Positions 1-64,000 of a DNA stretch of 64,000 nucleotides are shown piece after piece. Where the stretch lies: NCBI RefSeq assembly GCF_008729015.1, contig NZ_RKSM01000003.1, positions 372,001 to 436,000 of the forward strand, given 5' to 3'. This DNA is from Haloarcula sp. CBA1129. GTDB lineage: Archaea; Halobacteriota; Halobacteria; Halobacteriales; Haloarculaceae. The translations under genes were made by a program, and so were the position numbers. Positions within the stretch are counted from its first letter, which is position 1. Every line of letters begins with the position of its first letter. A model generated the notes under the pieces. The model worked only from the letters and a program-made list of their open reading frames with translations, did no database searches and was not told the origin of the DNA.

Positions 1-324
1 CCCGACGACAACGGTAACAGACATCACGAATGAGTTGAGCATGAACCGCCAGAATTCGAGACCAATGAGGGCATGCCGGTAGTTCGACAGCGCGTGGCCA
101 CCGGGTGCCAAATCGCTGATAGAGGTAACAATCCCGGCCCGCTTCGTCGAGACAAGCGCCGCGATCAACACTGGCAGTACGATCAGAAACACGACGGTAG
201 CTGCGAGCACGTGCAGCGTGACTTGCTCCGTCTCGAATCGCTGGATGCGTTCACTGGCCGTTCGTCCCGCAGCCCGGGAGCGCTCAGCGGCGGCGGTCAA
301 CACAGTGAGAAGTGATCCGAGCAT
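1..324 (-). CDS. ABC sugar-type permease (MalG/UgpE-like), partial
   Basis: Inner-membrane permease of a CUT1-family carbohydrate ABC importer, cut by the left edge of the window so that only the first 108 residues are visible. The frame runs open from an ATG at 324 to base 1. A soluble N-terminus rich in Ala and Arg is followed by a hydrophobic helix (about residues 38-56) and a second one starting near residue 95. A GGAGG ribosome-binding site lies 7 bases before the ATG, inside the last codons of the preceding permease, so the two are translationally linked. The EAA loop and the ATPase gene would lie outside the window. The family call rests on position after a MalF-type permease and a sugar-type binding protein. 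Confidence 0.8.
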   Translation of the reverse strand, partial: MLGSLLTVLTAAAERSRAAGRTASERIQRFETEQVTLHVLAATVVFLIVLPVLIAALVSTKRAGIVTSISDLAPGGHALSNYRHALIGLEFWRFMLNSFVMSVTVVVG

Positions 325-325
325 A

Positions 326-1210
326 TTATCCTCCGTAGTAGGCGTACCTGTCGCTCAGCCGGAACTGGCCGTACATCAACAGCCCGACAGCGACGAACAA
401 CACAACGGACTTCGCCGAGGCGAATCCGAACTCGTAAAACTGGAAGGCCGTCCGATAGAGGTCATAGATGAGGATGTTCGTCGCACCGGCGGGCCCACCC
501 TTTGTCATGAGATCGACCATCGCAAACGTACCGAAAAAGCCGTAGATCGTGTTCATGATGACCAGAAACACGAGCGTCGGCGAGATAATCGGGACGTACA
601 CGCGGAGCAGTCGTTGCGTTCGGGAGACGCCGTCCAGTTCGGCGGTCTCAGTCAACGATTCGGGGACGTTTCCCAGAGCGGCTGTCATGAAGATAACATT
701 GTACCCGACCTGCTTCCACACCGCCGCGATCAACACGACGACGAACGCCTGTGGACCGTTGCTGAACCAGTTGACATCGACACCAAGGGCCTCAATGTAG
801 CCCGTGAAGATGCCGATGTTCGGGTGTGCGATGAACAGGAACACCAGCCCGGCGACTGCCGGCGGGAGCGCGTACGGCCAGATAACCGCCACCAGATACA
901 GCCCTTTCCCGACTTCGACCTCGTGGATGAGAAAGGAGACACACAGGGCAACGGCCATCACACCGACAACGACACACGTAGCGAACAGGACCGATATCAG
1001 GACGCTGCGGAGATATTCCGAAGAGCCGGCTAACCGTCTGTAGTTCTCTAGCCCGACAAACACGTCACCCCGAGCGAGCGAGGCCCGATAGAAGCTGAGC
1101 CCTACCGCACGGACCGTCGGATAATAGAGAAACAACAGCGACACGAGCATCGTCGGTAACAGCAACACACCGGCCTGCAGGCGGTCTGTGAAGACTTCGC
1201 GCGTGGACAT
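326..1210 (-). CDS. ABC sugar-type permease (MalF/UgpA-like)
   Basis: Membrane permease of a CUT1 carbohydrate ABC importer, 294 aa, about six hydrophobic helices. The conserved cytoplasmic EAA loop that contacts the ATPase is visible as TAELDGVSRTQRLLRVYVP near residue 190. The start ATG shares one base with the stop codon of the binding-protein gene (TAATG), and only one base separates its own stop from the next permease, so the three genes form one operon read leftwards. The substrate cannot be named from sequence; glycerol-3-phosphate, oligosaccharides and other polyols are all compatible with the family. Confidence 0.9.
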   Translation of the reverse strand: MSTREVFTDRLQAGVLLLPTMLVSLLFLYYPTVRAVGLSFYRASLARGDVFVGLENYRRLAGSSEYLRSVLISVLFATCVVVGVMAVALCVSFLIHEVEVGKGLYLVAVIWPYALPPAVAGLVFLFIAHPNIGIFTGYIEALGVDVNWFSNGPQAFVVVLIAAVWKQVGYNVIFMTAALGNVPESLTETAELDGVSRTQRLLRVYVPIISPTLVFLVIMNTIYGFFGTFAMVDLMTKGGPAGATNILIYDLYRTAFQFYEFGFASAKSVVLFVAVGLLMYGQFRLSDRYAYYGG

Positions 1211-2586
1211 TAGCTGTAGTATCGGTTTAGTTCTTCTTCGACAGCCGATTTCAGCTCGGAGAGCCCCTCGTCGACGCTGACCTCACCACTGAACAGCTCG
1301 ACTGACATGTCCTGAATCGTTGTCTGGACCTGCCGAGCCGGGCCGATGAGCATCCGTTTCGTCGCCTGCGTGTTGTCGGCCTGTGTCAGCTGGTCGAACG
1401 CGGTGCGGTACATCGGGTTCTCCGCAAACCAGCCGTCGCTTTCGAGTTGCTCGACAGCGGTCTGTCGGATCGGGTAGTAGCCAGTCCCCTTGTGCCAAGT
1501 GATCTGTGCCTCCGGCCGGCCCATGAATTCGAGAAAGCTGCCGATGTCGTCTTGGCGACCCTGTGGCAGTCCGGAGGGAACGAACCACGATGCGCCACCG
1601 ATAACCGGCCCGGTTCGGTCGCCGTCGATAGTCGGATAGAAGGCGTTGTCGACCTCGAATCCGTTCTCCGCCGCGCCGGACCGGATCCCAGTGACCGATG
1701 CCGTCGAGGTCAGCAACATGGCGGCCTGCCCCGTAAGGAACGTAGACGTTGCTTCCCCCCAAGCCTCGATTCCGGGGTTGCTGAACAGGCCATTGTCAGC
1801 CATCTCATGCCACCACTCATACAGTGACCGAGCCGTGTCGGTGTCCGTTCGCATCGTCGTCGGCTGGCCGGCATGGCCGTTCTCGGCGTCAAGAAGCGTC
1901 TGTCCGTCGACGGCGTAGAAGTGCTCGACGAACCAGACATGGTTCGGCCACGTGAGACCGGCTTCGGTGACGCCTTCGTCGACAAGCGTCTGCGAGTAGT
2001 TGCGTACTTCCGCCAGTGTGGTCGGCGGGCTGTCCGGGTCAAGTCCGGCTTCCTCGAACGCCGACCGGTTGTAATAGAGGATGGCGTTGGAGTTATTGAA
2101 CGGCATCGACGTGAGCGTCCCATCGATAGTGAAAAACGAGGTCACGTTCGACAGGAAGTCATCAACTGGATAGTCGTCGGAGAGCAGGTTCTCAACGGGC
2201 TCGACGGCGTCCGTATCGAGGACCTGTTGGGCGAACAGACTGTCGATCTGGAAGACGTCGGGGACCTCGCCGGAGTCGAGTGCGCTCAGTGTGTTCGTCA
2301 GTACCCCCTCGTAGGAGTCCTGAAAGACGAGGTTCGCGTTGATACCTGTCTCGGACTGGAACTGGTCGACCAGCCCCTGCAGCGTCTCACCGTTGGTACC
2401 ACCCATGGCATGCCAGATAGTGAGGCTGTCTTCGTTGACCGGCCGCACACCAGCACCACTGCTACTGCTACACCCGGCTAGACCCACGGTCCCAACCGTG
2501 AGCGCAGTCCCCGATGCTTTCAGAACCGACCGCCGCGATACATGGTCGTTCCCGCCACCACTGTGAACCATACCCTGTGCCAGCAA
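1210..2586 (-). CDS. ABC transporter substrate-binding lipoprotein (CUT1 family)
   Basis: Extracellular solute-binding protein of the importer encoded downstream on the same strand. The N-terminus carries a Tat signal (SRRSVLK) and a lipobox LAGC, with the lipid-anchored Cys near residue 39. It is therefore exported folded and anchored to the outer face of the membrane, as usual for haloarchaea. About 458 aa, the size of UgpB/MalE proteins, with family features such as LTIWHAMGG after the signal. The ATG at 2571, fifteen bases in, is an equally good start and gives a more typical signal peptide. An AT-rich stretch with TATA-like sequence lies at about 2597-2625. Ligand unknown. Confidence 0.9.
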   Translation of the reverse strand: MLAQGMVHSGGGNDHVSRRSVLKASGTALTVGTVGLAGCSSSSGAGVRPVNEDSLTIWHAMGGTNGETLQGLVDQFQSETGINANLVFQDSYEGVLTNTLSALDSGEVPDVFQIDSLFAQQVLDTDAVEPVENLLSDDYPVDDFLSNVTSFFTIDGTLTSMPFNNSNAILYYNRSAFEEAGLDPDSPPTTLAEVRNYSQTLVDEGVTEAGLTWPNHVWFVEHFYAVDGQTLLDAENGHAGQPTTMRTDTDTARSLYEWWHEMADNGLFSNPGIEAWGEATSTFLTGQAAMLLTSTASVTGIRSGAAENGFEVDNAFYPTIDGDRTGPVIGGASWFVPSGLPQGRQDDIGSFLEFMGRPEAQITWHKGTGYYPIRQTAVEQLESDGWFAENPMYRTAFDQLTQADNTQATKRMLIGPARQVQTTIQDMSVELFSGEVSVDEGLSELKSAVEEELNRYYS

Positions 2587-2851
2587 GGCATGAAGAATGA
2601 ATGATTATAATTGCTCTCTATAGCAGACAGTACCTGTACAGTGCCCTCATGACTGACCGATACACGTAGTGAGCAGCTAGCCTCTATCTCCGTGCGTTCG
2701 GAGGGTATCCTTCCGTCTCCCGCAACCACGTCAGAACGAAAACAGAAGTGTGACTCCAGACTGGAGCACCGTTGACTTTTGATAGCTGCAGGCGACTGAT
2801 TCGGCGTATGCTGAACCAGCCGTTAATTGTGTTATCCGCTTACCGGGCGTT

Positions 2852-3970
2852 GTGACAGTATTCGACGCAACGACACTCAATGAGTTGTCGTTTGACAACC
2901 GGATTGGTCTCGCGCCGATGACACGAGTGAGCGCCACCGACGACGGCCGTGCTACGGCGGAGATGGCACAGTACTATCAGCGGTTCGCGAAAGGTGGATT
3001 CTCGTTCCTGATCACGGAGGGGACGTATCCCGACAAAGCATACAGTCAAGGGTACCTGAACCAGCCCGGTCTAGTGACCGACGCGCAGGCAGCCGCATGG
3101 CAACAGGTCACCGAGGCAGTCCACGACGCTGATGTCCCGATTTTCGCCCAGTTGATGCATGCCGGTGCGCAGAGTCAGGGGAACCCGCATGTCGATGGGG
3201 AACAGACAATCGCCCCATCAGCGGTGCAACCGGACGGAGAAAAGGCCGAAGCCTACGGTGGGAGCGGTGAATTCCCGACGCCCAAAGCAGCCACAGTCGA
3301 CGACCTCGACGATATCCGTGACGCATTCGTCAACTCGGCTGAAAACGCCATCGAAGCGGGATTCGACGGGGTCGAGATACACGGTGCAAACGGATATCTG
3401 CTTCATGAATTCCTCTCGGCTGAATTCAACCAGCGTGATGACGAGTACGGCGGCGAACCCGCAAATCGAGTTCGCTATCCACGTGAGGTTGTCGCAGCAG
3501 TCGACGGGGCCACGCCCGCCGATTTCGTCGTTGGTATCCGTGTCTCACAGTCGACCGCCCTTGATGAGGACCACCAGTGGCCCGAGGGTGAAGACGCCGC
3601 AGCGGTGTTCTTCGAGGAACTGTCGTCGGCCGGTGCCGACTACATCCACGTTACTGAACCCGATGCGACCACGCCGGCGTTTGGCGACGACGGACCGACG
3701 CTGGCCGAGGCCGCGGCCGAGTACGCCGCGGATGAGACGGTCATCATCGACAACGGTGGGCTTGGAACGCCTGACGCGGCCCGCGAGAAGGTCGATAGCG
3801 GGGCCGATCTAGTAACGCTGGCGACGAGTGCACTCGCCAATCCCGACTGGCCTGAGAAAGTCTCGGAGGGTGAAGAACTGACCGCGTTCGATCCTGCCAC
3901 GTTCCTCGCTCCGTCCGCAGAGCTTTCCGAGCATGAACTGCAGACAAGCGGTGCCTCGGCCGACGACTGA
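2852..3970 (+). CDS. NADH:flavin oxidoreductase, Old Yellow Enzyme family
   Basis: FMN-dependent TIM-barrel oxidoreductase, 372 aa, a full-length single-domain OYE without the extra reductase domains of 2,4-dienoyl-CoA reductase. Family features are visible in order: an N-terminal strand with RIGLAPMTR, QLMHAGAQSQ near residue 110, FDGVEIHGANGYLLHEFLS near residue 175, NRVRYPREV, and a C-terminal phosphate-binding segment around IDNGGLGTP. Such enzymes reduce activated C=C bonds of enones or unsaturated acyl groups using NAD(P)H. The start is a GTG; no ATG fits better. It stands alone between an ABC operon in the opposite direction and a thiolase gene, so the substrate is open, although an unsaturated acyl or cyclic enone intermediate would suit the surroundings. 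Confidence 0.85.
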   Translation: MTVFDATTLNELSFDNRIGLAPMTRVSATDDGRATAEMAQYYQRFAKGGFSFLITEGTYPDKAYSQGYLNQPGLVTDAQAAAWQQVTEAVHDADVPIFAQLMHAGAQSQGNPHVDGEQTIAPSAVQPDGEKAEAYGGSGEFPTPKAATVDDLDDIRDAFVNSAENAIEAGFDGVEIHGANGYLLHEFLSAEFNQRDDEYGGEPANRVRYPREVVAAVDGATPADFVVGIRVSQSTALDEDHQWPEGEDAAAVFFEELSSAGADYIHVTEPDATTPAFGDDGPTLAEAAAEYAADETVIIDNGGLGTPDAAREKVDSGADLVTLATSALANPDWPEKVSEGEELTAFDPATFLAPSAELSEHELQTSGASADD

Positions 3971-4140
3971 CAGTTCGGACACAAGATACCGCGACCTAAA
4001 AGCCGATCCGAACGCCGATTCGGAGGGAGTTAAATCACAGACGAGCGCCCCCGGCGGCACCTGCGGTCTTCTGTTCGTGGTCCGACGGCGTAATGTTTCA
4101 ACTATCTAAAAAATGGGAATGACTAACTAGGGTCGCAGAG

Positions 4141-5325
4141 ATGTGGGACGTACAGATGCCAGACCCAGTCATCGCGTCGGTCGGTGCCTCGCCGCTCGGT
4201 CGCACGGACCTCCCGGGCCGCGACCTGTTTTCGGTCGCTCTTGCGGAGGCGTTCGACGAACTGCCCGACCCTGCCGAGATCGTCGAGGCAGTGTACGTCG
4301 GCAACCAGTCGGAGACCTATGAACACCAGATCATGCAGGGGACGCTGCTGGCCGAGTGGGCCGGCCTCCGTCATGTGCCCGCCGAGCGGGTCGAAGGATG
4401 CGCGGCCGCGGGCGCGCTCGCGCTACGGCACGCAGTCAAGGATGTCCGCAACGGCGAACACGAGGCCGTACTCGCGTGCGGCGTCGAAAAAATGACATCC
4501 GCAGGCACGAGCGGCGCGACGGATGCACTGTCGGCGGCGTTTGACCGTGCCATCGAGCAACGCTCCGGCATCACCGCGCCGAGCCAGTACGCACTGCTCG
4601 GCCAGCGCTACCTCCACGAGACTGACGCCACGGAGCGCGACCTCGCCGAGATCGCGGTGAAGAACCACGCCAATGCCGCTCGCAACCCACGGGCACAGTT
4701 TCCAAAGGAGATCGACGTCGAGACGGTCATGGAATCTGACCCCGTCGCCCCACCGCTGAAGCTCTTCGACTGTGCGCCGGTCGGAGACGGCGCTGCGACC
4801 GTCCTCGTGACGACCGCCGAGCTGGCGGCTGACCTCGACCAGCCACAAGTTCGCGTCGCGGGCAGCGGGGCCTCCGCGAACAACATCGCAGTCGCCGAAC
4901 GGGACATGACCGACATCGCAGGTGCTCGGAATGCCGCCGAGACGGCCTACGAGGAAGCGGGCATCGACGCCGCGGCCGTCGACATCGCGGAGGTCCACGA
5001 CGCATTCACCGTCTGCGAGGCGCTGCTTGCGGAGGCCGCCGGCTTCGCCCCCAAGGGAGCGGGCTATCAGAGCTACCGGCCGCCAGCGGAGCGGGCTGAC
5101 GGCTGGACGGACGTGCAGTTGAGCCCGAGCGGCGGTCTGAAGGCCCGCGGTCACCCCATCGGCGCGACCGGGCTCTTGCAGGCGCTCGAAGCCTACGAAC
5201 AGCTCACGGGGGCCGCAGGCGACCGGGCGGTCGAAGGTGCCGAGACGGCCCTGTTGCTCAACGAAGGAGGCGTCGCGGACGCGGTTACCGTTGGCCACGT
5301 GCTCACGACGGCGGAGGCACAATGA
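4141..5325 (+). CDS. Thiolase-family acyl-CoA acetyltransferase
   Basis: Thiolase-fold enzyme, 394 aa, of the archaeal/SCPx-like class that works with an OB-fold partner. The likely nucleophilic Cys is in VEGCAAAGALA (near residue 84), and the active-site His is in GHPIGATG (near residue 338). It either condenses acetyl-CoA or cleaves 3-ketoacyl-CoA; direction cannot be told from sequence. The stop overlaps the start of the DUF35 Zn-ribbon gene by four bases (ATGA), which is the usual arrangement for this thiolase class. An alternative ATG lies at 4156. The upstream sequence has a TATA-like AT-rich stretch about 25-40 bases before the ATG, suggesting a short-leader or leaderless transcript. 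Confidence 0.88.
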   Translation: MWDVQMPDPVIASVGASPLGRTDLPGRDLFSVALAEAFDELPDPAEIVEAVYVGNQSETYEHQIMQGTLLAEWAGLRHVPAERVEGCAAAGALALRHAVKDVRNGEHEAVLACGVEKMTSAGTSGATDALSAAFDRAIEQRSGITAPSQYALLGQRYLHETDATERDLAEIAVKNHANAARNPRAQFPKEIDVETVMESDPVAPPLKLFDCAPVGDGAATVLVTTAELAADLDQPQVRVAGSGASANNIAVAERDMTDIAGARNAAETAYEEAGIDAAAVDIAEVHDAFTVCEALLAEAAGFAPKGAGYQSYRPPAERADGWTDVQLSPSGGLKARGHPIGATGLLQALEAYEQLTGAAGDRAVEGAETALLLNEGGVADAVTVGHVLTTAEAQ

Positions 5326-5753
5326 CTGACAGTCCCCTCGATACGACCGACCCGCGGACACTGCCGGGCTTCTTCGATGCCCTCGCTGATGGCGAACTTC
5401 TGGGTGGGGTCTGTACGGACTGTGGACAGGTCCTGTTGCCGCCGCGGCCGGCCTGCTACGCCTGTGGCAGTCGGGCTGTCGATGTTGAACCACAGTCCAC
5501 CGAAGGCCAGATCTTCTCGTACACGGCAGTCCACACGCCACCGCCGGCGTTCGCGGCGGACGCGCCCTACACGGTCGCCGTCGTGGAACTCTCGGACGGT
5601 GGCCGCCTGCTTGGCCGCGTGGCCGCCGACTATGCCGATGTCGCTATCGGTGACGAGGTCGAGCTCACGGTACGGGAGCCGACGGCTACAGAGCGTGAAA
5701 TTGCGCTCGACTACGAGAGCGACTGGCCGGTCCACGTCTTCGAACCCCGGTGA
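5322..5753 (+). CDS. DUF35 Zn-ribbon/OB-fold acyl-CoA-binding protein
   Basis: Small accessory protein of 143 aa. The N-terminal half has a rubredoxin-like zinc ribbon with two pairs of cysteines (CTDC and CYAC, residues about 31-49). The C-terminal half is an OB-fold with the typical SYTAVHTPPPAF strand. In archaeal thiolase complexes this family (ChsH2-like, DUF35) bridges the thiolase and a partner enzyme and helps channel acyl-CoA. Overlap with the thiolase gene just upstream supports a thiolase-DUF35 complex. It has no catalytic motif of its own. Confidence 0.85.
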   Translation: MTDSPLDTTDPRTLPGFFDALADGELLGGVCTDCGQVLLPPRPACYACGSRAVDVEPQSTEGQIFSYTAVHTPPPAFAADAPYTVAVVELSDGGRLLGRVAADYADVAIGDEVELTVREPTATEREIALDYESDWPVHVFEPR

Positions 5754-5908
5754 GAGGCAAGCCGACTCCATAGCGGATATCGGCGGTTGGTCCTGAGCGT
5801 CGGTGCAGTCGTCGCCTGCAAGCGGACTGGCGAGGAACGCCGAGGACTATCTGCACTGTGTGGATATGAGTGGGCATACACGCACCCCGTGATTGCTTGG
5901 AATAGAGC

Positions 5909-5938
5909 ATCAGGTGTATTTCGATCAGGTGTATTTCG
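5909..5938. repeat. Tandem 15-bp direct repeat in origin region
   Basis: Two perfect adjacent copies of ATCAGGTGTATTTCG. They lie about 90 bp outside the leftmost origin-box-like repeat. No coding frame explains them. Their role is unknown; they might be an iteron-like protein site or a replication-slippage product. Confidence 0.75.
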
Positions 5939-6028
5939 AGAACGGATGGTTGTGATTGTCTGAGTCGATTCTGTGGCAGGGAAGGAGTAGATGTCAGTCT
6001 CAGAAGCTGTAACAGGACTGGCTTCACA

Positions 6029-6055
6029 CCCCCACCCCACTGGTTCCGCTGTTAG
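6029..6055 (-). repeat. Origin-recognition-box-like repeat 1 (inverted)
   Basis: Read on the minus strand it contains CTAACAGCGGAACCAGTGGG followed by more G residues. It is the only copy upstream of orc1 in this orientation, so it forms the left arm of an inverted pair with the boxes from 6226 onwards. The terminal G tract matches the G-string described for haloarchaeal origin boxes. Confidence 0.8.
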
Positions 6056-6225
6056 GAGATAAATAGACGGCACCACCCCCATGTGAGGGGGTGCTTTGCT
6101 ATACTGTGGTAACGTGCTACGGTTCTGGTTTTTTGCCGACACACTTGAACTTATTCACTAGCTCTAGAAATATTCTGCCCGTAGTTCGGATTGCAGTCCG
6201 AATGCATCCCCACCGACTCTCAGTC

Positions 6226-6252
6226 CTAACAGCGGAACCAGTGGGGTGGGGG
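6226..6252 (+). repeat. Origin-recognition-box-like repeat 2
   Basis: Plus-strand copy, essentially identical to the box at 6029-6055 in inverse orientation, about 170 bp away. The pair with its AT-richer interior is the best candidate for the duplex-unwinding region. Confidence 0.8.
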
Positions 6253-6462
6253 TATGCGTATCCCCCATCCCATATGGTGTACTCTGTTTCGACAATTCAC
6301 GGCAGAGATACTGGGAGCAGGAGATACCAGAGTCATGACCGCTCTATGGGATAAACTCGCTCTAACAGTGGCAGTGAACACCCTCGCAGTTACAATCCGA
6401 GATACTCGACCTACGCAGACGGGAGAAACGGCACGCTCTCTTAGCCTATTCTCGTTTTCTCG

Positions 6463-6490
6463 CCTAACAGCGGAAGTGGTGGGGTGGGTG
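6463..6490 (+). repeat. Origin-recognition-box-like repeat 3
   Basis: Plus-strand copy with core CTAACAGCGGAAGTGGTGGG. An inverted half copy (TTCCGCTGTT) lies about 20 bp downstream at 6511-6520. Confidence 0.75.
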
Positions 6491-6578
6491 TGGTCGGTTC
6501 ACCGCTGAAATTCCGCTGTTCAACCACTCAGCGTTATCGGGTTCCGGTCCTCGAAGAAGGCACTTCTTGGCGACCGTG

Positions 6579-6607
6579 CTAACAGCGGAAGTAGTGGGGT
6601 GGGGGAG
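6579..6607 (+). repeat. Origin-recognition-box-like repeat 4
   Basis: Plus-strand copy with core CTAACAGCGGAAGTAGTGGG followed by GTGGGGG. Part of a cluster of three boxes that leads into the orc1 promoter. Confidence 0.75.
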
Positions 6608-6633
6608 TAGTCAACAAGGTGTTCCACCACTCA

Positions 6634-6660
6634 CCTAACAGCGGAAGTACCGGGGTTGGG
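6634..6660 (+). repeat. Origin-recognition-box-like repeat 5
   Basis: Plus-strand copy with core CCTAACAGCGGAAGTACCGG and a slightly degenerate G tract. It lies directly upstream of a TATA-like sequence (TTTATATA, 6663-6670), so Orc binding here could also repress orc1. Confidence 0.7.
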
Positions 6661-6677
6661 CATTTATATACTTAGTC

Positions 6678-6704
6678 GAACAGCGGAAGCAGCGGAACCA
6701 AAGG
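6678..6704 (+). repeat. Degenerate origin-box-like repeat 6
   Basis: Contains ACAGCGGAAGCAGCGGAACC, two overlapping cores without the long G tract. It lies between the TATA-like sequence and the orc1 start and may be an autoregulatory site rather than an origin box. Confidence 0.5.
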
Positions 6705-6735
6705 TTAAGACAGTTCGTGTTGCAACTACATACAA

Positions 6736-7923
6736 ATGAGCGACATTACGTTTTCGCCGACCTCCACAATATTCGAACAACGCGAGGCACTACTCGAAGA
6801 GTGGACCCCTGAGGAGCTTGTCGGGCGTGACGAGGAGCTCCAGAAGTATCACGCTGCTCTTCAGCCAGTCATCAACGACGAAACCCCGTCAAACATCTTT
6901 CTGTACGGGAAAAGCGGCGTCGGAAAGACTGCTGCCACCCGGTACCTGCTCTCCGCTTTGGAACGTGATGCAGCAGATGTTGACGGGCTGGACCTCAGTA
7001 CGGTCGAAGTCAACTGTGATGGTCTCAATTCGAGCTATCAGGCCGCGGTCGCAATCGTCAACACACTTCGTGACCCGGCGAATCAAATCTCCAACACCGG
7101 ATATCCACAGGCTTCAGTGTACCAATTCCTTTTCGACGCACTCGATGATCTGGGCGGAACGGTACTTATTGTTCTTGACGAGGTCGATCACATCGAAGAC
7201 GATTCGCTGCTGTACAAACTTCCCCGCGCCAGATCGAACGGTGATATCTCCGAGGCGAAGCTGGGTGTCATCGGTATCTCGAACGACCTCGATTTCCGCA
7301 ACCAACTGTCCTCGAAAGTCCGGTCGAGCCTCTGTGAAAAGGAAGTGTCGTTTTCGGCCTACAACGCCAATGAGCTACAGCTCGTGCTGAAACAGCGTGA
7401 GGCCGTCGCGTTTCAGGACGATGTTCTCGATGACGGTGTCATAGAAATGTGTGCTGCGTACGGTGCGAAAGACTCCGGGGACGCCCGTCAGGCTCTGGAT
7501 CTCCTGCTTGAAGCTGGTGACCTTGCGCGAGAGTATGACGATGAACTCGTCACTGAACACCACGTACGCGAAGCCCGGCAACGACTTCAAACTGATCAGG
7601 TCGTCGAGGGCATTCGTAACTACTCTGATCACGGGCAACTCGTTCTCTATGCACTCACTGGGCTCGCCGAAGACAATGACACCCCAGCTCGGACACGGGA
7701 TATTCTGGGCGCGTATCAGGAACTAGCGCGTGATGAGGGTCTGGACCCGGTTTCAGAGCGGTCGGTCCGTGACTATCTCGGTGAACTCACACAGCTTGGA
7801 ATCGTGTCCTCAACGGAGTACAACCGGGGGAAAGGCGGTGGGAAGTACAAGGAATTCGAGCTAGAGCAATCCATCAGCTCAATCAAAACGGGCCTGTCAG
7901 AACTCCTGAAAAAAAGTCCGTGA
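6736..7923 (+). CDS. orc1/cdc6: Orc1/Cdc6-type replication initiator
   Basis: Origin-recognition AAA+ ATPase, 395 aa, the usual length. Walker A is GKSGVGKT (residues 58-65), Walker B VLIVLDEVD (about 143-151), and sensor 1 is VIGISND (about 178-184). A lid domain with the GDARQALDLL sensor-2 region (near residue 250) precedes a C-terminal winged helix (about 300-390) that binds DNA. The protein should bind the repeats on both sides of its gene, open the DNA and recruit MCM. The start ATG is preceded by a TATA-like element at 6663-6670. Repeats 7 and 8 begin within the stop codon. Haloarchaea usually have several Orc paralogues, each tied to its own origin, so this one probably serves only this origin. 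Confidence 0.95.
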   Translation: MSDITFSPTSTIFEQREALLEEWTPEELVGRDEELQKYHAALQPVINDETPSNIFLYGKSGVGKTAATRYLLSALERDAADVDGLDLSTVEVNCDGLNSSYQAAVAIVNTLRDPANQISNTGYPQASVYQFLFDALDDLGGTVLIVLDEVDHIEDDSLLYKLPRARSNGDISEAKLGVIGISNDLDFRNQLSSKVRSSLCEKEVSFSAYNANELQLVLKQREAVAFQDDVLDDGVIEMCAAYGAKDSGDARQALDLLLEAGDLAREYDDELVTEHHVREARQRLQTDQVVEGIRNYSDHGQLVLYALTGLAEDNDTPARTRDILGAYQELARDEGLDPVSERSVRDYLGELTQLGIVSSTEYNRGKGGGKYKEFELEQSISSIKTGLSELLKKSP

Positions 7924-7944
7924 CCCCACCGGTTCCGCTGTTAG
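7923..7944 (-). repeat. Origin-recognition-box-like repeat 7
   Basis: Minus-strand copy (core CTAACAGCGGAACCGGTGGG) starting in the stop codon of orc1. It faces the plus-strand boxes upstream, so the whole gene is bracketed by boxes in opposite orientation. Confidence 0.75.
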
Positions 7945-7945
7945 C

Positions 7946-7968
7946 CACCCCACTGGTTCCGCTGTTAG
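7946..7968 (-). repeat. Origin-recognition-box-like repeat 8
   Basis: Second minus-strand copy (core CTAACAGCGGAACCAGTGGG), in direct tandem with repeat 7 at a 23-bp period. Nothing else is recognised between here and 8187. Confidence 0.75.
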
Positions 7969-8187
7969 CACGTCCAGACGGTTGCGTCGTCGATGGCAAA
8001 CAGCCGAAAAGCCCGGCCACCAGCGAACGTTCCGCCCGAATTCGTCTGCTCACGCTCAAGTCTGATGAGGGTATCAAACTGTGACCGAGACGCACGAATC
8101 GGTGCAAGGATGTCCCGACGACGGTACATATATGCCAGTGGAACAAGAGGTTGCTAAGAGCATCAGCAAAACAACTGAGGGCAGGTA

Positions 8188-8682
8188 ATGTCGAGCCACT
8201 ACATCACGTCAGCAGACCATCTCCCCGAGGAAGCACAGACAGAAACCACACTGCAGATCACAGATGCCCAGACGAAACGCATTTTCGAGGCACGCGTTCG
8301 GATTTCCCGGGACCCTGATGCACTCACTGACCCGGAACCGCTAACAATCGTCGCCGGGCCACACGAGAGCGTCAGCGAGACCAGATACGTCGAATTGCTC
8401 GATGAGACTGCTGCGACCGGTATCGATCAAGAGCTCGTGGCACATCTGGCGGCCGAACAGGAGACGGCGTCGAATATCCTCAATACTCGGTCCGACGATC
8501 TGAAGGTTCTCTTGCAGTATCTCGTCGAGACTGGCGAGTACGAGTCAACGTCCGATGCGCTTCGCGAGATCGCGTTCGACCACCTCGCCACAGAACGCCC
8601 GGCTCTACTTGACACCTACGCGGAGGTCCGCCACGACCTCGATGACGACCCACTCAGGCGCGTACTCGAAAAACGAGAGTGA
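8188..8682 (+). CDS. Uncharacterised 164-aa protein heading the UbiD operon
   Basis: I do not recognise this protein. It is acidic, has no signal peptide or membrane segment and no cysteines. Residues about 105-135 (KVLLQYLVETGEYESTSDALREIAF) resemble the strand-helix-helix pattern of ribbon-helix-helix DNA-binding proteins, but the match is weak and placed in the C-terminal half rather than at the N-terminus. Its stop lies three bases before the start of the first UbiD-family gene, so the two are very likely co-transcribed. It could be a regulator of the operon or a small partner of the decarboxylase. The coding frame is supported by haloarchaeal codon use and the tight spacing. Confidence 0.7.
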   Translation: MSSHYITSADHLPEEAQTETTLQITDAQTKRIFEARVRISRDPDALTDPEPLTIVAGPHESVSETRYVELLDETAATGIDQELVAHLAAEQETASNILNTRSDDLKVLLQYLVETGEYESTSDALREIAFDHLATERPALLDTYAEVRHDLDDDPLRRVLEKRE

Positions 8683-8685
8683 CAG

Positions 8686-10191
8686 ATGTCCGTTAATTCG
8701 CTCCGTGCGTACCTCGATTTGCTCGACACGACCGGCTGGCTCCGGTCGTTTGACCAGCCGGTGTCGTGGGATCTTGAAGCAAGTGCAGCGACGATGCTCG
8801 CCAATATCCGCGACGGCCCGATTCCGGTGTTCGAGTCTATTGCAGGGACAGAGATGGCGGCAAAACTGGTTGGCGACCCGTATCGCGGCCCCCAGACTCG
8901 CCCTTGGGATCACTTCGCGCAAGCGCTGGGACTCCCGAGTGGCCTATCAGGTCGTACGTACTACGACCGAGTGATCGAGCGCCTCAACGCGCCGCAAGCG
9001 CCCCGAACTGTTGCGAGTCACAAGGCCCCCTGTAAAGAGACAGTGCGGACGGGAAGCGAGGTCGACCTCTTGTCGTTCCCGTGGCCATATATTCACGAAG
9101 GCGACGGGGGGCGGTACTCGAACCATCACACCATCGTCGCTCCGGACCCCGACACGGAGTGGGGAACTTGGTCGAGTCATCGAATGATGATCCACGACAG
9201 CTCTCAGGCCAGTCTGTTGTTACTAGCCGGTGAGCAGGTTCCGAACCGCTACTACTACGACTACGAGCCCCGGGGCGAACCGATGCCAGTCGCGGTCGTC
9301 ATCGGTGCGGAACCCACCGCCGAGTGCACTGCAGACATGTGGATTCCGACAGGTCGGAGCGAAGCGGCCTTCGCGGGCGGCCTGAAAAACGCGCCTGTGG
9401 ACCTTGTCCAGTGTGAAACCAGTGATCTGTACGTCCCGGCGACGGCCGAGCTAGTTCTCGAAGGGCACGTTCGACCCGACGACCGCCTCGATGAGGGACC
9501 GTTCGGCGACTACTTCGGCTACATGAACGGCCCGCGACGTTCGATGCCGGTGTTCGAAGTCGATGCGATTACCCACCGCCACGAACCGCGGATACCGTTT
9601 TGCGTCGAGGGGAGCGGTGTCGGATACGGGCAAAACTCGACCAGTACGCTCCGGCTCGTCGCAGCCGGTCCCGACGCGACTGTCGGCCTCCGGGCCGCCG
9701 GATTCGACGTTTCGATGGCGGTCCCGTGGCGATTCACCTCCCGCACCGTCTGGGTCATCGCGACGGATCGACCGTATCCGGGCTATCTCCACGAACTGGC
9801 GAACTTTATCTTCACGACGTGGGGGATGCTCCACATCGACTTTTTCGTGTTTGTCGACGCTGCTGTCGACCCGCTCGACCCGCGGGCAGTCCTGACAGCG
9901 ATCGCGCTTGAGGCCGACCCGGACGACGACTTCCATCAATTCGGCGTCGAGCGGATGCCGAAAGTTCCGCTCAACATCTACCAGACGCCGGACGAGAAGG
10001 GCAGCGCGGATGTGGGTACTTCGAAGGCAAAGACGGCCAAAGCCTACATTGACGCAACGACTGACGGCGACGCACCCGACATGACGGCGACCACAGAAAC
10101 CCGGAAGAAAGCGCAGGAGCGGCTAGTCGATGCGGGACTAGACGCTGCACGGTTCGACCGGCTTGACGAGCGGGAGGGGCAATCACAGTGA
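8686..10191 (+). CDS. UbiD-family (de)carboxylase, catalytic type
   Basis: UbiD-fold enzyme of 501 aa, a family that uses prenylated FMN to decarboxylate or carboxylate aromatic and alpha,beta-unsaturated acids. The signature EGPFGDYFGYM lies at about residues 270-280; its Glu and the following acidic residue belong to the catalytic Glu-Arg-Glu/Asp network. The preceding GRSEAAFAGGLKNAPVDLV region (about residues 225-243) and the C-terminal metal-associated region are also present, so it looks active. No ubiX prenyltransferase gene is in the window, so the cofactor must come from elsewhere. Its stop overlaps the start of a divergent UbiD paralogue by four bases, which suggests a two-component enzyme. 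Substrate unknown; respiratory-quinone synthesis is possible but less likely amid catabolic genes. Confidence 0.88.
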   Translation: MSVNSLRAYLDLLDTTGWLRSFDQPVSWDLEASAATMLANIRDGPIPVFESIAGTEMAAKLVGDPYRGPQTRPWDHFAQALGLPSGLSGRTYYDRVIERLNAPQAPRTVASHKAPCKETVRTGSEVDLLSFPWPYIHEGDGGRYSNHHTIVAPDPDTEWGTWSSHRMMIHDSSQASLLLLAGEQVPNRYYYDYEPRGEPMPVAVVIGAEPTAECTADMWIPTGRSEAAFAGGLKNAPVDLVQCETSDLYVPATAELVLEGHVRPDDRLDEGPFGDYFGYMNGPRRSMPVFEVDAITHRHEPRIPFCVEGSGVGYGQNSTSTLRLVAAGPDATVGLRAAGFDVSMAVPWRFTSRTVWVIATDRPYPGYLHELANFIFTTWGMLHIDFFVFVDAAVDPLDPRAVLTAIALEADPDDDFHQFGVERMPKVPLNIYQTPDEKGSADVGTSKAKTAKAYIDATTDGDAPDMTATTETRKKAQERLVDAGLDAARFDRLDEREGQSQ

Positions 10192-11558
10192 TCCCGTTCA
10201 CGCAGTACGTCCGTGGACTGGCCGGCGACGATGACCTCGTCCGACTCGACGGCCCATTCGAGGTCCCGGTTGACGTGCTGGCGGCGGAGGCGCTGCGCGC
10301 GAGTGGACCGGCACTTCGGTTCCAGCGTCCCACAGGTATCGACCTCGTTAGCGGCGTGTTCAGCGGACCGGACCAGACGCAGCAGCGTGAGGCCCGGCCG
10401 TGGTCGCGGCTGTCGCTCGGCCTCGGACTTGACCCGGAAGCCACGCTTGTCGACCTGCTAGAGACAATCAGCACCCTCGGCCCGACCGGCGGGACTGCGG
10501 AGCCGACATACACTGGGCAAGCAGCCTCGGCGACAGACATCGACGTACAGGACCTGCAGTTCCCACAGAGCGAAACGGACACGTGGCCCGCGGTGACGCT
10601 TGGTGTTGCATCGGTTTCGACCGCTGACGGCACACACTGGGGGCCGGTCCACGGTTCGGTCGTAGGCGGCGACAAGCTCAGGGTGCGTGTTCCAGACGCG
10701 CTGTCGTCGCTTGTCGCTGAGGGGACCACAATAACGATAGCACTCGGCGTGCCGCCGGCGGCGATCACGACGGCATACCTGCTTGCTGTCACTGACCAAA
10801 CTGCCACGCCGATCCAGTCCTGTGGGGTGACCGGAACCGTCCCGCTCGTTCCGACCAACGGCGGACTCGTCCCGAGCGCGACGGAAGTCGTCATGGAGAC
10901 GACGGTTGTGGACCGCCAGCCCGACTTTCGCTCCGACCGCCGAGAGGGCTGGGAGTACGTTGTCGAGAGCGGCCCGCTCTCGCTGTCGGTCGAGCGCGTC
11001 CGCACAACTGAAACCCCGGTTATCCCTCTCTCACCAGTCGGTCGCCCGCTCGCAGATGATCTCCGGCTCACGGGGTTAGCGACGGCCGCATCCCTGTACC
11101 ACCGGCTCAACAACTACTGGGGCATCTCGCCGGTCGAATGGCTGATGCTGCCGGCAGAGGCGGAACTCGGGATCTGTTTCGTGGCCAGTGACGTGCTTTA
11201 CGGCGGCTTCGAGTGGCAACTCGCGAATATCCTCTTTTCATTCTCGTCGCTGTTCGACACGGTCGTTATCGTCGACGAAGACGTTCCGCCACAGGACTTC
11301 GGCCGCGTTCTGGCCGACCTCTGGCTGAAATCGCACCCCGCTCGCGACTGGGTGTTCAGCGAGCCAGATGCACCGGCAGCGACACGGCCTCACTACCGAC
11401 GGGACAACGAAACCGGCTCGCGCCTGTACGTGAACTCGGCATGGGACCCACGCTGGAAGGAAACGTATATCGCGCCGCGAGTCACGTTCGAGAACTCCTT
11501 CCCGAGCGGCGTCCGCGACGTGGCTCGTGTCCTGTGGGATGAGCCCGACACTGCTTGA
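10188..11558 (+). CDS. Divergent UbiD-family protein, probable non-catalytic partner
   Basis: A 456-aa protein with the overall layout of UbiD proteins (N-terminal domain, HWGPVHGSVV segment near residue 150, a VPLVPTNGGLVPSATEVVMETTV stretch near residue 220, and a C-terminal domain). The EGPFGD-type catalytic motif is missing: the corresponding place reads DRREGWEYVVESG (near residue 247). It starts with GTG inside the stop region of the canonical UbiD gene, so production is coupled. Known multi-subunit UbiD enzymes such as phenylphosphate carboxylase contain paralogous subunits; a heteromer of active and inactive copies is my inference. Alternatively the protein could have a different activity. 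Family assignment is moderate, loss of motif is directly visible. Confidence 0.7.
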   Translation: MIPFTQYVRGLAGDDDLVRLDGPFEVPVDVLAAEALRASGPALRFQRPTGIDLVSGVFSGPDQTQQREARPWSRLSLGLGLDPEATLVDLLETISTLGPTGGTAEPTYTGQAASATDIDVQDLQFPQSETDTWPAVTLGVASVSTADGTHWGPVHGSVVGGDKLRVRVPDALSSLVAEGTTITIALGVPPAAITTAYLLAVTDQTATPIQSCGVTGTVPLVPTNGGLVPSATEVVMETTVVDRQPDFRSDRREGWEYVVESGPLSLSVERVRTTETPVIPLSPVGRPLADDLRLTGLATAASLYHRLNNYWGISPVEWLMLPAEAELGICFVASDVLYGGFEWQLANILFSFSSLFDTVVIVDEDVPPQDFGRVLADLWLKSHPARDWVFSEPDAPAATRPHYRRDNETGSRLYVNSAWDPRWKETYIAPRVTFENSFPSGVRDVARVLWDEPDTA

Positions 11559-11742
11559 CTCCGCTACCGAAGAGACGACTGCCTACGAACCATTCCGCTG
11601 AATGTGTCTCTCGCATGTATATATCTTCGACTATGTCGTAATCAGGACTGTTTTCGCAGCACGGTCCCGAAATAATACCTACAAAGGAAAACAACCAATT
11701 ATTAGTGCGATATATATACCGAAGAAAATAACCGGTACAGTT

Positions 11743-11759
11743 ATACCGGAATCCGGTAT
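11743..11759. promoter_or_regulatory. 17-bp palindrome upstream of the acyl-CoA ligase
   Basis: ATACCGGAATCCGGTAT is a perfect palindrome around a single central base, 12 bp before the ATG at 11772. A TATA-like element GATATATATACC lies at about 11709-11720, so the palindrome sits at or just past the expected transcription start, a typical repressor-operator position. A related ACCGGT half-site lies about 12 bp upstream. Confidence 0.6.
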
Positions 11760-11771
11760 TCCGAGCGGTGT

Positions 11772-13454
11772 ATGGTGACCAGCCACAACCTCCCGGACTA
11801 CGACACAGCGCGGAACGAATTCTCTTGGGACGATATTTACGCGGACGCGGACTGGGACGCACCGAACGACCTGAACATCGGGCACGAAGTTGCTGACAGA
11901 CACGCGACTGACCGGGGACAGGTCGCGCTCTATCAGGTCGGGACCGACGGAGAGCTGTCGAAGATGACGTTCTGGGAGCTTGCTGACCGCTCAAGCCAGT
12001 TCGCCAATGTCCTTGACGATCTCGGGGTTGCACAGGGCGACCGGGTCTTTTCGTATATGCCCCGAATCCCCGAGCACTACGTGGCACTGGTCGGAACACT
12101 CAAACACGGTGCTGTCTGGGGAAGCGTTAACGAGCGGTTCGGCCCCGATGGAATCTCGTACCGTCTCGACGACTGCGACGCGAAGGTAGTCGTCACCACC
12201 ACTGACAATCGCGACACAGTCGAAGCTGCACTGGACGACGCGCCTGCGGTCGAACACGTGATTACTGTTGACCGTGGCGGTGGCGCGCCCGCTGACGACG
12301 TGGTTTTCAGTACCGCGCTCGACGGCGCGACCACGGCGTACGATGTCGCTGAGACCAGCGGAGAGGACGATGCGCTGCTGTACTACACCTCGGGGACGAC
12401 CGGGCTGGCCAAAGGCGTCCTCCACAAACAGCGCTGGATCGCCGGTGTCGCGGCAACACAGAAGTACGCCGTTGACCTGCAAGACGGCGACCTGTACTGG
12501 TCGACCGGTGACCTCGGCTGGCTGACGGGTGCCATCAACACGCTCGGCGCTTGGTTCTGGGGTGCGTCGCTGTTCACCTACGAGGGCGAGTTCGATACCG
12601 ACGAGTGGGCCGACCTACTTGATGAATACCCGATCAGCGTCCTGTTCTCGGTCCCGACAGCGTACCGGATGCTCCGTGAAAACGACGAGGTGCTTGACGA
12701 TGTCGACCTCGATTTGCGTCATGCGCTTTCTATCGGCGAACCGCTCAGTGCCGGCGTTGTTGAGTGGGGCGAGGACAAACTCGGTGTCACGATTCTCGAC
12801 ACGTACGGCCAGACTGAGACTGGCAACATGATCATCAACAACTACCCGACAATGGAGCTCCGTCCCGGGTCGATGGGGAAACCACTCCCCGGAATCGAGG
12901 CCGATATCGTCGACCCGCAAACAGGTGACGTTCTGGAACCCGGTGAGACGGGCGAAATCGCTCAGCGTGGCGACTACCCGTGTTTCTTCGCCGAGTTCTG
13001 GAACAAACCAGAAAAGACCCAGCGGGCGTTCGTCGAGGGGCAAGACGGGACATGGTATCTCTCAGGAGACCTTGCACACAAAGACGAAGACGGCTACTTC
13101 TGGTTCGAGGGGCGGGCAGACGACGTGATCCTCTCCTCTGGCTACCGCATCGGGCCGTTCGAAGTCGAGAGTTCGCTGGGCGAACACGACGCGGTCGCCG
13201 AGGCGGCGGTCGTTCCCAAACCACATCAAGAGCGGGGGAACATCGTCAAGGCCTACGTCGTGCCAAGCGAAGACGCTGAGCCGTCCGACCCCCTCAAAGA
13301 GGACATCCAGAACTACGTGAAAAACGAACTCTCAGCCCACGAGTACCCGCGCGAAATCGAATTCCGTGAGGAACTCCCCAAGACTGTGACCGGGAAAATT
13401 CGACGGACAGAACTCCACGACGACGCCGAAGCAGAAGCCGAAGTCGAGACCTGA
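11772..13454 (+). CDS. AMP-forming acyl-CoA synthetase
   Basis: ANL-superfamily acid-CoA ligase, 560 aa, which activates a carboxylic acid with ATP to acyl-AMP and then acyl-CoA. The phosphate-binding loop YYTSGTTGLAKG is near residue 205, the A5 motif TYGQTETG near residue 344, the SGDLAHKDEDGYFWFEGRADD hinge near residue 435, and the catalytic Lys in PKTVTGKIRR near residue 540. The sequence resembles medium/short-chain and acetyl-CoA synthetase-like ligases. It heads a run of genes for acyl-CoA dehydrogenase, carboxylase and hydratase, so a branched short-chain acid such as isovalerate is a reasonable substrate guess. A TATA-like element and a palindromic operator candidate precede it. Confidence 0.9.
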   Translation: MVTSHNLPDYDTARNEFSWDDIYADADWDAPNDLNIGHEVADRHATDRGQVALYQVGTDGELSKMTFWELADRSSQFANVLDDLGVAQGDRVFSYMPRIPEHYVALVGTLKHGAVWGSVNERFGPDGISYRLDDCDAKVVVTTTDNRDTVEAALDDAPAVEHVITVDRGGGAPADDVVFSTALDGATTAYDVAETSGEDDALLYYTSGTTGLAKGVLHKQRWIAGVAATQKYAVDLQDGDLYWSTGDLGWLTGAINTLGAWFWGASLFTYEGEFDTDEWADLLDEYPISVLFSVPTAYRMLRENDEVLDDVDLDLRHALSIGEPLSAGVVEWGEDKLGVTILDTYGQTETGNMIINNYPTMELRPGSMGKPLPGIEADIVDPQTGDVLEPGETGEIAQRGDYPCFFAEFWNKPEKTQRAFVEGQDGTWYLSGDLAHKDEDGYFWFEGRADDVILSSGYRIGPFEVESSLGEHDAVAEAAVVPKPHQERGNIVKAYVVPSEDAEPSDPLKEDIQNYVKNELSAHEYPREIEFREELPKTVTGKIRRTELHDDAEAEAEVET

Positions 13455-13499
13455 CACAAGGTATCAAGCACCACGAGCGATAACAGAGACACAACACCA

Positions 13500-14666
13500 A
13501 TGAATTTCGAATCCACTGAGGAACGTTCGATGATTCGGTCGACCGCAGCGGACGTGGCGGCCGAGTTCGGCCCGGAGTACTGGCGCGAAAAAGAAGAGGC
13601 AGGCGAGTTCGGACAGGAATTCTGGGACGAACTGGCCGAAGCCGGCTTCCACGGATTGCTGGTCCCGCCGGAGTACGAGGGGGCCGGTATGGGCATTCAG
13701 GAGATGGGGCTGGTCATGGAGACGCTCTGTGCCGAAGGCTGTGGCATGGCGGGCACTTGGTATCTGGTGCTCACTGCCGGTATGGCCGCCGTCGGTATCA
13801 GGGAGGACGGGACAGAAGAGCAAAAGCAGACCTACCTGCCGGACATCGCCAACGGCAAACGGAACTTCTCTATCGGCATCACAGAGCCCGAGGCCGGGAC
13901 AAACACGCTAAACGTCGCGACTCGCGCCGAGAAAGACGGCGACGAGTACGTCCTGAACGGGAACAAGGCATGGATCACCTTCGCGGACCGGGCTGACAAC
14001 ATGATTCTCGTCACGCGCACGACCCCACGCGACGAGGTCGAGCGCGGGACTGACGGCATAAGCCTGTTTATCGTCGATATGGACGATCCCGGCATCGACG
14101 TGTCGCCGATTCCCAAACACGGGATCAACTACTCGAAGTCCTGTGAGGTCTTCATCGAGGACGTCCGGGTCCCCGAGGAAAACTTGCTTGGCGAGGAAGA
14201 CGACGGCTGGTGGACCCTTGTCGATATGCTGAACCCGGAACGCATCGGCTTTGCGGCTGCCGGAACCGGCATCGGCAAACTAGCCGCCGACACTGCTATC
14301 GAGTATGCTAGCGACCGAGAGGTGTTCGGCGCGCCCGTTGGGAGTCATCAGGCGGTTTCGTTCCCGATCACCAAGGCGTACGCCCGCATGGAAACGGCGG
14401 CGCTCATGCGTGAGAAGGCGTCTTGGCTCTACGATCAGGGCGAGGAGTGTGGGTACGAGACAAACGTCGCGAAGGCGACGGCCGTCAGTGCTGGCATCGA
14501 AGCGGTCAAGCAATCGATGCAAGCATTCGGCGGCTGGGGCTATGCGAAGGAGTACGATGTCGAGCGGTGGTGGCGTGAAATCAACCTGACGCGGCTGGCC
14601 CCGGTCTCCCAGCAGATGGCATACAACCACATCGGGCAGCATCTCGGTTTCCCCAGATCCTACTAA
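13500..14666 (+). CDS. Acyl-CoA dehydrogenase, isovaleryl-CoA-dehydrogenase-like
   Basis: FAD-dependent acyl-CoA dehydrogenase of 388 aa, full length. It has the usual [12 protein letters not shown]/substrate segment (near residue 125) and the [19 protein letters not shown] region (near residue 275). The common catalytic Glu near the C-terminus (YEGT) is absent; that place reads [11 protein letters not shown]. Instead a Glu is present in [12 protein letters not shown] (near residue 246), the site of the catalytic base in isovaleryl-CoA and long-chain acyl-CoA dehydrogenases. With a biotin carboxylase downstream this favours isovaleryl-CoA to 3-methylcrotonyl-CoA. Its stop shares a base with the next start (TAATG). 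Electrons would go to ETF, not encoded here. Confidence 0.88.
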
Positions 14667-16447
14667 TGTTCGAGAAAGTCCTTGTCGCAAACCGCGGCGA
14701 AATCGCGGTCCGTGTGATGGCTGCGTGTGAAGAGCTGGGTATCGAGACGGTCGCCGTCTACAGCGACGCCGACCGCAACGCTGGCCACGTCGAGTACGCC
14801 GACGACGCATACAACATCGGTCCAGCACCCGCAAGTGAGTCGTACCTCGACCAGACAGCGATCCTCGATGTCGCTGAGCGATCCGGGGCCGATGCAATCC
14901 ATCCCGGGTACGGCTTCCTCGCGGAGAACGCCGCGTTCGCTACCCGCGTCGAGGCCACCGATGGGGTCACGTGGGTCGGCCCGCCAAGCGACGCGATGGA
15001 GACGCTAGGGGAAAAGACAAAGGCCCGGACAGTGATGCAGGAGGCCGGTGTCCCAGTCGTCCCCGGCACGACGGACCTCGTCAGTGAGCCTGACGAGGTA
15101 CGCGAACTGGGTGCAGAGTACGGCTATCCTATCGCGATAAAGGCAGAGGGTGGCGGAGGCGGTCGCGGCATGAAGATCGTCCGGAGCGAGGCTGAGGTTG
15201 CGGAGGCGCTCAAGAGCGCGAAGCGCGAGGGCGAAGCGTACTTCGGCAATGACTCGGTGTACGTCGAAAAGTACCTCGAAGCTCCGAAACACGTCGAAGT
15301 GCAGGTACTTGCAGACGAACACGGTAACGTCCGTCACCTTGGAGAACGTGACTGCTCGCTGCAGCGCCGCCACCAGAAGGTCATCGAAGAAGCCCCGAGC
15401 CCGGCACTTGATGCCGACCTGCGTGCGGAAATCGGCGAAGCCGCCAGACGCGGAGTCAGTGAAGCCGGCTATACGAACGCCGGGACAGTGGAGTTCCTCG
15501 TTGAAGACGGGGAGTTCTACTTCATGGAGGTGAACACCCGAATTCAGGTCGAACACACCGTCACCGAGGCTGTGACGGGCATCGATATCGTTCGCTGGCA
15601 GCTCCGGGTTGCCGCGGGCGAGCAACTGGACTTCACACAGGACGACGTGTCGATAGACGGCCACGCCGTCGAGTACCGGATCAACGCGGAGAACCCTGCC
15701 GAGGACTTCGCGCCGACGCCGGGACCGCTGACGACGTACGCGCCGCCAAGCAGTATCGGTGTTCGTCTCGACCACGCGGTCACACAGGGCGATGATATCG
15801 GTGGAGACTACGATTCGATGATCGCGAAACTGATCGTCGCTGGCGAGGACCGGGACCACTGCCTCGCTCGGTCGAGGCGTGCCCTCGGCCATTTCACGGT
15901 CGAGGGTGTCCATACGACGATTCCGTTCCATCGGTTGATGCTCGACGACGACACCTTCATCGCCGGGACGCACACAACGAAATACCTCGACCAAGAACTC
16001 GACGACGAGGCGCTTGACACAGCCGTTTCGCGGTGGGGGACCGAGGAGGTCGGGAGCGACTCCTTGTCGGCATCGACGGATGAAATCGCTGTTGAGGTCG
16101 ACGGGAGACGCTTCGATGTCGTCGTCACAGATGGCCTCCCCCGTGCATCGCGCGGTGGAAACGCCAGTGGCGGCTCCGGCGGTGGTACTGCCGGCGGCGC
16201 ATCCGGTGGCGGCACAGCGGACGTGGCCACGGCGGGTGCGATTACGGCTGAGATGCAGGGAACCATTCTCTCGACCGAAGTCACAGCCGGTGACGATATC
16301 GCTGCTGGCGATGTCGTCTGCGTGCTGGAGGCGATGAAAATGGAAAACGACGTGGTGGCGTCCACGGGCGGAACCGTCGCGTCCGTTCCGGTCGCAGAGG
16401 GCGATTCTGTAGACATGGGCGACACGCTGGTTGTATTAGAGGAGTGA
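14666..16447 (+). CDS. Acyl-CoA carboxylase biotin carboxylase/BCCP subunit
   Basis: Alpha subunit of a biotin-dependent acyl-CoA carboxylase, 593 aa. Residues 1-445 form the ATP-grasp biotin carboxylase (start [16 protein letters not shown], glycine-rich GGGGGRGMK near residue 165, [14 protein letters not shown] near residue 290). A Gly/Ser/Ala-rich linker follows (about 493-525), then a biotinyl domain with EAMKMEN; the lysine to be biotinylated is near residue 558. It carboxylates biotin with ATP and bicarbonate and hands it to the carboxyltransferase encoded next, overlapping by a few bases at most. Next to an isovaleryl-CoA-dehydrogenase-like gene the complex is most likely a methylcrotonyl-CoA carboxylase, although acetyl/propionyl-CoA carboxylase remains possible. 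Confidence 0.92.
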
Positions 16448-16449
16448 GT

Positions 16450-18168
16450 ATGCAAGTCAGAATATCAGACGACGCGACCGAATCGGAAGCACAGGCCATT
16501 GCCGAAGCACTCGCGGCGCATTTCGAGGACGACGTCACTCTCGTCGTTGACAGCGGCGAAGCGGTCGGCAGTGCCACGTACGACGGCAACGGACGGGCCG
16601 AATCCACGGAACCGGTCGACGACGACCTCGGCCCGACCGAACGGGAGGAAACGCTGCGCAAGGAGATTGAAAAGATTCTGGAAGGCGGGCCGGAAAAATA
16701 TAAAGAACAGTTGCCAGAGGAGGGCAAGCTGTTCGTCCGGGACCGCATTGATCTGTGGTTCGGTGATGAGTTCCTGTTCGAGGACGGGAAGTTTGCGGAG
16801 TTCGACGCCGACGACCAGCTCCCCGCTGACGGACTCATCACAGGGGCCGCGGAGTTCGAGGGCCGTGACCTGCATTTCATGGCCAACGACTACACGGTCA
16901 AACGCGGCAGCATGGCCGCCAAAGGTGTCGAGAAGTTCCTTCGGATGCAACAGCGGGCGCTGAAAACCGGGCGGCCGGTGCTGTACCTGATGGACTCCTC
17001 GGGAGGCCGTATCGACCAACAGACCGGCTTTTTCGCCAATCGCGAGGGTATCGGGAAGTACTACTACAACCACTCGATGCTTTCCGGACGAGTCCCACAA
17101 ATCTGTGTCCTCTATGGGCCGTGTATCGCCGGCGCAGCGTACACGCCTGTCTTCGCGGACTTCACAGTCATGGTTCGGGATATGAGCGCAATGGCTATCG
17201 CCAGCCCCCGGATGGTCGAAATGGTCACCGGCGAAGAAATCAGCCTCGAAGACCTCGGTGGCCCTGACGTCCACGCACAGCACTCCGGCAGTGCAGATCT
17301 CATCGCCGACGACGAGGAACACGCCCGGGAACTCGTCGCCCAACTCATCAGCTATCTGCCCGACAACGCCGACGAAGACCCGCCCCAGACCAGCGGGACG
17401 GCCCCGAAGCGGTCGCCGGAGGGCATCGACGCCGTTGTCCCGGACAAGCCGAACAAAGGCTACGACATGTTCGACGTGATTGAGCGGGTCGTCGACGCCG
17501 GGTCGACGCTCGAACTCCGACCGGAGTACGGCAAAGAGATCATCACGTCGTTTGCCCGGATCGACGGCCGGCCAATCGGGGTCATCGCAAACCAGCCAGC
17601 CCAGCGCGCGGGGGCTATCTTCCCGGACGCGGCGGAGAAAGCCGCTCAGTTCATCTGGACCTGCGACGCCTACAACATCCCGCTATTGTACCTCTGTGAT
17701 ACGCCGGGATTCATGGCTGGCTCGGGGGTTGAGAAAGAAGGCATCCTCGAACAGGGCAAGAAGATGATCTACGCCACGTCCTCGGCGACAGTACCCAAAC
17801 AATCTGTCGTGGTGCGGAAAGCATACGGTGCGGGTATCTACGCGATGTCCGGCCCTGCCTACGACCCCGAGTCGACAATCGGCCTGCCGAGCGGCGAAAT
17901 CGCGATCATGGGGCCGGAAGCGGCTATCAACGCCGTCTACGCCCGCAAGCTCTCCGAGATCGACGACGAGGATGAACGACAGCAAAAGGAGCAGGAACTC
18001 CGCGAAGCCTACCGCGAGGATATCGACATTCATCGAATGGCAAGCGAAGTCGTCGTTGATGACATCGTTCCGCCCAGCGACCTCAGAACGGAACTGACGA
18101 ACCGGTTTGCGTTCTACGAGACCGTCGAGAAAGACCTCCCGGACAAGAAACACGGCACCATCCTCTGA
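16450..18168 (+). CDS. Acyl-CoA carboxylase carboxyltransferase subunit with N-terminal extension
   Basis: Beta subunit of the biotin-dependent carboxylase, 572 aa. The two crotonase-type carboxyltransferase halves start near residue 65. The N half has MDSSGGRIDQQTGFFANREGI and the oxyanion-hole region GPCIAGAAYTPVFADF; the C half has GVIANQPAQRAGAIF and CDTPGFMAGSGVEKEGIL. The first 60 residues (ISDDATESEAQAIAEALAAHF and on) are not part of a normal carboxyltransferase. They resemble the small third subunit (PccX/AccX or epsilon type) found as a separate short protein in haloarchaeal and actinobacterial carboxylases. I chose the ATG at 16450; a GTG at 16444 would add two residues. The ASPRMVEMVTGEEISLEDLGG stretch resembles methylcrotonyl-CoA carboxylase more than propionyl-CoA carboxylase. 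Confidence 0.9.
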   Translation: MQVRISDDATESEAQAIAEALAAHFEDDVTLVVDSGEAVGSATYDGNGRAESTEPVDDDLGPTEREETLRKEIEKILEGGPEKYKEQLPEEGKLFVRDRIDLWFGDEFLFEDGKFAEFDADDQLPADGLITGAAEFEGRDLHFMANDYTVKRGSMAAKGVEKFLRMQQRALKTGRPVLYLMDSSGGRIDQQTGFFANREGIGKYYYNHSMLSGRVPQICVLYGPCIAGAAYTPVFADFTVMVRDMSAMAIASPRMVEMVTGEEISLEDLGGPDVHAQHSGSADLIADDEEHARELVAQLISYLPDNADEDPPQTSGTAPKRSPEGIDAVVPDKPNKGYDMFDVIERVVDAGSTLELRPEYGKEIITSFARIDGRPIGVIANQPAQRAGAIFPDAAEKAAQFIWTCDAYNIPLLYLCDTPGFMAGSGVEKEGILEQGKKMIYATSSATVPKQSVVVRKAYGAGIYAMSGPAYDPESTIGLPSGEIAIMGPEAAINAVYARKLSEIDDEDERQQKEQELREAYREDIDIHRMASEVVVDDIVPPSDLRTELTNRFAFYETVEKDLPDKKHGTIL

Positions 18169-18171
18169 GCT

Positions 18172-18636
18172 ATGACAGGACGCTACTACGAAGAGTTCGA
18201 GGTCGGCGAGACCATCGAACACGAGAAGCGCCGCACGATCAGCGAGCGCGACAATCAGCAGTTCTGCGATATGACGATGAACCAGCAGCCGCTTCATCTC
18301 GACGCCGAGTTCGCAGCCGAGACGGAGTTCGGCGAGCGACTGGTCAACGGACTCTACACGATGAGTTTAGCTGTCGGGCTGACCATCCCAGAGACAACCG
18401 ACGGAACCATTGTCGCGAATCTCTCCTACGACAGCGTCGAGCACCCGAATCCGGTGTTTCACGGCGACACGATCCGTGTGCAGTCGACCGTGACCGACAA
18501 ACGCGAGACTAGTGACGGTGAACGCGGGATCGTCACGATGCACGTCGAAGTGTTCAAACTCACAGAGACAGACGACACCCTCGTCTGTGAGTTCGACCGC
18601 ACCGTGCTGTCGCTGCGACGCGACAACGCCGAGTGA
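18172..18636 (+). CDS. MaoC-family (R)-enoyl-CoA hydratase
   Basis: Hot-dog-fold hydratase of 154 aa. The start GRYYEEFEVGETIEHEKRRTISERDN and the MNQQPLHLDAEFA motif (near residue 38), which holds the catalytic Asp/His pair position, are typical of MaoC dehydratases of the mesaconyl-CoA hydratase-like branch. It lies three bases after the carboxyltransferase gene, so it belongs to the operon. There it could hydrate the 3-methylglutaconyl-CoA made by a methylcrotonyl-CoA carboxylase, a step done by a crotonase in the classical leucine pathway. That assignment is inference from gene order. Confidence 0.85.
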   Translation: MTGRYYEEFEVGETIEHEKRRTISERDNQQFCDMTMNQQPLHLDAEFAAETEFGERLVNGLYTMSLAVGLTIPETTDGTIVANLSYDSVEHPNPVFHGDTIRVQSTVTDKRETSDGERGIVTMHVEVFKLTETDDTLVCEFDRTVLSLRRDNAE

Positions 18637-18676
18637 CGCTGGGACCGCTCGATAACGAACCGCGAATCCCAGTTAC

Positions 18677-19399
18677 CTATTCGGGCACACCGATAACCCA
18701 GCGCCATCGTTGCTCGAACGTGCCGTCGAGAGCACTGAGGAGGTCGCGGGCCTGTAGCACTCGTTTTTCGGTGTCCAGCTTCGGATAGAGCCGTGCGGCC
18801 ATCGCCGGAATCGCGTGGAACAGTCGGATGTTTTCGGCAGTCGTCGAAAACCGCCACGTCCCTGTTGTGGTCGCGAACTCGCCCGCGAGGGCGTCTCGGA
18901 TAGCCGCTGTCTTGGTCGGGGAGCGTGAGTCGCGTTCGAACTGTTTGAAGACGTCCGTGCCGTCAGGACAGACCCAGCCAAGCGGTGCGACAGCGCCGAC
19001 CACGCCGTCTGAGCGGAGGACTCTGGCGGCCTCCCGTACCGCAGTTACTGGGTCAGGGACCAGAAAGAGCGAGGCGGTAAACGCGACGCCGTCGACTGAC
19101 TGGTCCCTGAGCGGCACGTGGTCGAAATCGGCTTGGAGTCGGGTAGCAGACCCGATTTCACGCAGCATCTCCCGGCTGATGTCAAGAGCAATGGCGTTCG
19201 CTGCTGTCTCGGCGAATACGCGTGTACTCACACCTGTTCCTGCGCCCGCATCGAGGACAGTCCCGAACTCACCGTCCGTCCGAGCGCCCATCTCGGCTGC
19301 GAGCAGTCGCGCGAGCGCAGTGAAGCGATTGGTCCGTCGCTCGTATGTGGTGTAGGCGTCGACGCTGGCATCGAAGTTCTGGCGAACGACGTCTTTCAT
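18677..19399 (-). CDS. Class I SAM-dependent methyltransferase
   Basis: Methyltransferase of 240 aa with the Rossmann SAM-binding motif TVLDAGAGTGVSTRVFAE (near residue 45), acidic loop IALDISREML, and a VPLRDQSVDGVAFTASLFLVPDP motif IV. The start MKDVVRQNFDASVDAYTTYE resembles BioC and UbiE/COQ5-type enzymes. I chose the ATG at 19399 over one at 19411 because family members start with this segment. It is transcribed against the carboxylase operon and between it and the CitE-like gene, so its link to the pathway is unclear. Substrate unknown. Confidence 0.8.
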   Translation of the reverse strand: MKDVVRQNFDASVDAYTTYERRTNRFTALARLLAAEMGARTDGEFGTVLDAGAGTGVSTRVFAETAANAIALDISREMLREIGSATRLQADFDHVPLRDQSVDGVAFTASLFLVPDPVTAVREAARVLRSDGVVGAVAPLGWVCPDGTDVFKQFERDSRSPTKTAAIRDALAGEFATTTGTWRFSTTAENIRLFHAIPAMAARLYPKLDTEKRVLQARDLLSALDGTFEQRWRWVIGVPE

Positions 19400-19559
19400 A
19401 CACGATAGCACAGTCGAGTCCCAGATAGTTGTTGTCGTTGGCTACATACGACCGGACTGATGGCGGAAAGTTGTCAAGCCGCTCGCAAACCGCGCTAAGA
19501 GCACGCAAACGTTCTTGGATCGGTCCGAAATACAGATATCGGGCGGCGTTCGCGGCGAA

Positions 19560-20393
19560 CTATCGCTGTCCGGCTTCGCGAGCGCGCTTGAGGATGCGCT
19601 CTGCCTGCGCGATAAGCGGTGCATCGATCATCTCTCCGTCGACCTCGAAAACGCCAGCATCTGTCTCGTCGTCGGCCGTGACGACACGTTCGGCCCACGC
19701 GATCTCATCGTCACTGGGAGTGAACGCGTCGTTGATGACCGCGACCTGATCCGGATGGATCGCCATCTTCCCGTCGTACCCGAGCTGGGCAGCGAACTCA
19801 GTTGCGTCACGGAGGCCATCCAGATCGCCGTAATCGGGATAGATCGTATCGATTGCATCGATCCCCGCGGCGCTAGCCGCAACGACGACCCGCTGGCGCG
19901 CATAGAGCACCTCACGTCCGTCGCTGGTGCGGGTCGCACCCACGTCGGCCGCAAGGTCTTCGGCCCCGAACAGGAGTGCATCGGTGGGGGCAGCAGCCGC
20001 GATCTCCGCAGCGTTGAGGACGCCAGCAGCAGATTCCACCAGCGCAAGCACAGGGAGGTCTGTATCGTTTTCTCCGAGAAGCCGGCTCAATGCTGTGATG
20101 TCCTCGGCGGAGCCAGCCTTGGGGAGCATCACGCTGTCAGGGCTGGCGTCCGTCAGTATCGCTGCAAGGTCAGCTGTGGCACAGACGCCCACGGGATTGA
20201 TGCGAACGCAGATGTGGCTGTCTGAACTGACAGCCGAGAGTACTGACCGCACAGATTCACGCGCCTGTTCTTTATCGGCCGGTGCAACCGCATCCTCCAG
20301 ATCGAAGACGACGACATCGGCGTCGCCACCAGCCGCTTTTCGCATCAACTCTGCATTGTCTCCCGGTGCAAACAGCACACTGCGACGAACCAT
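19560..20393 (-). CDS. HpcH/HpaI aldolase/citrate-lyase-beta-like enzyme
   Basis: CitE-type TIM-barrel lyase of 277 aa that cleaves or forms C-C bonds of (3S)-malyl-, citramalyl- or related CoA esters with Mg2+. Motifs: RRSVLFAPGDN at the start, VVVFDLEDAV (near residue 30), the CoA/substrate Arg in CVRINPVG (near residue 65), metal ligands Glu in LALVESAAGV (near residue 120) and Asp in LLFGAEDLAAD (near residue 147), and a C-terminal KMAIHPDQV. The ATG at 20393 is the family-typical start; an upstream frame extension is ignored. Near an acyl-CoA carboxylase and MaoC hydratase it could act as the HMG-CoA-lyase step, or it could be a citramalyl/malyl-CoA lyase. Read divergently from the amidohydrolase. 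Confidence 0.85.
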   Translation of the reverse strand: MVRRSVLFAPGDNAELMRKAAGGDADVVVFDLEDAVAPADKEQARESVRSVLSAVSSDSHICVRINPVGVCATADLAAILTDASPDSVMLPKAGSAEDITALSRLLGENDTDLPVLALVESAAGVLNAAEIAAAAPTDALLFGAEDLAADVGATRTSDGREVLYARQRVVVAASAAGIDAIDTIYPDYGDLDGLRDATEFAAQLGYDGKMAIHPDQVAVINDAFTPSDDEIAWAERVVTADDETDAGVFEVDGEMIDAPLIAQAERILKRAREAGQR

Positions 20394-20610
20394 AGCTGTG
20401 CCTTCTCCCCCCAGCGGTAAGATGGTAAGGGATAGACGCCCGGCTATGCCGGGGGTGACCGTTCCACTGGCACGTCCTCCGTCTGTCGCAGTCAACAGCG
20501 GCGCTTCTCGAATCAGCTATCGGCGTCACGATTACGCGTTCACTCCGATGGGTATTCTGCACAGTACAAACAGGCATGGATTTTTATGAGACTGGGTAAA
20601 AGCTCCCTCT

Positions 20611-21486
20611 GTGACAACTGATCTCCCCGGCGTAGCCGACAGGCAACTGTTCGATACGCACGCACACCAGCCGACCAGTGAGTTCCTCCACGACGCCGGC
20701 GGCGAAATGATGCAAGATGCCGCCGACCGCTTTGGCACTGACTTGGAGACGTGGGACTACGAAGAGATGCTTGCGGAGTACCACGAAGCGGGTGTCGGCG
20801 GCGCTGTCCTGCTTGGCTGGGACGCGGAGACGAACACCGGGAATCCCCCCGTCCCGAACGACTACGTCGCCGAGGTCCGGGACGAGTATCCCGACTTCTT
20901 CGTCGGGTTCGGGAGCGTCGATCCACTGAAAGACGACTGCGTGCAGGAGGCGATTCGGTGTGTTGAGGATCTGGACCTCTCCGGATTTAAGTTCCAGCAG
21001 ATCGCACAGGGCTTTGACCCCTCGGACGAACGCCACGACCAGCTGTGGAGTACCATCGAAGACCTCGGCGTTCCCGTCGTCTTCCACGGCGGGAACTCAA
21101 CACTGGGGGCCTGTAGTGCCGGCGGCCGTGGCCTGAAAGTCAAGTACGGCAACCCGATGCTTATCGACGACGTGGCCGCTGCACATCCGGACCTTGACAT
21201 CCTCATCGCTCATCCCGCGTTCCCGTGGGAGAAAGAGCAGTTAGCGATCTGTCAGCAGAAGGGCAACGTGTACATGGACCTCTCGGGCTGGGTGCCGAAG
21301 TATATCGACGACCAAGTACTCCATTACGCCGGCACAGTCCTCAAAGACAAGGTGATGTTCGGCACCGATTATCCGATGATTGACCCCGAAACGTGGCTCG
21401 AATCGTTCGCTCGCGACACCGACTTTGATACGGATGTCCAGCGGAAGATTCTGTTCGAAAACGCCCAAGACTTTTTCGACCGCTAG
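20611..21486 (+). CDS. Amidohydrolase-2-family metal-dependent hydrolase or decarboxylase
   Basis: TIM-barrel enzyme of 291 aa, related to ACMS decarboxylase and other amidohydrolase-2 proteins. Metal ligands are visible: HxH in LFDTHAHQPT (near residue 15), His in VVFHGGNST (near residue 160), His in LIAHPAFPW (near residue 199) and Asp in MFGTDYPM (near residue 253). Members hydrolyse lactones or decarboxylate aromatic and semialdehyde acids non-oxidatively. The start is GTG. It converges with the PaaG-like gene, its stop overlapping that gene's end by four bases. In this neighbourhood a ring-cleavage or lactone intermediate is a plausible substrate. Confidence 0.8.
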   Translation: MTTDLPGVADRQLFDTHAHQPTSEFLHDAGGEMMQDAADRFGTDLETWDYEEMLAEYHEAGVGGAVLLGWDAETNTGNPPVPNDYVAEVRDEYPDFFVGFGSVDPLKDDCVQEAIRCVEDLDLSGFKFQQIAQGFDPSDERHDQLWSTIEDLGVPVVFHGGNSTLGACSAGGRGLKVKYGNPMLIDDVAAAHPDLDILIAHPAFPWEKEQLAICQQKGNVYMDLSGWVPKYIDDQVLHYAGTVLKDKVMFGTDYPMIDPETWLESFARDTDFDTDVQRKILFENAQDFFDR

Positions 21487-22244
21487 TCGAAATCCGGGGC
21501 GCGTCCGTCCAGAAACGCCTCGACACCATGTGTATGTGCTGGCGTATCGTACGCCAGTGACTGGATGCGTGCTTCTCGGCGCAGCCCGGTTTGTAACGGC
21601 TGGCCGATGTTGTCGTGAATCGCTTCCTTCGCCAGCCCGAGGTTCGCCGTCGGTTGTGCCCGAAGCGTTTCCAGCAGGTCGGCTGTCCGCGCATCGAGTT
21701 CGGCCGGTTCGACCGCCTCGTTGATCAGGTCCATCTCGGCGGCGGCCTCGGCGTCGATCAGCTTCCCGGTGAACGCGAGCTCTTTGGTTTTCCTGAGCCC
21801 GATTAGCCGGGGGAGGATGGCAGTCGCACCCATGTCCGGTACGAGACCGACGCTGATGAACGACGCACCGAACCGTGCGGACTCGGCGGCGTATGCGAAA
21901 TCAGCCACTGCCACCAGCGACAGTCCGGCACCGACTGCATCGCCGTTGACCTTCGCGACGACAGGCACCGGTGCTGAGAGGATATTGCTTGCCACGCGGC
22001 CCAGTGTTGTCCGGACTCGCTCGTAGGCTTCAGTCGTCGACTCCTCACGCTCGCTCATCGCCTCGATATCCCCGCCGGCACTGAACGCATCGCCGTCCCC
22101 AGTGAGGACGACGGCATCGTGTGTCTCCGGGTCGAGGTCAGCGAGCGCATCAGCTAACTCAGTCGCAACCGCCCCTGTCATTGCGTTTTTGACATCGGGA
22201 CGATCGAAAACGATCCGTCGAACAGCGCCGTCTTCAACGCGCAT
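21483..22244 (-). CDS. paaG: Enoyl-CoA isomerase of the PaaG type (crotonase family)
   Basis: Crotonase-fold protein of 253 aa. The two catalytic glutamates of enoyl-CoA hydratases are missing: the first position reads GAGLSL, and the second reads GASFISVG. An Asp is present in GLVPDMGAT (near residue 127), as in PaaG and other delta3-delta2 isomerases. PaaG converts ring-1,2-epoxyphenylacetyl-CoA to the oxepin and later moves a double bond. The paaABCD genes start about 800 bp away behind a regulator read in the same direction as this gene. The residue pattern makes an isomerase likely; the exact substrate is inferred from context. Confidence 0.78.
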   Translation of the reverse strand: MRVEDGAVRRIVFDRPDVKNAMTGAVATELADALADLDPETHDAVVLTGDGDAFSAGGDIEAMSEREESTTEAYERVRTTLGRVASNILSAPVPVVAKVNGDAVGAGLSLVAVADFAYAAESARFGASFISVGLVPDMGATAILPRLIGLRKTKELAFTGKLIDAEAAAEMDLINEAVEPAELDARTADLLETLRAQPTANLGLAKEAIHDNIGQPLQTGLRREARIQSLAYDTPAHTHGVEAFLDGRAPDFD

Positions 22245-22270
22245 GGTCGTACATCACACGCGCGGGTACT

Positions 22271-22927
22271 TTACTCTCCGTCGTCGCCCGGCGGGCCCTC
22301 GCCGACGCCGCCGAACAATTGTGTGAACAACGAGTGCTGTGCGCGGTGGAGCCGTTCGAGGAACGCGGACTTACTGATACCGAGTTCGGCGGCGACTTCA
22401 CTAGCGGTGGTCTGTCGTGGGACGACGAAGTAGCCCATCTCGACCGCGTAGCGGAGACTTTCCTCCTGTGCCGGTGTCAGGTCCCACTGCTGTGCGATAG
22501 AGGCGTCCTCTGTTGCACGCAGTGCGTACACCCGCTGTAGTTTCACGCCGACGGTTTCACCGGCCGTCTCCATGACAGTCTGGAGGATTTCATGGCCCAC
22601 CACAGCGCCAGCTAAAATCGCGTTTCCGTCGCGATACGTCAGCGATTCCACCATGAAGCCTGCGCTGATGAGTTTATGCACAACACACTGCTGGAGTGAC
22701 AGACACCGGTAATTATACCGACCATCGGTAACTGACTGGTAGAGATAGCGGATCCGGTCGTCCTCGTCGAGGTAGTCGATAAGATCCTCACTCGCCTTGG
22801 CACTGAACCGCAGCAACACATTACGGTCATCCCGGAGGAGCGGCGGGGCCGCCTCGATGGGTGTGCCCGTGACACTGCTCGCATCTGCCAGTGGACAGTT
22901 GTCGCCCTCGATGCGAAACTCGACCAT
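22271..22927 (-). CDS. HTH-10 (Bat-type) transcriptional regulator
   Basis: Haloarchaeal regulator of 218 aa. The C-terminal HTH-10 domain is clear: LTPAQEESLRYAVEMGYFVVPRQTTASEVAAELGISKSAFLERLHRAQ (about residues 150-200), typical of bacterio-opsin-activator-like proteins. The N-terminal 140 residues form the usual sensing domain of this class. The ATG at 22927 is preferred over one 18 bases earlier because it gives the family-typical start MVEFRIEGD. It is divergent from paaA across about 105 bp and only 26 bp upstream of the paaG-like gene on its own strand, so it probably controls the phenylacetate genes. Some members act as repressors released by phenylacetyl-CoA-like ligands in other lineages, but the effector here is unknown. 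Confidence 0.88.
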   Translation of the reverse strand: MVEFRIEGDNCPLADASSVTGTPIEAAPPLLRDDRNVLLRFSAKASEDLIDYLDEDDRIRYLYQSVTDGRYNYRCLSLQQCVVHKLISAGFMVESLTYRDGNAILAGAVVGHEILQTVMETAGETVGVKLQRVYALRATEDASIAQQWDLTPAQEESLRYAVEMGYFVVPRQTTASEVAAELGISKSAFLERLHRAQHSLFTQLFGGVGEGPPGDDGE

Positions 22928-23033
22928 AAGACACTCCTCTATCATTGCCTCGTATCTGTGCGGATATGCTTATAAAACCCGTCTATATAGGGGCGAATTA
23001 GTAAGAACATTCCTCACGATCTATAGGATAGAT

Positions 23034-23975
23034 ATGAACGTTGCCGAAGTCAAAGACCGTGCTGGACCCCGGGAGTTCAGCCCGAAAGACGACCTCCCCG
23101 AAGAGTATCGGACGGCAGCCACGCGGATGCTCGAGTTCCACGCCAACAGCGAGATCATGGGTGCGTTCCTCGAACGGCCCTTCATCAGAAAAGCACCGAG
23201 CATCGAGCGAAAGATGGCCTTCAGCGCGAAGGTACAGGACGAAATCGGCCACGGACAGATGCTCTACCGAGCGGCGGAATCGCTCGGTATCAAGACCCGC
23301 GAAGAGATGCTCGACGACTTGGCAAACGGGGACGGGAAGTTCCTGAACTGCTTCCATTACCCGATGGAGAGCTACGTCGAGACGCCGATGATCGCCTTTT
23401 TCGTCGACGGGGCCGCGATGCGCCGTCAGGCAACGCTCAAAAAGTCAAGCTGGGAGCCATACGCCCACGCGATGGACAAAATCTGCTTCGAAGAGGGGAT
23501 GCACGTCAAGCACGGCGAGTCGATCCTCCGCGAACTGATGAACGGGTCCCGGAAGGAACAGCGCATGGTTCAGGAGGCCTTCGAAGAGTGGTGGCCCCGA
23601 ATCCTGCAGTTCTTCGGACCGACCGACGACCAGAGCACCCATCACGACTTTGCCGCGGAAGTCGGGCTGAAGACGTGTACGAACGACGAACTTCGGAACG
23701 CGTTCCTGAACACGTACATCCCGAAGGCCAAGAAATACGGGCTGGAGATGCCCGATGAGCCACGCATCCGGGACAACGGTGACGGGACCTACGAGGTCGT
23801 CGAAGACGATCTCGACTGGGACGAGTTCTTCACTGTCTCACAGAACGAATACGCCGGCAGCATCGAACAGATTTCCGGTCGTCGGCAGGCGCAGGAAGCG
23901 GTGCAGTGGGTCCGTGACATGATGGACGACCAGACGACTACGAACAGCGGCCCGCAGTCACAGGCAGCGGACTGA
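23034..23975 (+). CDS. paaA: Phenylacetyl-CoA 1,2-epoxidase subunit PaaA
   Basis: Catalytic di-iron oxygenase subunit of the ring-epoxidising complex, 313 aa, family-typical length. Iron-ligand motifs are visible: Glu in LEFHANSEIM region (near residue 38), DEIGHGQ (about residues 69-75) and EEGMHVKHGE (near residue 155). It inserts one oxygen of O2 into phenylacetyl-CoA. The open frame extends far upstream, but the ATG at 23034 gives a PaaA-like start and lies about 45 bases past the TATA-like TCTATATAGG at about 22982-22991. First gene of a tightly packed run paaA-B-C-D and the small ribbon gene. Confidence 0.95.
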   Translation: MNVAEVKDRAGPREFSPKDDLPEEYRTAATRMLEFHANSEIMGAFLERPFIRKAPSIERKMAFSAKVQDEIGHGQMLYRAAESLGIKTREEMLDDLANGDGKFLNCFHYPMESYVETPMIAFFVDGAAMRRQATLKKSSWEPYAHAMDKICFEEGMHVKHGESILRELMNGSRKEQRMVQEAFEEWWPRILQFFGPTDDQSTHHDFAAEVGLKTCTNDELRNAFLNTYIPKAKKYGLEMPDEPRIRDNGDGTYEVVEDDLDWDEFFTVSQNEYAGSIEQISGRRQAQEAVQWVRDMMDDQTTTNSGPQSQAAD

Positions 23976-23980
23976 GAACA

Positions 23981-24508
23981 ATGATCTGGGAAGTATTCCG
24001 ACAACAGAGTCCGGAGGCAGATTTCGTTCACTGCCGGGACGTCCACGCCCCCGACCGAGAGATGGCAAAGCAGTTCTCTGTCATCCAGCACGGACGGCGG
24101 AAGCCGACCCACGCGCTCTGGGTCGCCCCGCAAGAGAAAATCACGCAGGTCGATCCTGACGCAGAGGCACACGAGGAGGTCGGGGACAGCGCCGAGACGC
24201 CGTGGGCTGTCTTCCAGCAGGACCAGCCCGGCGGGTATCACACGCACTGCGGTGATGTCGAAGCCGCTAGCACCGCCGAGGCAGAACAGGCGGCGATTGC
24301 GGCGTACACTGACGACGACCCGAACAGTCTCTGGGTCGTACAGCACCAGTATATCGGCGAAGTCACGGATGACGACGTAAGCTTCGGTGGGACGACCAAC
24401 AAGTCCTACCGGTTCGCACAGACGTACAACGTCGACCCGGCCGCTGAGGAGGTCGAAGCCTCCGAGTCTGAGCAGATCGAAGCGGAAAAACAGCGAGGTG
24501 AGATATAA
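23981..24508 (+). CDS. paaB: Phenylacetyl-CoA epoxidase subunit PaaB
   Basis: Small structural subunit of the epoxidase, 175 aa. That is longer than bacterial PaaB (about 95 aa): a PaaB-like unit with WEVFRQQSPEADFVHCRDVHAPD occupies residues 1-60, and a second similar unit, WAVFQQDQPGGYHTHCGDVEA, occupies about 69-130. The protein thus looks like an internal duplication of the PaaB fold. Acidic C-terminal tail. Five bases after paaA and overlapping paaC by one base. Confidence 0.9.
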   Translation: MIWEVFRQQSPEADFVHCRDVHAPDREMAKQFSVIQHGRRKPTHALWVAPQEKITQVDPDAEAHEEVGDSAETPWAVFQQDQPGGYHTHCGDVEAASTAEAEQAAIAAYTDDDPNSLWVVQHQYIGEVTDDDVSFGGTTNKSYRFAQTYNVDPAAEEVEASESEQIEAEKQRGEI

Positions 24509-25341
24509 TGGCAACAACGGAATCCGACCTCGGCGGTCCAGCTGACCTCTCCGAGGAAGAACAGCGCGCAGTCGAGGCACAACTGCTTCGACTCGCCGAT
24601 GACGAGTTGATTCAGGCCGAACGCTACACGTTCTGGCAGGTGCGTGCGCCGACGCTGGAATCGGACCTCTCGATTTCGAACAACGCACAGGATGAACTGG
24701 GCCACGCACGACTGTGGTACGACGCGGTGCAGCAACTCGGCTATTCCGAGGAATCGCTCATCTACGAGAGCGACCCCAGCGACTTCCAGCACAGCACGCT
24801 CGTCGAGCTACCGTTTGCGGAAGGTGACTGGGCCGATGCCATCGTCAGAGCGTACTTCTACGACGTTGCCGAAGACATCCGCCTCTCCGCGCTTGAGAAC
24901 TCATCGTATGAGATTATCCGAAACAGAACAAGTCGCATTCAGGGCGAGGAAGGCTATCACCTCGAACACGCCGAAAGCTGGCTGGACCGGATGGCACTGG
25001 ACGAGGAAGCCGGCGAACGCGTTCAGGCGGCTATCGATGAACTCTATTCGTACGCCCTCACGCTGTTCGAACCTGTCGGCGACGTAGAGGACGACATCGA
25101 ACGGCTGGGCATCCGAACGATGACCCTCGACGAGATGTGCACCGAGTGGGAGACTCGCGTCGACTCGTTCCTGACCGGACTGGGATTCGACGTGCCGACC
25201 GGCGCGACCCCCGCAACGCCGGCAGGCCGGGACAACGAACACACGGACCACTGGCACGACCTTCACGAACAGATGACTTCCAGCTACCGGAACTTGGGAC
25301 GGGATAAAGCGACGCTGATAATGGCGAGAGACGATGAGTAG
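24508..25341 (+). CDS. paaC: Phenylacetyl-CoA epoxidase subunit PaaC
   Basis: Ferritin-like structural subunit that pairs with PaaA, 277 aa. It keeps the helical layout of the catalytic subunit: QAERYTFWQVRAPTLESDL near residue 33, NAQDELGHARLWYDAVQQLG near residue 65, and GEEGYHLEHAESWLDRM near residue 150. In bacteria PaaC does not bind iron productively and stabilises PaaA. Start overlaps paaB stop (TAATG) and its end overlaps paaD by eight bases, so translation is coupled. Confidence 0.92.
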   Translation: MATTESDLGGPADLSEEEQRAVEAQLLRLADDELIQAERYTFWQVRAPTLESDLSISNNAQDELGHARLWYDAVQQLGYSEESLIYESDPSDFQHSTLVELPFAEGDWADAIVRAYFYDVAEDIRLSALENSSYEIIRNRTSRIQGEEGYHLEHAESWLDRMALDEEAGERVQAAIDELYSYALTLFEPVGDVEDDIERLGIRTMTLDEMCTEWETRVDSFLTGLGFDVPTGATPATPAGRDNEHTDHWHDLHEQMTSSYRNLGRDKATLIMARDDE

Positions 25342-25768
25342 CGACTACGACCGGCCCCGCGGGGACGCTGATGCTACCGCGTGTTCGTACACTGACTACG
25401 AGACCACGGACCACGCGGCGGACGACGTGCCAGCTACGGGCGAAGACGCCGACGGCATCGAACGCGACGTGTGGGCGGCTCTGTATCAGGTCGAGGACCC
25501 GGAGATGCCGGTCAGTATCGTCGATTTGGGCCTCATATACGGACTCGACGTGTCCGACGGTGAGGTTACAGTCGACATGACGCTCACCTACAGCGGCTGT
25601 CCGGCGCGCGAGATTATCCTCGAAGAGGTCGAGGCGGCTGCCGAGAGCGTCGACGGAATCGAGACCGCTTCGGTCCGACTGGTCTGGGCCCCGGACTGGT
25701 CGATTGATCTGGTCACTGAACAGGGCAAAGAAGCGTTGCGGGACTTCGGGATGAGCTTCGACGGATGA
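25334..25768 (+). CDS. paaD: PaaD N-terminal part: MIP18/DUF59-type Fe-S assembly factor
   Basis: Protein of 144 aa matching the DUF59 (SufT/MIP18-like) domain that makes up the front two thirds of bacterial PaaD: ALYQVEDPEMPVSIVDLGLIYGLDV (about residues 50-75), VDMTLTYSGCPAREII with its reactive Cys (about 83-98), and VRLVWAPDWSIDLVTEQGKEALRDFG. The first 40 residues are acidic and low in complexity. Bacterial PaaD continues into a Cys-rich ribbon; here a stop codon comes first and the ribbon is on the next gene, overlapping by four bases. It probably helps mature a metal centre of the epoxidase system. Confidence 0.9.
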   Translation: MSSDYDRPRGDADATACSYTDYETTDHAADDVPATGEDADGIERDVWAALYQVEDPEMPVSIVDLGLIYGLDVSDGEVTVDMTLTYSGCPAREIILEEVEAAAESVDGIETASVRLVWAPDWSIDLVTEQGKEALRDFGMSFDG

Positions 25769-25932
25769 GTGAACCCGACCCCAGCGTGACGACCAGCGGC
25801 GAACAAACGGGCGCGGAGTGCCCGTACTGTGGCTCGACCGACACCGAGCGGAAACACCCACGCGGGCCGTCACGGTGTCAGTCGATTCATTACTGCAACG
25901 AGTGTCTGCAGCAGTTCACGAAGTTCGAGTAA
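25765..25932 (+). CDS. PaaD C-terminal part: 55-aa zinc-ribbon protein
   Basis: Short gene of 55 residues. ATG at 25765 overlaps the paaD stop as ATGA, and the stop is TAA at 25930. The sequence has two Cys pairs, CPYCGS (residues 19-24) and CNECLQQF (about 45-52), and ends in FTKFE. This is the layout of the C-terminal ribbon of full-length bacterial PaaD (CPxCGS, then CxxC near the end). PaaD therefore appears to be encoded in two pieces that would act together. Such small zinc-finger genes are easily missed in annotation. Confidence 0.85.
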   Translation: MSEPDPSVTTSGEQTGAECPYCGSTDTERKHPRGPSRCQSIHYCNECLQQFTKFE

Positions 25933-26044
25933 GCAGGTACTACTCTCTGCTCCTGCCTTCGAAGTTTCAGAGTATGAAACAGAGCGGCGGTTCTACCCAT
26001 GGCACTATTACTGGTGGCCCGACCCCGATTCGTCTGAGGAAGTG

Positions 26045-27496
26045 TCAGCCGAGGTTGATGTGGACGTTTTTCACCTCAGTGTAGCTCTCGATGGCTTGCT
26101 CGCCCTGTGCTCGGCCGTGGCCGCTCTGTTTCGTGCCGCCAAATGGAGTCTGTGGCCACGTGTTGGGCGTTTCGTTGACCATCACCATCCCGTAGTCTAG
26201 TCTGTCTGTGACGGTGTGTGCGCGAGTCAGATCGTTCGTCCAGACACAGGCGGTGAGGCCAAACGGTGAGTCGTTCGCAACGTCAATCGCTTCTTGCTCG
26301 TCGCTAACTTCGATTGCGGTGAGAACGGGGCCGAAGATTTCCTCCTGTGCAATCGTCATCTCGTTGTCCGCGTCGGCAAAGACGGTCGGCTCGACGAAGT
26401 GACCGGTATCTCTGTCCGCAGGAACGCCGCCGCCGGCCACGACAGTCGCCCCTTCCTCCTTGCCAGTCTCGATGTAGTCGAGGATCTCCTGTTGCTGGTC
26501 CGCACTGACGACTGGTCCCATCTGGCCGTCGTCGTCGATGCCGCCGCCGAGTGGGATGTTTTCGGCGATTTCAGCCATCCGGTCGACCAGTTCATCGTAG
26601 ACATCCTCATGGACGACAATACGTGAGTTCGCCCAGCACATCTGCCCGGCGTTCATGAAAATCCCGTACTGGATGCCGCGGGCGGCGGCATCGAGGTCAG
26701 CGTCGGGAAACACGACGGCTGGGCCTTTTCCGCCGAGTTCGAGCGTCACGTCGGCGACTGCGTCGGCAGCGGTGCGCTGGACGGTCTTTCCGACACCCGT
26801 ACTCCCGGTGAAGGTGACGTGGTCGACGCCCTCGTGCCCGGTGAGTGCGTCACCAGCCTCGGACCCCTTCCCGGGAACGACGTTGACGACGCCGTCCGGA
26901 AGACCCGCTTTTTCCGCGGCTTTCGCGTAGTACAGTGCCGACAGCGGCGTCATGGCGGACGGTTTGAGGATAACGCTGTTCCCCGCCGCCAGTGCCGGTG
27001 CCAGACCGCGGCCGGCGAGCTGGAACGGGTAGTTCCACGGCGCGATGTGTGCGGTCACACCGACTGGCTCACGAACGGTGTAGTTGAGTCGGCCGTCCTC
27101 GACTGGAATCTCGTCACCGCGTATCTTGTCCGTCCACCCGGCGTAATGGCGAAACGTATCCGTGACCATGTCGATTTCCAGCCCGGCCTCGAAGGGCGTT
27201 TTCCCGTTATCGTGGGACTCAACCATGGAGAGTTCGTCTTTCATCTCTTCGATGGCATCGGCCATCGCATGGATTTTGGCCCGGCGCGTTCCCGGGTCCA
27301 TCGTCGCCCACTCGGACCCGTCTTCGATGGCCGCCTGTGCCGCCTGTACCGCATCGTCAATATCGGGCGTCTCGGCTTTTTGTACTGTTGCGTAAGTCCG
27401 TTCAGTTGCCGGGTCCTCTGTCTCAATGCTGTCGCCGTTGGTCGCTTCTCGCCATTCTCCGCCGATATACAGGTCTGTCGGACCGGTGTACTCCAT
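26045..27496 (-). CDS. Aldehyde dehydrogenase, candidate PaaZ dehydrogenase half
   Basis: NAD(P)-dependent aldehyde dehydrogenase, 483 aa, full length. Cofactor motif FTGSTGVGKTVQ near residue 227, catalytic Glu in LELGGKGP near residue 252, catalytic Cys in NAGQMCWANSR near residue 287, and EEIFGPVLT near residue 385. It lies between the paaABCD run and a MaoC hydratase on its own strand. Bacterial PaaZ is a fusion of exactly these two domains, and ring-opening needs oxidation of the semialdehyde. A role as that dehydrogenase is therefore likely, with phenylacetaldehyde dehydrogenase as the alternative. AT-rich promoter-like sequence lies at about 27526-27549. It converges on the small ribbon gene. 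Confidence 0.9.
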   Translation of the reverse strand: MEYTGPTDLYIGGEWREATNGDSIETEDPATERTYATVQKAETPDIDDAVQAAQAAIEDGSEWATMDPGTRRAKIHAMADAIEEMKDELSMVESHDNGKTPFEAGLEIDMVTDTFRHYAGWTDKIRGDEIPVEDGRLNYTVREPVGVTAHIAPWNYPFQLAGRGLAPALAAGNSVILKPSAMTPLSALYYAKAAEKAGLPDGVVNVVPGKGSEAGDALTGHEGVDHVTFTGSTGVGKTVQRTAADAVADVTLELGGKGPAVVFPDADLDAAARGIQYGIFMNAGQMCWANSRIVVHEDVYDELVDRMAEIAENIPLGGGIDDDGQMGPVVSADQQQEILDYIETGKEEGATVVAGGGVPADRDTGHFVEPTVFADADNEMTIAQEEIFGPVLTAIEVSDEQEAIDVANDSPFGLTACVWTNDLTRAHTVTDRLDYGMVMVNETPNTWPQTPFGGTKQSGHGRAQGEQAIESYTEVKNVHINLG

Positions 27497-27643
27497 TGCA
27501 ATAACAGAGGGAGTGCGCGGCGTCTTAGTTGTTATTATTGATTATTAATGTTTGGCTGGCGGAAGCGCGGGATTTGCCATTTACGCTGCAACACTGCGGT
27601 TCCATCCGCTACCGATGCATCGCTTTCGGACGCGTCAGTTGAC

Positions 27644-28102
27644 TCACTCGCGTTTCTTTATCAGGAACTTCATATCGCCCTCGAAGACGACGGTCCCGTC
27701 CTGATTTTCCATTTCGGTGTCGAGGACAACTAATCCGGCGTCGTCGCGCCCGACTTCTTTGGTTTTGTCAACGACGATCTCCAGTTGGAGCGTATCACCG
27801 ATGTGGACCGGGTTCGGGAGGTCCATGTAGTTCATCCCGAGGAAGGCGAATGCGGTCCGCTCAACGATCCCGGTCCGATAGACGAACCCGGTCGCTTGGA
27901 CGAACGTCATCGGCCCGTGTGCGATCCGCTCACCGAACTCCTGTTCTTCCGCGTATTCCTTGTTCGTATGCAGTTCTGTCCAGTCGCCGGACAGGGCAGA
28001 GTGCATGACGAAATCTGACTCGGTAACCGTCCGGCCGACGCTGATAAACTCCTGTCCCGCTTCGAAGTCCTCGAAGTGGTGTGGCTCGTAGCTGTACGCC
28101 AT
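27644..28102 (-). CDS. MaoC-family hydratase, candidate PaaZ hydratase half
   Basis: Hot-dog-fold hydratase, 152 aa. MaoC motifs: FEAGQEFISVGRTVTESDFVMHSALSGDWTELHTNKEYAEE (residues 10-50), with the catalytic Asp and His positions in SGDWTELHTN, and RIAHGPMTFVQATG (near residue 58). It precedes the aldehyde dehydrogenase on the same strand with a 147-bp gap. Bacterial PaaZ carries this domain at its C-terminus, where it hydrolyses oxepin-CoA. Here the two halves appear as separate genes, each perhaps with its own promoter. It is divergent from paaI across about 100 bp of AT-rich DNA. Confidence 0.85.
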   Translation of the reverse strand: MAYSYEPHHFEDFEAGQEFISVGRTVTESDFVMHSALSGDWTELHTNKEYAEEQEFGERIAHGPMTFVQATGFVYRTGIVERTAFAFLGMNYMDLPNPVHIGDTLQLEIVVDKTKEVGRDDAGLVVLDTEMENQDGTVVFEGDMKFLIKKRE

Positions 28103-28183
28103 AGTTTGTCATCTAATAGCAGCCATTTATATTTTTACGCTCCGCTGACAGCACTGGCAGTGACCGATATATATTTATTATTA

Positions 28184-28196
28184 GTGATGAAATCAC
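28184..28196. promoter_or_regulatory. Inverted repeat at the paaI start region
   Basis: GTGATGAAATCAC is a perfect 5-bp inverted repeat with a 3-bp spacer. It follows a strong TATA-like stretch (TATATATTTATTATTAG, about 28167-28183) and precedes the ATG at 28204 by seven bases, so it would overlap the transcription start. Operator function is a guess from position. Confidence 0.4.
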
Positions 28197-28203
28197 GACC
28201 CGT

Positions 28204-28599
28204 ATGTCCGGCGTCGCCGACGAAGTCAGAGAGCGTATCGAATCGGATGCGTACTGCGAAACTCTCGGCATCGACGTAGTTGAACTCGACTCGGGGTACG
28301 CACAGACTGAACTGACGATTACGGAGGGCCTGCTGAACTTCCATGGCACACCTCACGGCGGTGCAATCTACTCACTCGCCGACGCAGCGTTCGCCGCCGC
28401 GTCGAACTCTCACGGCGAGGCGGCGGTTGCACTGGAGACGAATATCTCGTATCTGGAGGCCGTCGAAACCGGTGAAACGGTGTCTGCGACCGCTGAGGAG
28501 ACACATCTCTCCGACAGCACCGCAGAGTACGAGGTGACGGTGACGGCGCAAGACGGCGAACGCATTGCGACGTTTCGTGGGCGAGTCTACCGGCCCTGA
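28204..28599 (+). CDS. paaI: PaaI-type hot-dog thioesterase
   Basis: Acyl-CoA thioesterase of the PaaI/YdiI family, 131 aa. The signature NFHGTPHGGAIYSLADAAFA (about residues 41-60) holds the active-site Asp and HGG segment. In phenylacetate clusters PaaI hydrolyses dead-end or stalled CoA esters and so protects the CoA pool. It is divergent from the maoC gene and converges on the paaK gene, separated from it by four bases. Confidence 0.9.
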   Translation: MSGVADEVRERIESDAYCETLGIDVVELDSGYAQTELTITEGLLNFHGTPHGGAIYSLADAAFAAASNSHGEAAVALETNISYLEAVETGETVSATAEETHLSDSTAEYEVTVTAQDGERIATFRGRVYRP

Positions 28600-28602
28600 C
28601 AG

Positions 28603-29892
28603 CTAATCACGGTGGTCGTAGACGCGTTTTACCTTGCCGACCTGCGTTCGTTCGATGCTGCCGGGCGCAACGAGTTCGAGTTCGTCTGGGGTGAATGCGA
28701 GCACGTTTTCGAGACGTTCGATGATTTCGTCTTCGAGTGCGTCGTCGCCCGGCCCCTGATCCGCAGTTCGTTCGATGGTGAGTTCTAGGACGTCAAGGTT
28801 GTCCTCCTCGTAGAGGTCGATCCGGTAGTGCGGAGCGACGCCGTCGATGTCCAGCACAGCGTGTTCGATTTCGCTGGGATAGAGGTTCACGCCCCGGACA
28901 ATGAGAAGGTCGTCGGTCCGGCCGGTGACGTTGTCCATCCGCACCATCGTCCGTCCACACGCACACTCGTCGTAATTTAGTGTCGTCAGGTCGCCAGTCC
29001 GGTACCGGAAGACCGGCAACGCTTTTTTCGTGAGTGTCGTGAGGACGAGCTCACCCTCCTCGCCTTCCTTGACCGGCTCTTTCGTGTGTGGATCGATGAC
29101 TTCCGGGTAGAAGTGGTCTTCCCAGATGTGGAGTCCGTCCTGCGCTTCGTGGCATTCACACGAGACACCGGGACCGATGATCTCCGAGAGTCCGTAAATA
29201 TCGATGCCGTCGACGCCCAGTCGCTCTTCAATTTCCGCCCGAATGGGGTCGGTACACGGTTCTGCTCCGAAGATAATCGTCGAAATCGGCAGCTCTCTGG
29301 GGTCGTGGCCCATCTCCTCGGCCGTTTCGGCGAGGTAGAGCGCATACGACGGAGTACACGTGAACACATCGCTCTCTAGGTCGGTCATCAACTCGACCTG
29401 TCGCTGTGTCTGGCCGCTCCCGATGGGAATAACCGAGGCCCCCAGCTCTTCGGTTCCGTAGTGGAGCCCCAATCCGCCGGTGAACAATCCGTACCCGTAG
29501 GCGTTCTGGACGGTGTCGCCCGCTTCGGTACCGCTCGCAGCCAGCGAACGTGCGACAACTTCACTCCATGTGTCGAGGTCGTCGTCCGTGTACGAGACGA
29601 TTTTCGGCTTCCCGGTCGTCCCGGACGACGCGTGGATGCGGGCGACGTCCTCATCGTCGACGGCGAACAGGCCGTCGGGGTACTCGTCGCGGAAATCCTC
29701 TTTCGTCGTCATCGGCAGCTTCGTGATGTCGTCGATGCTCTGGATATCGTCGGGCGAGACGCCCGCCTCGTCGAGTTTCTCCCGGTAAAAGGGGACGTTC
29801 TCGTAGGCGTGTGTGACAATCCCCTGTAATCGGTCAGTTTGCAACGCACGCAGCTCTGTACGGTCAGACGCCTCCAGTGGCTTGTACACCAT
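28603..29892 (-). CDS. paaK: Phenylacetate-CoA ligase
   Basis: AMP-forming ligase of the PaaK class, 429 aa, typical length (shorter than other acyl-CoA ligases). Family features: IVTHAYENVPFYREKLDEAGV near residue 25, phosphate loop ASSGTTGKPKIVSYT near residue 90, YGYGLFTGGLGLHYG near residue 130, YGLSEIIGPGVSCEC near residue 230, and the C-terminal FRYRTGDLT and RVDDLL-like TGRTDDLLIVRGVNLYPSEIE. It makes phenylacetyl-CoA, the entry step of the pathway. The ATG at 29892 gives the normal PaaK start; the frame remains open 60 bases further upstream. Divergent from the thiolase/HMGS-like pair. Confidence 0.93.
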   Translation of the reverse strand: MVYKPLEASDRTELRALQTDRLQGIVTHAYENVPFYREKLDEAGVSPDDIQSIDDITKLPMTTKEDFRDEYPDGLFAVDDEDVARIHASSGTTGKPKIVSYTDDDLDTWSEVVARSLAASGTEAGDTVQNAYGYGLFTGGLGLHYGTEELGASVIPIGSGQTQRQVELMTDLESDVFTCTPSYALYLAETAEEMGHDPRELPISTIIFGAEPCTDPIRAEIEERLGVDGIDIYGLSEIIGPGVSCECHEAQDGLHIWEDHFYPEVIDPHTKEPVKEGEEGELVLTTLTKKALPVFRYRTGDLTTLNYDECACGRTMVRMDNVTGRTDDLLIVRGVNLYPSEIEHAVLDIDGVAPHYRIDLYEEDNLDVLELTIERTADQGPGDDALEDEIIERLENVLAFTPDELELVAPGSIERTQVGKVKRVYDHRD

Positions 29893-30024
29893 CGTCAATG
29901 ATAGAGTGGAATGATAGTGATAAAATGGTTTGGGATTGACCACTCTTGTCACCAGCCGTGCTCCTGCTGTGGGGCTGCCGGAAGTGATGCAAAGCTATTT
30001 TTCAGTCCCTTCAGTGTTTCAGGT

Positions 30025-31197
30025 ATGCGGGACGCGTATCTCATCGGCGCAGGGCAGACACCGTTTGGCTCGATGCCCGAAGAGAGCTACAGATCACTGT
30101 TCGACCACGCAGTCACCGAAGCCTTCGACAGTGTCGACCACGACATCGACACGGATGCAATAGATGAAGCAATCGTCGGCTCACTCGGCGTGGGCGGTCG
30201 ACAACTCGGTCTCTCAGCACCGGCAGCAACCGAACACGCCGGGCTGCACGGAGTCCCCAGCGTGCGCGTTGAGAACGCCTGCGCTGCGTCAGGCTACGCC
30301 GTCCGACAGGCGGTGCAGGCAGTCAAAAGCGGGATGGCCGACGTGGCGCTGGCCGGCGGCGTCGAAGTCATGACAGACCTGAGCAGCGATGTGACGAAGT
30401 ACTGGCTCGGCGTCTCCGGTGAAACGGAATGGGAGCGGCTGACCGGGACGACCTTTTCGGGCGTCTACGCACAGATGGCAAGTGCGTATTTCCAGAAGTA
30501 TGCGGCCAGCGCGGACCATCTCTCGATGGTAGCGGTCAAGAACCATCGAAACGGCGCAAAAAATCCGAAGGCGCACTTGGGCTTCGAATGCTCCCTCGAA
30601 GACGCTACCAACGCACCCGTTGTCGCGGACCCATTGAACCTCTATCACTGCTGTCCGACCTCTGACGGAGCGGCGGTCGCTCTCATCGCGAGCGAGGACG
30701 TTGTCGAACAGTATACGGACGAGCCGGTCCGGGTCGCCGGGGTCGGGGCGGCCAGTGACCGGGTCGGCCTCTTCCAGCGAGACAGCTATACCACGATTTC
30801 TGCATCGGAGACGGCTGCAGACACGGCGTATGACCGTGCCGGGATTGCCCCTGCTGATATTGATTTCGCTGAGGTGCACGACTGCTTTGCGATTGCCGAA
30901 CTACTCGCCTACGAGGACCTCGGTTTCTGCGACCGTGGCGAGGCACCGCAGTTACTTGAGGAGGGAACGACTGACCCTGACGGGGCGCTGCCGGTCAATG
31001 TCTCTGGCGGACTGAAATCGAAAGGCCACCCTATCGGCGCAACCGGGGCCGGACAGCTTGTCGAGGCGTTCAAACAACTCACCGGCAGCGCCGCGGACCG
31101 ACAGCTAGCGGCCCCGAAGTACGGGCTCACTCACAACGTGGGTGGGAGCGGCGGCAGCGCCGTTGTCCATATTCTTGAACGGGAGGCGGCACGATGA
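30025..31197 (+). CDS. Thiolase-family protein paired with HMGS-like/OB fusion
   Basis: Thiolase of 390 aa of the archaeal DUF35-associated class. Nucleophile Cys in VENACAASGYAVRQA (near residue 84), GFECSLEDATNAPVVADPLNLYHC in the middle, catalytic His in KGHPIGATGAGQ (near residue 337), and HNVGGSGGSA at the C-terminal end. I chose the ATG at 30025 because thiolases begin with MRDAYLIGAGQTPFG; an open frame continues upstream. It overlaps the next gene by four bases. The pair resembles the thiolase/HMG-CoA synthase/DUF35 assembly of the archaeal mevalonate route, but the location amid paa genes suggests a catabolic use, such as thiolysis of 3-oxoadipyl-type CoA esters. Confidence 0.88.
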   Translation: MRDAYLIGAGQTPFGSMPEESYRSLFDHAVTEAFDSVDHDIDTDAIDEAIVGSLGVGGRQLGLSAPAATEHAGLHGVPSVRVENACAASGYAVRQAVQAVKSGMADVALAGGVEVMTDLSSDVTKYWLGVSGETEWERLTGTTFSGVYAQMASAYFQKYAASADHLSMVAVKNHRNGAKNPKAHLGFECSLEDATNAPVVADPLNLYHCCPTSDGAAVALIASEDVVEQYTDEPVRVAGVGAASDRVGLFQRDSYTTISASETAADTAYDRAGIAPADIDFAEVHDCFAIAELLAYEDLGFCDRGEAPQLLEEGTTDPDGALPVNVSGGLKSKGHPIGATGAGQLVEAFKQLTGSAADRQLAAPKYGLTHNVGGSGGSAVVHILEREAAR

Positions 31198-32630
31198 CTG
31201 TGTCAGGGCTGGCGGCCATCGGCGCGTATGCACCTCGTTTGCGGATCGACGCCGCGGAGTTCGAAGCCGCTTGGGGTAGTTTCGATGCAGCGGGAATCGA
31301 CGAGAAAGCGGTCCCTGATGCTGACGAGGACGCAGTCACGATGGGCGTCGAAGCAGCGCGCCGTGCGTTAGGTGCAGCCGACGCGTCCGGGAAAGACGTC
31401 GCACACCTCGCCTTCGCGACGACGACACCACCGATGGCGGAAGAGGACCTCACCGCGAGGCTGTGCAGTATTCTCAACGTCCCTGACGATGCCAAGACGC
31501 AGACGATGACCGGCTCCACACACTCCGGTGCTCAGGCACTGGACGCAACCATGGACGGCGGGCCGTTCGGGGACGATGTCGGCCTCGTCATTATCAGTGA
31601 CTGTCCGCGGGGCGACCCAGACAGCGGTATCGAGCACGCCGCCGGTGCCGGGAGTGTTGCGCTCGTTGTCGACGAGGACGGCCCCGGGACCGTCACTGAC
31701 CGTGCGTCACACACGGAGGCGTACCCCGGAACGCGCTTCAGAACGGGCGGGGACGACCGGACGACCGGCCTTGGCGTTACGCAGTACGACCGCGAGGCGT
31801 TCACGACCACGCTCGGCAGTGCGGCGAACAGACTGGACGCGCCGAGAGACGACATCGATGCGGCAGCGGTCCAGTCCCCGGACGGCAAGCTCCCCTATCG
31901 GGCGACAGGCGCACTCGGGGTCGACGCCGAAACCATCGCTGCTGCGGACACAGTTGGGACGCTCGGGGACACCGGCGCGACAAGTGCATTTCTCGGAGCG
32001 GCAACAGCGTTTGCAGCCGACGCCGAGCGCGTGCTGATCGCCGCGTACGGAAGCGGTGCGAGTGCGACGCTGTTCGTCGTTGCCGGTCCCGTTCCGGTCA
32101 GCACTGCACTTGGCGGAGATATCCGCCTGTCCTACGCCGAGTACCTCAGGCGGCGTGGTGAGATTACACGCGACGAACCGGAGGGTGGCGGAGCGTACGT
32201 TAGCGTCCCGTCGTGGCAGCGGACACTTCCGCAACGCCACCGGCTCGTCGCTGGCCGATGTGCCGCCTGTGGAGCGTTGAACTTCCCCCCGGCGGGAGCC
32301 TGCAACGACTGCCACGAGCGGACTAGTGATTTCGAGGCTGTCGAACTGCCCGGGACAGGGACAGTGACGGCAGTAACGACTATCGAGCAGGGCGGTGCAC
32401 CTCCGGAGTTCGTTGCCCAGCAGTCCAGCAGCGGTCAGTTCGACAGCGCTATCGTCGCGCTTGATGGCCCATCGGGTGAGCAGACCGTGAGTGTCCCCAC
32501 ACAGGTGCTACAGGGGACGGACGAGGTCACAATAGGCACCCCTGTTGTGCTGACAACGCGGCGCATCTACACGCAGGAGGGCGTCATCAGATACGGCTTC
32601 AAAGCACAGGTCGCCAGCCAGCGCCGCTAG
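31194..32630 (+). CDS. HMG-CoA-synthase-like protein fused to DUF35 Zn-ribbon/OB domain
   Basis: Two-part protein of 478 aa. Residues 1-310 have the thiolase-like fold of HMG-CoA synthase/KAS III. Residues about 340-470 form a DUF35 domain with a zinc ribbon (CAACG near residue 356 and CNDC near residue 371) and an OB-fold. The synthase active site is not intact: the stretch that should hold the nucleophilic Cys reads TMTGSTHSGAQAL (104-116), and the catalytic His segment (HQPNGK in true synthases) reads QSPDGK (227-232). It therefore looks like a structural pseudo-enzyme that joins the thiolase upstream through its OB domain. It might still bind CoA esters. Confidence 0.82.
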   Translation: MTVSGLAAIGAYAPRLRIDAAEFEAAWGSFDAAGIDEKAVPDADEDAVTMGVEAARRALGAADASGKDVAHLAFATTTPPMAEEDLTARLCSILNVPDDAKTQTMTGSTHSGAQALDATMDGGPFGDDVGLVIISDCPRGDPDSGIEHAAGAGSVALVVDEDGPGTVTDRASHTEAYPGTRFRTGGDDRTTGLGVTQYDREAFTTTLGSAANRLDAPRDDIDAAAVQSPDGKLPYRATGALGVDAETIAAADTVGTLGDTGATSAFLGAATAFAADAERVLIAAYGSGASATLFVVAGPVPVSTALGGDIRLSYAEYLRRRGEITRDEPEGGGAYVSVPSWQRTLPQRHRLVAGRCAACGALNFPPAGACNDCHERTSDFEAVELPGTGTVTAVTTIEQGGAPPEFVAQQSSSGQFDSAIVALDGPSGEQTVSVPTQVLQGTDEVTIGTPVVLTTRRIYTQEGVIRYGFKAQVASQRR

Positions 32631-32639
32631 CCGCTACTC

Positions 32640-33788
32640 TCAGCGACGCTCGAACACGACCGCGACACCTTGACCGAAACCGACACACATTGTCGCCAGT
32701 CCGTGCGTCGCGTCCTGCCGTTGCATCTCGTGCAGCAACGTTGTCGCGATTCGCGCCCCCGAGCAGCCGAGCGGATGGCCGAGCGCGATGGCCCCACCGT
32801 TGACGTTGAGCCGTTCGGCTGGAATATCCAGTTCACGCTTGCAGTGGAGACTCTGCGCCGCGAACGCCTCGTTGAGCTCCACGAGGTCGATATCACCGAT
32901 TGTCAGACCGGCGTCGTCCAGTGCGGCACGCGTCGCCGGAATCGGCCCCCGGCCCATAACCAGCGGATCGACACCGGCGACAGAGCGCGTCTTGACCCGC
33001 CCGAGAACGTCTAGACCGTGCTGGTCTGCGTACGCTGCCGAGGTGACGAGCATCCCGGCCGCGCCGTCGGTCAGTGGTGACGCGTTCCCCGGCGTGACTG
33101 TCGCCGCCTCGTCGTCACGAAACACTGTTGGGAGTTCGTTCAACTGCTCCACTGACGTGTCTGTCCGTGGTGTTTTGTCGGTCTCTATCGCTGTCTCGTC
33201 GGTGTGGACCGGCACTATCTCTGCATCGAACCGCCCGTTCTCCGTGGCAGCGACCGCACGCTCGTGTGAACGCAGCGCAAACTCGTCCTGAGCCGTACGG
33301 CTGATATTGTGGGACCGTGCGATGGTTTCAGCCGTTTGCCCCATCGGAAGCCTATCAGGGTTGTACCGCTGTTCGATAGCGGGATGGAGCCAGTCGGAGA
33401 AGGGAACGGTACTCATATGCTCGACGCCAGCGACCGGGTACACTTCACCGTCGCCCGCCTCAATGGCACGAGCGGCGTCAACAAGCGTTGTCAGTGACGA
33501 GCCACACAAGCGGGTCGTTGTCGCCCCGGGTACTGTCTCGGGAAACCCGCCGGCGAGTATCGACTGCCGGGCAAGGTTTCGTCCCTGCTCCGCCTCCTGA
33601 TTCGCACACCCGAGCCGGAAGTCGTCCCACTCAACGGCCGGAACACCGGTCCGGTCAACGAGTGCGGCAAGCACAGTGGTGACGAGGTCTTCGGGATGGG
33701 TCCCGGCCAATGCGCCATCTTTCCGTGCCTGTGGCGTTCGTACGGCGTCGACAACAACGGCTTGCGAGTCGGAAGCAGTCATCCTCAC
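32640..33788 (-). CDS. Acetyl-CoA C-acyltransferase (FadA/PaaJ-like thiolase)
   Basis: Classical degradative thiolase, 382 aa. Nucleophile Cys in TTRLCGSSLTTLVDAAR (near residue 92), GMGQ-equivalent segment PMGQTAETIA (near residue 148), catalytic His in ALGHPLGCSGAR (near residue 336) and second Cys in TMCVGFGQG (near residue 366). It should cleave 3-oxoacyl-CoA with CoA, as needed for the two thiolysis steps from 3-oxoadipyl-CoA. It converges on the HMGS-like gene and is divergent from the 3-hydroxyacyl-CoA dehydrogenase. An ATG two codons in is also possible. Confidence 0.9.
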   Translation of the reverse strand: MRMTASDSQAVVVDAVRTPQARKDGALAGTHPEDLVTTVLAALVDRTGVPAVEWDDFRLGCANQEAEQGRNLARQSILAGGFPETVPGATTTRLCGSSLTTLVDAARAIEAGDGEVYPVAGVEHMSTVPFSDWLHPAIEQRYNPDRLPMGQTAETIARSHNISRTAQDEFALRSHERAVAATENGRFDAEIVPVHTDETAIETDKTPRTDTSVEQLNELPTVFRDDEAATVTPGNASPLTDGAAGMLVTSAAYADQHGLDVLGRVKTRSVAGVDPLVMGRGPIPATRAALDDAGLTIGDIDLVELNEAFAAQSLHCKRELDIPAERLNVNGGAIALGHPLGCSGARIATTLLHEMQRQDATHGLATMCVGFGQGVAVVFERR

Positions 33789-33878
33789 CGACTCCTATCG
33801 CGGCCGCCATATTAAATGCAGGCCACACTGGCGGCGAGACGCAGGCAACGTTTTTACCCCTCGCTACTGTGCTCAGAA

Positions 33879-34766
33879 ATGATGCACGTAGCTATCCTAG
33901 GTGCCGGTACCATGGGCCACGGTATCGCTCAGGTGTCGGCAATGGCGGGTCACGACGTCTCTCTCCGTGATATCGAGGCGGATATCGTCGATGACGGACT
34001 GGCCGCTATCGAGTCCAATCTGGAAGTGGGTATTGCCCGGGAGAAAGTGACCGAATCGGCGGCCGAGGCAACCTTGGGCCGTCTCACGGGGACGACATCG
34101 CTGGCGGAAGCTGTGACCGGGTCAGATCTCGTTGTGGAAGCAGTCCCCGAAGACATGGAGATCAAACACGAGACGCTCACCGAGGTCGAATCCCACGTCG
34201 ACCCGGCAACGCTGATCGCCTCAAACACCTCCTCGCTGTCACTGACTGAGATCGCGAGCGTCCTCGAACATCCCGACCGAGCCATCGGCCTCCACTTTTT
34301 CAATCCGGTACACATCATGGCACTCGTCGAGATCGTCGTTGCGGAACAGACGAGTGCCGAGACGGTCGCGCGTGCCCGCGAGTTCGTACACGGGATCGAC
34401 AAGACACCGGTGGAGGTGACCGATGCACCGGGCTTTGCCTCCTCCCGCCTTGGCGTCTCACTGGGCGTCGAAGCGATGCGGATGGTGCAGGAGGGCGTCG
34501 CAACACCGCACGACATCGACACCGCGATGGAGCTTGGCTACAATCACCCCATGGGGCCTATCGAACTCGGAGACGTAGTCGGTCTCGACGTCCGCCTCGA
34601 CATCCTTGAGTACCTGCGTGACGAACTCGGTGAACGGTTCCGTCCGCCACAGATCCTGAAACGGAAGGTCCGTGCGGGCAAACTCGGCAAGAAATCCGGC
34701 GAGGGGTTCTACGTCTGGGAGGACGGTGACATCGTCGGCACCAGCGGCGACTGGGGGGACGCATGA
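33879..34766 (+). CDS. paaH: 3-hydroxyacyl-CoA dehydrogenase (PaaH-like)
   Basis: NAD-dependent dehydrogenase, 295 aa, single-function length. Rossmann motif VAILGAGTMGHGIAQ at the N-terminus, catalytic His in GLHFFNPVHIM (near residue 141), and a C-terminal domain with HPMGPIELGDVVGLD (near residue 223) and KLGKKSGEGFYVW. It oxidises 3-hydroxyacyl-CoA, such as 3-hydroxyadipyl-CoA. ATG at 33879 or 33882. A TTTTTACC element about 27 bases upstream suggests a leaderless transcript. Overlaps the hydratase gene by four bases. Confidence 0.92.
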   Translation: MMHVAILGAGTMGHGIAQVSAMAGHDVSLRDIEADIVDDGLAAIESNLEVGIAREKVTESAAEATLGRLTGTTSLAEAVTGSDLVVEAVPEDMEIKHETLTEVESHVDPATLIASNTSSLSLTEIASVLEHPDRAIGLHFFNPVHIMALVEIVVAEQTSAETVARAREFVHGIDKTPVEVTDAPGFASSRLGVSLGVEAMRMVQEGVATPHDIDTAMELGYNHPMGPIELGDVVGLDVRLDILEYLRDELGERFRPPQILKRKVRAGKLGKKSGEGFYVWEDGDIVGTSGDWGDA

Positions 34767-35575
34767 CGGGGCTCGCTGACGCCGCAGCGGACTGTGAAAC
34801 AGTTTCGGTGAGCGTCGGGGACCGCGTCGAGAACGTCGCCACTGTCGAGTTACACCGGCCGGAGGCCCGAAACGCGCTCAACGCCCAGTTGCGGTCGGAG
34901 TTCAAACAGGTCTTCGACGCAATCCCGGACAGTGACGTCCGGGCTGTCGTGGTGACTGGCGCGGCAGACACCGGCGCATTCGTCGCGGGCGCGGACGTGA
35001 CGGAACTCCGCGAGCGAGATATGCTAGAGCAACGGGAGGCGAGCAAGCGGCCCCGGGTCTACGAGTACGTCGACGAGTGCCCGATGCCGGTCATCGCCCG
35101 CATCAACGGGCACGCCCTCGGCGGCGGCTGTGAGCTGATTCAGGCGGCTGATATCCGGATCGCGCGTACGGACGCGAAATTCGGTCAGCCGGAAATCAAC
35201 CTCGGCATCATGCCCGGCGGTGGCGGAACACAGCGGCTGCCGCGGCTGGTCGGGGAGGGGCACGCGATGCGGCTGATCCTCACTGGCGAACTCATCGACG
35301 CGACGGAGGCCGCCGACATCGGCCTCGTCGACGAGGTCCACGACGACGACTCCTTCGACGATCGGGTCTACGAGATAGCCTCGTCGATTGCCGAGAAAAG
35401 TCCCGCGGCACTCGAGTTCGCGAAGAAATCCGTCCGTGCCAGCTCCCGAATGGATCTGGAAGCCGGCATCGAGTACGAAGCCGAACTGTTCGCACAACTG
35501 TTCGCCACTGGTGACAAGGACGAAGGGATCGACGCGTTCCTCGAGGACAGAGAGCCGGAGTGGACCAGCGAGTGA
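34763..35575 (+). CDS. Enoyl-CoA hydratase (PaaF-like)
   Basis: Crotonase-family hydratase, 270 aa. Both catalytic glutamates are in place: GHALGGGCELIQAADIR (first Glu) and FGQPEINLGIMPGGGGTQRLPR (second Glu, 20 residues later), unlike the isomerase-type paralogue at 21483-22244. It would hydrate 2,3-dehydroadipyl-CoA for the dehydrogenase encoded just upstream. The two genes overlap by four bases and together cover the functions of a split FadB. The first 18 residues are an extra acidic lead. Confidence 0.9.
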   Translation: MTGLADAAADCETVSVSVGDRVENVATVELHRPEARNALNAQLRSEFKQVFDAIPDSDVRAVVVTGAADTGAFVAGADVTELRERDMLEQREASKRPRVYEYVDECPMPVIARINGHALGGGCELIQAADIRIARTDAKFGQPEINLGIMPGGGGTQRLPRLVGEGHAMRLILTGELIDATEAADIGLVDEVHDDDSFDDRVYEIASSIAEKSPAALEFAKKSVRASSRMDLEAGIEYEAELFAQLFATGDKDEGIDAFLEDREPEWTSE

Positions 35576-35679
35576 GCGCGTTTCGACCACAGAACGAGGA
35601 GGCCCAGTTCGGTTGCAGCCACACACAGTGACTGAATTCGAAAACAGCCAGCCGCCCCGCTAAAACTCCGTTGTCGGCC

Positions 35680-36450
35680 TCACGGATGGGCCATATTTAT
35701 GCCGATTTCGTTGACAACGCCCAACAGCAGCGTCGGCAGTTCGTCCCGGAGAAAGGCTCCCTCAAGACGGCTTGCTGGGCCGGAGACACTGATTGCACCG
35801 ATGGCAATGTCGTTCTCGTCCGTAATCGGGGCACCGACCGCATGCAGACCCTCGACTGACTCCTGAAAGTTGAACGCGTAGCCGCGGTCACGTATGGTCT
35901 CGATTTCCTCCCAGAGGTCGTCCCTGTCGGTGATTGTCTGTGGCGTCCGGCCGGGTAAGCCATGCCTGTCGATAGTCTCCGTGATCTGGCTATCTGGAAG
36001 GTGTGCCAGTATGGCCTTCCCCGCGGCGTGCTGGTGGAGATAGTTCCGATGGCCCACTCGGGCGTACGTCTGCACCGAGTGTTTGCCCTGCGCGCCGTAG
36101 ATGTGGACGCTCCGGCCGTGTTCTTCGACTGCACACCAGATCTTTTCCTCGGTCTCCTCCGCGAGTTCGTCGACTCTTGGCTTCGCCTCGTCGTAGAGCC
36201 GGTATTTATTCCGTGCCACTTCACCGTAGTCCAGAAAGCGGATACCGAGCTGATACTCGTTGTCCTCCTCGATCAGGAGGCTGTTGGCCGCGAGTGTCTT
36301 CAGGTACCTATGCGTTGTACTCTTCGCACAGTCGAGGTGGTCTGTCATTTCCGACACGGTGGCGGTGTCGTTTTTCTTGAGATACTCGATAATCTCGATT
36401 GCTCGCTCAATCGTTCCGACCGGCCTGTTGACAGCGGGCGGGATTGCCAT
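35680..36450 (-). CDS. IclR-family transcriptional regulator
   Basis: Regulator of 256 aa. An N-terminal winged helix (GTIERAIEIIEYLKKNDTATVSEMTDHLDCAKSTTHRYLKTL, residues 12-53) is followed by the IclR effector-binding domain with ISVSGPASRLEG near the end. I chose the ATG at 36450 since the winged helix starts soon after. It lies between the hydratase gene and an EthD gene read in the opposite direction, so it may regulate either. A CTTGA-A-TCAAG palindrome at 36497-36507 lies about 47 bp upstream and may be its operator. Effector unknown; aromatic acids are common effectors for the family. Confidence 0.9.
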   Translation of the reverse strand: MAIPPAVNRPVGTIERAIEIIEYLKKNDTATVSEMTDHLDCAKSTTHRYLKTLAANSLLIEEDNEYQLGIRFLDYGEVARNKYRLYDEAKPRVDELAEETEEKIWCAVEEHGRSVHIYGAQGKHSVQTYARVGHRNYLHQHAAGKAILAHLPDSQITETIDRHGLPGRTPQTITDRDDLWEEIETIRDRGYAFNFQESVEGLHAVGAPITDENDIAIGAISVSGPASRLEGAFLRDELPTLLLGVVNEIGINMAHP

Positions 36451-36496
36451 ACGTACACACATGACTAATCGACTTACAAGTGTTTTGTTCGAGTAA

Positions 36497-36507
36497 CTTG
36501 AATCAAG
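36497..36507. promoter_or_regulatory. Palindrome upstream of the IclR gene at 36450
   Basis: CTTGAATCAAG is symmetrical around one base and lies between the divergent IclR and EthD genes. An ACTT-N2-AAGT near-palindrome (36472-36481) is about 20 bp away. Both fit an autoregulatory IclR operator, on position alone. Confidence 0.35.
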
Positions 36508-36562
36508 GGCGGCCCTGTCAGATCGGTACATAAAAACCACTCCGAACCGATGTAACGAACGC

Positions 36563-36889
36563 ATGACAAAAATCGTCGATTTGCTCGTCCGGAAAGACGG
36601 ATACACGCACGAGGAGTTCGCTGACCGATGGCAGGGCGACCACTCGGAGTTAGCGAAGGACCTGCCGGGGCTGCAACGCTACGTGACATCCGTGCCAACA
36701 GACCCGGAGCGCGCAGCGTACGACGGCGTGCTTGAGCTATACTTCGAGGATATGGATGCACTCAGCGACGCTTTTGATTCCGACCTTGCCGAGACCGTTC
36801 AGGCCGACGCGGCTGAGTTTATCGACTTGGAGGCCGGCCCACGAGTTATCGTCGAAGAAACCGTCCAGCTTGACGAACGAGACGACTGA
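36563..36889 (+). CDS. EthD-domain small protein
   Basis: A 108-aa dimeric alpha/beta-barrel-type protein with the EthD pattern: KIVDLLVRKDGYTHEEFADRWQGDHSELAKDLPGLQRYV (residues 3-41), followed by YDGVLELYFEDMDAL (about 59-73). Members bind or transform small aromatic or polyketide-like molecules, and some are degradative or lactone-forming enzymes. It resembles each half of the tandem EthD protein at 62883-63608. Divergent from the IclR gene across 112 bp. Reaction unknown. Confidence 0.78.
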   Translation: MTKIVDLLVRKDGYTHEEFADRWQGDHSELAKDLPGLQRYVTSVPTDPERAAYDGVLELYFEDMDALSDAFDSDLAETVQADAAEFIDLEAGPRVIVEETVQLDERDD

Positions 36890-36948
36890 CAGCGCCGCTC
36901 CTGCTTTTACCGACCGACGCGTTTCCCGAGAGCGGCCCGCTACCGCTA

Positions 36949-37419
36949 TCAGCTATCAACTCGGCTTCCATCGACGTAGAGCTTTTCGGCAGGCGGTCGG
37001 TCAGCGTCGTAGCTGTCGTGGTACTCGAACAATTGAAAGAGCGCACCGGTCGGGTTCGACGGTGGCACAAACGCCTCGGTCCAGTCCTCGTACTCGCGAT
37101 ACTCGACAACACTGTGTCCGTTGTGCTCCAGTACTGCCGTCACCGTGTCAATATCCGCCACCTCGAGCGTGACGTGGTGGAGGCCCGGACCGTGGTCGGC
37201 GAGATACGATGTGAGGAACGTCTCCGGTGCCTCCGGCGCGATGAGCTCTAGCCGCGACGCGTCCCGACCGAAATCGTACTGCGCCCAACGAAACCGTTCC
37301 TCGACGGACTCTTCGATGAGTTTCCGACAGCCGAGTGCGAACAGGAACGGTTCAGCGTCGCCGATGTCCTCGACAGCGATTCCGATGTGATCGACACGGA
37401 TCGGCGTCTCCTGTGACAT
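36949..37419 (-). CDS. VOC/glyoxalase-fold protein, methylmalonyl-CoA-epimerase-like
   Basis: Vicinal-oxygen-chelate protein of 156 aa with two beta-alpha-beta units. Metal-binding positions are visible: His in RVDHIGIAVED (near residue 11), Glu in SRLELIAPE (near residue 58), His in GLHHVTLEVAD (near residue 80) and Glu in LFQLFEYHD (near residue 131). The arrangement, with GPGLHHV and the PTGALFQLFE ending, is that of methylmalonyl-CoA epimerase-like proteins. Bona fide epimerase usually accompanies methylmalonyl-CoA mutase genes, which are not here, so a different CoA ester is possible. Confidence 0.75.
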   Translation of the reverse strand: MSQETPIRVDHIGIAVEDIGDAEPFLFALGCRKLIEESVEERFRWAQYDFGRDASRLELIAPEAPETFLTSYLADHGPGLHHVTLEVADIDTVTAVLEHNGHSVVEYREYEDWTEAFVPPSNPTGALFQLFEYHDSYDADRPPAEKLYVDGSRVDS

Positions 37420-37593
37420 AGCGAGCCCTGCGGCAGGCTCCTAATTATATGCTTGGGTCGGGTGCTGAGCGTCGGTATTCTGTCCGACTCAGCCGTGAAT
37501 CGGGTCCCAGAACGGGATCTGCGCAGGCGAACATTCTATTTCACCTGAAATATCCCCAAATATTTATTAAATATCCAGACTGTCACTTACGGG

Positions 37594-40443
37594 ATGCCAG
37601 CACAGCACCAGCAATCGTGGCGGCCCCTCACACGACGAACACTTCTGAAGACAGGCGCGGCGGTTACCGGTATGAGCTGTCTTGGAGCTGTTGAGACGGA
37701 GTTGGCGTACGCACAGGCAGACGATGCGACGGTCACGATACGTCGGGACGACTACGGTGTGCCACACATCTACGCTCGCGACACCGACAGCCGCGCACCA
37801 GTGTTCTATGGGTTCGGATACGCCACCGCGGCGGACCGGCTCTATCAGCTAGAACTGTACCGACGGTACTATCATGGGACTGTTGCCGCGGTACTCGGTT
37901 CGGGTGAGGGGGACACTGACTGGGTCCAGTTCGATATCGAGGCACGGCGCAACACCGCCGGCGAGCCGTCGCTTGACGAGCAGGCTGCTGAACAGTTGAC
38001 TGCGGACCAGCGAGCGGTCCTGCAGGCGTTTACTGACGGCATCAACCGGTACATTACCGAAGTCCGTGAGAGTGAGGACTTGGAATTCCATCAGGCGTTT
38101 CAGGAACACGGGTTCGAACCTGCGGAGTTTACCACCACGGACGCCGCCGGGATGTTTGTCGCCAGTATGGCGTATTTCAGCGGCTTCCAGCTGGAGACGC
38201 TTAGCGCGACCGTCCTCGATGCACTCACACAGGAGACCGATAGCGAACAGCGAGCCATGGAACTCTTCGAAGACCTGCAGTGGGGCGACGACCCCGGCTG
38301 CCCGACTTCGACGGTCCAGTCCTCGGAGGCCTATTCGCCAGCGTACACCGATGTCGGAACGGGCCCGACGCCAAATGTAACCGAAAACCGGAGCACGAAC
38401 AGGGTGACACGTGGCAGAAGCGGTGCATCGGTAACACCGAGCAATCGAGTGACCGGCGGGGATTACACGCCTCCAACTGACGCCGAAGGAATGCACGACG
38501 CCGAGATGGAGCGGATGCGAACGCTTGCGTCCGGGCTCAACAGGCTTGGCCTCCCGATCAAGTACGGAAGCAACGCCCTCGCCGTCCAAGGTGACATCAC
38601 GGCCAGTGGCGATGCGCTACTGATGGGCGGGCCACAGATGGGGTTCAACACCCCGTCGATAATGTACGAGGCGAGCCTGCACGGTCCGGATTTCGATGTC
38701 GCTGGCATTACTGTCACAGGATACCCGTTCATCATGTTCGGGCACAACCGCAACGGGGCGATGACCTCGACTGCTGGCATCGATAACTGCATCCAGATGT
38801 TCACCGAGTCGATCACGACCACCTCGTCGGGTCCGGACACGTACACCTTTCAGGGGGAGGAGTACGAGGTCGAAACTGAGAAACGGACCATCACTGTCGC
38901 CGACGGCGAGGACGTAACCTATACTGAACGGTTCACACGCCACGGCGTTGTGACGCAGTGGGACCCCGACAACGGGGAAGCACTGACACAGACGAAGTCG
39001 TATGCCGGCCGGCACATGAACTGCTGGCGGGCCTTCTACGAATGTCAGTTCGCGACAGATGCAGAGGAGTTCCGGGAGTCGGCAAAGCGCTGTGACTACG
39101 CGCTGAATTTCATGTGGGCCGACAAAGACGGTGACATCGCGTACGTTCATCTGGGACGGTATCCGGACAGCGAATCGGTCGAATGGGATACCCGGCTCCC
39201 CGCTGACGGGACGCAGTACGAACTGACGGCTGAAGACTACCTGCGCGCGGCTGACGGCGACGTGCCCTACGCGATCAACCCCGACCCGGGATACTCGGCA
39301 CAGTGGAACAACAAACCCGCGCCTGAGTGGAACAACGGTGACCTGAGCTATTCGTGGTCGACCGACCACCGCGTACAACGGATCATCAATCTCGTAGAGC
39401 AGCGGTTAGCACAGGACGGGGCAGTCGATTATGACTTCTTGAAGACCGTTATCTACGATATTTCGTTCACTGATCTGCGTTCGATCCGGTACAGAGGGCA
39501 TCTGCTTGATGCGCTTGCGGACGCGGATCTCTCCGACACCGAACAGCAAGCCCGCGACGAACTGGCCTCGTGGGACCACTTTGCACAGGCTACCGGCGAA
39601 GACAACGAGGGACGCCACTCTGCCGGGTACACCATCTGGGATACGACATTCCCGTATATTCTGGAGGAAATTTTCAGCGAGACGTTCGGGAACGCATACG
39701 GGCCGGCCTCGTACTTCCTCGGCTACGACTACGGTCGCGGCACCCTGATGCGGGTCCTCAACCCAGCCGAGACAGCACTGCCGACACAGGCAGCATACGC
39801 CGATGAAAACGTCACGGACGCACTGGTCAGCGCGTTCCGGACCGCCGTGAGCGAACTTGCCGAGCAATACGACGGCGACCCGGAGACTTGGCGGCGCGAG
39901 GCCGCACTACACGAGTTCGATAACCTCGCGCTGTTCGGGATGCCTATCGGCGTCACGTCCGCGGGGAACACGGCGCTGATGAACCGTGGGACCGAGAACC
40001 ACGTCGTCCGACTCAGCGACGACCCGAAGGCAGAGAACATCCTCCCGCCCGGAAACGACGGCTACGTTGCTCCAGACGGCACGACCGACGAGCATTACGA
40101 CGACCAGCTGGCGATGTTCGAGAATTTCGAGTACAAACAGCTGTTGTTCGCCGACGCGGATATCGAGTCCGCAACAACTGAAACCCAGACGGTGACGATG
40201 CCAGCAAGCCCGGCTGACGCCGCAATCGGTGACACGCCGACGAGTGCGGGCACCGAGACAGACGAAAAGGCTGTGACGAGCACGGCATCAACCACTGCCG
40301 GGACAGAGCGCACCGACACAGCGACGGAGGTGAATACTGGGACTGACGCCAGTGGCCCCGGCTTCACGACACTGACCGGGGTGGCCGCAGTACTCGGGAC
40401 TGCGCTGGCGTGGCTGTACAGACAGGACGACACGTCTCGCTAG
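37594..40443 (+). CDS. Exported penicillin-acylase-family amidohydrolase with C-terminal anchor
   Basis: Ntn-hydrolase of the penicillin amidase family, 949 aa. A Tat signal (TRRTLLKTG, residues 14-22) directs export. The mature part begins with the A chain (IRRDDYGVPHIYARD near residue 48). The autoprocessing Ser that becomes the N-terminal nucleophile of the B chain is Ser326 in YGSNALAV, and the B chain continues with AMTSTAGIDN. The tail is Thr-rich, then PGFTTLTGVAAVLGTALAW and a short basic end: this has the shape of a PGF-CTERM sorting signal, implying archaeosortase processing and surface anchoring. Such enzymes hydrolyse amides of phenylacetate, aliphatic acids or acyl-homoserine lactones. 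A branched-chain-type importer follows 130 bp on, and paa genes lie upstream. Confidence 0.9.
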   Translation: MPAQHQQSWRPLTRRTLLKTGAAVTGMSCLGAVETELAYAQADDATVTIRRDDYGVPHIYARDTDSRAPVFYGFGYATAADRLYQLELYRRYYHGTVAAVLGSGEGDTDWVQFDIEARRNTAGEPSLDEQAAEQLTADQRAVLQAFTDGINRYITEVRESEDLEFHQAFQEHGFEPAEFTTTDAAGMFVASMAYFSGFQLETLSATVLDALTQETDSEQRAMELFEDLQWGDDPGCPTSTVQSSEAYSPAYTDVGTGPTPNVTENRSTNRVTRGRSGASVTPSNRVTGGDYTPPTDAEGMHDAEMERMRTLASGLNRLGLPIKYGSNALAVQGDITASGDALLMGGPQMGFNTPSIMYEASLHGPDFDVAGITVTGYPFIMFGHNRNGAMTSTAGIDNCIQMFTESITTTSSGPDTYTFQGEEYEVETEKRTITVADGEDVTYTERFTRHGVVTQWDPDNGEALTQTKSYAGRHMNCWRAFYECQFATDAEEFRESAKRCDYALNFMWADKDGDIAYVHLGRYPDSESVEWDTRLPADGTQYELTAEDYLRAADGDVPYAINPDPGYSAQWNNKPAPEWNNGDLSYSWSTDHRVQRIINLVEQRLAQDGAVDYDFLKTVIYDISFTDLRSIRYRGHLLDALADADLSDTEQQARDELASWDHFAQATGEDNEGRHSAGYTIWDTTFPYILEEIFSETFGNAYGPASYFLGYDYGRGTLMRVLNPAETALPTQAAYADENVTDALVSAFRTAVSELAEQYDGDPETWRREAALHEFDNLALFGMPIGVTSAGNTALMNRGTENHVVRLSDDPKAENILPPGNDGYVAPDGTTDEHYDDQLAMFENFEYKQLLFADADIESATTETQTVTMPASPADAAIGDTPTSAGTETDEKAVTSTASTTAGTERTDTATEVNTGTDASGPGFTTLTGVAAVLGTALAWLYRQDDTSR

Positions 40444-40574
40444 CCACTACGACGGGCGGGGAGCAGGAGCAGCGAACCGCGATACTGCTGCTACTGAACG
40501 CAGCGAACAGCGCGAGACACGCCGACATGGGGCAAGGCTTTAATACGACTTGCTTAACAATAGATAATGAACCT

Positions 40575-41822
40575 ATGTCGAGCGAAGGTACCTCACCAGA
40601 CAGTAGTGTGGGAATCGACCGTTCACGGAGACAGTTCATCGCCGCCGCCGGCGCGGTCGGCGCGCTTGGCCTCGCCGGCTGTCAAGGTGGGTCAACAGGC
40701 GGCGACGAGGCGGTGACCGTTGCGAGCCTGAACCCGATGACCGGCCCCTTCAGCTCTCTCGGGCCGGGTCAGCGAACTGGGGCCGAGCTCGCTGTGACTG
40801 AGATCAACAACAACGACGACTACGACTTCGAGTTCGATCTGGTGACGGGCGATACGGAAACCGAGGCTGGAGCCGCACAGTCTGAGGCACAGCGCGTCGT
40901 TCAGGAGGAGGGGGCGGAGTTCGTGTTCGGTGCGATTTCTAGCTCCGTTGCACTCGGGCTGAATGACTTTGCCGCGCAGTCAGAGCATATTTACTTCCCC
41001 GGCGGCGCAGCGGTTCCGATCACCGGGTCTGCCTGCAACGAATGGGTGTTCCGGTTCGAGACGAATACTGCACAGATTGCCGAGGCGATATCGGCGTATT
41101 CAGTCAACAATCTGGGGACCAACGTCTGGTTCCACTACGCGGACTACGCCTACGGCGACTCGGTGTACAACCGCACGAGCAGGCGAATGGAAAACGCCAG
41201 CGACGACTACACCGAGATCGGGACCTCAACCTCGGAGTTGGGTGCAAGCAACTACGGTTCGTTCATCACGCAGATCAGCAACTCCGAGGCTGACGTGGTT
41301 GTGCTGGGGATGACTGGCGGAGATCTGGTGAACTTCACAAACCAAGCCGCAGATCAGGGCCTCACCGATCAGATCGCTGTTGTCGGCCCGACACAGACGT
41401 TCCAGAGCGTTCGCGCCGGGACTGGCTCGAACAGCGTTGGCACCTTCGGTGGCGCTCGGTACGACCCCTCGCTTGAGACCGGGGACAATCAGGCATTCGT
41501 TGAGGCCTACTCCAGCGAGAACGACAGAGAGCCCGGCAACTTCGCCCGCGTCGGCTACGACTCGATGCGGTTGATGGCGAAAGGAATGAACAAAGCTGGG
41601 AGTACCGAACCGGGGGATGTCCGAGACGCCCTCGAAGGCGGGACGTTCACGACAGTACTGGGAGACATCACGCTTCGGGAGAGCGACCATCAGGCCACGA
41701 ACCCAACGTGGATGGCTAAACTCGTTGCGGGAGACGGCGACACAGCGGATGTCGAACTGCTTGAGCAGGTCCCGGGTTCGGAGACGCTGCCACCGGCCAG
41801 TGACCTCGGCTGTGAGATGTAG
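40575..41822 (+). CDS. Branched-chain-amino-acid-type ABC substrate-binding lipoprotein (LivK-like)
   Basis: Extracellular binding protein of the LivK/HAAT class, 415 aa. Tat signal SRRQF (residues 17-21) and lipobox LAGC with Cys36, then VTVASLNPMTGPFSSLGPGQRTGAELAVTEIN, the family hallmark. I chose the ATG at 40575; it puts the twin Arg at the right distance, and TATA-like AT-rich DNA (about 40540-40570) precedes it. HAAT proteins bind branched-chain amino acids, amides, urea or aromatic acids. The adjacent exported acylase makes a released carboxylic acid or amino acid a reasonable ligand. Confidence 0.92.
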   Translation: MSSEGTSPDSSVGIDRSRRQFIAAAGAVGALGLAGCQGGSTGGDEAVTVASLNPMTGPFSSLGPGQRTGAELAVTEINNNDDYDFEFDLVTGDTETEAGAAQSEAQRVVQEEGAEFVFGAISSSVALGLNDFAAQSEHIYFPGGAAVPITGSACNEWVFRFETNTAQIAEAISAYSVNNLGTNVWFHYADYAYGDSVYNRTSRRMENASDDYTEIGTSTSELGASNYGSFITQISNSEADVVVLGMTGGDLVNFTNQAADQGLTDQIAVVGPTQTFQSVRAGTGSNSVGTFGGARYDPSLETGDNQAFVEAYSSENDREPGNFARVGYDSMRLMAKGMNKAGSTEPGDVRDALEGGTFTTVLGDITLRESDHQATNPTWMAKLVAGDGDTADVELLEQVPGSETLPPASDLGCEM

Positions 41823-41830
41823 GTAGCACA

Positions 41831-43855
41831 ATGGTTGCTGCCGACTTCATCGAACAACTGCTGAATGGCCTCACCTTGGGGATGGTTTACGTCCTGCTAG
41901 CTGCCGGACTGTCAGTTATCTTCGGCGTAATGGACGTGATCAACTTCTCCCATGGCGAACTGTTCGCACTCGGTGCGTATTTCTCCCTGAGCATCATCGC
42001 ACCGTTCGGTGCGGGGACTGGATTCTGGATTGCGATAGTGGTCGCACCGGTCGTCGTCGGTCTCATCGGTGCCGCTATCGAGCGAACGACTGTCCGACCG
42101 TTGTATGGTCGAGACCCACTGTATCATATTCTTCTGACCTTCGGGCTCGTGCTCGTGATCAATGACGGCATCCGTCTCGTCTGGGGGACACAGCAACGAC
42201 AGCTAGCCGTCCCTGAGTATCTGAGCCAACCCGTCTCCATACTGGGCGTTCAAGTATCAGTGTACAATTATTTCATGATCGTCTTTGCGGCGTTGCTCGC
42301 GGTCGTGACGTGGTACTTGCTGAACCGGACAAAGTACGGGATGATCATCCGTGCCGGGTCGCAGGACCGTGAGATGGTTCGCAACGTCGGTATTGATATC
42401 GACCAGTATTACACGCTGGTCTTTGGGGTCGGTGCGGCGCTCGCTGCCGTCGCCGGGATCGTCCTTGGCGGGTATCAGAACGTGAACACTGGTATGGGAA
42501 ACAGCGTGATTATCCCCGCGTTCGTTGTCGTCGTCCTCGGTGGCCTCGGTAGCTTCAGGGGTGCCGTCTTCGGTGGGTTGCTTGTCGGCGTCGTCCAGAC
42601 GCTGATGCGGGCTTACAGTGGGAGTGTCCTTGCCACGTTCGGTGATACAACGCTGAGCATCCCCAATCTCGAAGGGCTGACCGTGTACCTGCTTATGATC
42701 GGTGTGTTACTCGTGAAACCTCAGGGACTGTTCGGAACGCGAGGTGATGAGTCAGAGGGGGAAGGTGAGATTCTCGTCGGCGGGTACGGCGGAATACTGG
42801 CTGACAGCACACGGGTACGCCTTGGCGGTCTCGCTGTTGTCGCGCTCGCACTTGCCCCGGTCGCGATTCTATTCATGAGCAACCAGTACTATCTCGTCGT
42901 CCTCAATGAGATATTGATCTGGGCTATCTTCGCACTGAGTCTCGATATCGTGATGGGGTACGCCGGACTGGTCCCGCTCGGGCACACGATGTTCTACGGC
43001 GTCGGTGCATACACTGCCGCACTCGTGATGTTGCACTACTCGCAGTCGGTTTTTGTCGTGTTACTCGGGGCCATTCTCCTCTGTGCAATTCTGGCTTGGA
43101 TCGTCGGCAGCCTGTCTATCCGGGTGTCCGGCGTGTACTTCGCAATGATCACGCTGGCGTTTGCGGAGTTGCTCTACAGTGCTGTGTTCAAGTTCGAATT
43201 CACCGGCGGGAGCGATGGCTTGCTCGGCTTCGAGGCGTTCCTCGGACTCGGTGGTGTCGGTGCAACACTCTCGAACATCGAGTTCGGGCTTCTGGGGTAC
43301 GAAGTCGGACAGCAGGTAGTGTTCTACTATTTCGCTCTGTTTATCGCCGTTCTGTCGTTCCTGTTCGCTCGACGTATGATGAACGCGCCCTTTGGCAGTG
43401 TTCTGCAGTCGATTCGCGAAAGCGAAGACCGAGCGGAGTTCATCGGGTACGACGTCAACAGATACAAACGCCGAGCGTTTGTCATCAGTGGCGGCATGGC
43501 TGGGCTGGCCGGCGGGCTCCTCGCAGTAAACCCATCGACTGTGATCATTTCACCGGATCAGACACTCAACTGGATCCATTCTGGTGAGGTCATTGTGATT
43601 GCGCTGTTCGGCGGGATGGGGACACTGTACGGTCCCATGATCGGCTCCGGTGTCTTCTTCGGCGCTGAAGAATTCCTCTCGTCGTACACCGACCAGTGGC
43701 GGCTACTCATCGGGACCATGTTCATTCTGTTCGTGCTGTTTGTCCCACGCGGTATCGTATCGATTCCGTCCCTTGTCACACAGCGACTGGAGACGGCCAC
43801 CAACGCGGATAGTCCCGTTGATATGGACGAGTCGGAAGTGAAAAGCGATGACTGA
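41831..43855 (+). CDS. Fused LivH-LivM ABC permease
   Basis: Single polypeptide of 674 aa holding both membrane subunits of a HAAT importer. The LivH-like half occupies about residues 1-300 (LLNGLTLGMVYVLLAAGLSVIFGVMDVINFSHGE at the start), then a charged linker (about 300-325), then the LivM-like half (about 330-650, with MGYAGLVPLGHTMFYGVGAYTAAL and GVYFAMITLAFAELLYS). Usually these are two genes. The start lies nine bases after the binding-protein stop. The end overlaps livG by eight bases, so the whole transporter is one operon. Confidence 0.92.
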   Translation: MVAADFIEQLLNGLTLGMVYVLLAAGLSVIFGVMDVINFSHGELFALGAYFSLSIIAPFGAGTGFWIAIVVAPVVVGLIGAAIERTTVRPLYGRDPLYHILLTFGLVLVINDGIRLVWGTQQRQLAVPEYLSQPVSILGVQVSVYNYFMIVFAALLAVVTWYLLNRTKYGMIIRAGSQDREMVRNVGIDIDQYYTLVFGVGAALAAVAGIVLGGYQNVNTGMGNSVIIPAFVVVVLGGLGSFRGAVFGGLLVGVVQTLMRAYSGSVLATFGDTTLSIPNLEGLTVYLLMIGVLLVKPQGLFGTRGDESEGEGEILVGGYGGILADSTRVRLGGLAVVALALAPVAILFMSNQYYLVVLNEILIWAIFALSLDIVMGYAGLVPLGHTMFYGVGAYTAALVMLHYSQSVFVVLLGAILLCAILAWIVGSLSIRVSGVYFAMITLAFAELLYSAVFKFEFTGGSDGLLGFEAFLGLGGVGATLSNIEFGLLGYEVGQQVVFYYFALFIAVLSFLFARRMMNAPFGSVLQSIRESEDRAEFIGYDVNRYKRRAFVISGGMAGLAGGLLAVNPSTVIISPDQTLNWIHSGEVIVIALFGGMGTLYGPMIGSGVFFGAEEFLSSYTDQWRLLIGTMFILFVLFVPRGIVSIPSLVTQRLETATNADSPVDMDESEVKSDD

Positions 43856-44612
43856 AACTGTACTCGAAACAGACGGACTGACGAAACGGTTTGGCAAGCT
43901 CACCGCCGTTGACGACGTTTCGTTATCGGTTGCGGACGGTGAGTTCAGGAGCGTCATCGGTCCAAACGGGGCCGGAAAGACAACGACGTTTAATCTCATC
44001 ACTGGCGCACTGTCACCGTCAGCGGGAGTCGTCCGATTCAAAGGTGAGGATATCACTGATGTCGCTCCACACGAACGGGTCGGCCGTGGGTTGGGGCGCT
44101 CGTTCCAGATCACGAATGTTTTCGGCGGCCTCAGCGTTCGAGAAAACGTGCGTCTGGCAGCCCAGTCCGTCCATAGTGACGGAATCAACCCCGGCGAGGC
44201 ACTGTTCCGTGACAAGAACAGCTTTGACGAGATTTCGGAGCAAACTGAGACAGTGCTGGACCAGATTGGTCTCCAAGATCGGGCTGACGAACACGCCGAG
44301 GCCTTGGCGTACGGCGACCAGCGACGACTCGAACTGGGTCTCGTGTTGGCGACAGACCCCGATCTCGTCATGCTCGATGAACCGACCGCCGGAATGAGTA
44401 GCGAAGAAACACAGGCCACAATGAATCTTATCGATACCGTCCTTGCAGACCAGTCCCTGATGCTCATTGAACACGATATTGACCTCGTGATGCGTGTCTC
44501 GGACCGGATTACCGTTCTTACTCGTGGCGAAGAACTCGCAAGCGGCACACCCGAAGAGATTGCAAACAACGAGGACGTCCGTGATGCGTACCTCGGTGGT
44601 GTCCGAGAATGA
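43848..44612 (+). CDS. ABC transporter ATPase (LivG-like)
   Basis: ATP-binding subunit of the HAAT importer, 254 aa. Walker A GPNGAGKTT (near residue 37), the LivG-type insert NVFGGLSVRENVRLAAQ, signature segment LAYGDQRRLELGLVLATDPDLVMLDEP (near residue 155) with Walker B, and the C-terminal NEDVRDAYLGG typical of LivG. It overlaps both neighbours, so subunit production is coupled. Confidence 0.93.
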   Translation: MTETVLETDGLTKRFGKLTAVDDVSLSVADGEFRSVIGPNGAGKTTTFNLITGALSPSAGVVRFKGEDITDVAPHERVGRGLGRSFQITNVFGGLSVRENVRLAAQSVHSDGINPGEALFRDKNSFDEISEQTETVLDQIGLQDRADEHAEALAYGDQRRLELGLVLATDPDLVMLDEPTAGMSSEETQATMNLIDTVLADQSLMLIEHDIDLVMRVSDRITVLTRGEELASGTPEEIANNEDVRDAYLGGVRE

Positions 44613-45331
44613 CTGACTCACTACTTTCTCTCAAAGACGTCCGGGCCGGGTACGGGATGACTGAAGTGCTACAGGGCGTCTCGATGGATGTCGAACGCGG
44701 GAGTGTTGTGTCGTTAGTCGGGCGCAACGGGGTCGGCAAGACAACGACGCTCCGTTCAATCGTCGGCAATATCACCCCGACTGGCGGGTCGATTACGTTC
44801 AACGGCGAGGACATCACGACACGTAACTCCGAGGCGACGATCCGGAGTGGTATCGGGTTCGTTCCCGAAGAGCGACGTATCTTTCCCGAATTGACCGTTC
44901 GGGAGAACATCAGAATGGGAGAGATTGGTGCTGAGTCACCTGCTGGGCCGTCAGTAGACGATGTACTGGATATGTTCGAGAACCTCGCAGAGCGAGAACA
45001 CAGGGACGGATCGGTCCTTTCGGGTGGCGAACAACAGATGCTCGCGGTCGGTCGTGCCCTGACTGCCGACCCGGATCTGTTGTTGCTTGACGAACCGACG
45101 GAGGGGCTCGCCCCTTATGTTGTCCGGCAGATAGAGGACCTTATCCTCGAACTGAACGATCAGGGTATCACAGTGCTGCTCGTCGAACAGAACATCCCGG
45201 TTGCACTGGAGGTCTCACAGTATACGTATATCCTCGAAAAGGGAAACATCGTCCATGAGGGAACTGCGGCGGAGATTCAGGACAACGAGGAAGTGCTTGA
45301 CCAACATCTCGGCGTCGGCGTCACCGACTGA
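44609..45331 (+). CDS. ABC transporter ATPase (LivF-like)
   Basis: Second ATP-binding subunit of the HAAT importer, 240 aa. Walker A GRNGVGKTT (near residue 38), signature LSGGEQQMLAVGRALTADPDLLLLDEPTEGLAP (near residue 135), and the LivF-typical EERRIFPELTVRENI. Forms a heterodimer with the LivG-like protein. Last gene of the transporter operon; about 260 bp of DNA with no recognised gene separates it from the convergent IclR gene. Confidence 0.93.
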   Translation: MTDSLLSLKDVRAGYGMTEVLQGVSMDVERGSVVSLVGRNGVGKTTTLRSIVGNITPTGGSITFNGEDITTRNSEATIRSGIGFVPEERRIFPELTVRENIRMGEIGAESPAGPSVDDVLDMFENLAEREHRDGSVLSGGEQQMLAVGRALTADPDLLLLDEPTEGLAPYVVRQIEDLILELNDQGITVLLVEQNIPVALEVSQYTYILEKGNIVHEGTAAEIQDNEEVLDQHLGVGVTD

Positions 45332-45589
45332 CTATCGCCACAATCGGCAAACAACGACTCACATCCCGGTCGGAGGACTATCTGGCGCAGTGTCCCTGTT
45401 CGCCTCAGTGTCTCCCGACCACCGTCTGAATTCCAGACACCAACTGGTAGAGACGATTCGGATGTGTATGTTTCACATGGTTCGTTCTATTCTATTGAAT
45501 CGGATATTATTCGACCAAGGCCTTGTTGGGCGGGATTCAAACGGTAACACGGATACTTCGCCCAAATCAGGGTATTCGAGTCAGTCGAA

Positions 45590-46342
45590 CTACTGATAGG
45601 AGAGATTTACCTGTAGTTCGCCGGAGATCCCACGGATAAGGTCAGTCAGCTCGTTTTCGATGCGTTCCGAATCTAGTCGGTTCGCCGGTCCCGAGACACT
45701 GATAGCTCCGTACGTGTTGCCAGCGTTATCTACCAGTGGTGCACCAACACCGGCTACGCCTTCGAGGAACTGGTCAATACCGTAGGCGACGCCGCGGTCC
45801 TGAATTTCATCGAGTTCTGCTTCGAGCTCCGCGCGGTTTCGACCGTCGGGGAGGGGATAGTCGTAGCTTTCGAGGATTGTCTCCCGCCGGTGTTTCGGCA
45901 ACACTGAGAGGATTGCCATGCCACCAGCGAGCCTGTACAGTTCGGTGTACTGGCCGATCTGTGAGTTCGTCTGAATCGCTCGACTGCCGAGTGACTTGGC
46001 TAAAAAGACCGCCTTTCCGTTCTCTTCGACGATCCACCATGCTTTTTCGTCAGTTTCGTCAGCTATCTCATTCAGTTTCGGCGCGACCTCCTGATACATC
46101 TCCTGTCGCTCGCGGACTTTCATTCCAATATCCAGAAACCGCAAGCTCAGCCGATATGCCTTGTTCTGGTCCTGAACGACGTAGCCTCGGCTCTTGAGAG
46201 TTGAAAGGTGAACGTGGACTGTGCTCTTGGGCATTCCCACCTGCTCTGCTAGCTCAGTGACGCCAAGTGACTGTTCTGTTTTCAGTGCTTCAATGATGTC
46301 CAGCACTCTTTCGGCGGATTCTATCGGGTCTTGTCCTGTCAT
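45590..46342 (-). CDS. IclR-family transcriptional regulator
   Basis: Regulator of 250 aa with N-terminal winged helix (SAERVLDIIEALKTEQSLGVTELAEQVGMPKSTVHVHLSTL, residues 8-48) and IclR effector domain ending with GAISVSGPANRLDSERI. Similar in design to the IclR protein at 35680-36450, and possibly a paralogue. It converges on the Liv-type importer operon and is the nearest regulator to it. A TTCAA-N5-TTGAA inverted repeat lies 33 bp upstream of its ATG. Confidence 0.9.
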   Translation of the reverse strand: MTGQDPIESAERVLDIIEALKTEQSLGVTELAEQVGMPKSTVHVHLSTLKSRGYVVQDQNKAYRLSLRFLDIGMKVRERQEMYQEVAPKLNEIADETDEKAWWIVEENGKAVFLAKSLGSRAIQTNSQIGQYTELYRLAGGMAILSVLPKHRRETILESYDYPLPDGRNRAELEAELDEIQDRGVAYGIDQFLEGVAGVGAPLVDNAGNTYGAISVSGPANRLDSERIENELTDLIRGISGELQVNLSYQ

Positions 46343-46375
46343 ACGTGTATATTTGGCTAACTGTTTATAAAATTA

Positions 46376-46390
46376 TTCAAGTGGATTGAA
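46376..46390. promoter_or_regulatory. Inverted repeat upstream of the IclR gene at 46342
   Basis: TTCAAGTGGATTGAA: 5-bp inverted repeat with 5-bp spacer, overlapping a second one (GTGGA-N6-TCCAC, 46381-46396). Located just upstream of a TATA-like TTTATAAAAT (46364-46373), as expected for autoregulation. Function inferred. Confidence 0.35.
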
Positions 46391-47187
46391 CTCCACGCTC
46401 TGAGACTGCTCTGCCCGGCGTCGTCCCGGTGATGCTGGGGCAGCTGTCCATGCTAAGCCGACCCAAGACTCGGCAATCATCTAAGTATCACTTTCAGTCT
46501 GCGTGTCTAGTGACCACTGTCCCGTCCTGAAAAACGAAGCAGCGCGACCCCACCTCGGTGTTTTCGTTCCGGCCAGTGCAGTCATCGCACGCTGGGACTT
46601 TTACTGTCCATTCTTGTGTTCAAGCTGATCGAATTCTATCCTAACATACGAACTGCAGTGAAAACGTCACGAGGATACCGGGGTGATCGAGAATAGTCCT
46701 GTCACAGTATGCCAGTCCGCCTCGATTCACCCTGTTCGTGTTCAACACTCTCCTTGCACAACCGCAGCCCTTCCTGTAGTATCGCAATATCGATCTGTTA
46801 TTTCAATCCAACGCGATCACCCGCAACCGGTGATTCTCAGGCCAATACCGGCCTGAATAATATTTGTACACCTGTTATCCTATGGCCGTTCCTCGTAGTC
46901 TGTGAGTTCCAGATTCGTCGCGCAACATCTGGCCTACAATGGGGACTGTTCACAGGTGTTGAATCTCAGTCAGGGGTGAGCTGTCTCTCTGTTGCTCTTG
47001 TATTTAGTGAGAGATACGGGACCAGTCGATCACTCCGGTAATGTCTGTACGCCTGTTATCTGGACTCTTCGAAGATATCGTATTACGAAACAGGGGAACG
47101 TCGCTATCCTGACGCTTCTCAAAGATAACAGCTCGGCCAGCAAGTGATTTCGGCTTGCAAGCTGCTTCTGGTGGTTGCCCGGATATT

Positions 47188-47202
47188 TTTCATATTACGA
47201 AA
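47188..47202. promoter_or_regulatory. TTTC-N7-GAAA palindromic box, copy in the 47-kb gap
   Basis: TTTCATATTACGAAA; a partial second copy, TATCGTATTACGAAAC, lies at 47076-47091. Nearly identical to the box at 60561-60577 before the sugar dehydrogenase. Looks like the site of a dimeric regulator, possibly an IclR protein. Confidence 0.45.
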
Positions 47203-47387
47203 TAAACTCTCAAACTTGCCCGCAGAGAGCGAATGTTGAATGCTGTGGAAGCGTCTATCAGAGTAAATCGTCAGTCGGTCCTGCTTTCAGAGGACCGACT
47301 GCGTACTTTCCTAGTCGTTACAGCCACCAGTTTCTCTCGGTTGTCTTCGCGACTCACGTACTACCAATCAGCACAGACTGAGAAAAA

Positions 47388-48518
47388 TCAGGCCGCAACC
47401 GGACTCTCTTCGTCGATTTCTGTTTCACTGTTTTTGATTGCAGTGCCGGAGGCCGAATCAAAGAGATGGATGACGCTTTCTGGGAACTTCAATCCGACCG
47501 TGACTCCATTCCCGAGGGCTGATCCATCCTCGACGGTAACCGTATACTGCTGCCCGTCAATCGTCACGTACACATGAAACAGATCTCCAAGCGGCTCGAC
47601 GACGTCGACAGTCGCGGTAACTGTCTGTTCCGGCCCTGTCGCGGTGCTGAGCTGAATGTCTTCAGGCCGCACACCGAGAGTGATGTCCTCGTACCCGTCA
47701 AGCTGGGCGGCGGTTTCGGCAGATAGCGCATAGGTGAACTCTTGATGGACTAGTGTTCCGTCCTCGACAGCGACAGGAATGAAGTTCATCGAGGGCGACC
47801 CGATAAATCCGGCAACAAACCGATTGGCTGGACGGTGATAACACTCTAGTGGTGTTCCAACCTGCTGTAACACTCCGTCATCCAGAATAGCGATACGGTC
47901 GCCCATCGTCATTGCCTCGGTCTGGTCGTGGGTGACATAGATGGTCGTAACGTCGAGCTCGTTCTGGAGGCTCTTTAGTTCGGTCCGCATTTTCGTTCGG
48001 AGTTTGGCATCCAGATTGCTCAGTGGCTCGTCCATCAAGAACACCGCTGGGTCCCGGACGATCGCCCTCCCAAGAGCCACTCGCTGTTGCTGGCCACCAG
48101 ATAGCTCTTTTGGCGGATCATCAAGGAGGTCTCTGATGCCCATCATCTCGGCTGTCTCGGTGACACGCTGTTCAATCGTCTCTGTATCCATATCTGTCGT
48201 CATCTTCAACCCAAACGACATATTCTCCTTTGCGGTCATATGTGGATAGAGTGCGTAGTTCTGAAACACCATCGCGATATCACGTTCGCGGGGTTCCTTG
48301 CCGATAACAGACTCATCACCGATCAAAATATCACCCTCAGTTACCGTCTCAAGCCCGGCAACCATCCGCAAGGTTGTGGACTTCCCACACCCGGATGGGC
48401 CGACGAGTACCAGAAACTCACCGTCGTTCAGCGACATATTCACCGTATCGACAGCGACAACCTCATCATTCCCATCAGCGAACGTCTTGACAAGGTTATC
48501 AAGCTCTAACTGTGCCAT
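47388..48518 (-). CDS. ABC sugar transporter ATPase (MalK/UgpC-like)
   Basis: ATP-binding subunit of a CUT1 importer, 376 aa. Walker A GPSGCGKST (near residue 38), signature LSGGQQQRVALGRAIVRDP (near residue 139), Walker B FLMDEPLSNLDAKLR, then a C-terminal TOBE/MalK regulatory domain (about 240-360). No permease gene adjoins it. It most likely energises the permeases and binding protein encoded at 53379-56775, which lack their own ATPase; the intervening genes have separated them. Its upstream region, with a TATATAATAG element near 48549, is shared with the divergent SelA-like gene. Confidence 0.93.
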   Translation of the reverse strand: MAQLELDNLVKTFADGNDEVVAVDTVNMSLNDGEFLVLVGPSGCGKSTTLRMVAGLETVTEGDILIGDESVIGKEPRERDIAMVFQNYALYPHMTAKENMSFGLKMTTDMDTETIEQRVTETAEMMGIRDLLDDPPKELSGGQQQRVALGRAIVRDPAVFLMDEPLSNLDAKLRTKMRTELKSLQNELDVTTIYVTHDQTEAMTMGDRIAILDDGVLQQVGTPLECYHRPANRFVAGFIGSPSMNFIPVAVEDGTLVHQEFTYALSAETAAQLDGYEDITLGVRPEDIQLSTATGPEQTVTATVDVVEPLGDLFHVYVTIDGQQYTVTVEDGSALGNGVTVGLKFPESVIHLFDSASGTAIKNSETEIDEESPVAA

Positions 48519-48649
48519 GCGATACCTGTTATTGTTCCACAGAGATATATAATAGTTTGTGTTGTTCGATTACAGATGGGAACCTTTCATATACTTGGAG
48601 AGGGTTTGAGTTCGTATACAGGACTAGCGGTAGTGACAAGCGTACAACT

Positions 48650-49867
48650 ATGGTCTCATTCACAACAGAGTCTGAGTCGGTGTATCGTCAACTGGGTGTC
48701 ACACCAGTCATCAATGCAGCGGGAACAAAAACGCGGATCGGCGGCAGCCTTATTCGAGAGGAAGCCGCGGAAGCCATGCGTGCTGCTGCCGACGAATTCG
48801 TCCAGCTGAGCGACCTAGAGGCAAAGGCGTCCGAACAGATCGCTGAAATCGCTGGGTCTGAAGCCGGATACGTTTCGCCGGGTGCCGAAGCCGGTCTGCT
48901 GTTGGCCGCGGCTGCTGCGATTGCGGGGGACGACCCGAAGACTATGTCGGAGTTACCACATCCGACAGACGCACCAAACGACATCGTGATGCCCCGGACT
49001 CACCGGACGGGATACGACCACGCGCTGCGAGCGGCTGGCGCAAACATCGTTGATGTCGGAACAAATGATCACCACCTCGGTACTGGCGCAACAAATGTGG
49101 AACCTTGGGAAATCGAAAGCGCTATCCACGAAAACACTGCTGGAATTGCGTACGTACAGAAGACATACACACAACCAAAACTATCGACTGTCTCAGAGAT
49201 TGCACACCGACACGACGTTCCCGTGATTGTCGACGCTGCCGCTGAGGTGCCGCCCATTGAGAACCTCTCTCGTTTCATCGAGCAGGGAGCAGACATGGTC
49301 GTGTTCAGTGGTGGCAAAGGCATCCGCGGTCCACAGACGACGGGTATCATCGCCGGCAAACGCCGGTATATCCGCTCAATCGCGGTGCAGCATCAAGATA
49401 TGCACGTCGATAGTCGGGTCTGGAACCCACCCAGTTCGCTTATTGATACGGAACGGTTCGACGGGGTTCCAAGACAGGGAATCGGGCGGTCGCTCAAGGT
49501 CGGTAAAGAGGAACTTGTCGGCCTCATTCGCGCGCTGGAACTATTCATTGAGGAGGATCAGGAAGCGCTTGTTGCCGAGTGGGAGAACCTCGCACAGAAG
49601 ATGGCGAGCCAACTCGAGGCAGCGGGCGTAGAGACCACAGTTGTCGCTGGCGGTGAGCAGAGCGTTGCTCCTCGGGTCATTGTGGATATCAGTCACTCCC
49701 AATCCACCCTCTCAACAGCTGGTTTGGTGTCAGAACTTCAGTGTGAGGACCCGCGTGTGTATGTCGGTGAGGACCGTATAGACGAGGGAGCGATCGTTCT
49801 CAACCCAATGTGCCTTGACGAAGACGATGCTGCGTACGTCGTCGACCGCCTGCTCACACATCTGTAA
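48650..49867 (+). CDS. SelA-fold PLP enzyme, candidate glucosaminate(-6-phosphate) ammonia-lyase
   Basis: PLP-dependent fold-type I protein of 405 aa from the SelA-like group. The start with VYRQLGVTPVINAAGTKTRIGG is typical of the family, and the PLP lysine is Lys223 in VVFSGGKGIRGPQ. The PLP-phosphate and Asp/Ala region is IVDAAAEVPPIENL (near residue 195). Archaea making selenocysteine use another enzyme, so a SelA role is unlikely. The group includes D-glucosaminate-6-phosphate ammonia-lyase (DgaE), which makes 2-keto-3-deoxygluconate derivatives and ammonia. Neighbouring genes for a hexosaminidase, deacetylase and sugar dehydrogenase make an amino-sugar-acid ammonia-lyase the best guess. 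ATG at 48650 chosen as family-typical. Confidence 0.78.
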   Translation: MVSFTTESESVYRQLGVTPVINAAGTKTRIGGSLIREEAAEAMRAAADEFVQLSDLEAKASEQIAEIAGSEAGYVSPGAEAGLLLAAAAAIAGDDPKTMSELPHPTDAPNDIVMPRTHRTGYDHALRAAGANIVDVGTNDHHLGTGATNVEPWEIESAIHENTAGIAYVQKTYTQPKLSTVSEIAHRHDVPVIVDAAAEVPPIENLSRFIEQGADMVVFSGGKGIRGPQTTGIIAGKRRYIRSIAVQHQDMHVDSRVWNPPSSLIDTERFDGVPRQGIGRSLKVGKEELVGLIRALELFIEEDQEALVAEWENLAQKMASQLEAAGVETTVVAGGEQSVAPRVIVDISHSQSTLSTAGLVSELQCEDPRVYVGEDRIDEGAIVLNPMCLDEDDAAYVVDRLLTHL

Positions 49868-50353
49868 TAAAGAAAAGATATAAATAATAACTTATAATAC
49901 CATAGCATAGCATGGACGTCCTCGTAGTAGTTGCCCACCCAGACGACGCAGACGTCTTCTGTGGCGGTACGATAGCAAAGCACGCTGAACGTGGTGACGA
50001 GGTCAGCATCGTACACATGACTCGCGGAGAATACGGCGGGCTGCGAACGGACTCACAGGAGGCGGTCGCGAGCGTCCGCGAACAGGAGGCTCGCGCCTCG
50101 GGAGCGGTGTTAGGCGCATCAGAAGTCGCGTTTCTCGAGTTCAGAGACGGGCGGATCACTTACTCCCTTGAGAACCGTTTCGAGATGGTGGATGTCATCC
50201 GGAAGTATGACCCGGATATCATCCTCACGCATTATAAAGACGATATGCATCCCGACCACCGAGCGACGTCACGGTTAGTTACGGACGCGTACTACATGGC
50301 TTCGCTACCCCTCGTTGAGACGGACTTCGAACCCTGTGACCCGGACAATATCT

Positions 50354-50361
50354 ACTACTTC
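50354..50361. repeat. Target-site duplication, left copy
   Basis: ACTACTTC, directly abutting the left inverted repeat of the insertion sequence. The identical octamer is at 51430-51437. Confidence 0.9.
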
Positions 50362-51429
50362 GAGGGTGTCATAGAACTCTTGTCACACCGTGATGATCGT
50401 GCTTCCCGGATTGTCTCCGCGTTCGTAGTTGGTGATAGCGACGACGAGGCGAAGGCACAGAGCAAGAAACACCTGCGATCGTGCGTGGACGCGGCCTCGG
50501 GCGTGCGTTCGCCCGAGGCCGCAGTCCTTCACTGATTCGTTGGTTCGTTCGACGCCAGTACGGCGGTTGTACGTCTCGTCTAGGATTGATTGCTTCAGCT
50601 GGACGCCCTCACTGTGTTCCTCGATGCGGTCTTCGATCCTGTACTCGATGTCTTTCGGGTCATCAGTGTTTCGCGCGTTGTACGGAGCGACTGGCACGAC
50701 CCCTGCGGTCAGCAGGTGGTCGTGCCAGTCGAGCGTGTCGTAGGCGCTGTCACCAACCATCCAGATTGGTTGCTCAACGGCGAGCGCGTCACGTGTGACG
50801 CGCATCGCCGTCTCTTCCGGTGCTTGTTTGCTCTCGGTGAACTCGGCTGCAATCGGGATCTTTTGCCCGGTCGAGACGATCGTGCAACCGTAGCCGTAGT
50901 AGTACTCGTCGTCGGTTGGATCGTAGCACTTCGACGCGTCTGGATCGGTGGGCATCGCCCTCACGTCGGTTGAATCGATACAGTAGGTCAAGTCGAGCAG
51001 GCCGCGTCGGGCGGCCTGCTCGACGAGTCGGTCAAAGACCTCGTTGACGACGTGTTCGAGGTCGGTGAGAAAGCGATCGACCGCGTCTCTCGACGGCGGT
51101 CGATCGAAGCCACAGCTCAGCCAAACAACCGTGTTCCGAAGCTCCCGCTCAACCGGACGAATGCCGTAAATGTCCTTGTAGTAGCAGTGGAGAAAGCCAC
51201 GCATCAGCTCTGGTGGTTCGTGGTCTCGTGTTCGCCCCGTCTTTGCCGGGGCGAACACGTCGAACCCTTCGAGAAACTCGAAGGAGAGGTGCTCAAACAA
51301 CGCTAACGTTTCCGTCTCCACGACATTGAAGAACGACTCTACCGAAGGATCATCTTGCAGGGTCGCTGGACTCATCCACCTCAGCGTTCACCCTGCTCTT
51401 TGGTGTGCTACTCGTTCTATGACACCCTC
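50362..51429 (-). mobile_element. Insertion sequence, 1068 bp, IS5/IS4-like
   Basis: Complete element. Its ends are a perfect 16-bp inverted repeat, GAGGGTGTCATAGAAC (50362-50377 and its complement at 51414-51429), extended imperfectly to about 28 bp. It is flanked by 8-bp direct repeats ACTACTTC. It carries one intact DDE transposase on the minus strand. Length, 8-bp duplication and end structure resemble the ISH1 subgroup of the IS5 family known in haloarchaea; subgroup is not certain without comparison. Perfect repeats and duplication indicate a recent insertion. Confidence 0.92.
50383..51375 (-). CDS. DDE transposase of the insertion sequence
   Basis: Transposase of 330 aa. Candidate catalytic acids: Asp134 in YCIDSTDVRA, Asp209 in MVGDSAYDTL, and Glu near 276-280 in RRTGVERTNESVK, the spacing expected for IS4/IS5-type DDE enzymes. 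An N-terminal helical region (residues 20-110) probably binds the ends. The frame is intact and fills the element, so it may still be active. It is encoded opposite to the disrupted deacetylase gene. Confidence 0.9.
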   Translation of the reverse strand: MSPATLQDDPSVESFFNVVETETLALFEHLSFEFLEGFDVFAPAKTGRTRDHEPPELMRGFLHCYYKDIYGIRPVERELRNTVVWLSCGFDRPPSRDAVDRFLTDLEHVVNEVFDRLVEQAARRGLLDLTYCIDSTDVRAMPTDPDASKCYDPTDDEYYYGYGCTIVSTGQKIPIAAEFTESKQAPEETAMRVTRDALAVEQPIWMVGDSAYDTLDWHDHLLTAGVVPVAPYNARNTDDPKDIEYRIEDRIEEHSEGVQLKQSILDETYNRRTGVERTNESVKDCGLGRTHARGRVHARSQVFLALCLRLVVAITNYERGDNPGSTIITV

Positions 51430-51437
51430 ACTACTTC
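51430..51437. repeat. Target-site duplication, right copy
   Basis: ACTACTTC, directly following the right inverted repeat of the insertion sequence and leading into the 3' part of the deacetylase gene. Confidence 0.9.
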
Positions 51438-51731
51438 GGCAAGCCGACGTCGGAGTTTACCCCATCCATGTTCATCGATATCGAGGGGTATCTCGAACAA
51501 AAGGTCACTGCGATCAAGAAACACGAGTCTCAGGTGGAGTTCCTCGTCGAGCACGGCGGCATTGATGCCGAGTTCGATAACCTCATTGACGGACTTCGCG
51601 CTGAGAATCTCGTGTTCGGTAAACAGGTTGGTGCCCGGAGTGCGGAGGGGTTCGTCCCGCTCCATGAGTCTGCACAGGAATTTCTCGGCTAGCGTTTCGG
51701 AGACTACCCGACCACTGTCGGTGTAAATTCC

Positions 51732-53303
51732 TCATTTCGGAACCGTAACCGGGAGCGTCCCCGTTGGTTCGACTATCCCTGCCAGTGTTTTTGCCGCCGC
51801 TTGAATCGCGCCGGGCGAGTAGTCGTACGTCGTCAAAAACGTAACTGCGTCTGGACAGATAGAGAGATCATACGGGTTCCGCACAGCAAGGACAGCCAAC
51901 TGGTCGTGGTGCTCGATGAGCCTCTGGAGTGTCTCTGCCTGTGACTCGGTAGCCACTGCATCGTAACTAACAGCCACCAGCTGTTCGTTCTTTACCTCAA
52001 TATCGAGGGTATCGTCCCCAGTTGTGATCTGTGTCCTAACATCAAACCCGACCTCTCTGAGCGCAGCAGAGATCACCTCTGGGTCGTAGCGCTCGTCCTC
52101 AGCGGGCGACCCTCGCGTCCCGGTAAAACTGACCACGTGCAGAGGACGTGACGTATCGAACGGTAGTGTCTCGCTGTCATCTCTGACGAGTGTTACCCCA
52201 CAGTCTGCGATTTCAGTTGCGAGTTGTTTCGACGCGGTCGCACAGCGACGCCATTCCGGCACTTCGATAGTCTCAGATTCACCCACCCGTCGCTGTTTAC
52301 AGCGCTGGATGCGATGTAGCGACCGGTCGATTCGTTCCTCGGTAAGCCGCCCCGACCGAACGGCGGAAAGCACGGCCTCAATCGCTGCCCGCTGTCGCTC
52401 AAGTGTATGCGAAACAGTGACGATGTCACACCCGGCCTCGATTGCACGAACAGCCCCTTCGGCGGGGCCGACGCCTTCAGCAATCGCATCCATCTCGAGG
52501 CAGTCCGTAACGAGTAAGCCATTAAACCCTAATTGCTTGCGAAGAAGCGCTGTCTGCACTGCCGAAGATATCGTCGCTGGCAGTTCTTCGTCGCCCGTTA
52601 TCGACGGAAATGCGACGTGCGTTGTCATGATCGCGTCGATGCCGTGCTGTATCGCAGCTTCGAACGGTGCGAACTCGACGCGTTCCAGTCGGGGTCGCTC
52701 GTGGGCAACTACCGGCAGATCGAGATGTGAATCGACTGCAGTGTCACCATGACCGGGAAAATGCTTTCCACAGGCAGCGACATCCACAGACTGGAGGCCC
52801 TGAGCCATAGCTGTGCCCAGCGCGGCCACACGCTCGGGATCTTCCCCGAAGGACCTGACACCGATTACGGGGTTGTCTGGGTTGTTGTTGACGTCGAGGA
52901 CCGGCGCGAGGTTCAGATTTATCCCGAGACTCCGTAGCTCCCGTCCGACGGTCGCACCTGCTTTCCGAGCCATCGCGTCGTCATCACAGGCCCCAATGAG
53001 CATCTGACTCGGTAGTTGTGTGCCCCAGTTGAGGCGTGAGACGACGCCCCCCTCCTGATCGGTGGCGACGAACAGTGGGAGCCCAGCGCCGACTGCTGTG
53101 GCTTCTGACTGCAACTCCGCTGAGAGCGCTGCCACCTGCGCTGGCGACGTAATATTTCTGGTGAAATAAATGATGTTTCCGAGGTTGTACTCACGAATCA
53201 GTTCCAGCACCCCATCAGTCGGCTCAGGGCCCTCAAAGCCAGCCATGAACAACTGGCCGACTTTCTGTGCTACTGGCATATTCGCTACCGTCTGCGCCTG
53301 CAT
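51732..53303 (-). CDS. Glycoside hydrolase family 3 beta-N-acetylhexosaminidase (NagZ-like)
   Basis: GH3 enzyme of 523 aa, no signal peptide, hence cytoplasmic. The NagZ signature KHFPGHGDTAVDSH is at residues 180-193 (its Asp/His pair acts as the unusual acid/base in NagZ), and the likely nucleophile is Asp267 in LLVTDCLEMDAIAEG. TDQEGGVVSRL near residue 81 is also typical. A C-terminal domain (about 380-520) follows the barrel. It should release terminal GlcNAc- or GalNAc-like residues from oligomers imported by the ABC system encoded upstream on the same strand. I chose the ATG at 53303 since the family begins at this point. Confidence 0.9.
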   Translation of the reverse strand: MQAQTVANMPVAQKVGQLFMAGFEGPEPTDGVLELIREYNLGNIIYFTRNITSPAQVAALSAELQSEATAVGAGLPLFVATDQEGGVVSRLNWGTQLPSQMLIGACDDDAMARKAGATVGRELRSLGINLNLAPVLDVNNNPDNPVIGVRSFGEDPERVAALGTAMAQGLQSVDVAACGKHFPGHGDTAVDSHLDLPVVAHERPRLERVEFAPFEAAIQHGIDAIMTTHVAFPSITGDEELPATISSAVQTALLRKQLGFNGLLVTDCLEMDAIAEGVGPAEGAVRAIEAGCDIVTVSHTLERQRAAIEAVLSAVRSGRLTEERIDRSLHRIQRCKQRRVGESETIEVPEWRRCATASKQLATEIADCGVTLVRDDSETLPFDTSRPLHVVSFTGTRGSPAEDERYDPEVISAALREVGFDVRTQITTGDDTLDIEVKNEQLVAVSYDAVATESQAETLQRLIEHHDQLAVLAVRNPYDLSICPDAVTFLTTYDYSPGAIQAAAKTLAGIVEPTGTLPVTVPK

Positions 53304-53378
53304 ATAACAACATCCGAGGTGCTGGGGATATAAAACTACGTTTGCGACCGCGAAGCGGTACAAAGCTGGACCCGAAGA

Positions 53379-54296
53379 TTACTGCTTGACACTCCCGGAG
53401 GTTAGCCCGGAAACGATCTGGCGCTGGAACACAACGAAGATCGCGAGCAATGGCACAGCAGCAAGCGTCGAGGCAGCCATCATCTGTCCCCACATCGTCT
53501 GATCCTGCTGCTGGAAGTTCTGAATCCCAATGGAGAACGGCGTAACGTTGTCAGTCGCCAAGACCGACGCGAAAAGCACCTCATTGAAGGCGAGCAGGAA
53601 CACGAACATCCCAGTCGCGGCTAACCCCGGTGCTGCAAGCGGCATTACGACGCGGAACAGGGCCTGTGTCCGCGTACAGCCGTCGATTCGTGCGGCTTCC
53701 TCCAGTGCGGTCGGAATCGTGTCGAAATACCCACGCAGCATCCAGATGGTGAACGGGACGGTAAACGTCGTATAGAGGAATATCATTCCATGGTACGTGT
53801 CTTTCATCGGAACGTTCGCGGACTGGTCCATAATGATGAACAACAGAAACATCGGGATGAGGATGAGTACGCCGGGGATCATCTGCGTTGCGAGTGCCCC
53901 CATCTCGAACTTCTCCTTGCCGGGGAACTCATATCGCGACAACGAGTAGGCAGCCAGTCCACCGATAAACAGCGAGAGGACTGTTGTCACACTCGAAATG
54001 ACCAAGCTGTTAACGTAGTAGTCGACAAGCGGGAATCGCTGGAACATCAGGAAGTAGTTCTGGACATAGGGGTCTGTCGGGATTATATCAAGCCCGAGCT
54101 GCAGCACTTCGTCGCGAGTTTTGAACGATGTCGTGAACATCATCCAGACGGGGAATATCGCGAAGATGAGAATCAGGATGAGCACGGAGCGCCAGAGCAG
54201 TTGGTAAACGAGCTCTTTGCCATCCGCAGTTAGCCGCATTTCGTCGGGCACTATCGTCTTTTCTGACCCAACAGCAGCCATGAGCGAACTAAGCAT
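53379..54296 (-). CDS. ABC sugar-type permease (MalG-like)
   Basis: Membrane permease of a CUT1 importer, 305 aa, six predicted helices. EAA loop visible as EEAARIDGCTRTQALFRVVMPLAAPG near residue 200. One base separates it from the stop of the MalF-like gene, and the hexosaminidase gene follows 75 bp downstream. N-terminal extension of about 25 residues before the first helix. Confidence 0.9.
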   Translation of the reverse strand: MLSSLMAAVGSEKTIVPDEMRLTADGKELVYQLLWRSVLILILIFAIFPVWMMFTTSFKTRDEVLQLGLDIIPTDPYVQNYFLMFQRFPLVDYYVNSLVISSVTTVLSLFIGGLAAYSLSRYEFPGKEKFEMGALATQMIPGVLILIPMFLLFIIMDQSANVPMKDTYHGMIFLYTTFTVPFTIWMLRGYFDTIPTALEEAARIDGCTRTQALFRVVMPLAAPGLAATGMFVFLLAFNEVLFASVLATDNVTPFSIGIQNFQQQDQTMWGQMMAASTLAAVPLLAIFVVFQRQIVSGLTSGSVKQ

Positions 54297-54297
54297 C

Positions 54298-55284
54298 TCA
54301 GATAGTACCTCCGTCGTAGCTTGACGCCACGACGCGCTTGTAATAGACGTATGCGATGGTCATCGAGAACAGGAACAGCATCGCGCTGAGTGCGGACCCG
54401 ATCCCGTACGCACTCTGTTTGAAGCCAAAGGAGTAAATGAGTAACATCAGCACGTTCCCTGATTCACTCGGTGACCCACCCAACAGAATATACGGAACGG
54501 GGAAGTTAATGAAGGTCCAGAGGATCAACAGTAGGAGAATGACGGCAGAGACGGGCTTCAACTGTGGCAGCGTGACATACCGCAGTTTCCCCCATCGGCC
54601 GGCCCCATCTATCTCAGCAGCCTCATACAACTGTTCGGGAATCGACTGTAGTCCAGCGTACAACATGATTGCCGCATACGGGAAGTTTCGCCAGACGTTC
54701 GCGATGATTATCGCATACAGCGAGTTTGGGCCCAGAAGCCAGAACAGGGACCCCTCAATGAGTCCGGCCTGCCGGAGTAACGCGTTGATGACTCCGGTAT
54801 CGCTCCGGAACATCATCCGCCAAGTAAGAAGCGTGACGACAACCGGTGTCACATACGGAATCAGAATTACGGTCCTCGCTACAAGCTTGCCTCGGAATTG
54901 CTTATCGAGGGTGAGCGCGGTGACGAGCCCGAGAACGTACGTCCCTATCACCGAACCAACCGTATACAGAACTGTGACCTTGAGCGAGTTCCAGAACTGT
55001 GCGCCATAGATCGTGTCTTTCTGGAAGACCTTCATGAAGTGGTCAAGTCCGACAAACGTCTCAGGGCGGAACCAGTCGGTATATCTCAGCGATGGGAATT
55101 CATAGAAACTCATAACGAACCCCAGAATGACTGGAATCCCGTGGACGAGTAGCATCATTGCGAGGGCCGGAGCAATGAGTTTGAGTCCAAACCGTTGGCT
55201 TGCAGGTAACGAGCTAACGTACGGGATATGAACTGCTGGGAGCCGACGTCTGACTCGCTGGTACGCGGACAGGAGCATACACAA
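54298..55284 (-). CDS. ABC sugar-type permease (MalF-like)
   Basis: Partner permease of 328 aa. EAA loop YEAAEIDGAGRWGKLRYVTLPQLKP near residue 230, and six helices. The open frame begins MCMLLSAYQRV; an ATG two codons in is also possible. Lies between the binding-protein gene, 123 bp upstream, and the MalG-like gene. Confidence 0.9.
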   Translation of the reverse strand: MCMLLSAYQRVRRRLPAVHIPYVSSLPASQRFGLKLIAPALAMMLLVHGIPVILGFVMSFYEFPSLRYTDWFRPETFVGLDHFMKVFQKDTIYGAQFWNSLKVTVLYTVGSVIGTYVLGLVTALTLDKQFRGKLVARTVILIPYVTPVVVTLLTWRMMFRSDTGVINALLRQAGLIEGSLFWLLGPNSLYAIIIANVWRNFPYAAIMLYAGLQSIPEQLYEAAEIDGAGRWGKLRYVTLPQLKPVSAVILLLLILWTFINFPVPYILLGGSPSESGNVLMLLIYSFGFKQSAYGIGSALSAMLFLFSMTIAYVYYKRVVASSYDGGTI

Positions 55285-55407
55285 TCGATTATTATGCTAT
55301 GTATTTAACCGTTCTGCACGACAGCGGAGTACCTCTGTGTCGGTACAGAATAGATAGATAACTGACTAGATGGACGGAGGCACACTGGAAGGGTCCGTCT
55401 TCGGGGC

Positions 55408-56775
55408 TCAGCTCTGGAGGGCGTTCTCTGCCTGCATCGCCGCCTGTTGGAGTGCTTTCTGGGTATCGCCTTCGGACCAAGAGTCTGTTGCTGCCTTCGT
55501 GAGTACCTTCGTGACAGCCCCTTTGATCGCTCCGGAGACATCACCCCATCCCACGACTTGCGGCGCTGTCTTGGCGTTTGTATTGTTCAGCACGTCTTCA
55601 CTGAAAGACTGATACAGCTCTCCTTGGAAGGCTTCTTGCTCGAAGCTACTCTTGATGGTCGGCAAGAAGCCAGACCCTTTCGCGAGTTCCGCGTTGACTT
55701 CTGGCTGCATCAGATACTCGATGAACGTCGCGGCTTCGCTCTTCTTTTTCGTCCAAGGATGGATCCCCATGAGGTTCACTCCGAAGAAGGTCGAGGACTC
55801 TCCCCGGGGACCAGCAGGTGGCCTACCGACGCCGAGCTCGGCGTCGATATCGTTGGCAACCCTGAGCCCCTGCCACGTAGAGGCGATCCGCTTGCTGCTA
55901 AACGCGTTGTTCCGTGCAACACCGTTCCACTCGACTGACGCCTGTGGGGACGCCTTGTGCGTTGTGGACAGATCCTTGTAGAAATTCAGCGCCTCCACCG
56001 CCGCATCACTGTCAAATGTCGGCTTGGACCCGTCAATCACGCTGCCGCCGTTTTGCCAGATGAGCATCATATAGTACTGGACAACGGCCCAGTTGTTCGC
56101 ACCGGGAATACCAAACAGGTATCTCGTGTTGTAGCCCTCCTGTTCCCACTTTTCGGCCCGTTTATTGTACTTCGTCGCATCATTCGCGAGTTCATCCCAC
56201 GTCGATGGGGGACCGTCGATACCAGCTTCCTCGAACAGCGATTTATAATAGATGTGCCCACGGGGTCCCCAGAACCAAGGGAATCCAGCTCGAACACCGT
56301 CGAACTTGCCTATCTGAAGCGGTGAATCGTAGATATTGTCTGTCGGCAGTGAGACGCCTGCCTCTTCGAGGTCCATCCAGCCGTCGGAATTGACCTGTTG
56401 TGGCATCCACGTCGATGCGATCTCCTCGACATCCGGGCCGGTTCTGGTGGAGATACTGTTGTTTTGCTTCTTGCGAGCGACGCCCCAGCCCATCGTCTCG
56501 AAATCCACGTTGATTCCGTGTTCTTTCTTTAGTATGGGATTGTGTTTCTTGTAGAACGTCTCAATGTGGTCATTGACGAAGTGGCGGACTGTGAGGGTGG
56601 TTATATTGTTCGATTGCTCCCCGGTACTCACACCGGCGTCGCCACCTCCGCCGTCTCCGGGGGTACTCTCTGTACTTTCACTGCCTCGACAGCCCGCGAG
56701 CAGAGCAACCGTTGCCGCTCCGGCGCTTTTGATGAAGCGACGTCGCTTGCCACTCCGCAAACTACTGTCTGACAT
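55408..56775 (-). CDS. ABC sugar-type substrate-binding lipoprotein
   Basis: Extracellular solute-binding protein, 455 aa. Tat signal KRRRFIK (residues 10-16) and lipobox LAGC with Cys29, then a Gly/Ser/Thr-rich tether (about 30-52). Tat-exported and lipid-anchored. The mature domain resembles CUT1 binding proteins for oligosaccharides (for instance WDELANDATKYNKRAEKWEQEGY and FPWFWGPRGH). First gene of the leftward operon binding protein-permease-permease-hexosaminidase, so an N-acetylated oligosaccharide is a likely ligand. A TATA-like AGTATATATAGAT lies at about 56797-56809, about 25 bases upstream of the start. Confidence 0.92.
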   Translation of the reverse strand: MSDSSLRSGKRRRFIKSAGAATVALLAGCRGSESTESTPGDGGGGDAGVSTGEQSNNITTLTVRHFVNDHIETFYKKHNPILKKEHGINVDFETMGWGVARKKQNNSISTRTGPDVEEIASTWMPQQVNSDGWMDLEEAGVSLPTDNIYDSPLQIGKFDGVRAGFPWFWGPRGHIYYKSLFEEAGIDGPPSTWDELANDATKYNKRAEKWEQEGYNTRYLFGIPGANNWAVVQYYMMLIWQNGGSVIDGSKPTFDSDAAVEALNFYKDLSTTHKASPQASVEWNGVARNNAFSSKRIASTWQGLRVANDIDAELGVGRPPAGPRGESSTFFGVNLMGIHPWTKKKSEAATFIEYLMQPEVNAELAKGSGFLPTIKSSFEQEAFQGELYQSFSEDVLNNTNAKTAPQVVGWGDVSGAIKGAVTKVLTKAATDSWSEGDTQKALQQAAMQAENALQS

Positions 56776-57010
56776 ATGCTATCACCAACGACGCAAGTAG
56801 TATATATAGATAATTGTTTAGGATGATGTTCCCGGTTGCACTGTCCACGAAGCATACAAAACCTATCGCATGGTTTTATATGAAACTGCGCTCAATCAGC
56901 AGTCTACGTGATTGCAGAGAGAATACGGTCAGACAGTTACCGGCTGACGAGAGTGCCTCTGCTAGCGTTGCCGTTGAAACAACTGATCGCAGTGCGGCCC
57001 CAATCGAAAT

Positions 57011-58018
57011 ATGACAACACACGCAGTCTACAACGAGATCCGTTCCGGTATCGACCGACTGAATAATTTCGAGATGCACACGCATGACCTTTCTGAGCCA
57101 CGCAAGCGTATTGCGCAAGCGGACCGGGTTCACTTCATCGGCTGTGGTTCCTCATACTGGACCGCTGTGATCGCTCAGTATGCGTCTTTCCAGAGTGGCG
57201 TCGATGCAACAGCGTACGCCGCGTCAGAATACCTGTTTGCCGGTCCCCCGATTACTGACCGAACGGTTGTCGTCGCCTACTCTCAGTCCGGAGAGACATC
57301 TGAAACCGTTTCAGCGGCTCGACAGGCAAAAGATAGGGGTGCGGCTGTTCTCGGTATTACAAACAGCGACGATTCGACGCTAGGGTCAGTAGCGGATGAG
57401 GTCCTTGTCACACCGGCGGGAACTGAGAAGGCCGTCCTTGCAACCAAAACAGTCGACGCCGCGTTGATGCTGACGTTCTCGTTGCTCGGAAGCAAATATA
57501 GCGAGCGCGCACCGAGTGAGTTGCAACGCACGTGCCGGAACGTAATCAACCGAGATTTCCAGCCAGCCGTTGCTGTCCTCGCGGAGGCGAAAACACTCTA
57601 CACTCTCGGACAGGGAATCGAATATGGACTTGCAGGCGAGGCTGCGACGAAGTTCGGCGAGGGAGCACTGTTGCATACGACAGCACTCCCGACGCCCGAA
57701 ATCAGCCACGGTCCAATCGCAAACGCTGCCGGTGAGCCGGCACTCATCGTCGCTACCCAAGAACCGAAGTCATCTCTGACCAGCGAGGTAGTATCGAAGC
57801 TACACGACGCCGGAGTTACCACAATTGTCCTGCGGCGGCCAACGAACGACTATGGCGGGGATATCTCAATCGAACTTCCAACCCAAGCACCAGAACACCC
57901 GATAGTTCCGTTAAAGATCCTGCAATCGCTCACGTATCAGACGGCCATGAAGAAGGGGTACGACCCAGATGATCCACCAGAACTCTCGAAACACGTCGAG
58001 TGGAGCGCACTGAGATAA
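57011..58018 (+). CDS. Double-SIS-domain sugar isomerase/deaminase-like protein
   Basis: Protein of 335 aa with two SIS (phosphosugar-binding) domains: HFIGCGSSYWTAVIAQYASF (near residue 34) with VAYSQSGETSET (near residue 85), then LYTLGQGIEYGLAGEAATKFGE (near residue 197) with PEISHGPIANA. This is the isomerase half of GlmS, and the same layout serves AgaS, FrlB and archaeal glucosamine-6-phosphate deaminases. There is no glutaminase domain, so a degradative deaminase/isomerase of an amino-sugar phosphate is the best call. No sugar kinase gene is visible in the window. Divergent from the sugar binding-protein gene across 235 bp. Confidence 0.88.
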   Translation: MTTHAVYNEIRSGIDRLNNFEMHTHDLSEPRKRIAQADRVHFIGCGSSYWTAVIAQYASFQSGVDATAYAASEYLFAGPPITDRTVVVAYSQSGETSETVSAARQAKDRGAAVLGITNSDDSTLGSVADEVLVTPAGTEKAVLATKTVDAALMLTFSLLGSKYSERAPSELQRTCRNVINRDFQPAVAVLAEAKTLYTLGQGIEYGLAGEAATKFGEGALLHTTALPTPEISHGPIANAAGEPALIVATQEPKSSLTSEVVSKLHDAGVTTIVLRRPTNDYGGDISIELPTQAPEHPIVPLKILQSLTYQTAMKKGYDPDDPPELSKHVEWSALR

Positions 58019-58260
58019 CGGGTTCACCGGCGAGCCCAGCGACTACCACATAGCAGCTGGTAATGAGTACCGTTTGAACCGCATCTACCGACTTGGCTCG
58101 TTCTTTCCACTCTCGGGAGTGCTTGAACCCTGTAGACATCGGAAAGCGGCGTCGGAAGTCATGATACAGGTGTTCACAACCGGTATTTAATCGCTGCAGT
58201 AGCTAGATTATGCCAATTATATCATGAAGATTAATCACACTCCGGATACGATAGAGTATC

Positions 58261-59409
58261 ATGCAAATCACTGGATACGAACTGTTCGAAATTCCTCCCC
58301 GCTGGGTTTTCTTGAAACTAGAAACCAACACCGGACTTCTGGGCTGGGGTGAGCCCGTTATCGAGGGCAGAGCTAAAACAGTTCGAGCGGCGGTCGAGGA
58401 GATGCTTGACCAGTACCTCATCGGCAAAGATCCGTTTAGAATTGAGGACCACTGGCAAGCGCTGTACCGGGGCGGATTCTATCGCGGCGGACCGATCCTG
58501 ATGTCTGCCATTGCTGGTATCAATCAGGCTCTCTGGGATATCAAGGGGAAACACTTCGATGCACCTGTGTACGAACTGCTGGGTGGCAAAAGCCGAGACA
58601 AAGTGAGAGTGTACAAGTGGATCGGTGGTGACCGGCCAGAGGATGTCGCTGCAGAAGCGACGCGGTTAGCTGAGGCTGGCTACACCGCGCTCAAGATGGA
58701 TGCGACGAATCAGACGCGATTCATCGAAACGAGAGCGTCGCTCGACGAGATCACAGAACGAATTCAGCACGTTCGAACAGCGGTGGATGACCGAGTGGAC
58801 CTCGGGATCGATTTCAGAGGGCGAGTGTCAAAATCGATGGCGAAGACGCTTATTAACCGCCTCGAAGCCGTCGAGCCGATGTTCATTGAGGAGCCAGTGC
58901 TTCCCGAGAACATCGAACACCTTCCAAACATCGCTTCTCAGACACACGCACCCATCGCAGCAGGTGAGCGGCTGTACTCGAGATGGGATTACAAAGACCT
59001 CCTCAAAACGGGGGCAATTGATGTGATTCAGCCTGACGTCTCTCACGCAGGCGGTATTTCAGAGATGGTCAAACTAGCAAACATGGCGGAATCACACGAT
59101 GTCGCTATCGCACCGAACTGCCCATTGGGACCAATTGCACTGGCTGCATCGATTCAGGTCGATACGGTCGTCCCGAATCTGTTAGTACAGGATCAGGGGT
59201 TCGATGTGCACTCTCAGACGACGAGTCCCGCACACGACCTGCTGGATTCGAATCCGTTCGCGTTCGACGATGGCTATCTGAAGACGCTGGACGGCCCGGG
59301 ACTGGGTATCGACGTCGCGCTAGACGTGGTTCGGGAGAAATCAGAAGCCGACCTCGACTGGCATAACCCGATATGGCGGCACGAGGACGGCAGCGTCGCC
59401 GACTGGTAG
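58261..59409 (+). CDS. dgoD: Enolase-superfamily sugar-acid dehydratase, galactonate-dehydratase-like
   Basis: Mandelate-racemase-type enzyme, 382 aa, closely resembling bacterial D-galactonate dehydratase along its whole length. Examples are PPRWVFLKLETNTGLLGWGEPV at the start, YRGGFYRGGPILMSAIAGI (near residue 75), the metal-ligand regions DLGIDFRGRVSKSMAK and FIEEPVLPENIEHL (Asp and Glu, about residues 182-215), the third Glu in IAAGERLYSR (near residue 237), and the His-Asp side in IAPNCPLGPIAL (a Cys where DgoD has HCPLGP, as ANC here). It would dehydrate an aldonate to 2-keto-3-deoxy-aldonate. The IclR gene and a sugar dehydrogenase downstream suggest a De Ley-Doudoroff-type route. Note the changed His. 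Confidence 0.87.
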   Translation: MQITGYELFEIPPRWVFLKLETNTGLLGWGEPVIEGRAKTVRAAVEEMLDQYLIGKDPFRIEDHWQALYRGGFYRGGPILMSAIAGINQALWDIKGKHFDAPVYELLGGKSRDKVRVYKWIGGDRPEDVAAEATRLAEAGYTALKMDATNQTRFIETRASLDEITERIQHVRTAVDDRVDLGIDFRGRVSKSMAKTLINRLEAVEPMFIEEPVLPENIEHLPNIASQTHAPIAAGERLYSRWDYKDLLKTGAIDVIQPDVSHAGGISEMVKLANMAESHDVAIAPNCPLGPIALAASIQVDTVVPNLLVQDQGFDVHSQTTSPAHDLLDSNPFAFDDGYLKTLDGPGLGIDVALDVVREKSEADLDWHNPIWRHEDGSVADW

Positions 59410-59461
59410 CGATCGTTTCACAATAGTAAAAACTTAAGCGATGGACGGGATTAATTATCGT

Positions 59462-60208
59462 ATGCCCGACGATACCGAGACGGCAACACTTTCGGCACCG
59501 ATGAAGACGTTTGCGATCGTTGATGTGCTCAGAGATGCCGATGGGGCGCTTGGTGTCTCAGAAGTGGCTTCGCGGCTCGGTTACACACGGAGCACGACAT
59601 ACAAACACCTGAATACGCTGTTACAGGCAGGCTACGTTACAAAGAGCACTGGTGACTATCAGCTTACGGTACAGTTTGCCGATATCGGCGAACACGTTAA
59701 ATCTCAGACACCCATCTATCACGATACAAAGCCCCAGATCGACCAGATATCAGCGACGACCGGCGAGTCAGCCGGACTGGTAATCAAGTGCGAAAAGCAG
59801 ATCGCCGACGTCTATCATACCGCTGCTGAGGACTCTCCGAGGCACGTAAACTCCCCCTGTTTTCATTGCAGCGCTCCGGGAAAGGCAATCCTCGCAGCGG
59901 CCGACGCGGCGGAGGTTGCAGCTATTCTAGACCACACTGGTCTGCCTGCAATGACCGAAAACACGATTACGGACCGCCAGACGCTCACTGCTGAACTCGA
60001 TAATATCCGGGACCGGGGTATCGCGTTTGAGCGCCGTGAGCAGTATGCAGACGTAAATTGCGTCGCGGTTCCGATTCAGGACCAGTCAACAACCGCAGCC
60101 GTGTACGTGGCGGGGCACGCTGAGCGGCTGAGTGGGAAGCGGTTACAAGAGGATGTCCCCGGGATGATACTGAGCGCCGTCAGGCAACTCAATGCCGAGC
60201 AGGTCTGA
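59462..60208 (+). CDS. IclR-family transcriptional regulator
   Basis: Regulator of 248 aa. Winged helix MKTFAIVDVLRDADGALGVSEVASRLGYTRSTTYKHLNTLLQAGYV (residues 14-59) and IclR ligand-binding domain with YVAGHAERLSGKRLQE at the end. Two Cys in NSPCFHCSAPGKA (near residue 137) are unusual. Located 52 bp after the dehydratase gene and upstream of the sugar dehydrogenase, so it is the natural regulator of both. The palindrome at 60561-60577 is its most likely site near the dehydrogenase. Start: ATG at 59462 rather than an upstream ATG at 59441. Confidence 0.9.
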   Translation: MPDDTETATLSAPMKTFAIVDVLRDADGALGVSEVASRLGYTRSTTYKHLNTLLQAGYVTKSTGDYQLTVQFADIGEHVKSQTPIYHDTKPQIDQISATTGESAGLVIKCEKQIADVYHTAAEDSPRHVNSPCFHCSAPGKAILAAADAAEVAAILDHTGLPAMTENTITDRQTLTAELDNIRDRGIAFERREQYADVNCVAVPIQDQSTTAAVYVAGHAERLSGKRLQEDVPGMILSAVRQLNAEQV

Positions 60209-60661
60209 TCGGGAGTCACTCCTGTTCACGGATGCGCTATCAGGACCGTCTTGATTTAGCAGTGCTCAGCAACTATCGTTCAACTGTGGCCGTCTCTGAC
60301 CTGCGATCGTGTCAATAAGGTCCGAGACAGGTCTCAACAAAAATATTCATCCGAGATAGAGTATTTCTTTTAGAGAAACTATATCGGGACGCTTGAGATA
60401 GGAGATAACATCTGTACACTTATTATCCATGTTCCGGAACTGGGCCTAGACTTTACACAGATCTACAGATCGTAATATAGCGGGACTGTACCGGTCATAC
60501 TTTTATCCGCGTATTTTTATCGCCGACTATCGTTCATCATGGTTCCAGCATCCCAACAACGTTTCATAATGCGAAACTAAATCGAGCGGTAGCTTTGTTT
60601 AGTGGTCGAAACATTCAAATGTTGATGGGTGGTGGATTTCACTCACGGGATACCTATCACA
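60209..60661. other. Promoter region of the sugar dehydrogenase
   Basis: About 450 bp without a gene and clearly AT-richer than average. It contains TGTACACTTATTATCC (60413-60428), TATA-like stretches near 60500-60520 (ACTTTTATCC, TATTTTTATCG), and the palindrome GTTTCATAATGCGAAAC (60561-60577). The first and last elements recur in the same order in the 46.8-47.2 kb gap. Confidence 0.6.
60561..60577. promoter_or_regulatory. Operator-like palindrome before the sugar dehydrogenase
   Basis: GTTTCATAATGCGAAAC: perfect 5-bp inverted arms with a 7-bp spacer, about 85 bp before the ATG at 60662. Similar to boxes at 47076-47091 and 47188-47202. Probably bound by a dimeric regulator; the adjacent IclR protein is the first candidate. 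Confidence 0.5.
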
Positions 60662-61720
60662 ATGGATGCAATCGCCGTCAAGCAGGGGGAGACTCGTCCA
60701 GAGCGCATTGATATCGAGCGTCCGGAACCGGATGAGGGAGAAGTGCTCGTGAAGACCCTCCGGGTTGGTATCGATGGAACGGACTTTGAGGTGCTATCGG
60801 GGTCACACGGTGAGTTTCCGGCTGGCAGCGATTACCAGATACTGGGGCACGAGGCCGTTGGTGTCGTCGAGTCCTCAAACGGGACAGCGCTGACCGAAGG
60901 CGAAATCGTTGTCCCAACGGTCCGGCGGCCAGCAAACACAGCGAGTCGGTTCTTCGAGAACAGCGAGCCAGATATGGCACCGCCCGGGGAATATCTCGAA
61001 CGGGGGATTTCGGGGGCGCACGGCTATATGGCCGAGTACTTCACGACTCCCGCATCGTTTCTCGTTTCAATCCCGGAATCGCTGGCGGATGTCGGATTTC
61101 TCGTGGAACCGATCAGTAATGCAGAAAAGGCACTCGAGTTGGCCCAACGTTCGAGGTCGACCTTCGAGTGGCAGGATTCTGCCGGGCTCGTTCTTGGAAA
61201 CGGACCGTTAGGACTGCTCGCATTAGCGATGCTTACAGACCGGTGTGAACGAACGTACTGCCTCGGCCGTCGTGAAAGGCCAGACCCGACCATCGATATT
61301 ATCGAGGAACTGGGGGCCACATACATCAATTCTCACCAGACGGCTGTGGATGAGATTCCAACAGTTCACGAGCCGATGGATCTGGTGTTCGAGGCGACGG
61401 GGCACGCAAAACACGCGTTTTCAACGGTCGAAGCACTCGGTGCAAACGGGGTCGGTGTCCTCCTCGGAATCCCGGAGGACTGGGACTTTACTGTCAATGG
61501 CGGGGCTCTCCACAGGCAGTTGGTACTCCAGAACAAAGCGCTGCTCGGAAGCGTGAATTCGAATGTCCGGCATTACAAACGCGCTTGTAATACACTTGCA
61601 GAATATCCGGACTGGTTCCTTGCATCAATCATGACGACCCAGTGCTCGGTAGCTGAGTTTGCGGATGCATTCGAGGAATCACCGGATACTATCAAATCGT
61701 ACATTGAATTCAGCGACTAA
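60662..61720 (+). CDS. gdh: Zinc-type glucose/galactose dehydrogenase
   Basis: Medium-chain dehydrogenase of 352 aa, closely resembling haloarchaeal glucose dehydrogenase. Visible are IAVKQGETRPERIDIERPEPDEGEVLVKTLRVGIDGTDFEV at the N-terminus, zinc/substrate region ILGHEAVGVV (near residue 64), VPTVRRPANT, ERGISGAHGYMAEYF, the nucleotide-binding GNGPLGLLALAML (near residue 178), and CLGRRERPDPTIDIIEELGATY, a loop linked to NADP preference. It oxidises aldoses to aldonolactones at the head of the semi-phosphorylative Entner-Doudoroff or the De Ley-Doudoroff route. The upstream galactonate-type dehydratase and the amino-sugar genes leave glucose, galactose or amino sugar as substrate open. Start: ATG at 60662. 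Confidence 0.9.
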   Translation: MDAIAVKQGETRPERIDIERPEPDEGEVLVKTLRVGIDGTDFEVLSGSHGEFPAGSDYQILGHEAVGVVESSNGTALTEGEIVVPTVRRPANTASRFFENSEPDMAPPGEYLERGISGAHGYMAEYFTTPASFLVSIPESLADVGFLVEPISNAEKALELAQRSRSTFEWQDSAGLVLGNGPLGLLALAMLTDRCERTYCLGRRERPDPTIDIIEELGATYINSHQTAVDEIPTVHEPMDLVFEATGHAKHAFSTVEALGANGVGVLLGIPEDWDFTVNGGALHRQLVLQNKALLGSVNSNVRHYKRACNTLAEYPDWFLASIMTTQCSVAEFADAFEESPDTIKSYIEFSD

Positions 61721-62296
61721 GTAGCGGCCAACGGATTATATCCTTGTATTTGACCTAACTGGTAGTATCTCTCCCAGATTCAGACATCAATAATCGTTTA
61801 AGTTGTACTTTGTATTGGGGGAGACAAATTTGGATATCTTATGGGTGTCTGAATCACGATATACTGACACTTGTGGCTTATCTTGATCTGTTTAGATGTT
61901 ACTACTCGGCGAGAACGTAGAACTAAATCGAACATCTCAAAATCGTTCCCGGACACGTAACTTAGATGCTGCTGACTCAGAGTACGCTCGATAGGGTCGA
62001 TAGTATCGTTGCTGAAGGCACGGCTATCGCCTCGTCGCTCCTCGAAAACGCTTTCGAGGGCTGACACTGTGTGCTCAATTTCTGGCTCTACAGGCAGCTG
62101 ACACACTGTGCCGTGTCGCACTACCATCTCAAAGTGTGAGTGCGGATATCCGGTGGGTAGTGGCTTCGCTTAGCGTCGAACTCGACGCTCTCAACTGTCA
62201 CGAGAGCTTGGATCACGCAGTTGCGACCGGTAGCTACGAACTACTAACTCCGCCGGCCAAGTCCTCGGCAGAGACCGCTATCGCTCCCGCCACTGG
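61721..62296. other. Intergenic region, no recognised gene
   Basis: The first 200 bp are AT-rich. A minus-strand frame at 61798-62127 (109 codons) and a plus-strand frame at 62128-62330 show no family I know and have unusual composition; both could be gene remnants. A perfect 10-bp inverted repeat (GATTCAGACA at 61777-61786 and its complement at 61846-61855) brackets 59 bp. Confidence 0.5.
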
Positions 62297-62881
62297 TTAC
62301 GTCTGGGAGTACTCATCGACCCACTCTTGAAGCGTGATACCCATCGTTGACTGCGTAATCGCGTTCGAAGACGCGGAGTTCGCACTTTTGACGAGTTCGG
62401 CTTCGAGTGTTCGTGTCGGGATTTCGCCGATGAAGTGCGGAATCGCCCGCTGAACAGCCAGCGGACAACCGACCTCGTGAGCAAGCGCATAGCCTGACAG
62501 AGAGTGTGGGACCTCTTCAGTTGCGTATCTGGGGTCCGGATCGATTAGCTTCTCGTCCTCGACAAAGTCAACGTACTCATAACACTTTCCGACGTCGTGC
62601 AGTAACGTCGCCGCCACGATGACATCGATATCAGGGTCTGCACCATGGAACTCCTGCTGTTCGATAGCGGCTTCCCGCGCGATTCTGGTGACACCGCGGA
62701 CGTGCCTGACGTTACTCACTTCGTGGATATTCCAAGCGTACGGAATATCAGTGATGTCGCGCCAGCCACCGCGTTCGAGGGCGAGTGCCCATGCCTCGAT
62801 GACTCTTTCTCGGAGGCTTTCCGATGAGATGTAGTCGAGTTCCGGGAACGCCTGCTGGATCTGCTCCTCGTAGTCAGGCAT
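62297..62881 (-). CDS. HD-domain metal-dependent phosphohydrolase-like protein
   Basis: HD-superfamily protein of 194 aa. The HD motif is in VAATLLHDVGKCYEYV (near residue 88), with His in VRHVRGVTRIA (near residue 57) and further His/Asp residues in IPHFIGE completing the metal site. Such enzymes hydrolyse phosphomonoesters, nucleotides or other small substrates; some act in catabolic operons with other hydrolases. Start taken at the ATG at 62881, where the preceding EthD gene has just ended (62883); an ATG at 62893 would overlap it. The two are co-transcribed. Substrate unknown. Confidence 0.83.
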   Translation of the reverse strand: MPDYEEQIQQAFPELDYISSESLRERVIEAWALALERGGWRDITDIPYAWNIHEVSNVRHVRGVTRIAREAAIEQQEFHGADPDIDVIVAATLLHDVGKCYEYVDFVEDEKLIDPDPRYATEEVPHSLSGYALAHEVGCPLAVQRAIPHFIGEIPTRTLEAELVKSANSASSNAITQSTMGITLQEWVDEYSQT

Positions 62882-62882
62882 A

Positions 62883-63608
62883 CTACCCCTCATCCTTGAT
62901 GAGTTGCTCCTGACCGATAAATCGCGGCCGTTCGTCGATAGCCAAGAAATTATTTACATCCTCGCGAGCCGCCTTCGCTTTTCCTTTGTCAGGAGCATAA
63001 TCTCGCGATCCTTCGCTACCGAGCGCGTCGTATAGCTTTTCGAGGTCGTCAAAGTAGAGTTCGGCGACACCGTCGAACTCGGCGTTCTCGGGGTCTGTGG
63101 GGATGACCGTATTGTACTTGACGACGCCCTCGATCTCACGGGCGATTGGAGTGTGATTCGTCTGCCAGTAGTCGACGAACTCCTCGTGTGTCATGTCGTC
63201 CTGTCGGACGAGAAACGCCGAGTGCTTGTAGAGGCCGTCAGTGTCGCCGCCAACCTCGTCTTTCTGGACGATCTCTTCGCCGATGATACGCGGCCGCTCC
63301 TCGACAGCGAGGAAGTTGTTCACGTCCTCGCGGGCCTTTGCGGCGATCTCTTTGGTTGGGTCATAGTCTCGGGAGCCGGGACTGCCAAGCGCCTCGTGCA
63401 GGTCGTCAAGCGTCTCGAAGTATAGTTCCGCCAGTCCGTCGAATTCGGCGTGTGCTGGCTCTGTTGGAAGGACTTGCTGGTAGCGAACGACGCCTTCGAT
63501 ATCCGTCGCGATTGGCGTGTGGTTGGTCTGCCAGTAATCGACGAACTCCTCGTGAGACATACCGTCCTGTCTGACTAGCAGGGCTACGTGCTTGTACATC
63601 ATCAGCAC
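62883..63608 (-). CDS. Tandem-duplicated EthD-domain protein
   Basis: Protein of 241 aa made of two EthD units, about residues 1-115 and 125-241. The halves are very similar: MSHEEFVDYWQTNHTPIA against MTHEEFVDYWQTNHTPIA, and VEERPRIIGEEI against IDERPRFIGQEQ. Each half has the dimeric ferredoxin-like barrel that normally forms a homodimer, so the fusion would form it within one chain. Similar to the single-domain protein at 36563-36889. Upstream of an HD-domain gene on the same strand and divergent from an aldehyde dehydrogenase, it may belong to a degradation pathway. An ATG at 63602 or 63599 is an alternative start. Confidence 0.85.
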   Translation of the reverse strand: MLMMYKHVALLVRQDGMSHEEFVDYWQTNHTPIATDIEGVVRYQQVLPTEPAHAEFDGLAELYFETLDDLHEALGSPGSRDYDPTKEIAAKAREDVNNFLAVEERPRIIGEEIVQKDEVGGDTDGLYKHSAFLVRQDDMTHEEFVDYWQTNHTPIAREIEGVVKYNTVIPTDPENAEFDGVAELYFDDLEKLYDALGSEGSRDYAPDKGKAKAAREDVNNFLAIDERPRFIGQEQLIKDEG

Positions 63609-63706
63609 GTTTCTGATCTATGAACATAAAAGCTAACGGTAAGTCCTGTCAACAAATGTAGGTCAGTAAAGATTAATATATGTCTGCCGCCGACATCTGA
63701 ACCGAT

Positions 63707-64000
63707 ATGGAAGCAGTCAACCCGGCTACGGGCGAGCGGCTGGACCGGTACGAGCCTGATGGCGATGCGGCGGTCGAACGAAAGTTGGACCGCGCTGCAT
63801 CGACCTTTGAGGAGTGGCGGGATGTCTCGTTGCGTGAGCGCGAGCAATTGCTTATCAACGCCAGTGAGGTCCTCCGGGAGAACAAACAGCGGTACGCTGA
63901 GCTGATGACCCGGGAGATGGGCAAACCGATCACACAAGCTATCGCTGAAATCGAAAAGTGTGCATGGGCATGCGACCACTACGCCGAATACGCACACACG
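63707..64000 (+). CDS. Aldehyde dehydrogenase, partial at the right edge
   Basis: First 98 residues of an NAD(P)-dependent aldehyde dehydrogenase, open to the end of the window. The start MEAVNPATGERLDRYEPD, the LREREQLLINASEVLRENK helix and the LMTREMGKPITQAIAEIEKC segment are typical of the succinate-semialdehyde dehydrogenase-like subfamily. The catalytic Cys and Glu lie beyond the window. A TATA-like GATTAATATATG lies at about 63671-63682, 25-35 bases upstream of the start. It differs from the dehydrogenase at 26045-27496 in its N-terminal segment. Confidence 0.88.
   Translation, partial: MEAVNPATGERLDRYEPDGDAAVERKLDRAASTFEEWRDVSLREREQLLINASEVLRENKQRYAELMTREMGKPITQAIAEIEKCAWACDHYAEYAHT

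Follow-up and report, generated by a model that had tools for sequence, protein, structure and literature searches.

Two overlapping genes of Haloarcula sp. CBA1129, here termed P1 and P2, carry the same label, UbiD family decarboxylase, in public database records, raising the question of whether they encode two enzymes or one enzyme accompanied by an inactive paralogue, and on which cofactor such an enzyme would run. UbiX is the prenyl-FMN (prFMN) synthase, and characterised UbiD enzymes are described as dependent on the prFMN that it makes. The genes lie within a 64,000-nucleotide stretch of DNA (the window), and an earlier note, made from the sequence alone, had proposed a hetero-oligomeric prFMN (de)carboxylase with one active-looking and one pseudo-enzyme subunit. 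The reading favoured here, with a probability of roughly 0.6, is that P1, P2 and the product of a third gene, P0, form a hetero-oligomeric UbiD-type (de)carboxylase that contains a structural pseudo-subunit, serves CoA-linked catabolism and uses a cofactor that is non-standard or UbiX-independent.

Table 1. Features of the P0-P1-P2 trio and the genes that follow it, in window coordinates.
Feature	Position	Strand	Basis
P0, 164 aa; predicted N-terminal beta domain and C-terminal ribbon-helix-helix-like domain	8188..8682	+	
P1, UbiD-family subunit, 501 aa	8686..10191	+	Pfam UbiD 219 bits; PDB matches TtnD, HudA, Fdc1
P2, UbiD-fold pseudo-enzyme subunit, 456 aa, GTG start	10188..11558	+	UbiD_C 50 bits; AlphaFold2 model
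GTGA stop/start overlap of P1 and P2, 4 bases	10188..10191	+	Sequence
AMP-forming acyl-CoA ligase	11772..13454	+	Downstream, same direction, conserved neighbourhood
Acyl-CoA dehydrogenase	13500..14666	+	Family match, neighbourhood
Biotin carboxylase / biotin carrier protein of acyl-CoA carboxylase	14666..16447	+	Family match, neighbourhood
Acyl-CoA carboxylase carboxyltransferase subunit	16444..18168	+	Family match, neighbourhood
MaoC-type enoyl-CoA hydratase	18172..18636	+	Neighbourhood

The reading frames of both P1 and P2 are open in the window sequence. P1 reads DEGPFGDYFG where the aligned segment of P2 is DFRSDRREGWEYVVESG, and sequence and alignment confirmed what the earlier note had described: an EGPFGD motif kept in P1 and replaced in P2, in genes that overlap by four bases. 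Searching 84,980 species genomes with conserved P2 peptides, an approach that could miss distant relatives, yielded 66 named loci, all from Halobacteria and all carrying the two genes as a pair; pair loci that were read separately were likewise all paired. The overlap measures 4 bases in 58 of the 66 loci, and translation of P1 and P2 may be coupled through its GTGA sequence. P2 is open and conserved throughout these loci, ruling out a sequencing or frameshift artefact.

Orthologues of P1 are present in 85 of 391 haloarchaeal genomes, P2 in exactly the same 85, and in none of the 391 was P2 found alone, so that the unpaired paralogues named beforehand as evidence against the pairing did not appear. 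Two genomes possess two P1-P2 pairs each, with both genes retained in every pair. Many copies reside on large plasmids; viral contigs contained no relative, and a viral origin was rejected on this basis. Elsewhere in the archaea, a different overlapping pair of UbiD paralogues (L201:3359-6209 and L204:4837-7702), in which EGPFGE is replaced by TNPFGEI in one of the two proteins, is apparently an independent case of pseudo-UbiD pairing.

The three UbiD domains of P1 (N, rift and C) score 39.9, 219.4 and 53.4 bits against Pfam, all above the cut-off. Residues are numbered as in S. cerevisiae Fdc1, with R175, E280 and E285 checked on the PDB sequence. The Arg-Glu-Asp triad (R175, E280 and D285) is present in all 66 aligned P1 orthologues, Glu236, a fourth conserved acid, is invariant, and the EGPFGD/EGPYGD motif is kept by P1 in 66/66 orthologous pairs. 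The same alignment positions in P2 have decayed: R175 is found in 26/66 orthologues, Glu or Asp at position 280 in 43/66 and an acid at position 285 in none, and no P2 orthologue has the complete triad of R175 with an acid at both 280 and 285 (0/66). Alignment of the 66 orthologues also located no triad elsewhere in P2, an outcome that would have spoken against a pseudo-enzyme. Glu236 is lost in every P2 and the metal ligands are gone. Because P1 keeps its motif in all pairs and no P2 has the triad, the loss of the motif from P2 is not a chance event.

P2 has nevertheless remained a member of the family in its fold. In Pfam searches it matches UbiD_C at 50 bits, with borderline N and rift domains (E 0.0036 for the latter); UbiD_C is found in 41/41 P2 homologues, and a profile built from these 41 matches Fdc1, HudA and TtnD at E values of about 1e-21 to 1e-14. 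The AlphaFold2 model of P2 (pTM 0.84) aligns over its full length with UbiD structures (Z 33; TtnD and HudA), which identifies P2 as a UbiD-fold protein and not an unrelated one. The protein has invariant residues of its own, among them Trp-Glu at positions 255-256, directly after the lost motif. Its conservation is uneven: positions with at least 95% identity make up 34/94 of the oligomerisation core, as against 14/194 of the rift domain. The corresponding count for the P1 rift domain is 92/210. Such a pattern is the one expected of a structural partner and would be compatible with assembly, of which it is no proof.

The original proposal of an active and a pseudo-enzyme subunit is partly supported; it overlooked P0, whose gene immediately precedes that of P1 in all of the 66 named loci (with a 4-base overlap in 35) and adjoins it upstream in 39/40 further regions. 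The exception (L039 in genome G212) is a P1-P2 pair without an adjacent P0; that genome has an intact solitary P0 elsewhere, at L220:4475-4981. P0 is present in 20/20 trio genomes examined; 43 haloarchaeal genomes that lack the trio do not have it, nor do two non-haloarchaeal genomes that have the pair. It has no credible family match in Pfam or NCBIfam, and a public record lists this gene as a hypothetical protein. P0 would be a third component dedicated to the system, acting as an accessory subunit or else as a regulator of the ribbon-helix-helix type. That it is merely a DNA-binding autoregulator of the operon, with no part in the enzyme, comes close to an even call. In a model of pTM 0.47, the C-terminal half resembles the ribbon-helix-helix proteins SegB (residues 72-154; Z 6.2, with 75 residues aligned) and ParD (Z 4.5), and the P0 profile retrieves a short CopG-like protein from another archaeon (E 3e-4). 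Against this, a Z score near 6 from such a model is weak, and the conserved N-terminal beta domain, with a GPHE motif invariant in 66/66 sequences, would be needless in a bare ribbon-helix-helix repressor.

UbiX, as defined by the TIGR00421 profile, occurs in 32 of the 391 haloarchaeal genomes, which are exactly the 32 that have an ordinary UbiD and lack the trio, and in 0/85 trio genomes; this avoidance has a Fisher p value of 0.0005 with relatedness ignored. A haloarchaeal UbiX protein used as query gave a best E value of 0.006 in 40 trio genomes; the four positive controls ranged from 1e-44 to 1e-125. In the genome of the window itself, the sole member of the PF02441 flavoprotein family is CoaBC, with no UbiX. 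Technical oversight of UbiX was thereby ruled out in three ways: by the class-wide TIGR00421 search, by PF02441 in the window's own genome and by the protein search with controls.

The metal site of P1 has changed as well. In UbiD enzymes this site (Asn, His/Asp and Glu, with Mn2+) holds the phosphate of prFMN; the published ligands in the A. niger enzyme are N168, H191, E233 and K391 (PMC4947166). Asn170, the Mn/phosphate ligand, is present in 1/66 P1 proteins versus 20/22 ordinary haloarchaeal UbiDs, and the His/Asp ligand position, 193, is always Gln in the 66 orthologues; P1 of the window has Thr at 170 and Gln at 193. The full ligand set is absent from P1 across the 66 orthologues, Glu236 being the only ligand kept throughout. 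With Asn170 lost in 65/66 proteins and Gln at 193, cofactor binding itself looks changed.

Adjacent P1-like and P2-like genes, without P0, were also found in two genomes of other archaea from the same phylum (G593 and G565; loci L215 and L214). In the phylogenetic tree, P1 groups with the outgroup P1-like proteins (support 99/97) and P2 with the outgroup P2-like proteins (100/98), and the two clades are joined to each other, apart from 42 other UbiDs (99/96). The tree shows one old duplication as the source of both lineages, and the presence of the pair outside Halobacteria, taken with it, makes the dead partner older than the haloarchaeal system. The outgroup P2-like proteins are half-decayed, reading EGPFTGAF and EGPYLNFY; as intermediates, these pairs would make the stepwise decay of a pseudo-enzyme subunit traceable. 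Asn170 is retained in both outgroup P1-like proteins, and UbiX is encoded in each of the two genomes. Gln193 was discarded as a mark of UbiX loss, since these P1-like proteins, with UbiX in their genomes, also have Gln. Loss of Asn170, loss of UbiX and gain of P0 appear to go together in Halobacteria, an association that needs confirmation because the outgroup assemblies are fragmented (230-290 contigs), so that their pairs and UbiX could partly be misbinned contigs.

More important than the pairing itself, the haloarchaeal system lives without UbiX, and its flavin cofactor would therefore be either not standard prFMN or made by a novel enzyme. The assumption of prFMN in the original proposal is weakened by host genomes that have no UbiX and by the lost Mn ligand of P1. 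In the literature, no direct report of a UbiX-independent UbiD or of inactive UbiD subunits was found. A UbiD-type lineage may have abandoned the UbiX/prFMN supply, using another flavin or prFMN from a novel synthase, with a dead paralogue and P0 as obligate partners; we hold this evolutionary account at slightly below even odds. An ordinary prFMN enzyme fed by an unrelated, unrecognised flavin prenyltransferase, possibly aided by P0 or P2, is a tentative option. The triad acts beside prFMN, and its invariance in 66/66 P1 proteins, along with that of E236, would favour chemistry of the prFMN type even though UbiX is missing; but the loss of Asn170 and the Gln at 193 fit such an enzyme poorly, and annotation of the neighbour clusters revealed no recognisable prenyltransferase gene. 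Equally tentative is a P1 that binds plain FMN, another flavin or none and performs a different or UbiX-independent chemistry, with P2 and P0 making up for the absent fourth ring. The absence of UbiX from all 85 genomes and the altered metal site are in keeping with it, and a phenylphosphoamidate carboxylase with two UbiD subunits has been reported to function with FMN (PMC7500099), although an enzyme lacking an azomethine-ylide cofactor would not be expected to retain the triad so strictly. On either account, the haloarchaeal enzyme would run with an altered cofactor or with one obtained independently of UbiX. The repeated occurrence of UbiD without UbiX in near-complete genomes, together with the changed metal site, makes the cofactor directly testable.

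The genes around the trio differ between lineages. In Haloarcula, Natrinema and Natrialba it is followed by genes for an acyl-CoA ligase, an acyl-CoA dehydrogenase, a biotin-dependent acyl-CoA carboxylase and a MaoC hydratase (Table 1); in many other lineages it is followed by a metallo-hydrolase (MBL) gene and phenylacetyl-CoA-epoxidase-type (PaaABCDE) genes. Variable as it is, this neighbourhood suggests that aromatic or branched acids are broken down by a CoA-linked route; the MBL and PaaABCDE-type genes found next to many trios are not enough to assign a substrate. Further upstream in the window, positions 4141-5753 hold overlapping genes for an SCP2-type thiolase and an OB-fold/zinc-ribbon partner (ChsH2-like), which together resemble the benzoylsuccinyl-CoA thiolase pair. 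Inverted copies of a 24-38 base repeat (CCACCCCACTGGTTCCGCTGTTAG) lie on either side of an Orc1/Cdc6 gene (6736-7923), and this region (6025-7970), about 220 bases beyond which the trio begins, looks like a haloarchaeal replication origin.

In the proposed enzyme, P1 would carry the active site of the hetero-oligomer, and P2, an old paralogue that kept the UbiD fold and C-terminal oligomerisation domain and lost the cofactor site, would serve as its structural, and probably allosteric, partner. P0 would join as accessory subunit or regulator. The complex would catalyse reversible (de)carboxylation of an aromatic or alpha,beta-unsaturated acid or CoA ester in a CoA-linked catabolic pathway, and in Halobacteria would do so in cells without UbiX. 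The part of the original proposal that set an active beside a pseudo-enzyme subunit is supported, as far as sequence data reach, by the pairing in 85/85 genomes, the conserved oligomerisation domain beside the decayed active-site domain of P2, and the tree; assembly of the two into one oligomer is inferred from these data, and the perfect linkage is also compatible with two proteins that work one after the other. That P2 stands outside the P1 complex as a separate protein of a shared operon, such as a factor for ligand binding or maturation, is improbable. Accessory maturation proteins do exist for other UbiDs, namely LpdD (PMC10865409) and PhdC (PMC13040415), but the UbiD oligomerisation domain is the most conserved part of P2, its gene overlaps P1 by 4 bases in most loci, and the two proteins share an exclusive common ancestor.

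Several known systems resemble the trio in part. Phenylphosphate carboxylase PpcABCD of Thauera aromatica has two UbiD-like subunits and a small subunit of unknown family that is needed for carboxylation (PMC7500099), a composition like that of P1, P2 and P0. However, P1 scores only 146.7 bits against the alpha model (cut-off 564.6) and 101.1 bits against the beta model (cut-off 469), P2 matches neither, no phosphatase delta subunit was seen beside the trio, and the trio host genome has no UbiX. In vanillate decarboxylase VdcCD a UbiD protein likewise depends on an allosteric partner protein (PMC8379154); VdcD, in contrast, is a small zinc-ribbon protein and no UbiD paralogue, and the enzyme was reconstituted with UbiX-made prFMN. 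The naphthalene carboxylase of culture N47 also combines several UbiD-like subunits, four in all, in one large assembly (PMC12016498), but it is an anaerobic bacterial complex of about 750 kDa. The best structural and sequence matches of both P1 and P2 are Fdc1, HudA (PA0254) and TtnD, which differ in being single-gene enzymes with Mn-bound prFMN from UbiX and in having the Asn-His-Glu metal site that is partly missing in P1. P1-P2 offers a clear example of a putative pseudo-enzyme subunit beside an active-looking UbiD paralogue.
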